From assembly GCA_030154025.1 (NCBI GenBank), contig JASKKT010000012.1, forward strand, positions 1 through 48,276: 48,276 bases of DNA, read 5' to 3'. Numbering within the stretch: position 1 is the stretch's first letter; the number at the start of each line of letters is the position of its first letter. Below are positions 1 through 48,276 of this stretch, piece after piece. Source of the DNA: Methanolobus sp. (GTDB taxonomy: Archaea > Halobacteriota > Methanosarcinia > Methanosarcinales > Methanosarcinaceae). The translations under genes and the position numbers were made by a program. The notes beneath the pieces are model-generated. The model was not told the DNA's origin. It saw only the letters and a program-made list of their open reading frames with translations, and ran no database searches.

Positions 1-96
1 ACTATGTGTAAAAGAACTTTGAATTGAAGATTATTGCTGAAAAATATAGAGAACTGTACTCTAGCACTTGCTGATAGATTAGGATCAAATGGATAA

Positions 97-133
97 ATGA
101 AGTAAGATTTATATTTACGGTCACAGGGTTATG
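97..133 (+). other. probable 1-base insertion at the fcl start
   Basis: ATG at 97-99 is followed by AAG TAA in its own frame. Deleting one A of the AA at 100-101 joins that ATG to the fcl frame and restores a normal N-terminus ([10 protein letters not shown]). Without it, translation can begin only at 131, inside the GxxGxxG loop. The lesion is seen directly; whether it is real or a sequencing error cannot be told from this window. Confidence 0.6.
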
Positions 134-1033
134 GCAGGCTCGGCCATAAAACGAAAGCTGGAATCAAGCGGACATACAAATCTTATATATAGGTCACATG
201 CAGAATTAGATTTAACAAACCAAGAGGAAGTGACTGCCTTCTTTGAAAAGGAACGCCCGGAATACGTCTTCCTTGCTGCTGCAAAGGTGGGTGGGATCCT
301 TGCAAACAGCACATATCCGGCTGAGTTCATCTACCAGAACCTTATGATAGAAGCAAATGTCATCCATGCTGCATACAAAAATGGAGTTAAGAAACTCCTC
401 TTCCTCGGATCTTCCTGCATATATCCGAAGCTTGCACCACAGCCACTCAAGGAAGAATATCTTTTAACAGGGGAACTGGAAGAAACAAATGAAGCTTATG
501 CAATAGCAAAGATTGCGGGAATCCGGCTCTGCAAGCATTACAACCAGCAGTATGGAACGAATTTCATCTCTGTGATGCCGACAAACCTATACGGTCCAAA
601 CGACAATTTTGACTTGCAGACCTCCCATGTAATGCCTGCATTGATGCGCAAGTTCCATGAGGCAAAAATAAAGAATGAACATCAGGTAATTGTGTGGGGT
701 ACAGGTAAACCAAGAAGGGAATTCCTGCATGTGGACGATATGGCTGACGCTTGTATATATCTGATGGAGAACTGGACCTATAACGATATTGAGGAGTTTG
801 TTAACATTGGTGTAGGGAAGGATTTGACTATCTGCGAACTTGCCAAATTAATGGCAGATATAGTTGGATATAAAGGCACGATTTTATTCGATACCACAAA
901 ACCCGATGGAACACCTCAAAAACGTCTTGATGTCAGTAAGCTTCATGGACTTGGATGGGACGCCAGAATTTCATTGAGAGATGGCATAGTGCAGACATAT
1001 GAGTGGTATCTCGAAAATGTTCAAACGAAATGA
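131..1033 (+). CDS. fcl: GDP-L-fucose synthase (NAD-dependent epimerase family), 5' end disrupted
   Basis: Converts GDP-4-keto-6-deoxymannose to GDP-L-fucose, a sugar donor for surface glycans. From the first in-frame ATG the protein has 300 residues, with the short-chain dehydrogenase SSC motif near residues 94-96 and the YxxxK pair Y123/K127. The usual first Rossmann strand ([14 protein letters not shown]) is encoded in the same frame from base 104, but no start codon precedes it: an in-frame TGA lies at 98-100. An ATG at 97 is one base out of frame, and removing one A at 100/101 would give an intact [10 protein letters not shown] start. The gene is therefore either frameshifted, affected by a sequence error, or read from a start that loses half of the dinucleotide-binding motif. 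It is followed by a glycosyltransferase and aglB. The family is clear; intactness is not. Confidence 0.85.
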
Positions 1034-1071
1034 TGAAAACAATGCCAGAATGGTAAGCACTGAATAATAAA

Positions 1072-1950
1072 ATGGTACTTAAAATGAGTTCAGCACCCTT
1101 TATTTCAGTGGTCATAGCTGTATATAATGGCTCAAAAACAATCCAGCGCTGCATCGATAGTGTATCTTCCCAAACATACCCGGACAAGGAAATCATTATC
1201 ATTGATGGTGGCTCTACGGATGAGACGGTAGATATCTTAACTGCTAATAACGACAAGATCGCATACTGGGTATCTGAGCCTGATAGGGGCATATATAATG
1301 CATGGAACAAAGCACTTGACCACGTAAAAGGGGACTGGATCTACTTTTTAGGATGCGATGATTACCTCTGGAATGACAGTGTATTTGAAAAAATGTCCCC
1401 CCATCTGATCAGAGCACAAAAGAAGGATATAATATTGGTTTATGGTCAGGTTGCAAGGATTACAAAAGATGATGAGATATCCTGTATTGACGGCTGTTCC
1501 TGGGATATAACCTGGAGAGGCATAGTCATAGACGGGATATGTGCTTTCACGCATCAAGGCATGTTTCATCACCGCAGGCTATTTGAGACACATGCAAGAT
1601 TTGACGAATCCTTCAGAATAGTAGGGGATTATGAATTGCTTCTAAGGGCTTTTAAAAAAGGAGGACAAGCCTGTTTTGTAGAAGGACTCATTGTGGCGGG
1701 TATGCAAACCGGAGGAATCACTAAGCATTGCATTGAGCTGGTAAAGGAAACCGCGGTGGCGCGACGGAATAATGGTCTGAAAGTAGTTACAATCCCCTGG
1801 CTTATATCTTATGCATGGGCTATATCTTACCCATTTTTATATAATGTATTGGGAGATAAGAACACGCGATATCTTCTGAACTCTGGAAAAAATGCTGTCA
1901 CGAACATTTCTTACAAAAAGAACGCAGTTTTTAACAAGAATAAAGAGTAA
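1072..1950 (+). CDS. Glycosyltransferase family 2
   Basis: A GT-A fold glycosyltransferase of 292 residues. The N-terminus has the family signature: SVVIAVYNG, then the nucleotide-sugar Asp in IIIIDGGSTDET, and a DDY metal-binding region near residue 101 (LGCDDYLW). The family transfers sugars from nucleotide-sugar donors. No membrane segment is strong, so it probably works at the cytoplasmic face on lipid-linked glycans. It lies 38 bases after fcl and 85 before aglB, which suggests a role in building the glycan that AglB transfers. ATG at 1084 (MSSAPFIS) is an equally good start and neither has a clear ribosome-binding site. Donor and acceptor are unknown. Confidence 0.85.
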   Translation: MVLKMSSAPFISVVIAVYNGSKTIQRCIDSVSSQTYPDKEIIIIDGGSTDETVDILTANNDKIAYWVSEPDRGIYNAWNKALDHVKGDWIYFLGCDDYLWNDSVFEKMSPHLIRAQKKDIILVYGQVARITKDDEISCIDGCSWDITWRGIVIDGICAFTHQGMFHHRRLFETHARFDESFRIVGDYELLLRAFKKGGQACFVEGLIVAGMQTGGITKHCIELVKETAVARRNNGLKVVTIPWLISYAWAISYPFLYNVLGDKNTRYLLNSGKNAVTNISYKKNAVFNKNKE

Positions 1951-2035
1951 TGGACATATCATAATGTTTTTCCCTGAGCAGAGATACATTTCTTTGTGCA
2001 ATAAAATATATATCCTTATGAGGAAATAGAGAGGC

Positions 2036-4537
2036 ATGAACGTTGGGAGCCATTATTCCAAAATGAAGAGGGATTTCTTATCCCTGATTACAGTTTCAAT
2101 TGCTTTCATAATTGCATTGAGTATAAGAATACGGCCTGCAGATACGGTATTTCTCCCGAACGGTTTTGTCAGGTTCAGCAACGATGCCCTTGCTCACATG
2201 CGTATGGTCGAAGTGCTCCTGCATAATTACCCTCATGGAATGTTCTACAATCCATTGACTAATTACCCCTACGGATCCATCATTCACTTCGGTCCGCTTT
2301 TCGACCATCTGATTGCAATCACCGCATTGATAATCGGTCTTGGAAACCCCAGCGCTGAACTTGTAAACATGATTGGAGCCTATTTCCCGGCAGTGATGGG
2401 TGCATTGATAGTCTTCCCGGTCTATTTCCTCGGCAAACATCTCAGGGACCGAAAAACAGGTGTCATTGCTGCGTTTCTCATTGCTATTGGTCCCGGCCAG
2501 TTCCTGAACCGATCCATGATTATATTTACGGATCATCATGTGGCAGAGACCCTATTCAGTACACTTTTCATTCTATTCTTCATGCTATCAGTCATCGAAG
2601 CGAACAGAATGAAACTTTCCATAAAAATGATTCAGCATAAAGAGAATCATGCTGTAAAACCAATATTATACGCTGTTTTAGCGGGGCTGATGTATGCAGC
2701 TTTCCAGCTCTCCTGGCCAGGAGCGCCTTTATTCGGGATGATCATAGTCATATTTGCTGTAATCCAATATACCGTCGACCATTTAAGTGGCAAGTCTACC
2801 GACTATCTCGGAATAGTGGGCATAATCACTTTTTTGGTAGCCCTCTTGTTTGTCTCACCATTCATTAGGCCAGAGATGGGGATATCCCCTTACTTTTACT
2901 CATGGTTCCATGTACTGACGGCCTTTGCAGCAGTGCTTGCTTTTGTTTATATGAGCCTTGTGCATAAAGAGCTGGATAGAAGGCATCTGAAACCAGTCTA
3001 TTATCCCCTGGTACTTTTTGCAACAGCTGTAATAGCACTCATTCTTCTCAGAGTGGCTTCCCCATCTTCATATATTGTGGTTACTTCAATTATTACAGGA
3101 ATCTTTCAAATACACACCGGTGGAATATCCACAGTAGGCGAAGTTTCCTCCATCTTCTACCGCGGCGGCGTCTTCACCCTCAGTTCGGTCTGGTACAACT
3201 TCGCCACAACCTTCTTCATCTCACTAATAGCAATGTTCATGCTAGCCTTCAGCATTAAAAAGGACAAGAAGCCTGAAGAAACGCTCGTCCTTGTCTGGAC
3301 ATTTATAATGCTCCTTGCCATCTACGGTCAGAACCGCTTTGCATATTACTATGCAATTAACGCAGCACTGCTTTCGGGTTATGTTGCAGCAAGGGTTCTT
3401 GACCTTGTGGGATGGAAGAAAGTTGAAGCCACCTATCATGAAAAAGTGCACTCTGTCGGGGAGCTACCACACTTTTTAAGCAAAAATATCAAAGCTGGCC
3501 ACCTGTTGACTATTTTCCTACTCTTGCTGCTTGTGGCATACCCTAGCTATAGTCTTGCAATGGAGCAGTCACAATATACCAGCGGGGTAAACGGCTACTG
3601 GCTTGAATCCATGTTCTGGGTAAGGGACAACACCCCAGACCCAGGCATGGACTTCCTTAAAATATACGATGCCCCTCCCAGAGGAGAATTGTTCAATTAC
3701 CCTGACACGGCATATGGGGTGATGTCCTGGTGGGACTATGGTCACGAGATAGAGGCCATTGCGCGGAGGATGCCAAATGCCAACCCATTCCAGGCGGGTA
3801 TCGGCGGGAGACGCAGCAGTATCAATGATGTGAACCAGCCCGGAGCCGCACCTTTCTTCACAGCACCATCTGAAGAGGAGGCAACTGCAGTCCTCAACGC
3901 GATCCACCCGGACCCGGAAAAAATGGCAGCACGCTACATAATTTCCGATGTGGAGATGGCGACAGGCAAGTTCTATGCCATGACAGCCTGGACCATGGAT
4001 ACCGAGGGTTACTATGTACCCGTGCAAACTGACAGCGGTGTCCAGTACGTGCCCGGACAGAGGTACTACGATTCAATGGAGGCAAGGCTGCACATCTTTG
4101 ACGGCAGTGGCCTTCAGCAGTACCGCCTTGTACACGAGTCACGTGCTGCACCGGGATACACCAGCGAAACGGGATATAAGAATGTCTATAACGTGCTCTT
4201 TGGTGGCAACCTGCCGCTGACAGACACGGGTTATGTCAAGACTTTCGAGTACGTTGAAGGCGCGACAATCACAGGCACCGCACCTGCGGGAGAGACTGTG
4301 ACCATCGACAACACCATCGAAACTAACCAAGGCAGGTCATTCACCTACTCCCAGTCTGCCACATCTGATGGCACATTCTCATTCACGGTGCCCTATTCAA
4401 CACAGGGACCGATCCCGGGAGAGACACAATTCGCTGTAAGGCCTGCCGGACCTTACACGATAAGTTACGGCAACACGACACAGGAGGTCAGTGTCAGTGA
4501 ACTTGACGTGCTGAACGGAAATGTGATAGAGGTTTGA
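2036..4537 (+). CDS. aglB: Oligosaccharyltransferase AglB (STT3 family)
   Basis: Transfers the assembled glycan from dolichol phosphate to Asn in N-X-S/T sequons of exported proteins such as S-layer protein and archaellins. The 833-residue protein has about 13 membrane segments in its first 500 residues, then a large outward-facing domain. Diagnostic STT3 features are an N-terminal metal-site Asp (SNDALAHMR), the DHHVAE motif in an early external loop, a TVGE loop-5 motif (ISTVGEVSS) and the WWDYG sequon-binding motif at about residues 565-569. The last 130 or so residues look like a beta-rich domain, as in other archaeal AglBs. It follows fcl and a GT2 gene in the same direction, forming a small glycosylation cluster. 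Confidence 0.95.
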   Translation: MNVGSHYSKMKRDFLSLITVSIAFIIALSIRIRPADTVFLPNGFVRFSNDALAHMRMVEVLLHNYPHGMFYNPLTNYPYGSIIHFGPLFDHLIAITALIIGLGNPSAELVNMIGAYFPAVMGALIVFPVYFLGKHLRDRKTGVIAAFLIAIGPGQFLNRSMIIFTDHHVAETLFSTLFILFFMLSVIEANRMKLSIKMIQHKENHAVKPILYAVLAGLMYAAFQLSWPGAPLFGMIIVIFAVIQYTVDHLSGKSTDYLGIVGIITFLVALLFVSPFIRPEMGISPYFYSWFHVLTAFAAVLAFVYMSLVHKELDRRHLKPVYYPLVLFATAVIALILLRVASPSSYIVVTSIITGIFQIHTGGISTVGEVSSIFYRGGVFTLSSVWYNFATTFFISLIAMFMLAFSIKKDKKPEETLVLVWTFIMLLAIYGQNRFAYYYAINAALLSGYVAARVLDLVGWKKVEATYHEKVHSVGELPHFLSKNIKAGHLLTIFLLLLLVAYPSYSLAMEQSQYTSGVNGYWLESMFWVRDNTPDPGMDFLKIYDAPPRGELFNYPDTAYGVMSWWDYGHEIEAIARRMPNANPFQAGIGGRRSSINDVNQPGAAPFFTAPSEEEATAVLNAIHPDPEKMAARYIISDVEMATGKFYAMTAWTMDTEGYYVPVQTDSGVQYVPGQRYYDSMEARLHIFDGSGLQQYRLVHESRAAPGYTSETGYKNVYNVLFGGNLPLTDTGYVKTFEYVEGATITGTAPAGETVTIDNTIETNQGRSFTYSQSATSDGTFSFTVPYSTQGPIPGETQFAVRPAGPYTISYGNTTQEVSVSELDVLNGNVIEV

Positions 4538-4564
4538 TCTATCACAGTCCTTCCTTTTTATTCT

Positions 4565-4580
4565 CTGCTGACTGCAGCAG
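4565..4580 (+). terminator. hairpin between aglB and the homoaconitase gene
   Basis: Six-base arms CTGCTG / CAGCAG enclose a four-base loop just after the T-rich tract TCCTTCCTTTTTATTCT that follows the aglB stop. A second CCGG/CCGG hairpin lies at about 4588-4602. The T-rich tract is the more likely archaeal termination signal; the hairpins are supportive only. Confidence 0.35.
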
Positions 4581-4655
4581 TTATCTACCGGACTTTTGCC
4601 GGAATACATTTTTATGGTAAAACCTGTTTGTTAAACCTAAACTCAAGGTGATATA

Positions 4656-5141
4656 TTGGACAGCGTTATCAAAGGAAGAGTATGGGTTTTCGGCAACGAT
4701 GTCGATACCGATGTCATCATACCCGGGAAGTACCTTCGCACCACCGATATGCAGGTGTTTGCGGACCACGCAATGGAAGGAATAGACCCGGAATTCCCGC
4801 GCAAGGTCAGGAAAGGGGATATCATAGTTGCCGGGGATAACTTCGGTTGCGGCTCTTCGCGGGAGCAGGCGCCCCTTGCACTAAAACATGCAGGAGTTTC
4901 CTGTGTTGTGGCAAGGTACTTTGCCAGGATATTCTTCAGGAATGCGATCAATGTGGGACTTCCTTTGATAGAGGCAAACGTTGAATGCAGGGAAGGGGAC
5001 GAGGTGGAGATCAATTTTCTTGAGGGCACTGTCAAGGTTAACGGACAGACCTACCAGGGAAACAAACTGCCCGACTTCCTGCTCGAGATACTGACAGACG
5101 GCGGGCTTGTGGCGCACAGGAAGGCTGCACAGCAGAAGTGA
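4656..5141 (+). CDS. aksE: Homoaconitase / 3-isopropylmalate dehydratase small subunit
   Basis: Small (swivel) subunit of an aconitase-superfamily hydro-lyase, 161 residues, the normal length. It pairs with a large 4Fe-4S subunit not in this window. It has [17 protein letters not shown] and the substrate-binding [11 protein letters not shown] motif (residues 64-74). The specificity loop reads YLRT (residues 26-29). In Methanocaldococcus work this sequence marks homoaconitase (coenzyme B pathway), whereas isopropylmalate isomerase has YLVY or similar, so I favour AksE over LeuD. The start is TTG, placed by an AAGGTGATA ribosome-binding site just upstream. The downstream dehydrogenase at 6057 would catalyse the next step. 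Dual use in leucine synthesis is possible. Confidence 0.88.
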
Positions 5142-5165
5142 ATGATCCCATTGCATGGAAGCATT

Positions 5166-6035
5166 ATGAGCATGATATTCCCCCTCGAGTACAAGAACGT
5201 CGGTGTCACACACCCGGTTCCCGAAGATGCTGACAGGCGCATCTATTTCCTCACGGAGTATATGATAGAAGAGGATTGCTCAGCAGAGGATGGCAGCTGT
5301 TCATACTCCCTCTACAAGGTCACCAAGACAGGGGACCAGCTCCTGAGAGATGTCAGCTCACTTGAGCAAATAGCCTCCGGAGAGGAGGTCATAAAGCATG
5401 ACAAGGAGCTGAACATCAAGGACCGCACTCTTCTGATCGAAACTGCACATGAGCTCTGCAAGGGAAATGTCAACACGGTCATATTCACCGGCATCGACAA
5501 GCATGTGACCTTTGTGCACAAACCGGAACTTTCTGCGATACTGGATATCGAGATAGTGGATGTAGTGCCTCCTGAACCCTCCTGGCTTTCCAGTGTTGTG
5601 CGGCGTCTTGAGGCTAGCGGCGTGTTCGGTGACCTTGCGCTAAGATTCTCGGAGAAGCTGACCGACCTGAGACAATTCGAGGGTGAGGGAACGGTGTTTC
5701 CCTGCTCATCGTCGGGACTGCAGGGGAAATGCCTGGACTCCGATGTGATCACAGAGGACGGGTCCCTGCTTGTGGGATGCGAGATTTCGAGAAGCCTGTT
5801 CGAATCGAGATTTCCGGGAATCGCTTATTCTTTTGTGAATATCTGCCCTTTCAGGTCGGATGTATTTAAGCCTTCAAAGCCATTCATAACAAGATGCTGC
5901 CGTTCCGAGAAATCGGGCATCGTGACGATCAATGGCATCAGAGGGGCTGTGGTCCACTGGGGTGCATCCGAGTTCTTCGTAGCGGGTGCAGTATGGGACC
6001 TTGTCAGGGAACTGAGAGGACCGGAGAATCCCTGA
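5166..6035 (+). CDS. Unknown protein between homoaconitase and homoisocitrate dehydrogenase genes
   Basis: About 290 residues, soluble and with no membrane segments. I do not recognise the family. Its reading frame opens at 5142, right after the aksE stop, but the best ribosome-binding site (GGAAG at 5158-5162) serves the ATG at 5166 (MSMIFPLEYKN); ATG at 5172 is also possible. The sequence has six or more cysteines, including pairs near FPCSSSGLQGKC, GCEIS, NICPF and RCCRS in the second half, which could bind metal. The sandwich position in a three-gene operon with short gaps suggests a role linked to the 2-oxoacid elongation pathway or its enzymes. That is inference from context only. Confidence 0.75.
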   Translation: MSMIFPLEYKNVGVTHPVPEDADRRIYFLTEYMIEEDCSAEDGSCSYSLYKVTKTGDQLLRDVSSLEQIASGEEVIKHDKELNIKDRTLLIETAHELCKGNVNTVIFTGIDKHVTFVHKPELSAILDIEIVDVVPPEPSWLSSVVRRLEASGVFGDLALRFSEKLTDLRQFEGEGTVFPCSSSGLQGKCLDSDVITEDGSLLVGCEISRSLFESRFPGIAYSFVNICPFRSDVFKPSKPFITRCCRSEKSGIVTINGIRGAVVHWGASEFFVAGAVWDLVRELRGPENP

Positions 6036-6056
6036 ACTGGTGATCGAGGTGACAAG

Positions 6057-7064
6057 TTGAGGCTTGCTATTGTAGAGGGTGACGGGATAGGGAAAGAAGT
6101 GATCCCGGCAGCTGTGGAAGTGCTTGATACACTCGGACTTGATGTGGATAAAGTAGCAGTGGAACTGGGATACGGCAAATGGGAGAGGACAGGACAGGCG
6201 ATAACTGAAGACGACCTGGAGATCCTCAAAGGATGTGAGTGCATACTCTTCGGGGCCATAACGACCCCACCTGACCCTAGTTACAAAAGCGTGCTCCTCA
6301 CTATAAGAAAAGAGCTTGATATGTATGCCAATATCCGTCCGATAAGGCCCCTGCCCTCCGTAAAGGGCATTCTCGGAAGGAGCAATTTCAATTTCGTGAT
6401 AGTCAGGGAGAACACCGAGGGACTATATTCCGGAATAGAGGAGATTGGACCGGATATGTCGTGGACGAAAAGGGTGATCACACGCAAGGGCTCCGAAAGG
6501 ATAGCCGAGTATGCCTGCAAGCTGGCAAAGAGCAGAAAGAACCAGCTGGTGATCGTTCACAAATCCAATGTGATGAAGTCGGACAAGCTTTTCCTGGATG
6601 TCTGCCGTGAAGTCGCGAGTTCAAAAGGAGTGGAGTATACTGACGAGCTTGTGGACTCGATGGCGTATAAACTCATCAAATCGCCCGAGAGATACGATGT
6701 CATAGTCACAACCAACCTTTTCGGGGATATACTCAGCGATATGTCTGCATCCCTTGTGGGCAGCCTCGGACTACTTCCCAGTGCCAATATAGGTTCACAG
6801 CACGCTTTCTTTGAACCTGTGCACGGAAGTGCCCCCGATATCGCGGGAAAGGGTATCGCAAACCCTATAGCAGCCATACTGAGCCTCAGGATGATGCTGG
6901 AGTGGCACGGGATGATACCCGAAGCAGCGCTGGTGGAAGAGGCTGTAGATGCCGCCCTCACAGAAGGGATTACCACTCCCGATCTTGGAGGGACCTATAC
7001 AACCAAGGAAATGACCTGTGCTGTTGTAGATCATATCAGAAGGGAAAAGGAAAGAACGGCATAA
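6057..7064 (+). CDS. aksF: Isopropylmalate/homoisocitrate dehydrogenase family protein
   Basis: Beta-decarboxylating dehydrogenase of 335 residues. It oxidises and decarboxylates 3-isopropylmalate (leucine) or homoisocitrate and its homologues (coenzyme B side chain). It has the family features: EGDGIGKEV near the N-terminus, substrate arginines in TIRKELDMYANIRP, VRENTEGLYSG, the catalytic Lys region VIVHKSNVMK, Asp residues in TTNLFGDILSD, and the NAD-binding HGSAPDIAGKGIANP. NAD rather than NADP use is not decided here. The start is TTG at 6057 with GAGGTGA just upstream. It lies 21 bases after the unknown gene and is co-directional with aksE, favouring homoisocitrate dehydrogenase, but sequence alone does not separate AksF from LeuB. 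Confidence 0.85.
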   Translation: MRLAIVEGDGIGKEVIPAAVEVLDTLGLDVDKVAVELGYGKWERTGQAITEDDLEILKGCECILFGAITTPPDPSYKSVLLTIRKELDMYANIRPIRPLPSVKGILGRSNFNFVIVRENTEGLYSGIEEIGPDMSWTKRVITRKGSERIAEYACKLAKSRKNQLVIVHKSNVMKSDKLFLDVCREVASSKGVEYTDELVDSMAYKLIKSPERYDVIVTTNLFGDILSDMSASLVGSLGLLPSANIGSQHAFFEPVHGSAPDIAGKGIANPIAAILSLRMMLEWHGMIPEAALVEEAVDAALTEGITTPDLGGTYTTKEMTCAVVDHIRREKERTA

Positions 7065-7128
7065 GGAAACCTTTCCCTACTCGTGAAACGGGTCTTCTCT
7101 TCTCCTTTATTTATCCTGTAGGTCCGTG

Positions 7129-8790
7129 TCAACCCATTCCAAGAAGAGATGACACTGCTGCTATTGTTACCACTGCACTTACTGCCGATATCCATACCAT
7201 GACGACAAAGTCGATGGTTGAGCTAAGCATGTGCCCCCCGTCAACTATACGGATCAGAAGGGCAGACATGAACGAGTGACCTATCATTATGCCGAGGACC
7301 ATGTTCTCAAGAATGGTCATGTTACCCACGTTGGTGTACAGCACCATGCCTATGGACATACCTGCAGGCATCTCCACAGTTGCGAACATATCCTGCATCA
7401 GTCCCACCACACCAAGGGAGATGTACATGGTAAAACCTATACCTCCTGTCAGGCCGTAGAGGACACCCACAAGACTGCTTGCGGACTGGGTCCTTTTTTT
7501 CCTCAGGTTGACTATCCTGTGGAAATTACTTGCTATTATGTCGCCAATGATCTCCGGCTGCCCTCCAAGGTTGGTTGCCTCCACGAACATCACACAGAAC
7601 CTGCTGATAAGATTACTTCCCGTGTTTGCTGAGAAGTGGTTCCAGGAAGCGAACTTATCGATCCTTGTTGCCAGCATTTTGTAGAGGTTGTTAACGTCCT
7701 TTGTCAGGGGTCCGAAATCGTGAGCGCGCAGAGCCCTTAATGCGTCATCTATCATGCCGCCCCTTGCACCTGCAGAGCTGCCCAGGGAGCGAATGAAAGC
7801 CGGGAAGTTCTCGTCCTTCCTGCGAATGCTCTTTTCGATCTTACGCGCGACATAGCCGGTGTAAACAAGAGGAGTGAAGAACATCGCAACGGCTATTGAG
7901 GTATTGACCTTCCCGTAGAGAAGGAGAGCTATGCCTACGATGAGGCAGCCTGCCATGGATACGGGGATTGAGCGATACAATCTGATCTTGTCTTTAGTGA
8001 GCGCTTTTGACCTGCTCCATGCCGGGTCCTGTGGCACCTTGCTCCTGGTGAACATGACAAGTACAAGATCCGTGACAAGGAAGACCACGACTACGATGGC
8101 CATGAGCAATTCCGCGTTCATACCTGTTATCACAGGCATGATGACCGCGAAGGAGGCCAGGAATATAAGGGACATGACAAGTGAGACGAAAAGCTCCTTG
8201 ACTATCTCCACAGAGTAGAGGGCACCGTTATACATAGCCTCATACTCGTTCATTACCACGTTCTGCTCGGCAAAAAGGAAGGATTTCACATCCTCTCCCG
8301 ACTGGAGCGCATGGGCAAAGCGGTCAAGGAAATCCTCAAATATGACAGACGGGGTTCGCTTTGATATGAACCTGCATGCATCTGCAAGGCTCATGTTCCA
8401 GACTGTCACAAGGTCATAGATCTTCCTTGTCTCATGCGCAAGCTCACGGTAATCCTCATTCTCCGACACGATGCGGATAATATCAAGCCTTGGGGTCTCT
8501 GCTGTCGCTATGGAACCCATCTGGGTGATGTAGTAGTGCATGTTGTTGTCCATGCGCGCTGCCTTTGAAGCGAGAACGGACAGGGGATAGGAGAAGGCAA
8601 AAAAGATACATATGAAAGCAACAAGTGCAGGTATGTAGCTTGCCGGGCCTACAAAAAGCGTCGGCAGCAGGACCTTCATGAGCACTGAGAATACAATACC
8701 GAAAACAATGATGGGTAAAGCGAACTTCTTGGCATAGGCCCTGGGCTCCATCCCGAGGTTCTTGAATGCCTTCTCATAACTGTTACCCAT
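7129..8790 (-). CDS. arlJ: Archaellar membrane platform protein ArlJ (FlaJ)
   Basis: Polytopic membrane platform of the archaellum motor (TadC/GspF superfamily), 553 residues, the usual length. It has three clusters of membrane segments: two near the N-terminus, a central group at about 195-300, and a C-terminal group including the last 30 residues. The charged cytoplasmic loops between them are expected to contact the ATPase ArlI. ATG follows an AGGTGA site, and the gap to the arlI stop is only 8 bases, so translation is probably coupled. It is the last gene of the archaellum operon and converges on aksF. Confidence 0.93.
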   Translation of the reverse strand: MGNSYEKAFKNLGMEPRAYAKKFALPIIVFGIVFSVLMKVLLPTLFVGPASYIPALVAFICIFFAFSYPLSVLASKAARMDNNMHYYITQMGSIATAETPRLDIIRIVSENEDYRELAHETRKIYDLVTVWNMSLADACRFISKRTPSVIFEDFLDRFAHALQSGEDVKSFLFAEQNVVMNEYEAMYNGALYSVEIVKELFVSLVMSLIFLASFAVIMPVITGMNAELLMAIVVVVFLVTDLVLVMFTRSKVPQDPAWSRSKALTKDKIRLYRSIPVSMAGCLIVGIALLLYGKVNTSIAVAMFFTPLVYTGYVARKIEKSIRRKDENFPAFIRSLGSSAGARGGMIDDALRALRAHDFGPLTKDVNNLYKMLATRIDKFASWNHFSANTGSNLISRFCVMFVEATNLGGQPEIIGDIIASNFHRIVNLRKKRTQSASSLVGVLYGLTGGIGFTMYISLGVVGLMQDMFATVEMPAGMSIGMVLYTNVGNMTILENMVLGIMIGHSFMSALLIRIVDGGHMLSSTIDFVVMVWISAVSAVVTIAAVSSLLGMG

Positions 8791-8798
8791 GAGCTCAC

Positions 8799-10460
8799 CT
8801 ACACGACAAATGGCAGGCCGTCAACACCATGCTTGTAGAAATTAACGATTATTTCCAGTACATCGTAGTAATCCTCTATACCCCTTGACCGCATCTCTTC
8901 CAGTATCTTGGCCCGGAGGAAGAGATCCTGGTATATCTGCCTCTTATCCTCATAACCCAGCTTGGTGGCGATCTTGTTCTCAAGGATGTAACTGTTGTTG
9001 AGGCCCCTGAAGCTGTGCTTGTCACTTTCGGGGTCCCACTGGAATACCGCCCTTGTGACCACTCCTCCTACTTCCTCATAGTAGCCCTCTATCTCCTCTA
9101 TGGCAAGGCAGCGGCGGAGGAATTTTCCCTTACGGTAAACGGCGGACAATATCATTGCCACATTAAGGTTGTCGATGAAGGTGACAGGCACATTGATAGG
9201 ATCGGCAGTGAGGCGTTGTATCATCTTACTGACAGCAGATGCGTGGAAAGTGGCCATGACAGGGTGCCCGGTCTGCATTCCCTGGAAAGCGACATTGCCT
9301 TCGGCTCCACGGATCTCACCCACAATGATATAGTTTGGCCTGGAACGCAGCGCAGCCTTGAGCAGGGCAAAGGTATCCACACGGGAGTCAACTGGCCCTT
9401 CCTCACGAGTGATCAGTTGCTGCCATACGGGCTGAGGAGGCTGGACCTCAGCCGTATCCTCCGCACTGAAAACTTTTGCCTTGGGATTGACGAATGCAAG
9501 ACAGGCATTCAGCATTGTGGTCTTCCCGCTGGCAGTCTCGCCACTGAAAAAGACACTCATACCGTTCTCAAGACACATCCACATGTAGGCAGCCATCTCG
9601 GCGTTCACTGCGCCCCAGCTTATCAGCTGGATGATGCTGACCGGGACCTCACTGAACTTACGCATGGTGAAACTGCTGCCACGCCTGCTGATATCCATAC
9701 TGTAGATGATGTTGATGCGTGAGCCGTCCGGCAGTGCACCATCGGCAATGGGACGGGCATCGCTCACAGGACGGCCTATACGCTCGCTCATGCTCCTGAG
9801 CCAGCTGTCAAGGCCTTTCTCGTCCCCGAAGGTCAGGTCGGTCTTCATTGTATCGAATATCTTGTGGACAATGAACACATTGTCAACGCCGATACTGCTG
9901 ATATCTTCAAGATAGGGGTCCCTGATGATAGGTTCTATGGGACCGGAACCGATGATGTTCCTCTCTATATGGTAGAGCAGTTTGTTATACTCGCCCTGAG
10001 TCACAGGAACCTTTCTCTGTACGGGCATTAGCTTGTGCAGTATATCGAACTTATTTTCACTGGTCTCAGCTTCAAGGTTCCCTCCGGCACCAATGTCTAC
10101 GGACTCGTTAAGAAGCTTGATTATAAGCTCTTTCAGCTCGGCCTCGGAGTTAGGAACGATCTCACTTGCTGACTTCTCAAGGATGATGCTCAGCACGGAA
10201 TCGTATTTCTGTTTCTCCAGGTCATTCAGCAATGGCTCTATGCTGTAGTAGCGTACCTCCCCCAGCTCCGGGGTGCCATAAAGGTGAATAAAGACAGGAT
10301 CACCAACAGGAAGGATGATATTCACGTTATCCTTACTGATGTCCTTGGAAAGCTTGATCATGAAAGTAGGCTCGTCCGCACCGTTATCCCGCATGAACTT
10401 GCGCACATATTCACCCAGATGCGGGTTCCTTTGTATGGCTTTCTCGAATTCCAGATCCAT
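8799..10460 (-). CDS. arlI: Archaellum assembly/rotation ATPase ArlI (FlaI)
   Basis: Type II/IV secretion ATPase of 553 residues that powers archaellin polymerisation and rotation, acting as a hexamer at the cytoplasmic membrane. It shows Walker A (GETASGKTT), the Asp-box region (VFSAEDTAEVQ), Walker B (NYIIVGEIRGAEG) and a His box (MATFHASAV). The N-terminal 150 residues form the usual lead-in domain. The start ATG has an AAGGTGA site, 20 bases after the arlH stop. It forms a contiguous block with arlH and arlJ, its known partners. Confidence 0.95.
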   Translation of the reverse strand: MDLEFEKAIQRNPHLGEYVRKFMRDNGADEPTFMIKLSKDISKDNVNIILPVGDPVFIHLYGTPELGEVRYYSIEPLLNDLEKQKYDSVLSIILEKSASEIVPNSEAELKELIIKLLNESVDIGAGGNLEAETSENKFDILHKLMPVQRKVPVTQGEYNKLLYHIERNIIGSGPIEPIIRDPYLEDISSIGVDNVFIVHKIFDTMKTDLTFGDEKGLDSWLRSMSERIGRPVSDARPIADGALPDGSRINIIYSMDISRRGSSFTMRKFSEVPVSIIQLISWGAVNAEMAAYMWMCLENGMSVFFSGETASGKTTMLNACLAFVNPKAKVFSAEDTAEVQPPQPVWQQLITREEGPVDSRVDTFALLKAALRSRPNYIIVGEIRGAEGNVAFQGMQTGHPVMATFHASAVSKMIQRLTADPINVPVTFIDNLNVAMILSAVYRKGKFLRRCLAIEEIEGYYEEVGGVVTRAVFQWDPESDKHSFRGLNNSYILENKIATKLGYEDKRQIYQDLFLRAKILEEMRSRGIEDYYDVLEIIVNFYKHGVDGLPFVV

Positions 10461-10480
10461 TCAGTCACCTTCCCCTGCTC

Positions 10481-11176
10481 TCATGAAACAGATGCGATCT
10501 CCACTACAAGGCCTACCCTTGGTTCTATCCTGAAACCGATCATCTGTCCAACAGGGCCCTTTGCCCCTGTGAACTTGTTCACAACGATCGTGCGTTTTAC
10601 CTCACTTCCGAGAGGCCTCGATTTCAGGGTGATGTAAATATCACATGATGACCTGAACATGGAGGCAATGTCCTCATCCAGCTGGTTGGGCTCTATGGTG
10701 AGGATGATCACTTTTCCCATTCCATTGAGCTTCTTGAAGAATGATATCAGGTCGAGGCTCTTTTCGGTGTTCGCGCTGTACTTGATCAATGAGGAAATAG
10801 TATCGATAATGACAACATCCTTCTCGAACAGCTCCTCTGCAGCCATAAGTCTCTCAAGGAAGTCGAAACGGGACTTTGCAGCCTGGACCAGCGGGATCAC
10901 AGGTATGTAAAGAAGAGAGCCGTTCAGCAGGTAAGGAGCGATGGGATAATCCATTGAATACATCTGGTTGATGAAACCCTTTGTTGTCATCTGGGTGGAA
11001 ATGAGAGTCACACTGACCTTATTCTCATTCAGTCCGAAGGAGAGGCGCTGGGAGATGGAACTCTTGCCGCCGCCGCTCCCACCTTCTATGACCACAAGCG
11101 ATCCTGAAGGAAAACCTCCGCCCAGCTTTGCATTGAGCTCATCCCGGGGAATCTCGAACGAACATATCTTTACCAT
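10481..11176 (-). CDS. arlH: Archaellum motor regulatory ATPase ArlH (FlaH)
   Basis: RecA/KaiC-fold protein of 231 residues that binds ATP and, in studied archaea, docks on ArlI inside the motor ring. Walker A is GGSGGGKSS near residue 33-41 and Walker B is DVVIIDTISS. The length is normal. GGAG precedes the ATG. It lies 11 bases after arlG and 20 before arlI. It is itself KaiC-like, which is notable given the KaiC-like and receiver genes a few kilobases upstream. Confidence 0.94.
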   Translation of the reverse strand: MVKICSFEIPRDELNAKLGGGFPSGSLVVIEGGSGGGKSSISQRLSFGLNENKVSVTLISTQMTTKGFINQMYSMDYPIAPYLLNGSLLYIPVIPLVQAAKSRFDFLERLMAAEELFEKDVVIIDTISSLIKYSANTEKSLDLISFFKKLNGMGKVIILTIEPNQLDEDIASMFRSSCDIYITLKSRPLGSEVKRTIVVNKFTGAKGPVGQMIGFRIEPRVGLVVEIASVS

Positions 11177-11187
11177 TTTTTACTCCG

Positions 11188-11715
11188 CTAAGTTCTAAAG
11201 CTCATGCTGCCTGACTTCCCGTTCTCTGCAGCTACAAGGATACGATGGTCCCCGGAATCGAGGGGACTGGGATTAGGAATTACGTGTAGCACCAGGATGT
11301 CCCCTGGCCTCCACACCACATCACCATCAAGTATCTCAACTTCCAGGTTATCCGGCTCCACGAGAATACCGTCTACAAGTACGGTTATAAAGTCGGGCGT
11401 CAGCTCTGTCCTGCCCGTGTTCTTCGCATAGAATGTGTACGTATTGCCGGAGCTGTCGTAAGGGATCATGAGAGGGTCGTTAACGATCGTTATATCGGTC
11501 CTCATCTGCTGTGCTACCAGTTTGCTGTTCGCAGAGGATGAGGAGACGATAGACTGCACGTCGGCGGAAAGGACAGTGATGACTCCCATTGCCAGGATCA
11601 TGGCAGCAATGAAAAAGATCATGTGCGTGATAGCAGTTTCTGCTCTCTGGCACCTGCAAAAGGGCTCATTCCGGGAAATATGTCGGTTCTTCATGCTTTC
11701 GTACCGTCTGGTCAT
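11188..11715 (-). CDS. arlG: Archaellar stator protein ArlG (FlaG)
   Basis: 175 residues from the ATG at 11715. One N-terminal membrane segment (HMIFFIAAMILAMGVITVL) is followed by a beta-sandwich domain outside the membrane, as in ArlG, which with ArlF ties the motor to the S-layer. The frame is open further upstream to 11772, but the ATG at 11715 lies 27 bases after the centre of a TATA-like element, so a leaderless start there is attractive; 11694 is another candidate. The stretch before the membrane segment is unusually long and basic with two cysteines (CRC), so the true start could be nearer the segment. Confidence 0.88.
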   Translation of the reverse strand: MTRRYESMKNRHISRNEPFCRCQRAETAITHMIFFIAAMILAMGVITVLSADVQSIVSSSSANSKLVAQQMRTDITIVNDPLMIPYDSSGNTYTFYAKNTGRTELTPDFITVLVDGILVEPDNLEVEILDGDVVWRPGDILVLHVIPNPSPLDSGDHRILVAAENGKSGSMSFRT

Positions 11716-11734
11716 GTTATGACAATATAATTTG

Positions 11735-11750
11735 GCATATAATATATTGA
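11735..11750 (-). promoter_or_regulatory. putative internal promoter (TATA element) before arlG
   Basis: On the minus strand the 66-base gap between arlF and arlG is very AT-rich and contains TATATTATATG. Its centre (about 11742) is 27 bases from the ATG at 11715, the distance expected for a leaderless archaeal transcript. Other gaps in the operon are 20 bases or less, so this gap stands out. Confidence 0.45.
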
Positions 11751-11781
11751 CAATAGTATATAAGTCTGACACTGCTTCCGG

Positions 11782-12213
11782 TCACACCTGATAGGTATCA
11801 TAAGCCGAGACGCCATTCCCGGTCACTACCTTGACACGGTGCAATCCGGCTCCTGTGAGGCCTGCCACAGTAAGGCTGCGCGTCTCAGCGGGCACCCATA
11901 CAGCAGCAGTCCCGTTAAAAGTATAGGGCTCCAGTTGCCCGTCTATGAGGACGTTCAACTCATCGAACCTGAGTGTTGCACTGCCTGTGTTTGTGAGTGT
12001 CACGGTCAGCTCATAGAGACTACCTGAAGCGGCCGGGACTGAATAGTCGATACTGATTGCCGTATGCAAGCGATCCGTTTGCATCTGATGCTGCTCTACA
12101 GCTGCATCATTTACCAGATCCGAGGATGTGCTCAGTGCAGTATAAGAGAAGGTGCCCACGACCAGAGCAGAAATAAAGAATATGGCAGTGACAACCGCAA
12201 CCTCAAATCCCAT
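11782..12213 (-). CDS. arlF: Archaellar stator protein ArlF (FlaF)
   Basis: 143 residues: an N-terminal membrane helix (VAVVTAIFFISALVVGTFSY) and an external beta-rich domain with Thr-rich strands. This is the architecture of ArlF, which binds the S-layer and forms the stator with ArlG. Its start overlaps the end of arlCE by 11 bases, a strong sign of one transcript. The length is normal for the family. Confidence 0.9.
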   Translation of the reverse strand: MGFEVAVVTAIFFISALVVGTFSYTALSTSSDLVNDAAVEQHQMQTDRLHTAISIDYSVPAASGSLYELTVTLTNTGSATLRFDELNVLIDGQLEPYTFNGTAAVWVPAETRSLTVAGLTGAGLHRVKVVTGNGVSAYDTYQV

Positions 12214-13525
12214 AAAGTTCCTCCAGACCGTGTTTTACTTTGGACATCTCACGGTCTATGGAACTGAGCATATTGCGGTCGATCTTGCGTCCGCAGAGCC
12301 TTTCTATGAAGAGAAGTGACTTGGTATGATCTTCCGGTAGCAAGCGCCATGTAGGCTTTTCCACATAGTAGTCGATGCCGCGGGCATAGGCCATGACCTC
12401 TGAGCGGACATCCTCACTGATCCAGCCTATGTCCACGTAATAATCAAGCGCATCCATGAGATTGTTCCTTCCCACGCGCTCCATCAGGAACTCTATCCAG
12501 TTGAGCAGGACCACCACACTGGTAGGATCGGTCCTCAGGTTCTCCAGGCGCACCAGTGGAAGTCCTTTTTTAGGGTTTTTCCGGGAATTGTCTATATCCG
12601 AATCATCTGATCCCTCTTCGGAAGCATTCTCCAACTCACTCCTTGCATTGTTCATCGGCTGCAAGGCACTTTTCCGCTCCAGCTCATCCACTCTGGCAGA
12701 GATGTTACTTGTTGATTCTGCCAGTTCGAGTATGTTCTGGTCGATCTCCCCGGTCTTGCCTGCAAGTTCCTCGGTCCTGGCATTCAACTGCTCTATGCTC
12801 TCATGCAGCATGGACATGGCATCAGCAAATGCATTAAGCTTGGATTCGATGTCCTGCATCTTTGCTCCAATTTCTTTTGGGATGCCGGGCATACTGAGCT
12901 TATGGGCCACAGTATCCATATCATTCTTAAATATCACAAGCATGTCCGCCAGCTCGGTTATCCTCTTTTCGGTCTTCTCGAACCGCTCTATCGTGGCACG
13001 GGAAGCAACATCATCACCTACGAAGGGATTGATCTGATTGGATACGATCTCATAGAGGGACAGCAGCTCAAGCACGCTCTGGTCGATCTTGTCAACGGTC
13101 TTCCGGATCTCCTCGTTATCACGCTGTACCATGTTCAGGGCCACATCGGCCTTGGAGAGCTTCGATTCAACTTCCTTGATCCTTTTGGCATTTGATTCGA
13201 TCGCCTCCTTCTGCTCGTTATTGACTGGCTGGGAGGCGCCCGGGAACCCTCCTGGACCACCCATGCCAGGAGGCATCATTCCGGGAGGAGAGGGAGGCAT
13301 GCCCGGAGCTGGTCCCAGTCCTGGGGACGGGGGGTTTGAACCTGGGAACCCTGGTGGTGCCCCTGGTGGGATACCAGCAGTCAGGTCCGGCAGGGCGTTC
13401 AGGTCCGGGACACCAGGAGAGAAAGGAAGGTCTCCGGAACCAAAGGGCGAGCTGCCACCTTTACCTGCATCCTTTTTCCCCAGGAGGCCGGTTACTTTTT
13501 TTATGGTATCGCTCAGGCCGGACAT
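12203..13525 (-). CDS. arlCE: Archaellum cytoplasmic ring protein ArlC/E fusion
   Basis: 440 residues. After about 20 residues comes an approximately 80-residue Pro/Gly-rich low-complexity linker, then a predicted coiled coil, an ArlC-type core (LLSLYEIVSNQINPFVG), more coiled coil, and a C-terminal ArlD/E domain (VVVLLNWIEFLMERVG, then ALDYYVDIGWIS). In euryarchaea these proteins connect the motor to chemotaxis through CheF. Fusion of C and E parts is known in some lineages; the long PG-rich linker is striking. It is the first gene of the operon. No archaellin precedes it: upstream is a short AT-rich region and a divergent methyltransferase. There is no clear ribosome-binding site, so the mRNA may be leaderless. 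Confidence 0.85.
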   Translation of the reverse strand: MSGLSDTIKKVTGLLGKKDAGKGGSSPFGSGDLPFSPGVPDLNALPDLTAGIPPGAPPGFPGSNPPSPGLGPAPGMPPSPPGMMPPGMGGPGGFPGASQPVNNEQKEAIESNAKRIKEVESKLSKADVALNMVQRDNEEIRKTVDKIDQSVLELLSLYEIVSNQINPFVGDDVASRATIERFEKTEKRITELADMLVIFKNDMDTVAHKLSMPGIPKEIGAKMQDIESKLNAFADAMSMLHESIEQLNARTEELAGKTGEIDQNILELAESTSNISARVDELERKSALQPMNNARSELENASEEGSDDSDIDNSRKNPKKGLPLVRLENLRTDPTSVVVLLNWIEFLMERVGRNNLMDALDYYVDIGWISEDVRSEVMAYARGIDYYVEKPTWRLLPEDHTKSLLFIERLCGRKIDRNMLSSIDREMSKVKHGLEELYGI

Positions 13526-13646
13526 GGTTTCACATATAAGACAGTTTGTTGGAAGTATCTATAGATATTTCAATATACATGCGATATTATATAAAAATAT
13601 TGAATAATAGTGTTGTGTTTCCCGGGCTTATTCTTCTCCCACAGAG
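13526..13646. promoter_or_regulatory. divergent promoter region, arlCE and methyltransferase
   Basis: 121 bases, strongly AT-rich, with TATA-like tracts (GATATTATATAAAAATATTG at about 13583-13602) that could serve either direction. It holds no gene and in particular no archaellin. Confidence 0.4.
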
Positions 13647-14705
13647 ATGGCTTTAAATCATTTGAGATCACTTTTTCCGGGGATAAGAGTGCCACGCAAG
13701 AAGAAGTTCGAACACAAGATCATCTCTGACAGGGATGGGGTCCGTTTCGCAACACCCGAGGATGTCGCAAGATACAGGGCCAGGAGACTGAAGTGCAGTA
13801 CCATCGCAGATATCAGTTGCGGTGTTGGCGGGCAGACCATATATTTTGCAAGGGAATGTGACCAGGTCTATGCAGTAGAGATAGACCCGAAGAAGATAGC
13901 CTATGCCAAGAAGAACTGCAGGCTTCTTGGCATCGACAATGTGGAATTCATTTGCGGGGACGCACTATCACCCGAAGTTATCCGGCAGTTGCCGGAGCTT
14001 GATATTGTCTTTTCCGATCCCGCAAGACCTCCAACCGAGGACATGCGTGACATTGCCAGCCTGCGACCTTCCATACCCGAAGTCATAAAAGCATACAGTT
14101 CCAGAGCTTCAGGATTTGCTTTTGAGGCGCCTCCGCAGCTCACCCCTGACAGGATACCCTTTGAATGTGAGAAGGAATATATTTCCCTTGAGGGAAAGCT
14201 TAACAGGCTCGACCTGTACTTTGGCAGCCTGATGAAATGTGACACATCGGCAGTATCCCTGCCATCGGAAGCACGTCTTGAGTCCTCATCGGCCATAAAT
14301 GAGCTCAAAACTGCCGAAAGGCTTGCTTCCTTTGCCTACGAGCCCGAGGAAGCTGTCGAAAGAGCAGGACTGCTCCCGCAACTGGCACAGGACCTGTCAG
14401 AACAGGCTCCAGACATCAGTCTTTTCAGGATAGACCGGAAGCGCCTCTTCCTTACATCTGATATGGCCGTGGAACATCCCATGTTAAAGAACAGGTACAA
14501 AGTGCTGTCAACCCAGTATTTTGATACCGGGCAGATCAATGCCTTCCTCAGGAGAAGCGGGTTCGGAACTGTGATATTAAGAGCTGCGGTAGAGCCAGAA
14601 GAGTACTGGGATATTCGCAGGCAGCTGGAAAAGGATCTTAGCGGGGATCGCAAAGCGCACTTATTCCTGAAAGACGGAACAGCGATCCTGTGCGAGACAT
14701 TATGA
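13647..14705 (+). CDS. Class I SAM methyltransferase with THUMP-like C-terminal domain
   Basis: 352 residues. The N-terminal half is a Rossmann methyltransferase: motif I is IADISCGVGGQTIYFA, the motif II acidic residue is in YAVEIDPKKIAYAK, and the catalytic-loop position reads FSDPARPP, in place of the DPPY/NPPY of amino-methylating enzymes. DPAR is typical of the family with a C-terminal THUMP-like domain, which fits the last 100 residues. The substrate is probably RNA, but none is established from sequence. It is monocistronic, divergent from arlCE and convergent with the receiver gene at 14724. Confidence 0.8.
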   Translation: MALNHLRSLFPGIRVPRKKKFEHKIISDRDGVRFATPEDVARYRARRLKCSTIADISCGVGGQTIYFARECDQVYAVEIDPKKIAYAKKNCRLLGIDNVEFICGDALSPEVIRQLPELDIVFSDPARPPTEDMRDIASLRPSIPEVIKAYSSRASGFAFEAPPQLTPDRIPFECEKEYISLEGKLNRLDLYFGSLMKCDTSAVSLPSEARLESSSAINELKTAERLASFAYEPEEAVERAGLLPQLAQDLSEQAPDISLFRIDRKRLFLTSDMAVEHPMLKNRYKVLSTQYFDTGQINAFLRRSGFGTVILRAAVEPEEYWDIRRQLEKDLSGDRKAHLFLKDGTAILCETL

Positions 14706-14723
14706 GCCTTGATGAGTCCGGGA

Positions 14724-15104
14724 TCAGGAGTTAGGGGTCTTTGTTCCCAGCAATTCCCTGGTCCTTTTTATCAGTTCTTTTCTGCTGAAAGGCTTTGTAA
14801 TGTAATCATCCGCCTTGAGCACATGCAGGCCAAGCATTTTATCGAATTCCTGGCTCTTGACCGTGAGCATTGCAACAGGCAGGCCCGGGTCCTTTTCCTT
14901 GATCTTGTGGAAGGTCTCCCAGCCATTCATATCAGGCATCATGATGTCCAGTAGAATGAGATCGGGTTTTTCCATATCCATCAGCTCAAGGCACTCAAAC
15001 CCGCTGCTTGCGCCTATGACCTCAATATTCTCCGACTCAAGGATGATCTTTACAAGGTCTATGGTATCCGGCTCATCGTCTACCACCATGATTTTTGGAT
15101 GCAT
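14724..15104 (-). CDS. Stand-alone response regulator receiver (CheY-like)
   Basis: 126 residues, a single receiver domain with no output domain. Acidic pocket D9/D10, phospho-acceptor D53 in LILLDIMMPD, T81 and K104 (ITKPF) are all present, so it should be phosphorylatable. GGAG precedes the ATG. It lies 61 bases after the RecA-like/receiver fusion and in the same direction. No histidine kinase is in the window, so the phosphodonor is elsewhere. It could pass a signal to the archaellum or to the KaiC-like proteins; both are inferences from position. Confidence 0.93.
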   Translation of the reverse strand: MHPKIMVVDDEPDTIDLVKIILESENIEVIGASSGFECLELMDMEKPDLILLDIMMPDMNGWETFHKIKEKDPGLPVAMLTVKSQEFDKMLGLHVLKADDYITKPFSRKELIKRTRELLGTKTPNS

Positions 15105-15165
15105 CGTATACTCCTGTTAAAGAAATGCTCTACGCTAGAGAATAATATAGCACTGAAATATATAA

Positions 15166-16230
15166 TTATTCCTCTAGGACCCACCCAAGCCGCCTCATCA
15201 CCATTTTTATCCGGGCTTTAACTTCCCTTTTATCAAAGGGCTTGGATATATAATCATCAATGCCAAGCTCCATGCCCTTCACTTTGTCCTCTATCGCGGT
15301 CTTTGCAGAGATCATGATAACAGGAATATCATTAGCCGTCTTGCTGTTCTTGAGCTGCTCGACAACCTCATACCCGTCCATGTCAGGCATCATGATGTCA
15401 AGTAATATCAGGTCAGGATGTTCCTTCAGGGTGATATCGATCGCCTCCTGACCGTTATAGGCTACCAGGAAATCATAGGGCTCGCTGATGAGGGATAACT
15501 TCAGCAGTTCCGGTATGTCAGGCTCGTCATCCACTATGAGGATCTTCAGCCGGTCCCTCTTGACTTTCCTGCGGGCATATTCCAGCCTGATAGAGCCATC
15601 CTCCACCATGTACCTGAAATCAAAATCCTTGAGCCCGATCTGGGTGTGCACCTCACCGATACTGGTCACATCGAGGATAACATCAAAAAAGGACTTTACC
15701 AGTATTTCATTCTCCTGGGAAAGTATATCCTTCAGAAGCATAGAGGCGATGGCGCCTTCTTTCTCATGCACTTTCTTCTCCACGAACTGCATAAAGGTCT
15801 CGACCACCTGCATGGTATCGGTGGCCAGCACGTTCATGTTGTCCATTACCAACAGGGCGCGGGCATCCCTCTCAAATAGGTTTGATATATGGGATGCCAT
15901 CTTGGTGTAGTCCGCAACCGAGCTGCAGTAAAAGGTCCCCTGCTGTGGCGGCTTGCCTGGCACTTCAACATCAATGAAGAAGAACCGGTCCATAAGGTCA
16001 CTAACATCGAACCCGAAATCCTTGAACTTCCCCAGCACCTTATCACGTGGATAATTGAGGCACAGCCACACGACATTTCTTGCAGGGTCGTTCCGGAGTA
16101 CATCGTAAACATGAAGATAGACTAAGCGCTCGACAGAACTGTCAACCTGGGCAAAGAACAGTGAACTCTTATCTGATAACTCGTCCCTTAGAGTTGCCAG
16201 GATTTCCTTAGTCTGATCATCCATTATCAT
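15166..16230 (-). CDS. P-loop-less RecA/KaiC-like domain fused to a receiver domain
   Basis: 354 residues. Residues 1-220 resemble a RecA/KaiC-type core: alternating strands and helices with a Walker-B-like strand RALLVMDNMNVL (about 124-135). There is no Walker A motif, so ATP hydrolysis is unlikely. Residues 228-350 are a complete receiver: D234/D235, phospho-acceptor D278 (LILLDIMMPDMDG), and the lysine in YISKPF. The start may be 16230 or 16224. It lies between the KaiC-like gene at 16318 (gap 87) and the stand-alone receiver (gap 61), all co-directional. The N-terminal fold assignment comes from pattern only; the receiver is certain. Confidence 0.85.
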   Translation of the reverse strand: MIMDDQTKEILATLRDELSDKSSLFFAQVDSSVERLVYLHVYDVLRNDPARNVVWLCLNYPRDKVLGKFKDFGFDVSDLMDRFFFIDVEVPGKPPQQGTFYCSSVADYTKMASHISNLFERDARALLVMDNMNVLATDTMQVVETFMQFVEKKVHEKEGAIASMLLKDILSQENEILVKSFFDVILDVTSIGEVHTQIGLKDFDFRYMVEDGSIRLEYARRKVKRDRLKILIVDDEPDIPELLKLSLISEPYDFLVAYNGQEAIDITLKEHPDLILLDIMMPDMDGYEVVEQLKNSKTANDIPVIMISAKTAIEDKVKGMELGIDDYISKPFDKREVKARIKMVMRRLGWVLEE

Positions 16231-16317
16231 TTACCTTTTAAACTTGTTTTGTAAATATTAGTGCTATATTCATATTAATGTTTGGGGTGTAGTGGAAAAA
16301 AGAAATAAGAGAAAGAA

Positions 16318-17658
16318 TCACTTGATCGGAACAAGCCTGACCTGGGGATAACCCGAGCTGAAATCCATCTCGGCCACATACATGCCTGTCTTTGGGACGA
16401 TCCCGTACATTACAAGGGTCTTATCCACGTTCTCGAACTTCCAGTGGGTGGTGGCCATATGAGCCACGGAGTCAGTGATCTTCTGGCCGTGTTTTGCAAC
16501 GGCGACCACGATGTTCTCGGTGGTCTTTGTAACGGAAGCGATCTGTCCTATCACAGCGCCTATGTTCTCCCAGCCATAACTGTACTCCATGCTGTCAAGA
16601 CCTATGTAGTCAAGAAGAGGAGAGCCTAACTGGTGTATCATCTCGTGCTTTGACTGGTAGAATATCTCCATATCCTTGTACAGGTTGCCTGAGAAAGCTT
16701 CCACATAAGCGGGCATGCGACCCTTCTGGTCACGTATCTCGAATCCCTTGAACTGGCGGGAGAAATTGGCCTCATTGGTGAAGGGAGAGATCATTCTCTT
16801 TTCAGTCTCAACACTGGTCCCTTCAGTGGGAATGCTAAGCATAGCCCTGCCCATGTTCAGGTGGTTTATGAAGGTCGGTAGCAGGATACTGTAAAATGAA
16901 TCGCCCACACCGCTTGTTATCTCGAAGAGGTTGAAACTCCCCTTCTGGTAGCCGCCGCCCAGTATCTCGTCAAAGTCAGGGCTGCCGGTGGATATCTTAC
17001 TGTGAGCAGGGTCCGTCACAGGAGAGGGGATCAAAGTGTGTTCGGGATATGAGACCCTGAAAGGCTCAAAACTGGTAAACGTTCCGTTATGCAGGGTGAA
17101 CAGGTACCTTGACTGGGACATGCCAACACCGCGCAGCTTGAGCAGATGGATCTTACGGATATCGCTTCCCGCCATTTCGGTTATCTCGACAGAGACCACC
17201 CCGTCGACAAGGTAGTCCAGTGAGTCGATATCGGTCTTTTCCGTGATCATCACAAGGTCGGCATTGACCTTCCTTGAGAAATCCATGAGAAGGCGTTCCA
17301 GCTCGAACTTGTTCTCCTCCCAGTGTACAGACCTTGTGGTGGCAATGCTGAGAGAGTCAATGGAGTCCACAACGATCATGGGCTTTGAGTCGCTTGACTC
17401 CCATATTGCCTTGATGCGGGAGGCGAGCATCCTCAGGAAATCCTCATTGTTATTGAAATCCCCCTCTATCCAGGGGAACTTGCCGTATGATGAGGACTTA
17501 TCTATCCGGGGGGATATGTAGATGCAGTTCCCGCCGGGGCATAACTCATGTAGTATCCCGAATACGAAAGTAGTCTTGCCGGTCCCGGGCTTGCCCTTGA
17601 CTACAAGGGACTTGCCGAACTGGGAAGAGAAGAACTGCCGAATTTCCCCGGGGATCAT
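16318..17658 (-). CDS. Two-domain RecA/KaiC-like P-loop protein (GvpD-like)
   Basis: 446 residues. The first half is a RecA-superfamily ATPase with Walker A GKPGTGKTT (22-30) and Walker B MIVVDSIDSL (about 94-103). The second half, from about residue 220, opens with a KaiC-like STGSPDFDEILGGG start and a nucleotide-binding-like loop that reads ITSGVGDSF, with no lysine, so it is probably inactive. Proteins like this in methanogens are often named after GvpD of gas vesicle regulation, but no gas vesicle genes are present here, so I avoid that name. The ATG has GAGGTG overlapping the alaS stop, only 8 bases away, implying coupling to alaS. Confidence 0.85.
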   Translation of the reverse strand: MIPGEIRQFFSSQFGKSLVVKGKPGTGKTTFVFGILHELCPGGNCIYISPRIDKSSSYGKFPWIEGDFNNNEDFLRMLASRIKAIWESSDSKPMIVVDSIDSLSIATTRSVHWEENKFELERLLMDFSRKVNADLVMITEKTDIDSLDYLVDGVVSVEITEMAGSDIRKIHLLKLRGVGMSQSRYLFTLHNGTFTSFEPFRVSYPEHTLIPSPVTDPAHSKISTGSPDFDEILGGGYQKGSFNLFEITSGVGDSFYSILLPTFINHLNMGRAMLSIPTEGTSVETEKRMISPFTNEANFSRQFKGFEIRDQKGRMPAYVEAFSGNLYKDMEIFYQSKHEMIHQLGSPLLDYIGLDSMEYSYGWENIGAVIGQIASVTKTTENIVVAVAKHGQKITDSVAHMATTHWKFENVDKTLVMYGIVPKTGMYVAEMDFSSGYPQVRLVPIK

Positions 17659-17666
17659 GCAGCACC

Positions 17667-20444
17667 TCAGTTTGCCTTCAACTGCTGCTTGAGCAGGTCG
17701 ATTCCAGTCTGCAGGGAGTCGTTGATCCTGAGAGACTCAGGACCGCCACCGCGGGCCATGTTAGGACGACCGCCACCACCACCGCCCACTGTCCTGGACA
17801 TTGTGGAAACGATCTTCCCGGCATCTGCGCCTGCCTTAAGCGCATCCTCGCCTGCAGCTACCACTATCTTGACACCGCTACAATCGCTTGCAAGAATGGC
17901 AATGACATCCTTGTTCCCGGCAAGCTCGCCTGCTATCTTGACAAGCTCGTCAGCGTCCGCATTTGGCACCAGTTCTGCTACTACCCGCATGCCGCCGATA
18001 ACGCAGGCGCTGTCTGCCATCCGGCTCACACGCATACGCGCAAGCTCGTCTTTCAGGCGCTCATTGTCCTTCTTGAACTCCTTCCACTCATTGAAAAAGC
18101 GGTCGATGGTTGCTGGAAGGTGCTCCGGCAGAACTCTCAGGGCCTCTGCGGACTGGTTCAGGCATTCCTCCATCCTCTGAGTGGCCCTCACTGCAGCAAG
18201 ACCGGCAGCATACTCTATTCGCTCGACACCGTCCTGGATGCGCTCGGTCTTGAGAATCTTTATCGGTCCCACAAGACCTGTGCTGGTGCAGTGGGTACCT
18301 CCGCAGGCCTCCACGTCATCAGCTACCTTGAGCACACGTATCCTGTTTCCTGGAGGGACCCCTCCCTGGTACAGCTTGAAGCCGTATTTCTTCTCCGCCT
18401 CTATCCTGTCCAGCCATTCGGCTGTGACACGCTGGTTCTCCATAACCGTGCGATTTGCGATTAGCTCTATGCGATTCAGCTCTTCGGGGGTGATGCGTTT
18501 GTAGTGGGAGATGTCCAGGCGGGCACGATCCGTGCTTTTCTGCGCACCTGCCTGCCAGACATGATCACCAAGCACCTTTCTTGCTGCATCGTTGACTATG
18601 TGCGTTGCAGTGTGGTGACAGGCATGGGCCATCCTCCTTTCCTCGTCCACTTTACCGACAACCAGATCGCCTTTGCGAAGGTGGAGTTCATCCTCGATCC
18701 CTTCAACTATGTGCACGATCACGCCACTGACCACCTGTACGTCGATGACTTTCAGGACATTGTCGTAGACCGTTATGGTTCCGTGGTCCGCAGGCTGTCC
18801 GCCGCCCTCCGGATAGAAGAGCGTGCTGTCAAGCACAAGGTGGTTGTCGAAAACGTCAAGCACCACAGCTTCGAACTTCATCCTGGTGGGCTCGTCGTAG
18901 AAGAGGCGCTTTGTCTTCGGCAGCTTCTCCACGCGCTCCATGTACGGGAACACTTTCTCTTCCTTTGCCTCTGCCTTGCTGTGACCCTCTGCCACCAGGG
19001 AGTAGAAGTTGTCCGGGAGCTCTACCTCGACACCCATCTCGGAAGCAGCCTCCTTTGAGATCTCAGGAGGGATGCCGTGGCTGTCATACATCTCAATAAG
19101 CGTAGCCAGGGGAATCTTCTCACCGGTGGACTTGTAGTGCTTGGCGGATTTCTGGATCATGCGTTTGCCGCGCTCAAGTGTTTCGTCGAACTTCCTTTCC
19201 TCATGGGCAAGGATGTCTTCGATAACATCCAACTTTTCGGCGAACTCAGGATACTCTGGCAGATTCCGGATGTGCATGTTCACAATATCGGCCAGTGAGG
19301 CATCGATGTCCATGTCCTTCATCATCCTGAGGGTCCTGCGCAGCACAAGGCGGGCAAGATAGCCTGCTTTCACGTTGGACGGGATCACGCCGTCAGCAAG
19401 CATGAATGTCAGGCAGCGGGTGTGGTCCGTGATAGCATACACGCTCTCAACAGGTTCCATGATGGCAGAAAGCTTCTCCACCGAGGTACCAATGCTGGAT
19501 GCCACCTGTTTGCGCAGCTGAAGGAGATTTGCCTTTTCACTCACGTCCATGAGCCCTGCAAGGCGTGCATTCTGGGCAAGGATGTTGGCATACTCCGGAT
19601 CATCGATCTCGTGCTCAAGGCCTGCGAGCTGCATGAGCTCGTTGACAATACCCGGGAAGACAGCATCATATATTGTGGGAGAGCCCTTGGAAGCCCATAC
19701 AAAGCGCTCAAGGCCGTATCCTGTGTCCACGATATAGTTGTCCATCTTGCGGTAGGTCTCGCCCTTGATAGGGATGGTCCCATCCTTTGATTGCTGGAGA
19801 TCCATGAACACCAGTGTGGCAACCTCAAGGCCGCCTATGAGTGCCTCTACGCAGGGACCGGCGTTCCCACCTCCTGCCCAGGGCTCCTCCTTGTAGGTGA
19901 CTGCAAGAGGGTCAACTCCCAGTGAGTTGAACAGTTCGTCGCACAGTCCCATTGTCCTTTCCTTCCAGTATATTTCCTCGTCTTTCTTATTGAAGGCGTG
20001 GTGAGCCATCATCTCAAAGGTCGTGAGATGACGCCCGCTCCTTCCCACTGCATCAAGGTCCGAGAGACGTATGCATGGCTGGGATATGGTCAGGGGATTG
20101 GCCGGAGGCGGGACCTGGCCAGATGTGACGAAGGGCTGGAAGTCTGCGATGGATGCAATGGTAAGGTAGATGTCGTCCCTCCACCTGGCAACCACAGGAT
20201 ACCTCTCAAGCCTTGTGTGGCCGCGGTCCTCAAAGAACTTAAGGTAATACTCCCTCATCTCGGCAAGGTCGAACTTCCTGTTAAAGACAGGGCTGCCTAT
20301 GAAGGAATATGGGTCACACGGGGCATCCCCGCATGTGCTTCTCTCAGGGTCCCTTGTCCAGTAGAATTTTCCGCATTTTGAACATTGCTTACGGACAAAA
20401 CCGTTTTCGGAAAAAAAATCAAGTTGATACTCATCCTCAAGCAT
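17667..20444 (-). CDS. alaS: Alanyl-tRNA synthetase, archaeal type
   Basis: Charges tRNA-Ala in the cytoplasm. 925 residues, including the archaeal N-terminal extension with CSKCGKFYWTRD and a CGDAPC zinc-type cluster, the class II catalytic core (ARWRDDIYLTIASIADFQP), the editing-domain zinc motifs HTATH and CGGTHC, and the C-Ala domain ending in a glycine stretch (VGGGGGGRPNMARGGG). A GGAG site precedes the ATG. It leads a minus-strand run that continues into the KaiC-like gene 8 bases downstream. Confidence 0.97.
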   Translation of the reverse strand: MLEDEYQLDFFSENGFVRKQCSKCGKFYWTRDPERSTCGDAPCDPYSFIGSPVFNRKFDLAEMREYYLKFFEDRGHTRLERYPVVARWRDDIYLTIASIADFQPFVTSGQVPPPANPLTISQPCIRLSDLDAVGRSGRHLTTFEMMAHHAFNKKDEEIYWKERTMGLCDELFNSLGVDPLAVTYKEEPWAGGGNAGPCVEALIGGLEVATLVFMDLQQSKDGTIPIKGETYRKMDNYIVDTGYGLERFVWASKGSPTIYDAVFPGIVNELMQLAGLEHEIDDPEYANILAQNARLAGLMDVSEKANLLQLRKQVASSIGTSVEKLSAIMEPVESVYAITDHTRCLTFMLADGVIPSNVKAGYLARLVLRRTLRMMKDMDIDASLADIVNMHIRNLPEYPEFAEKLDVIEDILAHEERKFDETLERGKRMIQKSAKHYKSTGEKIPLATLIEMYDSHGIPPEISKEAASEMGVEVELPDNFYSLVAEGHSKAEAKEEKVFPYMERVEKLPKTKRLFYDEPTRMKFEAVVLDVFDNHLVLDSTLFYPEGGGQPADHGTITVYDNVLKVIDVQVVSGVIVHIVEGIEDELHLRKGDLVVGKVDEERRMAHACHHTATHIVNDAARKVLGDHVWQAGAQKSTDRARLDISHYKRITPEELNRIELIANRTVMENQRVTAEWLDRIEAEKKYGFKLYQGGVPPGNRIRVLKVADDVEACGGTHCTSTGLVGPIKILKTERIQDGVERIEYAAGLAAVRATQRMEECLNQSAEALRVLPEHLPATIDRFFNEWKEFKKDNERLKDELARMRVSRMADSACVIGGMRVVAELVPNADADELVKIAGELAGNKDVIAILASDCSGVKIVVAAGEDALKAGADAGKIVSTMSRTVGGGGGGRPNMARGGGPESLRINDSLQTGIDLLKQQLKAN

Positions 20445-20638
20445 AATTACTCCAACTTAGATGATCGTTTAATGAAATTAATTCTTTCAAGTACAACCTA
20501 ATGATTAAAAACATTTCTTATCAGCAGATTCGGGAGGAATAATAAGAGCACTTATATAAATATACATCCCTTCCTGAGCATCTGACTATCAGAGATATTA
20601 CAGAAACTGATATTAAGTAAGATTTTTATGAACATAAC

Positions 20639-20655
20639 GTACTAAATAAAAGTAC
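20639..20655. promoter_or_regulatory. inverted repeat over a TATA-like tract upstream of the 20725 gene
   Basis: GTACT and AGTAC flank AAATAAA. The 280-base region 20445-20724 holds no gene. It contains this repeat, a TATATAAATATA tract near 20555, and a TATAAATG element at about 20681 that fits a start of transcription some 15 bases before the ATG at 20725. The repeat could be an operator. Confidence 0.3.
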
Positions 20656-20724
20656 ATAAGTCGAAAATCGAGGACATTACCTATAAATGCATGGTCAGGA
20701 AATTGCATAAGTGGTGATGACCTA

Positions 20725-21018
20725 ATGGAATCAATGCGATACATGTCTTTAATCTTTAGAGGATTGGTCGAAGAGTACAACAACTCCGGAGTAAGGCCTT
20801 CTGTATTCATGGATGCGGGCGGTAACCTGCAGGTATATCTTTGCGATCCCATCATCGAAGAGAATAAGGACTATGGTATCGATGTTGAATCCGACTATGA
20901 TGTCAATGGCGCACAGTTCAGTGAATCATACACCGCATTAATGGCCATCCCGATTATTTCTGCCGAGTCTGAGATCAATCTGGAGTTCAAGCGCAGATCA
21001 CTCAGCAAGAGTATCTGA
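20725..21018 (+). CDS. Unknown small protein (97 residues)
   Basis: I do not recognise this protein. It is acidic and soluble, with a regular alternation that suggests an alpha/beta fold, and the end is basic (KRRSLSKSI). GGTGATGA lies 8 or so bases before the ATG, a good ribosome-binding site. Codon use resembles its neighbours, so it looks like a real gene. It is followed 57 bases later by another unknown gene in the same direction, which suggests a two-gene unit before surE. Confidence 0.65.
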   Translation: MESMRYMSLIFRGLVEEYNNSGVRPSVFMDAGGNLQVYLCDPIIEENKDYGIDVESDYDVNGAQFSESYTALMAIPIISAESEINLEFKRRSLSKSI

Positions 21019-21075
21019 AAAACAATAGCTGATGATACTAACCTGCAAGCCGGGTTTGAAAACGGACGAGAGATA

Positions 21076-21492
21076 ATGGATTATAAAAAGCTCCTTAAAG
21101 TCCTGAAGAACTCAAAACAGGTCTACAGGGAAGACTATGTTAAGAAGATCTTCAGGAGTGCCCATTACGATGTCGGGTTGTTCGAAACTCAACTCAATGA
21201 GTTTAACCTTACTCTCAAGGCAAGTGATTCCGCAATAGCCAGACAGTACATGGAAAGGACCATCGCTGCCCAGGTGCTGGACGACGCTTCAATACTCCTG
21301 GAGATCATAAAAGATAACAAGTGCCTCAGCGAAGAGCAGAATGCGACGATCTGCGACATAATAAGTAAGCTCGATGAGATGAGCGAGGACATTGAGGTCA
21401 TTGAGAAGGTAAAAGCCCTTGCGGATCTTCCTGAAGGCTCTGATGCCAGTATCAAATCAAAGGATAAGAAGAGGATCTTCGCCAACGTATGA
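21076..21492 (+). CDS. Unknown helical protein (138 residues)
   Basis: Unrecognised. The sequence is almost wholly helical in pattern, highly charged, has no membrane segment and ends in a lysine-rich tail (SIKSKDKKRIFANV). GAGAGATA precedes the ATG at a normal distance. It may form an operon with the 97-residue protein upstream. surE starts 83 bases later, but a TATA-like tract (TTTTAATATACATA at 21545-21558) suggests surE has its own promoter. Confidence 0.65.
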   Translation: MDYKKLLKVLKNSKQVYREDYVKKIFRSAHYDVGLFETQLNEFNLTLKASDSAIARQYMERTIAAQVLDDASILLEIIKDNKCLSEEQNATICDIISKLDEMSEDIEVIEKVKALADLPEGSDASIKSKDKKRIFANV

Positions 21493-21575
21493 TTTTTCCG
21501 GCGAGGACTCCCCATTGACCTTACATTCCTGTTTTACCCATTAGTTTTAATATACATATCCGCAAAGGTATGCTC

Positions 21576-22364
21576 ATGTCCAGTAAGATCCTTCTGACCA
21601 ATGATGACGGAGTATACTCCGCAGGAATAAGGGCTGCCTACAGGAGCGTGGCCGATCTCGGAGATGTTACCGTGGCCGCACCTATGATGCAGCAGAGCGG
21701 CGTAGGTCGCTCCATATCCATTTTTGAGCCGCTCAGGGTCACCAAGACAAGGGTGGACGGCATTGAGGTCAATGCGATAGGCGGCACTCCCACCGATTCC
21801 GTGATAATCGGCATGTTCACGATCATGAAGCAAAAGCCGGATCTCATCCTGTCAGGCTTTAACATCGGAGAGAATATCAGTACTGACACAGTGACCACCT
21901 CAGGCACTATCGGCGCGGCGCTTGAGGGTGCCAGTTACGGCATTCCGGCAATTGCAGCCTCGATCCAGGTAAAGGAAGAGGGACTGAAGTTCGATGATAA
22001 CCGGGACTATGAACACGACTTCGAGGTCGCCATCAAGGTAGTGAACAGGATAGCGCGCAATGTGCTCAAACATGGCCTTCCTGAAAAGGTTGACCTGCTT
22101 AACGTTAACATACCATACACTGTTGAGACGGACACCGAGATAGAGATCACCCGCCTCGCCAGGAAGCTGTTCAGGACCGAAGTGGAAGAAAGGCACGACC
22201 CAAGGGGCAGGCCATATTACTGGATAGCCGGCGACCTTTCCATGGTGGATGAGGAGGGCACGGATGTCAATGCACTGGTGCAGAAAGGACACATATCCGT
22301 GACACCTCTATCACTGGATTCTACATCACCCATAGACCTCCCGGATATCGAGCACCTTATCTAG
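21576..22364 (+). CDS. surE: 5'/3'-nucleotidase SurE
   Basis: Metal-dependent nucleoside monophosphatase, 262 residues. The N-terminal ILLTNDDGVYSAGI carries the metal-binding Asp pair, followed by the QQSGVGRSIS loop, GGTPTDSV, and SGFNIGENI with the metal-binding Asn. The length is usual. ATG at 21576 is preferred to the one at 21570 because AAAGGT is then at normal spacing. It is convergent with the small gene at 22410. Confidence 0.94.
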   Translation: MSSKILLTNDDGVYSAGIRAAYRSVADLGDVTVAAPMMQQSGVGRSISIFEPLRVTKTRVDGIEVNAIGGTPTDSVIIGMFTIMKQKPDLILSGFNIGENISTDTVTTSGTIGAALEGASYGIPAIAASIQVKEEGLKFDDNRDYEHDFEVAIKVVNRIARNVLKHGLPEKVDLLNVNIPYTVETDTEIEITRLARKLFRTEVEERHDPRGRPYYWIAGDLSMVDEEGTDVNALVQKGHISVTPLSLDSTSPIDLPDIEHLI

Positions 22365-22409
22365 GCAGATGTTCTGAAGTAAGAAAAACAGCAGGTGAGC
22401 AGGCCAGAC

Positions 22410-22559
22410 TCACTTTTTGACAGTTATCCTGATCTCCCTGCAATCGTCCCCAACACCCCGCAGGGTGCCCGCAGCACCAGCTACAGTGCTTCCCAGGAAT
22501 TCCTGGACAAAGCGGTTGATCTCGATCACTTTCCCGTCAACTATCAGTTCTACTTCCAT
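22410..22559 (-). CDS. 49-residue conserved-looking protein coupled to moaA
   Basis: A short gene starting 5 bases after the moaA stop. The ribosome-binding GGAG is formed by the last codon and stop of moaA (CTGGAGTGATAAAAATG). The protein begins MEVELIVDGKVIEINRF and ends EIRITVKK: a strand, a helix (VQEFLGSTVAGAAGTLRGV) and a final strand. I believe similar short proteins occur in other methanogens but cannot name the family. Position suggests a role with MoaA or molybdopterin synthesis, but it has no C-terminal Gly-Gly, so it is not a MoaD/ThiS sulfur carrier. Confidence 0.7.
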   Translation of the reverse strand: MEVELIVDGKVIEINRFVQEFLGSTVAGAAGTLRGVGDDCREIRITVKK

Positions 22560-22564
22560 TTTTA

Positions 22565-23497
22565 TCACTCCAGACTGTATCTTTCATGCCCGTAGAAGGG
22601 CACCCTTCTGCTAACTGCAAGCCGGAACAGATCGGGCAGTTCCTCGGGGCTTGCATGGGAGACATCCACAAGATCAGTGTTAGCCAGCAAACACGGCTTG
22701 AGCTTACCGTCCGCAGTAACACGCAGCCGGTTGCAGTTTGCACAGAATTCCGTGTTGTCAACAGGGCGGACGAACTCGACCTCAGCACCATTGATGATAT
22801 ATTTCTTCCTGTGGTGCATGGTACGTGTACTCACATCAGTGGCATGATGCAATAGTTCTTCCTCCACCTTGTCCGCATCCACATGGTAAGGGGCTGCATC
22901 ACGGAAGTTCATCAGCTCGATGAGCTGCAGTATCACATCGCCCTTATACTTCTTTGTGAACTCGAGCATCTTCTCGATCTCTGCCTCGTTAATATCCTTC
23001 AGAAGCACCATGTTGATCTTTACAGGTGCAAGGCCCACCTTTACAGCTTCGTCAATACCTTCAAGAACAGACGGCAGAATATCCCGCTTGCACCTGGTTA
23101 TCATCCGGAACTTACCGGAATCCAGGGTGTCAAGGCTTACATTTATCCTGTCCAGTCCTGCTTCCTTCAGGGAGCTTGCCCTTCCTTTTAGCAATGTTGC
23201 ATTGGTGGTCAGGGACACATCCCTCAGCGGAGGCAGTGCTGAGAGTATCTCCTCCAGATCCTGCCTTATAAGAGGCTCTCCTCCGGAGATCTTGAGCCGG
23301 TCCACACCGAATTCTGCTGCCACCTTAACTATATTGGCAATAGTCTCCACCGACATCTCTCCGATGCTTCCATGGTCCCCTTCGTTATGGCAATAGATAC
23401 AGTTAAGGTTACACCTGTTGGTAATGGACATTCTCAGACTTCTTACCGTGCGCCCGAAGGGATCGGTAAGTGTCCTGTGAGACCCGGAGGGATTCAT
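22565..23497 (-). CDS. moaA: GTP 3',8-cyclase MoaA
   Basis: Radical SAM enzyme for the first step of molybdopterin (here probably tungstopterin or molybdopterin for formylmethanofuran dehydrogenase) synthesis. 310 residues. The radical SAM cluster is C29-xxx-C33-xx-C36 (CNLNCIYC), and GGEPL follows. The C-terminal auxiliary 4Fe-4S site is FCANCNRL plus a third Cys in GKLKPC. It ends in HERYSLE, without the terminal Gly-Gly of bacterial MoaA. No ribosome-binding site is visible; a TTAAATAAAG element about 25 bases upstream fits a leaderless transcript. It is divergent from cfbB. Confidence 0.95.
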   Translation of the reverse strand: MNPSGSHRTLTDPFGRTVRSLRMSITNRCNLNCIYCHNEGDHGSIGEMSVETIANIVKVAAEFGVDRLKISGGEPLIRQDLEEILSALPPLRDVSLTTNATLLKGRASSLKEAGLDRINVSLDTLDSGKFRMITRCKRDILPSVLEGIDEAVKVGLAPVKINMVLLKDINEAEIEKMLEFTKKYKGDVILQLIELMNFRDAAPYHVDADKVEEELLHHATDVSTRTMHHRKKYIINGAEVEFVRPVDNTEFCANCNRLRVTADGKLKPCLLANTDLVDVSHASPEELPDLFRLAVSRRVPFYGHERYSLE

Positions 23498-23550
23498 AGT
23501 AGGTAGATAGACATTCTTTATTTAACCATTTTGAATGACTGCAGGAATAA

Positions 23551-23562
23551 TACATATATACA
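23551..23562 (+). promoter_or_regulatory. TATA element for cfbB
   Basis: ACATATATACA is centred about 26 bases before the ATG at 23583. This supports that ATG and a leaderless mRNA over the earlier in-frame ATG at 23535. Confidence 0.5.
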
Positions 23563-23582
23563 TATTTGACGAACTACCCTGC

Positions 23583-24899
23583 ATGACAAAAGCTGTACTG
23601 CTCGCCGGGACACACAGCGGCGTCGGAAAGACCACGGTGTCCATGGGAATAATGGCGGCCCTCAAAAAGAGACAGATGGATGTGCAACCATACAAGGTAG
23701 GACCTGATTACATCGACCCCACCTACCATACAGCCATATGTGGCAAGCCATCAAGGAACCTGGACACCTTCATGATGCAGGTGGAAGGGGTCAGGCGCAC
23801 ATTCTCAAGATATGCAAACAATAACGATATCAATGTAATCGAAGGCGTCATGGGGCTTTTTGACGGCATGGACTCAACGGAGATAGCCAGTTCCGCACAT
23901 GTGGCCAAGACGCTGGGGGTGCCGGTCATCCTCGTAGTCAACGTCCACGGCATGTCACGCAGTGCCGCAGCACTTATCAAGGGATTCTCCGGGTTTGACA
24001 AAGACGTCAACATCGCAGGAGTGATACTCAACCGTGTGGGCAGTCCCAAGCATAAAAAGATGATCACTGACTGCATTCCAGACATACCCGTGGTTGGAGC
24101 CCTGCCACGTAACCAGGACATCAGTGTGCCCTCCAGGCACCTCGGCCTTTATATGGCACATGAACAGGACTTTGATACCACAGCGCTTGTAGAGTTCATA
24201 GAGCAGAACATCGATCTTGACGCCATTATATCCATTGCAGAGAGCGCACCTGACATTGAAGCAGTCCCGCTGGAAGAACTGCCAGCAGCGGATGTGAGGA
24301 TAGGTGTGGCCATGGACAGTGCATTCTGTTTCTACTACCAGGAAATGTTCGATTCATTCAGGGAAGCAGGTGCTAAAATCGTACCCTTCAGTCCCATCAA
24401 GGGAGAGGTGCCGGAAGTTGACGGCATGTACTTTGGCGGAGGATACCCGGAACTGCATCTGGAGGAGCTTGAGAGTTCAAGGACAACAAGGGTCCTCGGG
24501 GACTTCTCAGCGGACGGCATGCCCATATATGGGGAATGCGGCGGGCTCCAGTATCTTTCCACATCTTATGAGGTGGAGGGCAGGACATACAGGACCGCAA
24601 ACCTCTTCCCGGCAGAAACCATCATGACAAAGAAACTGCAGGCCCTGGGCTATACAGAAGGGACAGCAAAAGGGGACTTCATCAAGGGCAGCGTCAGAGG
24701 ACATGAGTTCCATTATTCTGTAACTAATTGCGCCAGCGATGCAAAACTGGCCTACGAGATGAAAAGAGGCAAAGGCATCAGGGACGGAAAGGATGGGATC
24801 ACTGAGCACAACTCACTTGCAAGCTACATGCATGCGCATCCGGCTGCTTTCCCTGTGAAGGCCTTTGTGAATAAGTGCAGGGAATACAAGCGCCGATAA
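23583..24899 (+). CDS. cfbB: Ni-sirohydrochlorin / cobyrinate a,c-diamide synthase (CfbB/CbiA family)
   Basis: ATP- and glutamine-dependent amidase that amidates the a and c acetate side chains of a corrinoid or, in methanogens, of Ni-sirohydrochlorin on the way to F430. 438 residues: an N-terminal P-loop amidoligase domain (GTHSGVGKTT; DVQPYKVGPDYIDPTYH) and a C-terminal class I glutaminase-like domain with Cys in YGECGGLQYLS and a conserved FHYS region. The family contains both CbiA and CfbB and sequence reading alone does not separate them; no other corrin or F430 gene is adjacent. The frame extends to ATG 23535, but the promoter position favours 23583. Confidence 0.88.
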   Translation: MTKAVLLAGTHSGVGKTTVSMGIMAALKKRQMDVQPYKVGPDYIDPTYHTAICGKPSRNLDTFMMQVEGVRRTFSRYANNNDINVIEGVMGLFDGMDSTEIASSAHVAKTLGVPVILVVNVHGMSRSAAALIKGFSGFDKDVNIAGVILNRVGSPKHKKMITDCIPDIPVVGALPRNQDISVPSRHLGLYMAHEQDFDTTALVEFIEQNIDLDAIISIAESAPDIEAVPLEELPAADVRIGVAMDSAFCFYYQEMFDSFREAGAKIVPFSPIKGEVPEVDGMYFGGGYPELHLEELESSRTTRVLGDFSADGMPIYGECGGLQYLSTSYEVEGRTYRTANLFPAETIMTKKLQALGYTEGTAKGDFIKGSVRGHEFHYSVTNCASDAKLAYEMKRGKGIRDGKDGITEHNSLASYMHAHPAAFPVKAFVNKCREYKRR

Positions 24900-24923
24900 G
24901 TCTGAATAATGACTCACTAAGGG

Positions 24924-26006
24924 CTAATTGCGGGCAGTATCGGGAAGTGCCTCAGCTCCTTCCGAAGGCTGCTCTTCTTTTTCTTTGACCGCGTCCCTGT
25001 TCCTGAACCACATCTTACGGCGATAGTAGTTCAGCGGATGGCTTATCCTCTTACAGGTCTCATCCGGTGCATAGCAATTGCCATAGGTCTGCATGGTTGC
25101 GCAGGAAGGGGGCTTATAACTGGTGCCTGATGAGCCTGCTATATGCTCCACCTGGTATCTGGCTTTCTCAGCGTCAAAATCCGGGGATGATGTGAAAAGA
25201 TTCATGATATCATCCACTGACATGCCGATCCCAAGCATAAAGGAGGTCATTGCAAATCTCATGGAATGTGCGAGGTTGACACCTGCCTGGGACTGCGATA
25301 TGGCGCGCGTGATACAGGGCGGGAAAAGGCCAGCCTCAACGGTCTGGAACTCAGAACCCTCAAAACGGCTCTTGCGCTCGTTCAGGGCATCCATGATATC
25401 TGCGACATATGGCTGGCATGACTCGCATACACCTTCAGGCACCTGCATAGGAAGAGTGCTTTCTATCCTGTGCCTGATACCTTCCTGCAGGAGGCGGGCG
25501 AACTCCTCCCTGGACACGGTCACATAGCCGTGGTCAAGCTTTCGGTTCACAAGCTTCCATTCCATAGCCTTGAGGGAGCTGGCAAGCCTGATGTAGTCTG
25601 TGAAGTGGATCCTGACCACCGAATCCTTTACTTCGGCATGGATGTTGAAATCAAGGGAGAACTCACCGAGAAAGGCAGCGCCCATGGTCCTGAGGGCCCT
25701 GTAAGATGCCACTGCCTCGGCCAGCGAGTAGCGTCTTGTGAGAAAAGGGTCGTCTATGCATGAGACCAGGATCCTTGAGAAAGGATAGGACAGGAGTTCG
25801 ATGAGCAGCTTCCTCTCATCTGAGTTGGACAGGGCAGGTTTTACTATCTCCCCTGCGATCGACTGCAGTACCCGCTCCTTGCCGCGCGCCCTCGCAGAGT
25901 CCATTGCACGGGAGGATATAAGGCTGTCAAGGGAAAAATCAAGGCTTGCCACATATCTGGCAGCCTCTGTAGTGTACGGATATAATGCAAAGTCCTTGTT
26001 ATCCAT
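24924..26006 (-). CDS. priL: DNA primase large subunit PriL
   Basis: Regulatory 4Fe-4S subunit of the archaeal/eukaryotic-type primase, 360 residues. The C-terminal cluster domain shows the four expected cysteines: FPPCITRA, PSCATMQTYGNC and DETC, followed by HPLNYY. The N-terminal domain is helical. It starts 5 bases after the pcna stop, so the two are almost certainly co-translated. The last 30 residues are acidic and look unstructured. The catalytic subunit PriS is not in the window. Confidence 0.93.
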   Translation of the reverse strand: MDNKDFALYPYTTEAARYVASLDFSLDSLISSRAMDSARARGKERVLQSIAGEIVKPALSNSDERKLLIELLSYPFSRILVSCIDDPFLTRRYSLAEAVASYRALRTMGAAFLGEFSLDFNIHAEVKDSVVRIHFTDYIRLASSLKAMEWKLVNRKLDHGYVTVSREEFARLLQEGIRHRIESTLPMQVPEGVCESCQPYVADIMDALNERKSRFEGSEFQTVEAGLFPPCITRAISQSQAGVNLAHSMRFAMTSFMLGIGMSVDDIMNLFTSSPDFDAEKARYQVEHIAGSSGTSYKPPSCATMQTYGNCYAPDETCKRISHPLNYYRRKMWFRNRDAVKEKEEQPSEGAEALPDTARN

Positions 26007-26011
26007 AGGCC

Positions 26012-26749
26012 TTAATCTGATTCAATGCGCGGTGCCAGCAAATATCCGATCCTGCCTGCGCCGTTTGCTATAGTGAAGCCTATCTTTACAGGGAAATCCT
26101 TGCCCAGCTCTACAGTGACCTCATTGGACCTGGAAGCGGGCTTAACAATATCGGAGAGATAATCCAGCGAGAATAATGAACGAGCGTCCCCTGCCTTGAG
26201 GTCGATGAGCTGGTCACGGGTTATATCCAGCCTCACACGGTCAGTGTCTCCCTCGGCTTCCATATAGAAAGTATCATCCTCAATACCCAGCAACATGTGG
26301 TCGCTTATCTTCTCGGCGGCTTTAACAGCCTTGAGAAGGTCCTTGCCGTTAAGGACGACCTCTGTGGGAAGTTCAAGCTGCGGGATCCTTGGCTCCGCCC
26401 TGATGGTGGAAGGATCGAGCAGTGCCAGAGTATAGGAGAGGCCACCGATATGGAGAGACATCTTCTGGGACATCTCGTCAAGCTCCATGCTGAGCTTGTC
26501 CTCCTTGCCGGCAACACCGAATATGTCGTTGATCTTGGAGAGGTCCAGGCCTATCTCACAGTCATCGGCACTGTATTCGTCAAATGCGTCTGAGCCTAGC
26601 TCGAAGCTGACCATTGCCACGTTGGCAGGATCAACGGCCCTGACGGTAATGCCTTCAGGAGATATTCTGAACCTTGCCTCATCGACAAGAACGGAAAGCG
26701 TCTCTATGGAAGTCTTTAAGATATCTGCATCGATTATTGCCTTGAACAT
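26012..26749 (-). CDS. pcn: DNA polymerase sliding clamp PCNA
   Basis: 245 residues, the standard length of a trimeric archaeal PCNA ring subunit. It begins MFKAIIDADILKTSIETLS, with the conserved RAVDPANVAMVSFEL segment and the C-terminal strand GRIGYLLAPRIESD. The frame is open 105 bases further upstream, but the ATG at 26749 has GGAG at proper spacing and matches the family start. It is co-directional with tfs upstream and priL downstream: a replication and transcription cluster. Confidence 0.96.
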   Translation of the reverse strand: MFKAIIDADILKTSIETLSVLVDEARFRISPEGITVRAVDPANVAMVSFELGSDAFDEYSADDCEIGLDLSKINDIFGVAGKEDKLSMELDEMSQKMSLHIGGLSYTLALLDPSTIRAEPRIPQLELPTEVVLNGKDLLKAVKAAEKISDHMLLGIEDDTFYMEAEGDTDRVRLDITRDQLIDLKAGDARSLFSLDYLSDIVKPASRSNEVTVELGKDFPVKIGFTIANGAGRIGYLLAPRIESD

Positions 26750-26904
26750 CTGGATTCTCCGCCAAATAAATTGGATTTCTAGGTCATTATATCCATTAAC
26801 TAATAAAAGCTTTGTTTTTATAAACAGAAAGCCTGTAAAGACTTCCAAACACAAGCCTTTTTATCACGTGGTTATTATACACTGTTATAGATATTAGTGA
26901 TATA

Positions 26905-27225
26905 TTAATCATACTCACGCCAGGTGGCACCACATTTTGTGCATTTGAAGAAGCGGGTTTCCGATTCATCTGCCGACCTGAGCTGGCGAAGCCACCAGTA
27001 TGCTACATTATGGCCGCACTCCTCACATCTTACTGACGTGGTGGGCAGGCCCTGGTCCGTGTTGCCTTCAAGCACCGTGACCTCTCTGTCTGAACGCGCT
27101 GCCTTTGACAGCAGTGATCCCTGGCCAGCATCTTTCTCTTTCACATATCCGCATTTTGCATTCCTGCATTTGAACGCACCTTTTACAGGAACCATCATAG
27201 TCTTACATTTTGGACAGAATTCCAT
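26905..27225 (-). CDS. tfs: Transcription factor S (TFS)
   Basis: Archaeal TFIIS-like transcript cleavage factor, 106 residues. The N-terminal zinc ribbon is CPKCKTMM...CRNAKC and the C-terminal ribbon is CEECGHN...CTKCGATWREYD, with the catalytic acidic pair in the RSADESETRFFKC hairpin. It stimulates RNA polymerase cleavage of backtracked RNA. ATG at 27225 has GAGGTG at good spacing and is preferred to GTG at 27234. The start lies inside the 3' end of the nudix gene. Confidence 0.95.
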   Translation of the reverse strand: MEFCPKCKTMMVPVKGAFKCRNAKCGYVKEKDAGQGSLLSKAARSDREVTVLEGNTDQGLPTTSVRCEECGHNVAYWWLRQLRSADESETRFFKCTKCGATWREYD

Positions 27226-27619
27226 TGATTTCACCTCTTGCCTGCTCTAGTATCATATTATGATCGAAAGCCATTTCAGGCAAATCATTAACACCGAACA
27301 GGAACACATCCTTTGCATCAGAGCCAGCCTCCAGGGTTCCGTGGCCCTGTGAAAGATAGCATATACTTACCGTATGTCCCCTCGGATCGCGCAGAGGGTT
27401 AGAATATACCCCAAGTAACTTAACTATTTCTATTGAAAGGCCGGTTTCCTCCCGTGCCTCGCGGATCACTGCACTTTCCACTGTTTCACCTATGTCCACA
27501 AAACCACCAGGCAAAGCGAACTTTCCCTCAAAAGGCGGGTTTTTGCGTTGAACCAGAACGATCCTGCCATTGTAAATAATAACAGCATCCACTGTCAGTT
27601 TTGGAGTATCAGCACACAT
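27203..27619 (-). CDS. NUDIX hydrolase
   Basis: 138 residues. A complete Nudix box runs from the GG of LPGGFVDIGE to REAREETGL and fits G-x5-E-x7-R-E-U-x-E-E-x-G-U. The family hydrolyses nucleoside diphosphates linked to another group; small ones like this are often ADP-ribose pyrophosphatases or MutT-like, but the substrate is not readable. Its 3' end overlaps the tfs start by 23 bases. No ribosome-binding site is visible and a TATTAAT element lies about 20 bases upstream, so it may be leaderless. Confidence 0.9.
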   Translation of the reverse strand: MCADTPKLTVDAVIIYNGRIVLVQRKNPPFEGKFALPGGFVDIGETVESAVIREAREETGLSIEIVKLLGVYSNPLRDPRGHTVSICYLSQGHGTLEAGSDAKDVFLFGVNDLPEMAFDHNMILEQARGEINGILSKM

Positions 27620-27683
27620 ACGAACAAAAGATTAATACGCTACATTCCATATATAGGGGCATACCTATTAAAGGTGCTTGTAA

Positions 27684-28508
27684 ATGATAGAAAATGTACT
27701 ATGGGTTGCGGTGGCGTTCATGTTAGCCTGCTCACTGCTATCAAAAAAAAGAAGAATACGTAAATTGCTTGGGGCTATAGGATGGGGATTCTTTTCCATA
27801 CACTGGTTCTATCAGCCAATGCACTTTATCGAAATAGGGGACTATGTTAATGTAGTGCTGGTCATCATCGTGGGCATCATTTGCCTGCTGCTGGCCTATA
27901 ATATGTTCAAGGAGTACAGGTCGTTAAGGCTTATAGGCGACGGGTCCGTTGATGTCACATCCATGGCAACCGTAGCAACAGCACTTGCCTCTTTGTTCTA
28001 TTTCCCCTTCGCACAGATGGAGTTCCTCAATACATGGATAATATCCCTTGTGACGGATAATGTCTTCTGGGTACTGCAGGTTCTGGGACATCCGGCTGAA
28101 ATGGCTGCATGGAACAAAATAGCCCTGAATGGATACCAGGTAGAGATAATACTTGCCTGCACGGCAATAGAGAGCATTGCACTGTTCATAGGTCTTATTG
28201 CTTCTGTGAATGCGCCACTCAAAAAGCTGGTAGCAGCATTTATGGTATCAGTACCTATAATATATGCTTTAAATATAATAAGAGATGTATTCGTGATTGT
28301 CGCATATGCCTACCAATGGTTCGGCCCAAACAGCTTTGAAATAGCACACCACACGATTGCAAAAGCAGGGTCCGGCATCGCCCTTTTTGCCATAGCATAT
28401 GTGGTCATGCGCATACTGCCCGAGCTTGTCGATCTCATCGAAGGTATATGGTATATGGTTACAGGATACGTTCACAGCATATATGAAAGAGTAACAGGGA
28501 ACGATTAA
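27684..28508 (+). CDS. artA: Archaeosortase A
   Basis: Membrane transpeptidase-like enzyme that processes PGF-CTERM proteins such as S-layer glycoproteins and attaches them to lipid. 274 residues with about eight membrane segments. The catalytic signature is present: C159 in LACTAIES, R200 in NIIRD and a His pair in IAHHTIAK. The C-to-R spacing of 41 equals that of C173/R214 which I recall for Haloferax ArtA. AAAGGTG precedes the ATG. It is followed with no gap (stop ends at 28508, next ATG 28509) by archaetidylserine decarboxylase. Confidence 0.93.
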   Translation: MIENVLWVAVAFMLACSLLSKKRRIRKLLGAIGWGFFSIHWFYQPMHFIEIGDYVNVVLVIIVGIICLLLAYNMFKEYRSLRLIGDGSVDVTSMATVATALASLFYFPFAQMEFLNTWIISLVTDNVFWVLQVLGHPAEMAAWNKIALNGYQVEIILACTAIESIALFIGLIASVNAPLKKLVAAFMVSVPIIYALNIIRDVFVIVAYAYQWFGPNSFEIAHHTIAKAGSGIALFAIAYVVMRILPELVDLIEGIWYMVTGYVHSIYERVTGND

Positions 28509-29213
28509 ATGCTTGCTAAAGGTTCTGCTCCATGGATAATGGCCCTTGTTGTCATCAGTACGCTTGCTGCCATCGCACATACGACCTTGTATCTGCCATA
28601 CATGGGCATGATCACAGTTCTCGGAATAGCAGGGTTGATCTTCTTCGTCTTCTTTTTCAGGGATCCTGAGAGAGAGGTAGAGTATTGCTGCAGCAGCATG
28701 ACAGCACCTGCTGACGGCAAAGTTGTCGACATCAGAGGACGGAAGGTCTGCATCTTTATGAATGTCCACAATGTTCATGTCAACAGGGCACCCCTGACCG
28801 GCAAGGTGGTCGCCATCGAATACAAGAAAGGCGGATACATCCCTGCTTTCTTCAAGGATTCGGAAAGAAATGAGCGCAACCACATATTCATCGATACCGA
28901 GCACGGGATAGTAGAAGTTGTCCAGATCGCCGGAACCCTGGCCAGGAGAATAGTTTCCTATGTGCAGGTGGGAGACCACATGGTAAGAGGTGAAAGGTTA
29001 GGAATGATACGCTTTGGCTCAAGAGTCGATGTGACAATCCCTGAGAACTTTGACATCCTCTGCAAGAAAGGAGATAAGGTCACTGCAGGCATGACGGTCA
29101 TAGCTTATAAGCATGATGTGGACAGTCGTGATGTTGAGAACAGCGAGATCCTGGCTGCTCATGATAATTTTGATATCGTTTACAGAAAAAATGGCAGGTC
29201 ACCACAAGTATAA
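28509..29213 (+). CDS. asd: Archaetidylserine decarboxylase proenzyme (PSD-A type)
   Basis: Decarboxylates archaetidylserine to archaetidylethanolamine. 234 residues. There are two N-terminal membrane segments, then FFRDPER and a core with HNVHVNRAPLTG. The pyruvoyl self-cleavage Gly-Ser is in RFGSRVDV near residue 175. The short PSD-A form is as expected for archaea. It is packed directly between artA and pssA, matching the finding in Haloferax that PssA and PssD are needed for lipid anchoring of ArtA substrates. Confidence 0.92.
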   Translation: MLAKGSAPWIMALVVISTLAAIAHTTLYLPYMGMITVLGIAGLIFFVFFFRDPEREVEYCCSSMTAPADGKVVDIRGRKVCIFMNVHNVHVNRAPLTGKVVAIEYKKGGYIPAFFKDSERNERNHIFIDTEHGIVEVVQIAGTLARRIVSYVQVGDHMVRGERLGMIRFGSRVDVTIPENFDILCKKGDKVTAGMTVIAYKHDVDSRDVENSEILAAHDNFDIVYRKNGRSPQV

Positions 29214-29232
29214 CAGCTACAGCCCAACAAAA

Positions 29233-29928
29233 ATGGAAGTGAACACAATAATACAGACATTAAAAATAGCTGATCTGGTAACACTGCTCAATTCCCTATT
29301 AGGATTGCTGGCTGTGGTACTTGTACAGAACGGTTTTACATACCTTGCACCCGTGCTCATACTGGCGGCCGCTGTCGCAGATGGTGCTGATGGCTATCTT
29401 TCAAGGCTGTTCTCCGGCAGTGAGATAGGCGCCAACCTGGATTCCCTTGCAGATGTTATCTCTTTCGGGCTTGCCCCTGTGGCACTAGTATATGCTGCAG
29501 CAGGCGCGGAGGCATCATACCTGTTGCTTGGAGCACTTTGCTTTTACTTCTTCTGTGGCATTCTCAGGCTGGCAAGGTTCAACACCGCCCATCAGGGACT
29601 CCCTTCTTTTAAAGGGCTTCCTATAACGGCAGGAGGGATCATTCTTTCGGCATACGTACTGGCAGGAGAGAGATATTTCCACAGCGGACTTATGATCCTG
29701 CTTTCACTCGTTATCGGACTGCTGATGATCAGCAAAGTGACATATATGAAAGCAAGGAAGCCCGCGCATGTAGGTCCGGTCGGCTTGCTCTTCATCATTA
29801 CAGTGCTCTCTTATCCCGTTAACACAGAATACACGCATGCACTGGCATCCCTGCTGCTGGCAGTCATGCTGATCTACGTGATCTCGCCAGTCTTCAGGAG
29901 AAACGGAGAAAGGAAGGTTGATGCCTGA
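29233..29928 (+). CDS. pssA: Archaetidylserine synthase (CDP-alcohol phosphatidyltransferase)
   Basis: Joins L-serine to CDP-archaeol. 231 residues with six to seven membrane segments. The CDP-alcohol phosphotransferase motif reads DG-YL-SR-x8-G-x3-D-x3-D (DGYLSRLFSGSEIGANLDS and the following LAD); the usual Ala of DGxxAR is Ser here. The frame is open back to 29113 inside asd; I chose the ATG at 29233 (MEVNTIIQ) because it gives family length, with 29191 as an alternative. There is no clear ribosome-binding site, so translation probably depends on coupling to asd. The stop overlaps the mptD start (TGATG). Confidence 0.9.
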   Translation: MEVNTIIQTLKIADLVTLLNSLLGLLAVVLVQNGFTYLAPVLILAAAVADGADGYLSRLFSGSEIGANLDSLADVISFGLAPVALVYAAAGAEASYLLLGALCFYFFCGILRLARFNTAHQGLPSFKGLPITAGGIILSAYVLAGERYFHSGLMILLSLVIGLLMISKVTYMKARKPAHVGPVGLLFIITVLSYPVNTEYTHALASLLLAVMLIYVISPVFRRNGERKVDA

Positions 29929-30290
29929 TGGAAAAAGTCACAGACAGGGACAATGCCCTTTTTGAGGCCGGTATCAAGCTTGGTGCACTCTATCACCAGT
30001 TCACAGGCTCACCTATCAGCCTGAGAACCGCAGACAGCCTGGAGAGAGCAATACAGGAGAGCATCTCAGTGCAGCCTTTTGTAAAAAGCATCAGCGTCTC
30101 CATTGACAGGAACATGGTACGTTCAAAACTGAACAGCGAGTTCGGTTACTGCGAACTTGAGGGCAGGATGCTGGACGTGAGGATTACCGTCAGTTACAAT
30201 TCAGCTCTTGCTGACGTAAGACTTGCATATGATGCTCAATTGAATTACCCGTTGATGAAAATAGAGAGGGTTTACAGTTCAGAGAACTGA
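29928..30290 (+). CDS. mptD: 7,8-dihydroneopterin aldolase, archaeal type (MptD)
   Basis: Cleaves 7,8-dihydroneopterin in methanopterin synthesis. 120 residues, the length of the archaeal MptD family, with the typical [20 protein letters not shown] start and a strongly alternating beta end. Its start overlaps the pssA stop by one base, so it is translated from the artA-asd-pssA message. The link between lipid and pterin genes looks like operon convenience. The 3' end overlaps the hisC 3' end by 12 bases (convergent). Confidence 0.93.
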
Positions 30291-31370
30291 AACCTCTTTA
30301 AAGGCTGCAACAAGCTTTTCGTTCTGCTCAGGCGTACCCACTGTCACACGTATGAGAGAGTCGCCTGCATCCCTGAAAGACTTGCAGTCCCTGATTATTA
30401 TTCCTTTTTTCAGCAGGGCTTCACCCACATCCCTGGATTTCAGGGGAGCAACGTCCACAAGTACGAAATTCGCCTGCGAGTCATACACCCGGAAAGGAAT
30501 GTTCTTTAGAAGGAAGGCGCGTCCCTCGCGTGTGAACCGGATACTTTCCTGCAGGTAGGCAGCATCGGAGAGTGCAGCAACACCCGCTGCTATGGAAGGC
30601 AAACTGATGTTGAAAGGGGTTGCTATCTTCAGATACTGGGACCTGAGCCAGGAAGGCATCAGGCCATAGCCCAGACGCATGCCTGCAAGGCCAAAGGCTT
30701 TGGAAAGGGTCCGTCCAATGACGATGTTGTCATACTCGTTCAGCAGATGGGAAAGATTGCGGTCTGCAAATTCCACGTAGGCTTCATCCACAAAGACCAG
30801 GCCCCGCGTGTGCTCAAGTATCCTGCGCAGGTCAGTTTCGCCCACAAGCCTCCCTGTAGGATTGTTAGGGGAACAGAGGAATATTATCTTGGTCCTTTCC
30901 GACTCTGCATTGAGTATACCTTCGATGTCGAAAGCATAGTCCTCACCGGACCGCACAAAGACCGGGATCGCACCGTTAGCACGGGCCGCTATCTCGTAGT
31001 ATGAGAATGTGGGCAGAGGGATTATCACCTCGTCGCCGGGAGATATCATCAGTCTCATCAGGTTGTCAAGCAGACCGTCCATGCCAGGGCCTGCTGCACA
31101 GATGTTCTCTGTCGGGAAACCCGTGTATGCCGAGACCGCCTCCACAAGTTCAAAAGCATCGGCTGAAGGATAGATATTGATAGCCTTTACACAGGCAGTG
31201 ACAGCCCCGATGGCCCGGGGAGATGGCCCCAGGACATTCTCATTTGATCCAAGCTTTATGATGGAAGCGGGGTCCAGGTCATACTTGCGGGCTATCTCCT
31301 CGATCGACTTTCCCGGTACATATTCTGCTATGCCGGCTATTTCCTTCTTTACCAGCTCAGGCCTGCTCAA
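30279..31370 (-). CDS. hisC: Histidinol-phosphate aminotransferase
   Basis: PLP enzyme of histidine synthesis, 363 residues, fold type I. The PLP lysine is in [19 protein letters not shown], the Asp/Tyr pair in [13 protein letters not shown], and the Asn in CSPNNPTG. The start is TTG, 14 bases inside the end of argD, indicating co-translation. HisC-family enzymes can accept other imidazole or aromatic substrates; the [12 protein letters not shown] start is typical HisC. Confidence 0.92.
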
Positions 31371-32532
31371 GTACAGCCACCACCGAGTCGATCTGTTCCT
31401 TCGTTATTGTCAGGGGAGGGGCAATACGCAATACCTTTTCGGAAGTGCAGTTGAGCAGTACACCCTTCTTCAGTGCAAAGTCCACAATGTCAGCACACTT
31501 ACGGTCCAGCTCGACACCTATCATGAGCCCGCGGCCACGCACATCCACGACACCCTCCAGAGGGATCTTCTTCAGGCGGCTCATGAAGTAGTCGCCCATT
31601 TCGGTTGCATGCCGGAGGAGGTCTTCCTTTTCAATGATATCGATGGAAGCGAGAGCTGCTGCGCATGCAAGAGGATTGCCTCCAAAGGTAGCTGCGTGCT
31701 GGCCGCGCTCAAAGGAGATACCTTCACGGGCTGCTATGGCGCCCATTGGGAAGCCGCCGGCCATTGCCTTCGCCATGGTCATTATGTCAGGCTCGACACC
31801 GGAATGCTCCTTGCAGAACCACTTACCGGTCCGGCCGAAGCCGGTCTGTACCTCGTCAAAGATGAGGAGGGTTCCTGTATCGTCACATATCTTACGGACC
31901 TCTTTGAGATATGCATCGCTGTGGATGTTTATCCCTCCCTCGCCCTGGATAGGCTCCACGATAACCGCTGCGGTCTTGCCAGTGATAGCATCCGCAACCG
32001 CCTGTGCATCATTGCTGGGCACGAACTTCTCCTCCTGGACAAGCGGCTTGAAGGGTGCACGGTACATTTCCTTGTACGTGAGCGACAGCGCGCCCATGGT
32101 ACGCCCGTGGAATGCATGCTCGACCGCCACGAATTCCGTCTTCCCGGTCTTGGCGCGTGCAAGCTTCATTGCAGCCTCTACTGCCTCAGTGCCTGAGTTA
32201 CAGAAGAACACGCGGGACATGCCCGTAAGCTGGACGAGCTTCTCGGCAAGTTCTGCCTGGGGCACTGTGTAATAGATGTTGGAAACATGCATCAGCTTTT
32301 CTGCCTGCTTCTTTATCGCTTCCACCAGCTTGGGGTGGCTGTGCCCCACATTGTTCACTGCGATGCCCGCAACACAGTCAATATATTCGTTGCCATCGAT
32401 ATCACGGACCATACAGCCACTGCCGCTTTCCAGTACCAGGGGCTGCCGGCCATAGTTCTGCATCACGTACTTCGCATCTTTCTGGACCACATTCTCGTGG
32501 GATGAGGATCGTGAGATTAAAGGATCTGTCAT
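31357..32532 (-). CDS. argD: Acetylornithine aminotransferase
   Basis: PLP class III aminotransferase of arginine synthesis, 391 residues. It has [21 protein letters not shown], the [13 protein letters not shown] cofactor loop, [15 protein letters not shown] and the PLP lysine in [21 protein letters not shown] precedes the ATG. It overlaps hisC. Related enzymes use succinylornithine or lysine-pathway substrates, but the archaeal context fits ArgD. Confidence 0.92.
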
Positions 32533-32669
32533 GTAAACACCTTGTGTGCTATATAATGTACAAACTTATTTTAACTTATTTTAGATCTGCTTATGGATTG
32601 GATCCATAGATATAAACCTTATTCAACTGCAAACAAAACAAAGAAGGTAAAAGCCCGTGAACAGGGCCT

Positions 32670-33014
32670 TCAGAGAATTCTTCTGTCCGGGACTCTTATA
32701 GCCACGTACAGATGATACAGGAAAAAGAGGACCAGTGCCTGGAAAGTAATGGACAGCACTCCGGTGAGCAGGCTATTACCACTGGCTGACGCTACCGGAC
32801 CACTGAGATCTATGAAGGTTTCTGCAAGATAGAACATAAAACCCACTGTAAGCAATACGAACGCTCCTTTCAGTTTCCTGAAGGATACGTAGATTCTGGA
32901 ACGGATCACGTCTGCATCGATCCTGATAAGCAAACTGGATATCATTAATGCTACCAGAAAAATGCACAACCTGAGTACAAGATCAAGAAAGTCTAGTAAT
33001 TCACTGGAGCTCAT
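32670..33014 (-). CDS. Unknown small membrane protein
   Basis: 114 residues with three predicted membrane segments (LRLCIFLVALMISSLLI, FVLLTVGFMFYLAETFI and LSITFQALVLFFLYHLYVAI). The loop between the first two is basic (RSRIYVSFRKLKG), so it probably lies in the cytoplasm. I do not recognise the family. It follows the bactofilin-like gene by 51 bases in the same direction and may be its membrane partner; that is inference. Confidence 0.65.
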   Translation of the reverse strand: MSSSELLDFLDLVLRLCIFLVALMISSLLIRIDADVIRSRIYVSFRKLKGAFVLLTVGFMFYLAETFIDLSGPVASASGNSLLTGVLSITFQALVLFFLYHLYVAIRVPDRRIL

Positions 33015-33065
33015 AAACAGCCCTCAACATTCGTTTTAACCATAGCCTGAAACAGGGACACCCTA

Positions 33066-33986
33066 TTAAATATTAAGTTGCATCAGTTCCTTTTCGCTGA
33101 GAACTTTATCTTCCTCTCGTTCGAACACAATACCACCTGAAGCACGCATCACGCCGTCCACACGGGCGCTTTCATGGATCCTGATGGCCTGTGCATTGAT
33201 CTCACCCAGCACGTGGGTCTTTTCACTTATGTATACATTGCCTCTTGAAACAATATTCCCGTGGATTATGTTATTCTTACCCAGTGCGATGTCCTGGATC
33301 GTGCGAATGCTGCCATAGAGGGTGGTATCATTTGCCATTTCCAGCGATGTCGCACGTATATTACCAACAAGCCTGCAACCGCTCCCTATAAGTGCTTTTG
33401 AGGGCACCCTGATGGAATCCATGGATATCTTGGAGCCATTCGGGATTATCATACTGTTGATACTCACAGCTCCAACCTCATCATCGAACAGTTCGCTAAG
33501 GGCTTTTTCCACTTCCTCGTCCTTGCCGAGCCTTAACAGTTCACTGATGTAAAGATAAAGATAGATAATGACAGGAACAGGATTACGTACCACGATCCAG
33601 CCTTTGGCTTCAAAGCCTCCATTGATCTTGACATCATTGCCAACATCGAGATCCCCTTTGACAACCAATTTGCCGTCTATGGTGACAAATTCACCGATAT
33701 AGGCATTGGTATCCGTTTTGATATTGCCGCTGATGTGAGACCATATATCCACCCTCACATCAGACCTGGATATGAGGTCACCAGAGATTTCCACCCTCTC
33801 GCCAAGTATGGCAGAGTTGGAGATTACACCGTACTTTATCTCGGAGTGGTTGCCTATGATCACATCCCCGTCTACGACGATAGTATGTTCTTCCATCCGC
33901 GTCCTGTCAGGGATGACAAATGTCTTGAAAACTTCCCCTTCTGTACTCTCGCGTTCCGGAGGCTGGCTTGCTTCTGTCTGGGTCAT
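33066..33986 (-). CDS. Bactofilin-like polymer-forming protein
   Basis: 306 residues. After about 30 unstructured residues the protein is a run of short hydrophobic strands with G/D turns (VVDGDVIIGNHSEIKYGV, DLISRSDVRVDIWSHISGNI, VIHGNI, VYISEKTHVLGEINA), the pattern of a right-handed beta-helix as in polymer-forming cytoskeletal proteins. A central insert, about residues 128-185, breaks the helix and contains a helical, acidic stretch (GKDEEVEKALSELFDDEVG). In methanogens such proteins are of unknown role, perhaps cell shape or envelope scaffolding. The next gene downstream is a small membrane protein. Confidence 0.8.
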   Translation of the reverse strand: MTQTEASQPPERESTEGEVFKTFVIPDRTRMEEHTIVVDGDVIIGNHSEIKYGVISNSAILGERVEISGDLISRSDVRVDIWSHISGNIKTDTNAYIGEFVTIDGKLVVKGDLDVGNDVKINGGFEAKGWIVVRNPVPVIIYLYLYISELLRLGKDEEVEKALSELFDDEVGAVSINSMIIPNGSKISMDSIRVPSKALIGSGCRLVGNIRATSLEMANDTTLYGSIRTIQDIALGKNNIIHGNIVSRGNVYISEKTHVLGEINAQAIRIHESARVDGVMRASGGIVFEREEDKVLSEKELMQLNI

Positions 33987-34064
33987 GGCTCGTAATGGTT
34001 AATATAAGCTTTTGCTTATATTATTTTTCTCATATTTAAACATACAGATATATTAATACCATAC

Positions 34065-34538
34065 CTATGCCTGGTCCCTGCCACGCCTGACATCAACAGC
34101 CATTCCCCTTTCAAGAACAAGGATCTCTTCAGGAGAGAGAAGCAGCTGGCCTGTTGCCAGCAGTTCGTCGGAGCCGCTTACAACAATGACCTCGTCGCCT
34201 GCCCGGAGTTCAGGATCTATTGAGGTCACGTGTTTTGCAAAGGTGGTCTTCCCCTGAGATACGAAGGGAACAGCATCTTCGCATACAACGACCCTCTTCT
34301 GGGACCCAGGAAGGAAATCATGCAGACGGCGTGCACCCTCAATTCCAAGAGTGAACATCCCATCGCTTGCACGTACTGTTGCAATGTGATCACTGTTATT
34401 AAAAACCTGTCTTACACGCTTGGTCTTGGAGAGCCTGAAAGTGACACTGTCAGGGAAAAGGATGTCTCCACAGCCCTTTCCAAACTGGAAGTCCGCCATT
34501 ATGCGAACTCTTGTAAGGTTTTTATCATTAGTCTGCAT
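34065..34538 (-). CDS. Stand-alone PUA-domain protein (archaeosine-TGT C-terminal type)
   Basis: 157 residues from the ATG at 34538. The segment RVRIMADFQFGKGCGD and the later RASDGMFTLGIEGARRLHDF match the C-terminal part of archaeal tRNA-guanine transglycosylase/ArcS, and the end (VFVSQGKTTFAKHV onward) is a PUA RNA-binding domain. It lacks the catalytic TIM barrel, so it is probably an RNA-binding partner in archaeosine or other RNA modification. TATA-like tracts upstream support a short or absent leader. The frame is open 120 bases further, but that stretch looks non-coding. Confidence 0.82.
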   Translation of the reverse strand: MQTNDKNLTRVRIMADFQFGKGCGDILFPDSVTFRLSKTKRVRQVFNNSDHIATVRASDGMFTLGIEGARRLHDFLPGSQKRVVVCEDAVPFVSQGKTTFAKHVTSIDPELRAGDEVIVVSGSDELLATGQLLLSPEEILVLERGMAVDVRRGRDQA

Positions 34539-34637
34539 AGAAACTATAAATAAGATATAAGTATTAAATTCATAGCGGTCCGTCCGGCAGGAAATGCAGG
34601 ATAAAACAAAAATAGTATATAAAGAATATCGAACAGA

Positions 34638-34648
34638 TTTATATATAA
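34638..34648 (+). promoter_or_regulatory. TATA element in the 34539-34937 gap
   Basis: TTTATATATAA, centred at 34643, is exactly 24 bases before the start of a perfect 13-base inverted repeat (34667). It is nearly symmetric, so it might also act for the PUA gene on the minus strand. Confidence 0.45.
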
Positions 34649-34666
34649 TAATGACCAATTATATCC

Positions 34667-34762
34667 TGAGGAAACGAGAAAACTGCTTGTAGCTGTATTC
34701 AAAGGTATAGTAACTGTAACCAAGCAAAACCATTCATCCCCTCAAACACTCTCGTTTCCTCA
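34667..34762 (+). ncRNA. candidate structured RNA with a 13-bp closing stem
   Basis: TGAGGAAACGAGA at 34667-34679 pairs perfectly with TCTCGTTTCCTCA at 34750-34762. Inside, TGCTTG (34684-34689) pairs with CAAGCA (34721-34726). A TATA element sits at the right distance for transcription to start at the first base of the outer stem. There is no coding potential. It lies between the 3' end of rtcB and the 5' end of the PUA gene, both on the other strand. The alternative is a miniature transposable element with 13-base terminal repeats. The strand is inferred from the promoter. Confidence 0.45.
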
Positions 34763-34791
34763 TTGCTCATGTTCTTATCCTATTTAGAATA

Positions 34792-34808
34792 CCATGCATG
34801 AGGCATGG
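34792..34808. terminator. hairpin downstream of rtcB
   Basis: CCATGC and GCATGG arms with a 5-base loop. It could end rtcB transcripts or the candidate RNA. A GCCC/GGGC pair and GTAGTTTTAAAAA follow on the plus strand. Confidence 0.3.
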
Positions 34809-34937
34809 CCCTTTGTCAGTCCTGCAGTTTGGGCGTGTAGTTTTAAAAATGGAAACAAAGAAGGATAAAAGCCAAGACCAAACACTCAGTCAGCCTTGTC
34901 TATTTTATCGACTGTGTGGAGTTGCGTTTTGGGAGCA

Positions 34938-36404
34938 CTAACCTTTGATCACTCCCATTGGCAGAAGCTTTGCGACCTTTGTGGCTATCCCCAGTTCATG
35001 TACAACATCCACGACCTCACTGCTGGACTTGTAGACTTCTGGAGCCTCTTCTGCAATAAGGGACGGCTGGGAGGCACGTACCTGGATACCCTTCAGGTTC
35101 AGTTCCTCACGGACCTGCTCGCCATGAAGCTCGCGTTTTGCGCTCTTGCGGCTCATTACACGTCCTGCGCCATGGCATGCACTTCCGAAGCTGATGTCCA
35201 TTGATTCTTTCGTACCGCACAGTACGTAGGATGCGGTTCCCATGCTGCCGGGTATGATCACCGGCTGGCCTGTGGCACGATAGTCCTCGGGGAGGTCTGG
35301 GTGTCCCGGGGAGAAGGCACGGGTTGCACCCTTGCGGTGTACATACACCTCGGTCTTTTTTCCGTCCACGGTATGTTCTTCAAGCTTGGCGATATTATGC
35401 GCCACATCATAGACCAGATGCATGCCCAGGTCGCCGAACTCCTCTGCAAATGTCTTCTCGAATACCTCGCGGGTCCAGTGCATAATGACATGCCTGTTCA
35501 CCCATGCGTAGTTTGCAGCACACAGCATCGCCTTGAAATAGTCCTGGGCTTCCGGAGACTGCGCCGGAGCACATGCAAGCTGCTTGTCGGGCAGGGAAAT
35601 GTTGTACTTTTTCGAGGCCTGTGTAAGGACCTGCAGGTGGTCCGTGCATATCTGGTGACCTGCGCCGCGTGATCCGCAGTGGATCATGAATGTGACCTGG
35701 CCTTCATGGAAACCAAAAGCAGAGGCCAGCTCTTCATCGTATATCTCATCCACGTACTGTATTTCCAGGAAGTGGTTGCCGCTTCCCAGCGTCCCGAGCT
35801 GCGGTCTTCCCCTCTTGCGGGCCTTGGCACTTACTTTGGAGGGGTCTGCGCCGGGTATCTTCCCCCCACTCTCGCAGTGGTCAAGGTCCTCCTTCACGCC
35901 ATATCCCTTATCCACAGCCCACTGGACACCATTGACGAAGATGTCATCCAGCTCTGCATCGGACACCCTCAGACGGCTCTTGGAACCCACCCCTGTAGGA
36001 ATAGCCTCGAAGAGATCGTCAAGCAACTGGGAGAGCTTCGGACGCACGTCATTCTCCTGAAGGTTGGTGCGTATAAGGCGAACTCCGCAATTTATATCAA
36101 AACCCACTCCTCCGGGACTGATGATCCCGTTCTCCCTGTCGAATGCAGCGACACCGCCTATAGAGAAACCATATCCCAGATGGGCATCCGGCATTGCCAT
36201 GGAATATTTCTGTATGCCGGGCAGCATTGCGACATTCGCCACCTGGTCGATGGTCTCCTTTTCCAGGATGCCCAGCAAGTGCTCTGATACGAATATCCTC
36301 CCCGGAACGCGCATCCCTGGTTTGTATCCCATAGGCACCTCCCAGGTGTTATCATCTATTTTTATAAGTATATCGAATACCGAGCTTTCAGTTTCCTCTG
36401 ACAT
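34938..36404 (-). CDS. rtcB: tRNA-splicing ligase RtcB
   Basis: GTP/Mn-dependent 3'-phosphate RNA ligase that joins tRNA halves after intron removal. 488 residues, normal for an intein-free archaeal enzyme. It has the metal-binding Cys in [15 protein letters not shown], the SLGSGNHF-like motif ([12 protein letters not shown]), [10 protein letters not shown], and the guanylate-accepting His region in YDVAHNIAK with [10 protein letters not shown]-type ([14 protein letters not shown]) end motifs. GAGGAATGA precedes the ATG. Archease, its activator, is the next gene upstream, 160 bases away. Confidence 0.96.
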
Positions 36405-36496
36405 TGATCATTCCTCTTGGTGAAAGTGTGTGATTTGAACTATATGTTGTAAACGTATGAACATGTTGATGATAGAGTAAGATGAACGGTCAAAGG

Positions 36497-36512
36497 TTTG
36501 CAGACCTGCAAA
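36497..36512. repeat. 16-base palindrome between archease and rtcB
   Basis: TTTGCAG-AC-CTGCAAA, a perfect inverted repeat in the 160-base gap. Nothing else is visible in the gap. It could be a hairpin in the archease-rtcB message or an operator. Confidence 0.4.
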
Positions 36513-36564
36513 TACGGGGCGCAGGCCAGCCCTTCCCGGAAAACGAAGACAGAGGACACAATTA

Positions 36565-36996
36565 TCAGGTGTCGACTGTTGCCTGTATCATCCAGCCTTC
36601 AGGCGTTCTCTCTATTCTCATGCCATTATATGTGGCCGCTTTGACCTCGGTACCGAACCTGTGCCTGGAAAGATCGATCTCCTCTCCCAGGGCCCTTGCT
36701 ACAAGCCTGAAGCTATCGTTATCCTGCTCAAGCCTGTCAACTGCAAACTTTGCAAAAACAAGGTTCTCAACCTCAAAAACAAACAGTATTTCCGATAGCC
36801 AGTTGAACAGCAGGCCTTCAATATCCTCCGAGGTCAGCTCTATTTCATAGGAGGTTTCTGTTGAAACTGTTGAAGTGTCTATCATGACATTGAACATGGC
36901 ATACGCTGCATTCTCGAAAGCTTCTTCGAGTGACTCTCCGTAAGCCCTGAATTTGGCATCCGCCGTGTGTTCCAGATATTCGAATCTCTTTTCCAT
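36565..36996 (-). CDS. Archease (RtcB activator)
   Basis: 143 residues. It has the family start FEYLEHTADAKFRAYG, with metal-binding His and Asp, and the C-terminal VKAATYNGMRIERTPEGW. It speeds multiple turnover of RtcB by helping guanylation. The adjacency to rtcB on the same strand agrees with this role. The start has AAGGAGCG about 13 bases upstream. Confidence 0.95.
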   Translation of the reverse strand: MEKRFEYLEHTADAKFRAYGESLEEAFENAAYAMFNVMIDTSTVSTETSYEIELTSEDIEGLLFNWLSEILFVFEVENLVFAKFAVDRLEQDNDSFRLVARALGEEIDLSRHRFGTEVKAATYNGMRIERTPEGWMIQATVDT

Positions 36997-37040
36997 TGGA
37001 GGAAGAACGCTCCTTACCGATTTGAACTGTATCTGCCGGA

Positions 37041-37694
37041 TCAGTCCTTCTGGCCGGCATCCGATACAGGTACATTGAGTTGCTTCCAGATGTAGAATAT
37101 CCTCTGGAATGCAGTTATATGACTACCTACACCTATTATTAGTATGACCCAGCCAAGGATGGACAGGCCATAGACCGGGGGCGGATACAGGGCATATACC
37201 AGTGTCGCCAGCATTATAAGTATCAGGCGGTCCGCCCTCCCGATTATGCCGCCGTAGTATCTCCCCAGATTAAGCGCCTGCGCCTGGGTCCCCAGATAGC
37301 TTGTTATGAGGACACCCACGATAGTTACGACCCCTATCTGCCACTGCACGTGGCCGCCAAAGAAGATGCCACATATAATGAATGAATCTGCATAGCGGTC
37401 AATGACATGGTCAAGAAAATCGCCTTTAGGGCTTGATACACCCATGTAGCGCGCCATCACGCCATCCATTGCATCGAGCAGTGAGTTGAGGGCTACCAGC
37501 ACGCCTGCGGCAAGTACCAGCAGGGGGCCTGACTCCGGATCACGACCGGAATAATAGAAGAGCAGACCTGAAACAGCGGCAAAGATAAGTGACAGCACGG
37601 AAACAGAGTTCGGAGATAAGCCTGCATCTGCTGCTGCTCTTGCCATTGGTTCAAGGTATTTGAGGGCAAGTGGTCTGAGGGCGTTAGAGGTCAT
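37041..37694 (-). CDS. CDP-alcohol phosphatidyltransferase, archaetidylinositol-phosphate synthase-like
   Basis: 217 residues with about six membrane segments. The full family motif is present: DG-VM-AR-x8-G-x3-D-x3-D, in MDGVMARYMGVSSPKGDFLD and the following HVID. The sequence after it (RYADSFIICGIFFGG) and the lack of a serine-synthase signature favour archaetidylinositol-phosphate synthase, which transfers inositol 1-phosphate to CDP-archaeol. It is a second, different CDP-alcohol enzyme from pssA at 29233. It sits 44 bases upstream of archease and 67 after the aldolase. Confidence 0.85.
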   Translation of the reverse strand: MTSNALRPLALKYLEPMARAAADAGLSPNSVSVLSLIFAAVSGLLFYYSGRDPESGPLLVLAAGVLVALNSLLDAMDGVMARYMGVSSPKGDFLDHVIDRYADSFIICGIFFGGHVQWQIGVVTIVGVLITSYLGTQAQALNLGRYYGGIIGRADRLILIMLATLVYALYPPPVYGLSILGWVILIIGVGSHITAFQRIFYIWKQLNVPVSDAGQKD

Positions 37695-37761
37695 GAATAT
37701 TGTACCAAATGTCTTCTATTCCGATTTAATCCTTTCCAGGGTTTGCATAGTAACGGCAAGC

Positions 37762-38316
37762 CTACTTTTTGGCTGCCAGGTCGTACCAGTACCTGATCTT
37801 GCAGGAGTGCTCCACCTGGGTTGTAAGGACATACGCTTCGTCCAGCACCCGCCCGACGGCGAAGGTCCCGTGGCTGTACAGGATGGCCGCCTTGTGGGAA
37901 GCAAGTGCCTTGGACATGTTAATGGCGAGCTCCTCGGAGCCTATCCCGCCCCTTACTATCGGGATGCTGCCCAGGAAGTATTGTCCTTCACTGTCTGCCG
38001 GCCGGATAGAGTCCTCCTGCGCAAGCAGGGACATAGTGACAGCAAACGGACAGTGCGCGTGTACAATGGCAAGGGCATGGGTATTCTTATAGATGGCCCT
38101 GTGCACGATAGTTTCGGATGATGCTATGACATCCAGGGCGCATGTGCCATCGAGCCTGACCTCGACCACACTGTCCTCGCTTATCTCATCCAGGGCACTG
38201 CCGCTGCGTGTGATCACCATCCGGTTCCCGACCCTTACACTGATGTTCCCGAAGTGGGATTCCACCAGTCCGCTGTCCACAAGTTTTTTTCCAATCCTGG
38301 ATATCTCACGCCACAT
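37762..38316 (-). CDS. Class II aldolase (L-fuculose-phosphate aldolase type)
   Basis: 184 residues from the ATG at 38316, chosen because GGAGGTG lies just upstream. The zinc ligands appear as HAH in AIVHAHCPFAV and His in QVEHSCKI; the substrate loop is FGNISVRVGNRMVITRSG. In methanogens this family makes lactaldehyde from fuculose 1-phosphate for the F420 side chain and can act on related sugar phosphates. The acid Glu (SSETIVHRAIY) is present. It leads the run aldolase, lipid synthase, archease, rtcB. Confidence 0.85.
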   Translation of the reverse strand: MWREISRIGKKLVDSGLVESHFGNISVRVGNRMVITRSGSALDEISEDSVVEVRLDGTCALDVIASSETIVHRAIYKNTHALAIVHAHCPFAVTMSLLAQEDSIRPADSEGQYFLGSIPIVRGGIGSEELAINMSKALASHKAAILYSHGTFAVGRVLDEAYVLTTQVEHSCKIRYWYDLAAKK

Positions 38317-38383
38317 AGGACACCTCCGGTCCCGTATAACCATAAAATTTATCTGCTATCATGCTATGTAAGGGAGTGCATCG

Positions 38384-38392
38384 CATAAATAA
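38384..38392 (+). promoter_or_regulatory. TATA element for tRNA-Thr
   Basis: CATAAATAAG is centred about 30 bases before the first base of the tRNA, in an otherwise gene-free stretch. Confidence 0.4.
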
Positions 38393-38417
38393 GTGCGGAG
38401 CACATTTCTGACAGAAT

Positions 38418-38491
38418 GCCTCGGTGGCTCAGCCCGGCAGAGCGAGTGACTTGTAATCACTAGGCCGCGTGTTCAAATCACGCCCGGGGCT
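38418..38491 (+). tRNA. tRNA-Thr (anticodon UGU)
   Basis: A complete cloverleaf: acceptor GCCTCGG with CCGGGGC (one T-G pair), D stem GCTC/GAGC, anticodon stem AGTGA/TCACT around the loop CTTGTAA, T arm GCGTG-TTCAAAT-CACGC, discriminator T. The anticodon TGT reads threonine codons. No intron, and CCA is not encoded. Confidence 0.96.
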
Positions 38492-38497
38492 CCTGTT

Positions 38498-39101
38498 TTC
38501 ATCCGTTCAAACCACACTTTTTTCGGAGTATATAAATAGACGACCCGTTGAAAGGTCGCGTAATAGTTAGACTGGAATCGTGAAATATCTTGCGGTGAAG
38601 GGACAGGCGGGAGTATAGAGCAACTCTCATACCACCCCACCATGAACCCTGCTGAACTGCGCACGACCCTGCGGTGTAGCTTGTCAAGGTCATCGTCATA
38701 GTCCCAATTAAGGGACGCCTTGAGATACTGCAGGCAATGGTGCGCGGTCAGCTTGCGCATTGCTTTGAAGCCGATGCCCTTTTACTTGTGAGATATTCTC
38801 CTCAAGGATATCGTCTGCGACAAGTGAGGGCAGGTGTTCCATCATGCTCATTTCAACTATTCCATGTCGGAACCACAGGGATGCCCGGGTTCTCAAAGAA
38901 AGGTTTCCAGTTCGGGAGATAGTTGATGAAATCCAGGACAGCATATCCAATGAAAGCGGGTGTTATACCGTAGTTAAGCTTATGTTTGGTCATGCACTCA
39001 CCGAAGTAAATGTAGTTGACCTCAAAGGGATTCTCTGCATGAATACCTCTAAGGTATTCTATTGTGTGACTCCGGGAACCGCCTGCATCTGCTGGCTGCA
39101 C
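38498..39101 (-). pseudogene. frameshifted remnant of an unrecognised protein gene
   Basis: Three consecutive open segments on the minus strand, each in a different frame, join into one plausible protein. Segment 1 runs from 39101 to about 38865 (contains YLRGIHAENPFEVNYIYFGE and ends IPVVPTWNS). Segment 2 runs from about 38872 to 38775 (RHGIVEMSMMEHLPSLVADD). Segment 3 runs from about 38775 to near 38530 (MRKLTAHHCLQYLKASLNWD, then GFMVGWYESCSILPP). There is no credible start and the third frame runs on into the antisense of the tRNA. I do not recognise the family. A TATA-like TATATAAATAG lies at 38529-38539 on the plus strand. The 718-base stretch between the tRNA and hcp holds nothing else but the hcp promoter. 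Confidence 0.5.
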
Positions 39102-39160
39102 TCTGTTTCTGCTTCTTGTGGCTTAGTAGATATCCATTCGGAAACTTATCTCCTTATATG

Positions 39161-39185
39161 CAAGTATCTCTAATATACAAGTATC
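39161..39185 (+). promoter_or_regulatory. direct repeat upstream of the first hcp
   Basis: CAAGTATC occurs at 39161-39168 and 39178-39185, 17 bases apart, followed by GATATC. It lies 25 to 50 bases before the hcp start, where a regulator site or promoter element would be. Confidence 0.3.
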
Positions 39186-39209
39186 AAAAAGATATCAAAT
39201 ATAGGAAGC

Positions 39210-40907
39210 ATGGTGAAAGAAATGTTCTGCTATCAATGTGAAGAAACTTTGAATGCTACCGGATGTACAAAGAACGGTGTCTGTGGAAAGAAAGCAGAGG
39301 TTGCTGATCTTCAGGATGACCTTATCTATGTCTTGAAGAGTATCGCATTCTATAACTCAAAGGCCAGGGCAAACAACCTTAATGATGCAAAGACCGATGA
39401 ATTCATCCTTGACGGACTGTTTGCCACTGTTACAAACACAAATTTCAGTGAAAATGATATCAAGAGACTAATTAATGAAGGGTTCGAGGTCAAGGACAGT
39501 ATCAAAAAGAAGCTTCTGGCTGAAAAGGTCTTAACTGAAAAATCAAGCTCATCTTTCCCGAGGTGGATCAAGGAGAAGCTCCTTGGTGCAAGCCCGCAAG
39601 CAGGTGAGGAACTTCCTCTCATGGCAAAGGTTACTGCAGAGAGCATTGCCAATATAAACACCGGAATACTTGCAACTGAGAACGAGGATGTCCGCTCGCT
39701 TAGAGAACTGCTCATATACGGTCTTAAGGGAATGGCAGCATATGCCCACCATGCAAATGTCCTTGGATACAAGGATGACAACATCATGGCATTTATTGAA
39801 AAAGCACTCCTTGCAACAATGGATGACGAGATGGGCGTCACAGAACTTGTTCCATTGGTGCTTGAGTGTGGTTCTGTTGGGGTCGCAACACTCGCCCTTC
39901 TTGACAAGGCTAACACCACAACCTACGGTAACCCTGAGCCGACAGCAGTTAACATTGGTGTTGGAGATAAACCGGGAATCCTCATAAGTGGACATGACCT
40001 GAGGGACCTGGAACAACTCCTTGAACAGACACAGGGTACAGGAGTTGATGTCTACACCCACGGCGAAATGCTCCCTGCAAACTCTTATCCAGCTTTCAAG
40101 AAATATGACAACTTTGTTGGCAACTATGGAGGTTCATGGTGGAAACAAAAGGAAGAGTTCGCAAAGTTCAATGGTCCAATACTCATGACCACCAACTGTA
40201 TCGTTCCACCAAGCGATTCTTACATCAACAGGATCTACACCACTGGGATTGTTGGTTTTGATGGGGTAACCCACATAAGTGCAGGCGAGAACGGAGGAAA
40301 GGATTTCTCAGCCATCATCGAGCAGGCCAAGCCATGCAAGGCACCTGAACAGCTTGAGGAAGGCACAATCATGGGTGGATTTGGGCATGTATCTGCACTC
40401 TCTGTCGCAGACAAGATAATTGAAGCTGTAAAGGGCGGACAGATCAAGAAGTTCGTTGTCATGGCAGGATGTGATGGCAGGCACAAGGAGAGAAGCTACT
40501 ACACAGACTTTGCTGCAGCTCTTCCGGAGGACACTGTAATCCTGACTGCAGGATGTGCCAAGTATCGCTATAACAAGCTTGCACTTGGCGACATCGGTGG
40601 AATCCCACGAGTCATTGATGCAGGCCAGTGTAACGATTCTTATTCACTGGTTGTCATCGCACAGGCACTTGCAAAGGCTTTTGGAGTTGAGGATATTAAC
40701 GACTTGCCCGTTGCATACAATATTGCATGGTACGAACAGAAGGCATGTCTTGTACTGCTTGCACTACTGAGCCTGGGAGTCAAGAACATCATGCTTGGTC
40801 CAACACTCCCTGCATTCGTTTCACCGAATGTCCTGAATGTGCTGGTTGAGAACTTCAATATTATGCCAAATAGCACAGTAGATGAGGATATCAAGACCCT
40901 CATTTAA
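39210..40907 (+). CDS. hcp: Hybrid cluster protein / hydroxylamine reductase, copy 1
   Basis: 565 residues. Binds a hybrid Fe-S-O cluster and acts on hydroxylamine or NO under nitrosative stress; cytoplasmic. The N-terminal motif [19 protein letters not shown] (C-x2-C-x8-C-x5-C) is the class I form, a 4Fe-4S site. Hybrid-cluster ligands are recognisable in [35 protein letters not shown] and DAGQCNDS. Compared with copy 2 it carries an extra stretch near residues 110-135 ([20 protein letters not shown]). GGAAG precedes the ATG; ATG at 39222 is also possible. No hcr-type reductase is adjacent. Confidence 0.95.
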
Positions 40908-40984
40908 ATCTTTAACCAGCATTTCTCAGGAAAGTTTAGATTAAAACCCTCTTATTTTTATTTTTTATTTAAGGAAGTGTATTT

Positions 40985-41095
40985 ATGAAAATTACAAGCT
41001 ATAGCAATGAAGAAAAGAAAGACAATCCACAGGAGTTCACAGTTCACATTATCATCCCTCTTTACTCAGGACAATTCCATAATGATATGGCTTAA
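40985..41095 (+). pseudogene. truncated 5' end of a cupin-like gene
   Basis: A good ribosome-binding site (AAGGAAG) and ATG open a 36-residue frame, MKITSYSNEEKKDNPQEFTV and onward, that soon stops and runs into the antisense of the methyltransferase end. The first 20 residues resemble the starts of small cupin proteins as I know them (SxEEKxxNP). It looks like a gene start cut off by rearrangement. The homology is weak. Confidence 0.35.
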
Positions 41096-41645
41096 GATCA
41101 TATTTATCTGGATTGCTGAATCCTGAAGAAATGGCCCATTCAATGCATTTTTCCGGAGTAGGCCGAATTTCCATAGGGGGTCCCCTTGGAGTAGCAGGGT
41201 CGTAGTTCCAGTGAATGATTACTACTTTTCCATTATGTCTCAGAATTCTGTAAGCTTCCCTGAGTAACTTTTCGGGTTCCTCTACATGCAAAATGTTAGC
41301 GAGGATGGTATAATCCACACTTTCATCTTCAAGACCGCTGCCTTCAGATATGAAATCACGGAGCACGGCCTCAACATTCATTAGGTTCTCAGCCTTTGCT
41401 TTTTGTTCTGTGATCTCTATCATTTCCGGCTCTATGTCGATAGCATAGACCTTTCCTTTTATTGTCTTTGCAGCCGGGATCGTAAAGGTTCCATACCCAC
41501 AACCAAAATCTGCTGCATCTACAACCTTATCATCCAGACACAACATTTTAAGGATCTTAGCAGGTTCAAAAAATCCTTTCCACACATCCTCATCAGGCAT
41601 TCCACTTTCTCTAATTTTCATTTTTTCAGTCCTGAATATAGTCAT
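41052..41645 (-). CDS. Class I SAM-dependent methyltransferase (UbiE-like)
   Basis: 197 residues. Motif I is VVDAADFGCGYGTFTIPAA, motif II KVYAIDIEPEMIEITEQKA, motif IV is in VDYTILANILHVEEP and a LLREAYRILRHNGKVVIIHW region follows: a Methyltransf_11/31 fold. The substrate cannot be read; relatives methylate small molecules or arsenite, but no Cys triad of ArsM is present. AAAGGTGC precedes the ATG. It stands alone between a truncated cupin start and a truncated editing-domain gene. Confidence 0.85.
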   Translation of the reverse strand: MTIFRTEKMKIRESGMPDEDVWKGFFEPAKILKMLCLDDKVVDAADFGCGYGTFTIPAAKTIKGKVYAIDIEPEMIEITEQKAKAENLMNVEAVLRDFISEGSGLEDESVDYTILANILHVEEPEKLLREAYRILRHNGKVVIIHWNYDPATPRGPPMEIRPTPEKCIEWAISSGFSNPDKYDLKPYHYGIVLSKEG

Positions 41646-41694
41646 TTTGCACCTTTCATATATTTAGGTGATGCATTTAGTAATAATGACATAT

Positions 41695-41889
41695 TCAGAT
41701 CTCAACGAAAACCTTCGCTAATGATTCACCTTTAACATGGATGGAGAATTGGTATAGGTATCCAAAGGGTACTGTATATACGTTTATTCCTTTGCCTTTC
41801 AGTTTTTCCTCAATCGATCCGATAACTTCCATTGCAAACTCAGGTGAGGATTTGCTCGAGGACAGATGAGCAAAGGAGTGTAATACAAT
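41695..41889 (-). pseudogene. C-terminal remnant of a ThrRS editing-domain protein
   Basis: On the minus strand an open segment reads IVLHSFAHLSSSKSSPEF, then AMEVIGSIEEKLKGKGINVY, then VPFGYLYQFSIHVKGESLA and a stop at 41695. This matches the end of the archaeal threonyl-tRNA synthetase N-terminal editing domain (typically FAHLSS...SP...[20 protein letters not shown]), which clears Ser-tRNA-Thr. The 5' part is missing: the segment stops at the left terminal repeat of the IS (41890), and I do not find the missing half beyond the right end. Confidence 0.65.
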
Positions 41890-43168
41890 TTCAGTACTTC
41901 ACTAATTGAATAAGGCACAGAGTAAAGCTATCCGATAGAATTATATGCGGCGGGAACGCCGCCATATGTCATTTCTATCATTCAATTCAAGTACCTGTGA
42001 TAAGATTGAATTAAGGCCAAAACAATGTATTGATACTGTTCCTAAACCACTTCTAGAGAATATCAACATCAAGATAAATGGTCCACTTAGCTCTAAAGAG
42101 CTATTTAATGCTGCCATATGTATGGCAGTGGATAACAGTCCAGTTCATTCTGCATCAAAACACTATCAAGAGATTCCATGTGAGACGCCTTTAAGATATC
42201 ATTTCAAGAAACTAATTCTTGAAGAGCTTATCCAGGTAAATGAGAGTATTCTTCTCCCAGGGTTCTCTCAGTACTCTAAAACCAGAGAAAAAGTATGAAT
42301 TCGCTATCGATTTTACAAATGATCCCTATTACGGGACAATTAATTCAGCCAATGAAGATTACGTGATACGAAGTCAGGCCAAGAAATCTACAAACTCATT
42401 TTATTCGTATGTATCACTTTCGATCATAAACAAGAACGGGAGATATACAATTGCAGTTCTTCCAGTTGAGAGGAACAAAACAAAGGTTGATTACCTCACT
42501 TATTTCATAGATCTTATCAAGGAACTGAAATTCAGCATTAGGGTGCTTTGTCTGGATCGGGAGTTCTGCTCTGTAGATGTATTTGAGTTCTTGCAGAACA
42601 ATGAGATTCCTCACATTACACAGTAGTAAGAAAGGGAAAATTGATCAAGCAACTACTTGACGGGAGAAAAGCAAGGTCTTCTGAGTATGTAATGAAGAAT
42701 GCTCAAAAGAAAGAAGTTCGCTTAGATGTCATAATTGATGTCAAATATCTGAAAGGTAAAAGAGGTAAATGTGGATGTGAAAACCTTGGTTTTGTTGTTT
42801 ATGGAGTTAACTGGTCTCCAAGGAAAATTAGTACAGTCTACAGAAGACGATTTGCTATCGAGTCATCATATAGGATGAGAAATACCGTCAAACCAAAAAC
42901 ATCAACAAGGGACGTTACCTTAAGATACTTCTTTACTTTAATATCGTTCCTGCTGAGAAATGCATGGCTCTGTCTCCAGAAAAAACATTTCACAATAGTA
43001 AAACCAGGTCCATTAACCATTGATGAGGATAAGTTCAGGTTTGCCAGATTTATCCTGTTCGTTGAAGAATGGCTTAGGAGAAAATTAAGAATTCAGTTAG
43101 TGGTGCAATGTTTAAGGTAGAATGATAGCAGGAAGAAAAAATAAAGGTAAATTTAGAGAAGTACTGAA
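41890..43168 (+). mobile_element. ISH3-like insertion sequence, decayed
   Basis: Imperfect 16-base terminal inverted repeats: TTCAGTACTTCACTAA at 41890-41905 and TTAGAGAAGTACTGAA at 43153-43168 (one mismatch). Between them is a single transposase gene in broken form. The total of about 1.28 kb is close to ISH3-family elements. No target-site duplication is visible (ACAAT on the left, TCTAG on the right), suggesting deletion of one flank after insertion. Confidence 0.7.
41966..43120 (+). pseudogene. ISH3-family-like transposase, two frame changes
   Basis: DDE-type transposase read in three pieces: 41966-42298 (MSFLSFNSSTCDKIELRPKQ onward), about 42270-42626 (YEFAIDFTNDPYYG, then the LCLDREFCSVDVFEFL region with the second Asp) and about 42620-43120 (RKGKLIKQLLDGRKARSSEY, then YRRRFAIESSYRMRN with the final Glu). 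The first change lies near 42270-42298. The second is at 42620-42628, where TAGTAA interrupts HIT/VVRKGK. Catalytic residues remain recognisable, so decay is recent, but a full transposase cannot be made without frameshifting. Confidence 0.8.
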
Positions 43169-43361
43169 TCTAGGTCATTTCGATTGCTCCATCCGAATAT
43201 TTCAATGAAAACAGTACGCTGCGACCGTATACATATTGATTGGTAGTATTTTTCATGTGCTTCAATATAGCAAATGATATTCAGGAAATAGTTAAAAATG
43301 TGGGGGCACACAAAGTAAATAGGTACCTAAAGATAATATCTAAAAAAGTAAAGGTGATAAA

Positions 43362-44981
43362 ATGTTCTGCTACCAGTGTCAAGAAACAATGAAGGGAAAA
43401 GGCTGCACAAAGAATGGGATGTGCGGTAAGAAAGGGGAGGTTGCAGACCTTCAGGATGATCTCATCTATGTGCTTAAGAGCATTGCCTTCTACAACCAGA
43501 AAGCAAGAAAGGCAAACATTTCAGAGAACAGCACTGATGATTTTATGCTCGATGCATTGTTCTCAACCATAACAAACACCGATTTCAGAGCTACTGGAAT
43601 TCAGGAACGCATCGACAAAGGATTCAGGATCCAGAATGAGATCCGGCATAAACTTCTGGAAAACAACGCACTTGATGAGAACAATCTGCCTGAGATCGCA
43701 ACTTTGACCCCGGAAAACCTCAAGGACAGGAATACAGGCATACTTGCAACAGAGGATGAAGATATCCGGTCATTAAGGGAATTGTTGATTTTTGGTATCA
43801 AAGGAATTGCAGCATATGCACATCATGCTATGATGCTTGGTAATATCAATAAGAAGGTCAACTCATTCATTGAAGAAGGACTTGTGGCAACCACTGACGA
43901 CAGCCTGACCGATAAGGACCTCATCTCACTTGTCCTGAAATGCGGGGAAAAAGGCTTTGATGTGATGGCAGACCTTGACAGGGTGAATACAACTGAATTC
44001 GGAAATCCTGAACCTACACAGGTTAACATTGGAACAAGAGGCAATCCCGGGATTCTCATAAGTGGTCATGATCTAAAGGACCTGAAACAACTATTGGACC
44101 AAAGCGAGGGAACCGGTGTGGATGTCTATACTCATGGTGAGATGCTCCCCGCAAACTCGTATCCTGAGTTTAAGAAATATGAACATCTGGTAGGCAACTA
44201 TGGCGGCTCATGGTGGCATCAGAAAGAGGAATTCGAGAGTTTCAACGGTCCGATATTACTGACAAGCAACTGCATAATTCCTCCAAGGGAGAGTTACATT
44301 GGCAGGTTATACACCACCGGCTCCGTAGGTTATGACGGTGCCACACATATTGTAGCCAGAGATGGTCAGAAAGATTTCTCCACTCTCATCGAACAGGCAA
44401 AAACCTGTAAACCTCCGATGCAACTGGAAGAAGGTACCATCATGGGCGGCTTTGCTTACAACTCCTTACTATCGAATGCGGACAAGATCGTTGATGCCGT
44501 CAAAGCAGGAAAGATTAAGAAGTTCATTGTCATGGCAGGTTGCGACGGACGGCACAAAGACAGGCAATACTACACTGATTTTGCAGAAGCATTGCCCAAA
44601 GATACCGTTATTCTTACCGCGGGATGTGCAAAATATCGCTACAACAAACTTAACCTTGGAGAGATCGATGGAATTCCGAGGGTACTGGACGCAGGGCAGT
44701 GTAATGACTCGTTCTCACTGATCGTAATTGCACAGGGTCTTATGGCAAGACTTGGATTTACAGATGTTAATGAGGCACCGATATCATACAATATCGCATG
44801 GTACGAACAAAAGGCAGTCCTTGTATTGCTTACCCTCCTGAGACTGGAAATAAAGAACATCACACTTGGTCCGACACTTCCGGCCTTTGTTTCACCGAAT
44901 GTCCTCAAGGTGCTAGTGGAGAAGTTCAATATCACACCGAACAGCACCGTGGAAGAAGACATGGAGAGACTTTTAAAATGA
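43362..44981 (+). CDS. hcp: Hybrid cluster protein / hydroxylamine reductase, copy 2
   Basis: 539 residues and strongly similar to copy 1 at 39210 throughout. The class I cysteine motif is [19 protein letters not shown]; hybrid-cluster ligand motifs [35 protein letters not shown] and DAGQCNDS are intact. AAGGTGAT precedes the ATG. The region 43169-43361 upstream contains AT-rich tracts and GGTACC but shares no obvious promoter block with copy 1. Both copies appear functional; they may be regulated differently or derive from a local duplication later invaded by an IS. Confidence 0.95.
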
Positions 44982-45042
44982 AATTCAGACTTTGTAGAAA
45001 TCCTAACAAATTCAAGATCGTAGGTTGAGGTCGACAAGCCCG

Positions 45043-45068
45043 TTCAATAAGTGTCAACACTTATTGAA
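45043..45068. terminator. perfect 26-base hairpin after the second hcp
   Basis: TTCAATAAGTGT and ACACTTATTGAA, 12-base perfect arms with CA between, then a T-rich tract (TTAGTTTATTGTCTTTA). It lies between the convergent hcp and the 45107 gene, so it may end both transcripts. The near-zero loop would also suit a protein-binding palindrome. Confidence 0.5.
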
Positions 45069-45106
45069 ATTAGTTTATTGTCTTTACAATCACCTTGCAC
45101 GGATTT

Positions 45107-45649
45107 CTACAGAGCTAATTCTTCTGCATAATGGTCTTCATGCTCTTCCTCCAGACAATCCTCACATAGGAGTACTTGTTTCTGTTCTTCCTCCGAGCAA
45201 TCAATACAGATCCATGTGGCAATCGTTTTCTTTTTTATTTTCTTACAGGATACACAATATCTGTTTCTTGTTTTGTTCTTAGAAGTGATGCGGGGATATT
45301 TCGCTCCGTCCACGGGTTCTACAATTTTCTCGAGCTTAATTACGTGCTGGATATCATCGCCAAAGTCATAAACATACTCGATCGTAGTGCCTTCTACAAG
45401 TTCAAGTTCATCGATCTCCTTATTAGCACCCGCACCACTCCCATCAGGTTCAATTTCACCGAAACCTTCTGATCTCCATACCCTGCCTGAGAAAAATTCG
45501 CTAAGGTGATAATCATCGTGATTGAATGCTTCACGCATGATGCTATCCAAATCTCCAAGCGTTTGATCACCCTTGATTTCAATACGGCGCCAGACACCTT
45601 TCCTATGTTTCAATGCTGCATTGAAAACGTATACTTTATTGTTTGCCAC
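45107..45649 (-). CDS. Plasmid pRiA4b ORF-3-like protein with C-terminal zinc-binding region
   Basis: 180 residues. The first 115 residues fit the PRiA4_ORF3 family: KHRKGVWRRIEI, LGDLDSIMREAFNHDDYHLSEF and EYVYDFGDDIQHVIKLE. The function is unknown; the family is found on plasmids and near mobile elements. The C-terminal 45 residues carry CVSCKK, CIDCSEEE, CEDCLEEEHEDHYAEE: three Cys pairs plus His, like a B-box or treble-clef zinc finger. Position among IS remnants suggests horizontal origin. Confidence 0.82.
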   Translation of the reverse strand: MANNKVYVFNAALKHRKGVWRRIEIKGDQTLGDLDSIMREAFNHDDYHLSEFFSGRVWRSEGFGEIEPDGSGAGANKEIDELELVEGTTIEYVYDFGDDIQHVIKLEKIVEPVDGAKYPRITSKNKTRNRYCVSCKKIKKKTIATWICIDCSEEEQKQVLLCEDCLEEEHEDHYAEELAL

Positions 45650-45829
45650 AACAAACCATCCATATGTTACCTAAAACCAAACAAGACATTTTATAACCTC
45701 TTCACAAAAGTAGTTTGCTACATTACATAGATATTAGTCGCCAAAATATTACATCTCTCATTTGCATTGTTCTTGTTTATTGTTCTCCACACATCTGCCA
45801 TTCATCTGAGAAAAGTAATGAACATCCGA

Positions 45830-45979
45830 TTACGAGAGTTTCACTATTTCAGCATTATCTGGGTCAAGCCCGCTCCATTTGACCTTATATCCGAGAATAT
45901 CAAACACCTGCTGACCTTTAATCCCATATTTCTCGATAATAGTAAGCTCACATTCCGCACGTAGATAACAAAAGTTCAT
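45830..45979 (-). CDS. Small unknown protein (49 residues), leaderless
   Basis: Frame from ATG at 45979 to TAA at 45830: begins MNFCYLRAECELTIIEKYG, middle GQQVFDILGYKVKWSGLDPD, end NAEIVKLS. The codon pattern and composition look like protein, with no rare oddities. A TATATATAA element on the minus strand (about 46004-46012) is 29 bases before the ATG, fitting a leaderless start. No family is recognised. It might instead be the tail of an older, larger gene. The rest of 45650-46315 holds no further gene that I can support. Confidence 0.45.
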   Translation of the reverse strand: MNFCYLRAECELTIIEKYGIKGQQVFDILGYKVKWSGLDPDNAEIVKLS

Positions 45980-46002
45980 AATTTTGCTTGATGCTTGTTT
46001 TG

Positions 46003-46013
46003 ATTATATATAC
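46003..46013 (-). promoter_or_regulatory. TATA element for the 49-residue ORF
   Basis: TATATATAA read on the minus strand, about 29 bases upstream of the ATG at 45979. Confidence 0.4.
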
Positions 46014-46315
46014 TAAGAAGTATATTTAATATGTACCACGGGAATGCTGTCAAAACGGGACGTTTTTGAATATATACAAATAAAATCGATACTAATCTAA
46101 CTACAAAAACGCTAGCAAGCAAAATTATTCAAAATGAATTAGTACCTGCGGAATGTGAGATTGGGTATGCGTAGTGAAAGTTATTGCTTTTATTCAGAAG
46201 GTGCGAATTCACTTTGAATAGCAATTGCAACTGTCATTCGTGTCTTGTTATGTTCGACATTCATTAATTTGCAAATCTCACATCAAACAAGTATAAAATT
46301 GGAGGAACGAAAGTA

Positions 46316-46966
46316 CTATTCACTTTCAGTCAGCGCATCCTCATAAAGTCTTTTAATGTTAGTAGGAATTGGATTATTCTTTAAAAGTTTTGCAAAGAAT
46401 ACAAGATTATTCACCATATATCTTACTGTTTTGTTGGTGTATAGATGTTTCTCTCCGCCGGCAGCTATGTAGCTTGGGCCCGGACCTGCATCACCAACCC
46501 AATAACTATCCACATTTGGGGGTACGGTACATCCCAAATGGGTTAGATTGAAGAGAGTATTAGCTGCTACATTGTGAGCACCATCCTCGTTACCTGTAAC
46601 AATTACTCCTGCAACTTTACCGTAAAGTGGGAACTGACCAGTTTCAGGATCACCTTCATCATAAGTCCCATCAAGCCTTTCAAATACTAACTGTGTCACA
46701 GATGAACGGACACCGAACCATATAGGAGACCCTATTACAAGGATATCACATGATTTTATCTTATCGAGTATCAGAGGCCATTCGTCATCTTCACCCTCAT
46801 AAGAAGAGACACCAAACTTGACTTTATAGTCCACTACCCTTATAACTTCACTCTCAACACCAAGTTCTTCAAATAGTTTTACAGCTTTGTCAATAAGAGC
46901 TCTGGTGTTTGATATTTCGGGAGATTGCTTCAAAGTACAATTCAGAAATATTGCTTTTAATCCCAT
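46316..46966 (-). CDS. Flavodoxin-fold NAD(P)H-dependent oxidoreductase
   Basis: 216 residues. It has the N-terminal FMN phosphate loop (FLNCTLKQSPEISNTRALID), the flavin-contact loop IGSPIWFGVRSSVTQLVFER and the second flavin loop TGNEDGAHNVAAN, all of the NADPH-dependent FMN reductase/flavodoxin-2 group. There are no Cys clusters of an iron-sulfur flavoprotein. Quinone, azo or iron reductase roles are possible. The start codon lies 28 bases from the centre of a palindromic TATA element, so the mRNA is probably leaderless. Confidence 0.85.
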   Translation of the reverse strand: MGLKAIFLNCTLKQSPEISNTRALIDKAVKLFEELGVESEVIRVVDYKVKFGVSSYEGEDDEWPLILDKIKSCDILVIGSPIWFGVRSSVTQLVFERLDGTYDEGDPETGQFPLYGKVAGVIVTGNEDGAHNVAANTLFNLTHLGCTVPPNVDSYWVGDAGPGPSYIAAGGEKHLYTNKTVRYMVNNLVFFAKLLKNNPIPTNIKRLYEDALTESE

Positions 46967-46986
46967 AAAGGAAATTATGTGATAGA

Positions 46987-47002
46987 GGTATAAATATATA
47001 CC
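46987..47002 (-). promoter_or_regulatory. palindromic TATA element / operator of the oxidoreductase gene
   Basis: GGTATA-AATA-TATACC is a perfect 16-base inverted repeat containing the TATA box, centred 28 bases before the ATG at 46966. A repressor bound here would block TBP. The gap 46967-47116 also holds T-rich tracts (GGGTTTTTATCCTTTTTAG) after the gene at 47117 in neither coding frame. Confidence 0.5.
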
Positions 47003-47116
47003 TTGTAATGTTTGCTATAAGTGGGACAATATATCAACATTAAGGGTTTTTATCCTTTTTAGCCGTTGTGTAAAAAATAGAGTAGGAAATAGATTTTCGA
47101 CATAGCCCTATTTCTT

Positions 47117-47629
47117 TCAATGACTGTGTTTTTCTATTATATTCAGATACAAATGATGAGAATATACAACAAAATTCATGAATGCGTGAACATATTCTCT
47201 TCCAGCGGCAACATCATTTACATCATAGTTCTTTCTGGCCACTACTTCCCTGAACCTTTTCTGCAGCTCATTCTCAAGCGTATCGGTCATAAAATCCATC
47301 ATTCCTTCCAGATTTTCAGTATCAATCGCTCTTTCTGCTCTAGGAACCACCGGCCCTTCATCAAGACCCGCAGGTTTTATTCCACTATATACTGCACCTT
47401 CACCTTTCCTGTGAAGACGAACAGCGGTTTCAAGGACCCACTCATCAGCTACCTCTTTTGCTTCCTTGCCCAATTTTCTAGCCTTTATTGCTTTATCGAA
47501 CACCATTTTCATCTCAGCTTCAGAGTCATCAGGAAGCCATATTAATATGGGATTTACGTTTTCGCTTTCGAGCGATCTTTCAACAGCTTTTGCAACGGGT
47601 CCATCTCTTGTATCACAGTGCGGTGGCAT
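47117..47629 (-). CDS. DUF6448 family protein
   Basis: 170 residues from the ATG at 47629, chosen because GGAGGAAG lies just upstream; the frame is open to 47665. Family features are recognisable from memory: PPHCDTRDGPVAKAVERSLE near the start, VHRKGEGAVYSGIKPAG-like segment (LHRKGEGAVYSGIKPAGLDE), VPRAERAIDT and YDVNDVAAGREYVHAF. The function is unknown. It is His- and Asp-rich in places, so metal binding is conceivable. It is isolated between the oxidoreductase and an IS1 remnant. Confidence 0.8.
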   Translation of the reverse strand: MPPHCDTRDGPVAKAVERSLESENVNPILIWLPDDSEAEMKMVFDKAIKARKLGKEAKEVADEWVLETAVRLHRKGEGAVYSGIKPAGLDEGPVVPRAERAIDTENLEGMMDFMTDTLENELQKRFREVVARKNYDVNDVAAGREYVHAFMNFVVYSHHLYLNIIEKHSH

Positions 47630-47812
47630 ATTTCTTCCTCCTATGTGATAATATATCCTAAGCAAAGATAAGTGATTTGCGATTAACTCCTCCTCACCTC
47701 CAAACTAAAATCAAGGTTTGTACGATTACTTTCGGCAGTTTTATTCTACAATAAGAATATGTTTTTATTTACGTATACTTTAAAGATTATCACATAGTCC
47801 CGCTTTTGTATT

Positions 47813-48276
47813 CAGGAACGACAGGCTTTACAGCTATATCTTGATGGATTGGGATTTCGTTCAATTGGACGTTATTTAGGAGTGAGTCATGTCTCTGTTC
47901 AAAACTGGACAAAGACATCCGGACAGGAGTTAGAGGATCTAAAGAGTGAAAACGAGATTGAGATCGTTGAGTTAGACGAAATGCATACCTATATCAACCA
48001 AAAAAAATTATTGCTGGATCGGGATTGCTGTTGATAGAAATGGGAAAAGACTCATCAACTGCTCTTTTGGTAGCAGAGGAACCAAAACAGGACAAAAGCT
48101 CTGGGAAAAACTAGAGGAGAAGGAGATCGGGGAAGTGATGACCGATAACTGGAAAGCATATGCAGAATTCCTTCCGGAGAATATCCATACACGATCAAAG
48201 GCAGAAACATATACAGTAGAAGGATACAACAGTATATTCAGACACTTTCTGGCAAGATTGAGAAGAAAAACAAAAT
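47813..48276 (+). mobile_element. IS1-family transposase, 5' truncated, frame break at A8, runs off the window
   Basis: Similarity begins QERQALQLYLDGLGFRSIG and SHVSVQNW (the helix-turn-helix part), goes on through IEIVELDEMHTYINQKK, and then, one frame back, NYCWIGIAVDRNGKR, FGSRGTKTGQKLW, VMTDNWKAYAEFLP, SKAETYTVEGYNSIFRHFL and RRKTK, still open at the window end. This is the IS1 InsB-like DDE core. The N-terminal zinc-ribbon part is missing; an in-frame TAG at 47795 precedes the similarity. The frames meet at eight As (48000-48007), where a -1 slip would join them. Confidence 0.8.

Follow-up and report, generated by a model that had tools for sequence, protein, structure and literature searches.

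An inactivated KaiC domain fused to an intact receiver beside alaS in Methanolobus and related genera: a candidate response regulator

The 48,276-nucleotide stretch of Methanolobus DNA analyzed here (the window) encodes a protein, RRf, in which a KaiC domain without a Walker A motif is joined to an intact receiver domain. We propose, with a probability of roughly 0.5, that RRf is a two-component response regulator that uses its dead KaiC domain as the output, signals by contact, and ancestrally received phosphate from a histidine kinase encoded at the same locus. The fusion itself (iKaiC-REC) is prior art and is not claimed as new.

Results

The locus comprises the following features.

12203..13525, minus strand: first archaellum operon gene (arlCDE-type), followed by arlF, arlG, arlH, and arlI; context only
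13647..14705, plus strand: methyltransferase gene, convergent with the receiver gene (Pfam)
14724..15104, minus strand: REC, stand-alone receiver, 126 aa (Pfam Response_reg, 102.7 bits)
15166..16230, minus strand: RRf, inactivated KaiC domain plus intact receiver, 354 aa (Pfam, AF2, Foldseek, and profile match)
16273..16286, minus strand: promoter-like element CCCAAACATTAATA, 42 bases upstream of the start codon of RRf
16318..17658, minus strand: GKL, ATPase of the GvpD/KaiC family with two RecA domains, 446 aa (Pfam, and motifs in orthologs)
17667..20444, minus strand: alaS, upstream neighbour of RRf in all nine genera that have it (Pfam and locus maps)

The three co-directional genes lie where an earlier note on this DNA had placed them, as does the 8-base gap between alaS (ending at 17667) and the ATPase gene (at 17658). 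Gaps of 87 and 61 bases separate the ATPase gene from RRf and RRf from REC, respectively. The same note set the genes beside the archaellum operon; this is correct, although they do not adjoin it, as the plus-strand methyltransferase gene intervenes. The order alaS-ATPase-RRf-REC-methyltransferase-arl recurs in each of the 22 other Methanolobus loci mapped, within the limits of their contigs. Because the surrounding housekeeping genes moaA, surE, and cbiA are equally collinear in these loci, synteny within the genus is by itself no evidence for joint function. No Rfam match was found at 13-21 kb of the window.

The receiver of RRf occupies residues 228-347 (Pfam Response_reg, 107.5 bits, at 230-342), and D234, D235, D278, S308, and K330 are kept in the ortholog alignment. 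The N-terminal domain (residues 1-220) is claimed by no Pfam family and gave no significant match in a PDB sequence search, so fold and profile comparisons were needed. The best PDB matches of the AlphaFold (AF2) model (pLDDT 87.7, from a 24-sequence alignment) in Foldseek are KaiC chains at E of about 1e-11, a score that derives partly from both RRf domains being aligned along KaiC, with an rmsd of about 11-12 A. When the N-domain profile was compared with a KaiC/ArlH alignment, the match had a probability of 96% (E=3.3e-9) and set the Walker A loop against AQVDSSVER. A viral fold library returned only receiver and generic RecA-type matches. Model and profile thus agree on the RecA/KaiC fold that the earlier note had supposed, rather than an unrelated one, and its description of a RecA-like domain without Walker A on an intact receiver is likewise upheld, with VDSxxER standing in place of the motif. 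The Walker B residue Asp130 does not vary, even in relatives that share only 19% identity, and W55, C57, D87, C102, D107, and E175 are conserved away from the P-loop.

RRf is present in 62 of 101 Methanosarcinaceae genomes, distributed over nine genera, and was absent from the genera g7 and g11 in the same search. Genera, loci, and genomes carry g, L, and G numbers here; g1 is Methanolobus and G000 the genome of the window, g3, g5, g6, g8, and g25 are probably Methanococcoides, Methanohalobium, Methanosalsum, Methanohalophilus, and Methanomethylovorans, respectively, and g7 and g11 appear to be Methanosarcina-like. In all nine RRf genera alaS adjoins RRf, or only GKL and/or kinase genes intervene. 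The RRf and alaS trees both recover the groups g1+g25 and g4+g23, which indicates that RRf is inherited vertically.

The GvpD-type ATPase has a narrower distribution. It occurs only in g1, g4, and g23 (on one contig with RRf in three g4 loci) and is missing from six of the nine RRf genera, and is therefore no obligate partner of RRf. The three genes are neighbours in every Methanolobus locus mapped, but most RRf genera lack the ATPase, and the set has been assembled from parts with different histories and is partly lineage-specific. The ATPase scores 72.2 bits with Pfam GvpD_P-loop (cut-off 24), 40.1 with KaiC (26.6), and 30.1 with GvpD_bR2 (27.9), and its profile matches KaiC at E=3e-15. Its first Walker A reads GKPGTGKT, with GxPGTGKT invariant in 22 orthologs, and its second P-loop, SGVGDS, equally invariant, lacks the lysine, in agreement with the intact and degenerate nucleotide sites read earlier. 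The NCBIfam equivalog cut-offs for circadian KaiC were not reached (43 bits vs 408 for PRK09302.1 and 19.1 vs 546 for circ_KaiC). Although the ATPase and the RRf N-domain both match KaiC, their profiles do not match each other, and they are thus not close kin. An AlphaFold model of the ATPase was set aside (pLDDT 56).

The 14-mer CCCAAACATTAATA stands 42-52 bases before the RRf start and is identical in the fetched Methanolobus loci, g5, and g8. Variants matching at 11-13 of 14 positions are similarly placed in g24, g25, and three of the four g4 loci, and weaker ones (8-10 of 14) in g3, g6, g23, and the remaining g4 locus. Among the fetched loci, the exact element is present in single copy, and only where the region upstream of RRf is included. 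It resembles an archaeal BRE plus TATA box, and its conservation suggests that in most of these genera RRf probably has a transcript of its own, and that the set is not a simple operon. The ATPase gene is probably transcribed together with alaS.

The earlier note had stated that no kinase is present, which is true of the window; three related genera nevertheless encode an orthologous histidine kinase between alaS and RRf. In g4 (L095, L105) and g23 (L134), divergent genes for a phosphonate-binding-type lipoprotein and the kinase lie directly upstream of RRf, the kinase of L105 having the domains sCache-HAMP-PAS-HisKA-HATPase. A divergent kinase gene (HisKA-HATPase) occupies the same spot in g25 (L131), as does an open frame matching the kinase in L135. 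The kinase gene is lacking from L104 in g4 and L130 in g25, and in g3, g5, g6, g8, and g24 none was seen adjoining RRf. In a tree of the locus kinases and the top matches of 13 genomes (a sample of kinases rather than all), those of g4, g23, and g25 group with a relocated kinase of Methanolobus G001 in a single clade (100/99), where the g25 and Methanolobus kinases pair up (96/89); the alaS tree joins the same two genera (98/96). The G001 gene sits elsewhere in its genome, adjoining its own binding protein gene. An ortholog was found in one of four Methanolobus genomes searched (G001, 532 bits), and none in the window's genome (best match 158 bits). The simplest history would be that the ancestor of g1, g25, g4, and g23 had the kinase at this locus and that Methanolobus moved or lost it. 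The link between kinase and RRf is a case of guilt by association, suggested by divergent adjacency.

The stand-alone receiver has an intact phosphorylation site (D9, D10, D53, T81, K104), as described earlier. Its gene comes directly after RRf in g1, g4, g6, and g23, and one g25 genome has a receiver match in that position. For g3, g8, and g24, the best match to the receiver is encoded together with the same methyltransferase next to the rpl3 operon; the pair relocates as one block. Small ORFs that look acidic or coiled-coil precede the receiver in g8 and g3 (L204 5890-7128, L205, L207).

Across 101 genomes, RRf and ArlCDE occur together in 53, RRf without ArlCDE in nine, ArlCDE without RRf in two, and neither in 37; we give no p-value, since shared ancestry would make one meaningless. 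A search for ArlI in all nine RRf-only genomes gave just distant ArlI-like ATPases in eight of them, with best E values of about 1e-79 to 1e-86; archaellum-bearing genomes with an uninterrupted ArlI, among those searched, reached 1e-285 or better. G060 (76% complete), the remaining one of the nine, gave no ArlI match at all. In g3, g8, and g24, RRf remains with alaS and not with arl. In two incomplete g4 genomes without a detectable archaellum, G091 and G103 (the latter no more than 60% complete), ATPase and receiver are missing as well, a joint absence that hints at a link to motility. The window's genome has a complete separate che operon (CheY, CheB, CheA, CheC, CheR) on contig C32, so that the stand-alone receiver is not the CheY of that operon. 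CheF (PF04283) gave no match in any contig of this genome at E<=0.001 and matched three control genomes; a divergent CheF could escape such a search.

Several further observations concern these genes. In G031 (L098 737-4234), G067, G077, and Methanolobus G025 (L083 15344-18862), ArlI carries an in-frame, intein-like insertion of about 600 residues, located in each case behind residue 397 or so, and in G025 a Pfam intein splicing domain matches below the family cut-off. A gene for a PilM/FtsA-like actin-fold ATPase lies inside the che operon of the window's genome, between cheC and cheR (L210 9858-11978, C32). The C-terminal part of ArlCDE recurs at about 50% identity inside frames of roughly 940 aa elsewhere (G000:C61:1023-1445, and in many genomes).

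Relatives of the dead domain outside Methanosarcinaceae (in the groups f3, f5, f20, and f32) are 235-312 aa long and lack a receiver; several end in a hydrophobic, membrane-type helix, and weak Pfam similarity to DUF835 and DUF7090 was seen. In f5 and f20 the dead-domain gene overlaps a KaiC gene at the latter's 3' end, and the P-loop of that KaiC is intact (L102 9064-10513, L187 7141-8641, L189 6722-8222). These pairs, although distant from the RRf domain (19-24% identity), are the best support for a pairing of dead with active KaiC. The L187 pair lies about 2 kb from an arlI-like gene. At L190 (339-2617) a MEDS-PadR fusion, a V4R protein, and a dead-KaiC protein are encoded in a row.

Discussion

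KaiC-like ATPases are proposed signalling hubs of archaea. We infer the phosphorelay, docking, partner, and output of RRf as follows. A histidine kinase would phosphorylate D278, and this would alter the docking of the dead domain on a KaiC-type or other RecA-type partner; such phosphorylation-dependent docking is plausible. The signal would pass through protein contact and not DNA binding, and archaeal two-component outputs act mostly by protein contact (PMC5847659). The ancestral kinase would be the one whose gene persists between alaS and RRf in g4, g23, and g25; in g4 and g23 this gene adjoins that of the phosphonate-binding-type lipoprotein. If Methanolobus lost this kinase from the locus, RRf must use another of the many kinases of that genus. 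The GvpD-type ATPase would have entered later, in one part of the family, and would be at most a lineage-specific partner. The stand-alone receiver, whose gene would be older and move independently, may take phosphate from the same kinase as RRf.

A more specific version, in which the binding protein and kinase pair phosphorylates a pseudo-KaiC that then caps or remodels an active oligomer of the KaiC or GvpD type and thereby switches a downstream target, is tentative and on the unlikely side. We do not dismiss it, since dead-domain genes overlap active KaiC genes in distant relatives.

It is also conceivable, if somewhat unlikely, that the three genes are neighbours without joint function, differing in age and origin and merely sharing a conserved stretch beside alaS. 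Their different distributions and separate movements agree with this, as does the generally high collinearity around alaS (surE, moaA, cbiA), but the adjacency of RRf and the receiver in four genera, with a match downstream in one g25 genome, and the orthologous kinase at the same spot in three genera argue for more than chance proximity.

We consider it unlikely that RRf is a phosphorylation-controlled dead subunit of the upstream ATPase and that the set tunes the archaellum, as the earlier note had suggested. The two genes adjoin in every Methanolobus locus mapped and share a contig in three g4 loci, dead and active KaiC genes are paired elsewhere, and two g4 genomes lack archaellum, ATPase, and receiver together; CirA and CirD also affect archaella and motility in Haloferax (PMC13286277). 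However, a complex specific to the set is unsupported, because the ATPase is missing from six of nine genera and RRf has its own promoter-like element. The proposed tuning of motility is weakened by the nine genomes that keep RRf without a detectable ArlCDE ortholog, and RRf is not simply an archaellum part. Together with the separate che operon and its own CheY, this makes a role in motility only unlikely, and a motility role that arrived later with the ATPase possible.

A quite improbable alternative to output by docking on an ATPase is that the dead domain works in the manner of MEDS or DUF835 domains, either sensing a ligand and passing the signal to the receiver or serving as an oligomerisation platform. 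The residues conserved away from the P-loop and the weak DUF835 and DUF7090 similarity of relatives would fit this, but the receiver is normally the input of response regulators, and no ligand is known.

If RRf is a response regulator acting by contact, the related genera that hold the kinase, the receiver-controlled dead KaiC, and an active ATPase together would form a compact test system for signal entry into KaiC-like hubs, with the kinase, the phosphorylation site, and a candidate partner all specified.

Comparison with known systems

GvpD is a P-loop regulator of haloarchaeal gas vesicles that represses gas vesicle formation and acts on GvpE. The window ATPase resembles it in passing both Pfam GvpD gathering scores and in its intact first P-loop, and differs in length (446 aa vs 492-548 aa in two homologs, L199 and L200, that are probably haloarchaeal); no gas vesicle genes were seen near it. 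ArlH, whose gene lies about 3.5 kb from the receiver gene, is likewise of the KaiC superfamily, but it is a single-domain protein with an intact P-loop and a member of the archaellum operon, whereas RRf persists in genomes without a detectable archaellum. In Haloferax volcanii, deletions of the KaiC-like CirA and CirD change archaellation and motility, and cirA is encoded close to an archaellin gene (PMC13286277). CirA and CirD are KaiC-like, as are proteins of the window set, but the passages of that paper that concern them mention no receiver, and RRf lacks Walker A.

The closest counterpart is the iKaiC-REC fusion, which Galperin et al. 2018 record from six genera of Methanosarcinaceae, one of them Methanolobus, with ABE53050/Q12U26 as an example and Makarova et al. 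2017 (mBio) cited for detail (PMC5847659). RRf has its N-terminal domain of the KaiC superfamily, inactivated Walker A, and intact C-terminal receiver, and among 295 genomes of the phylum the receiver fusion is confined to Methanosarcinaceae, with only three open frames of 270-274 aa, all without a receiver, outside the family. The earlier impression that no such system had been described is thus mistaken as regards the fusion. The passages of Galperin et al. 2018 on iKaiC-REC treat its domain architecture, which is that of RRf, and to these the present analysis adds the gene neighbourhood, the kinase, the promoter-like element, and the link to archaellum loss.
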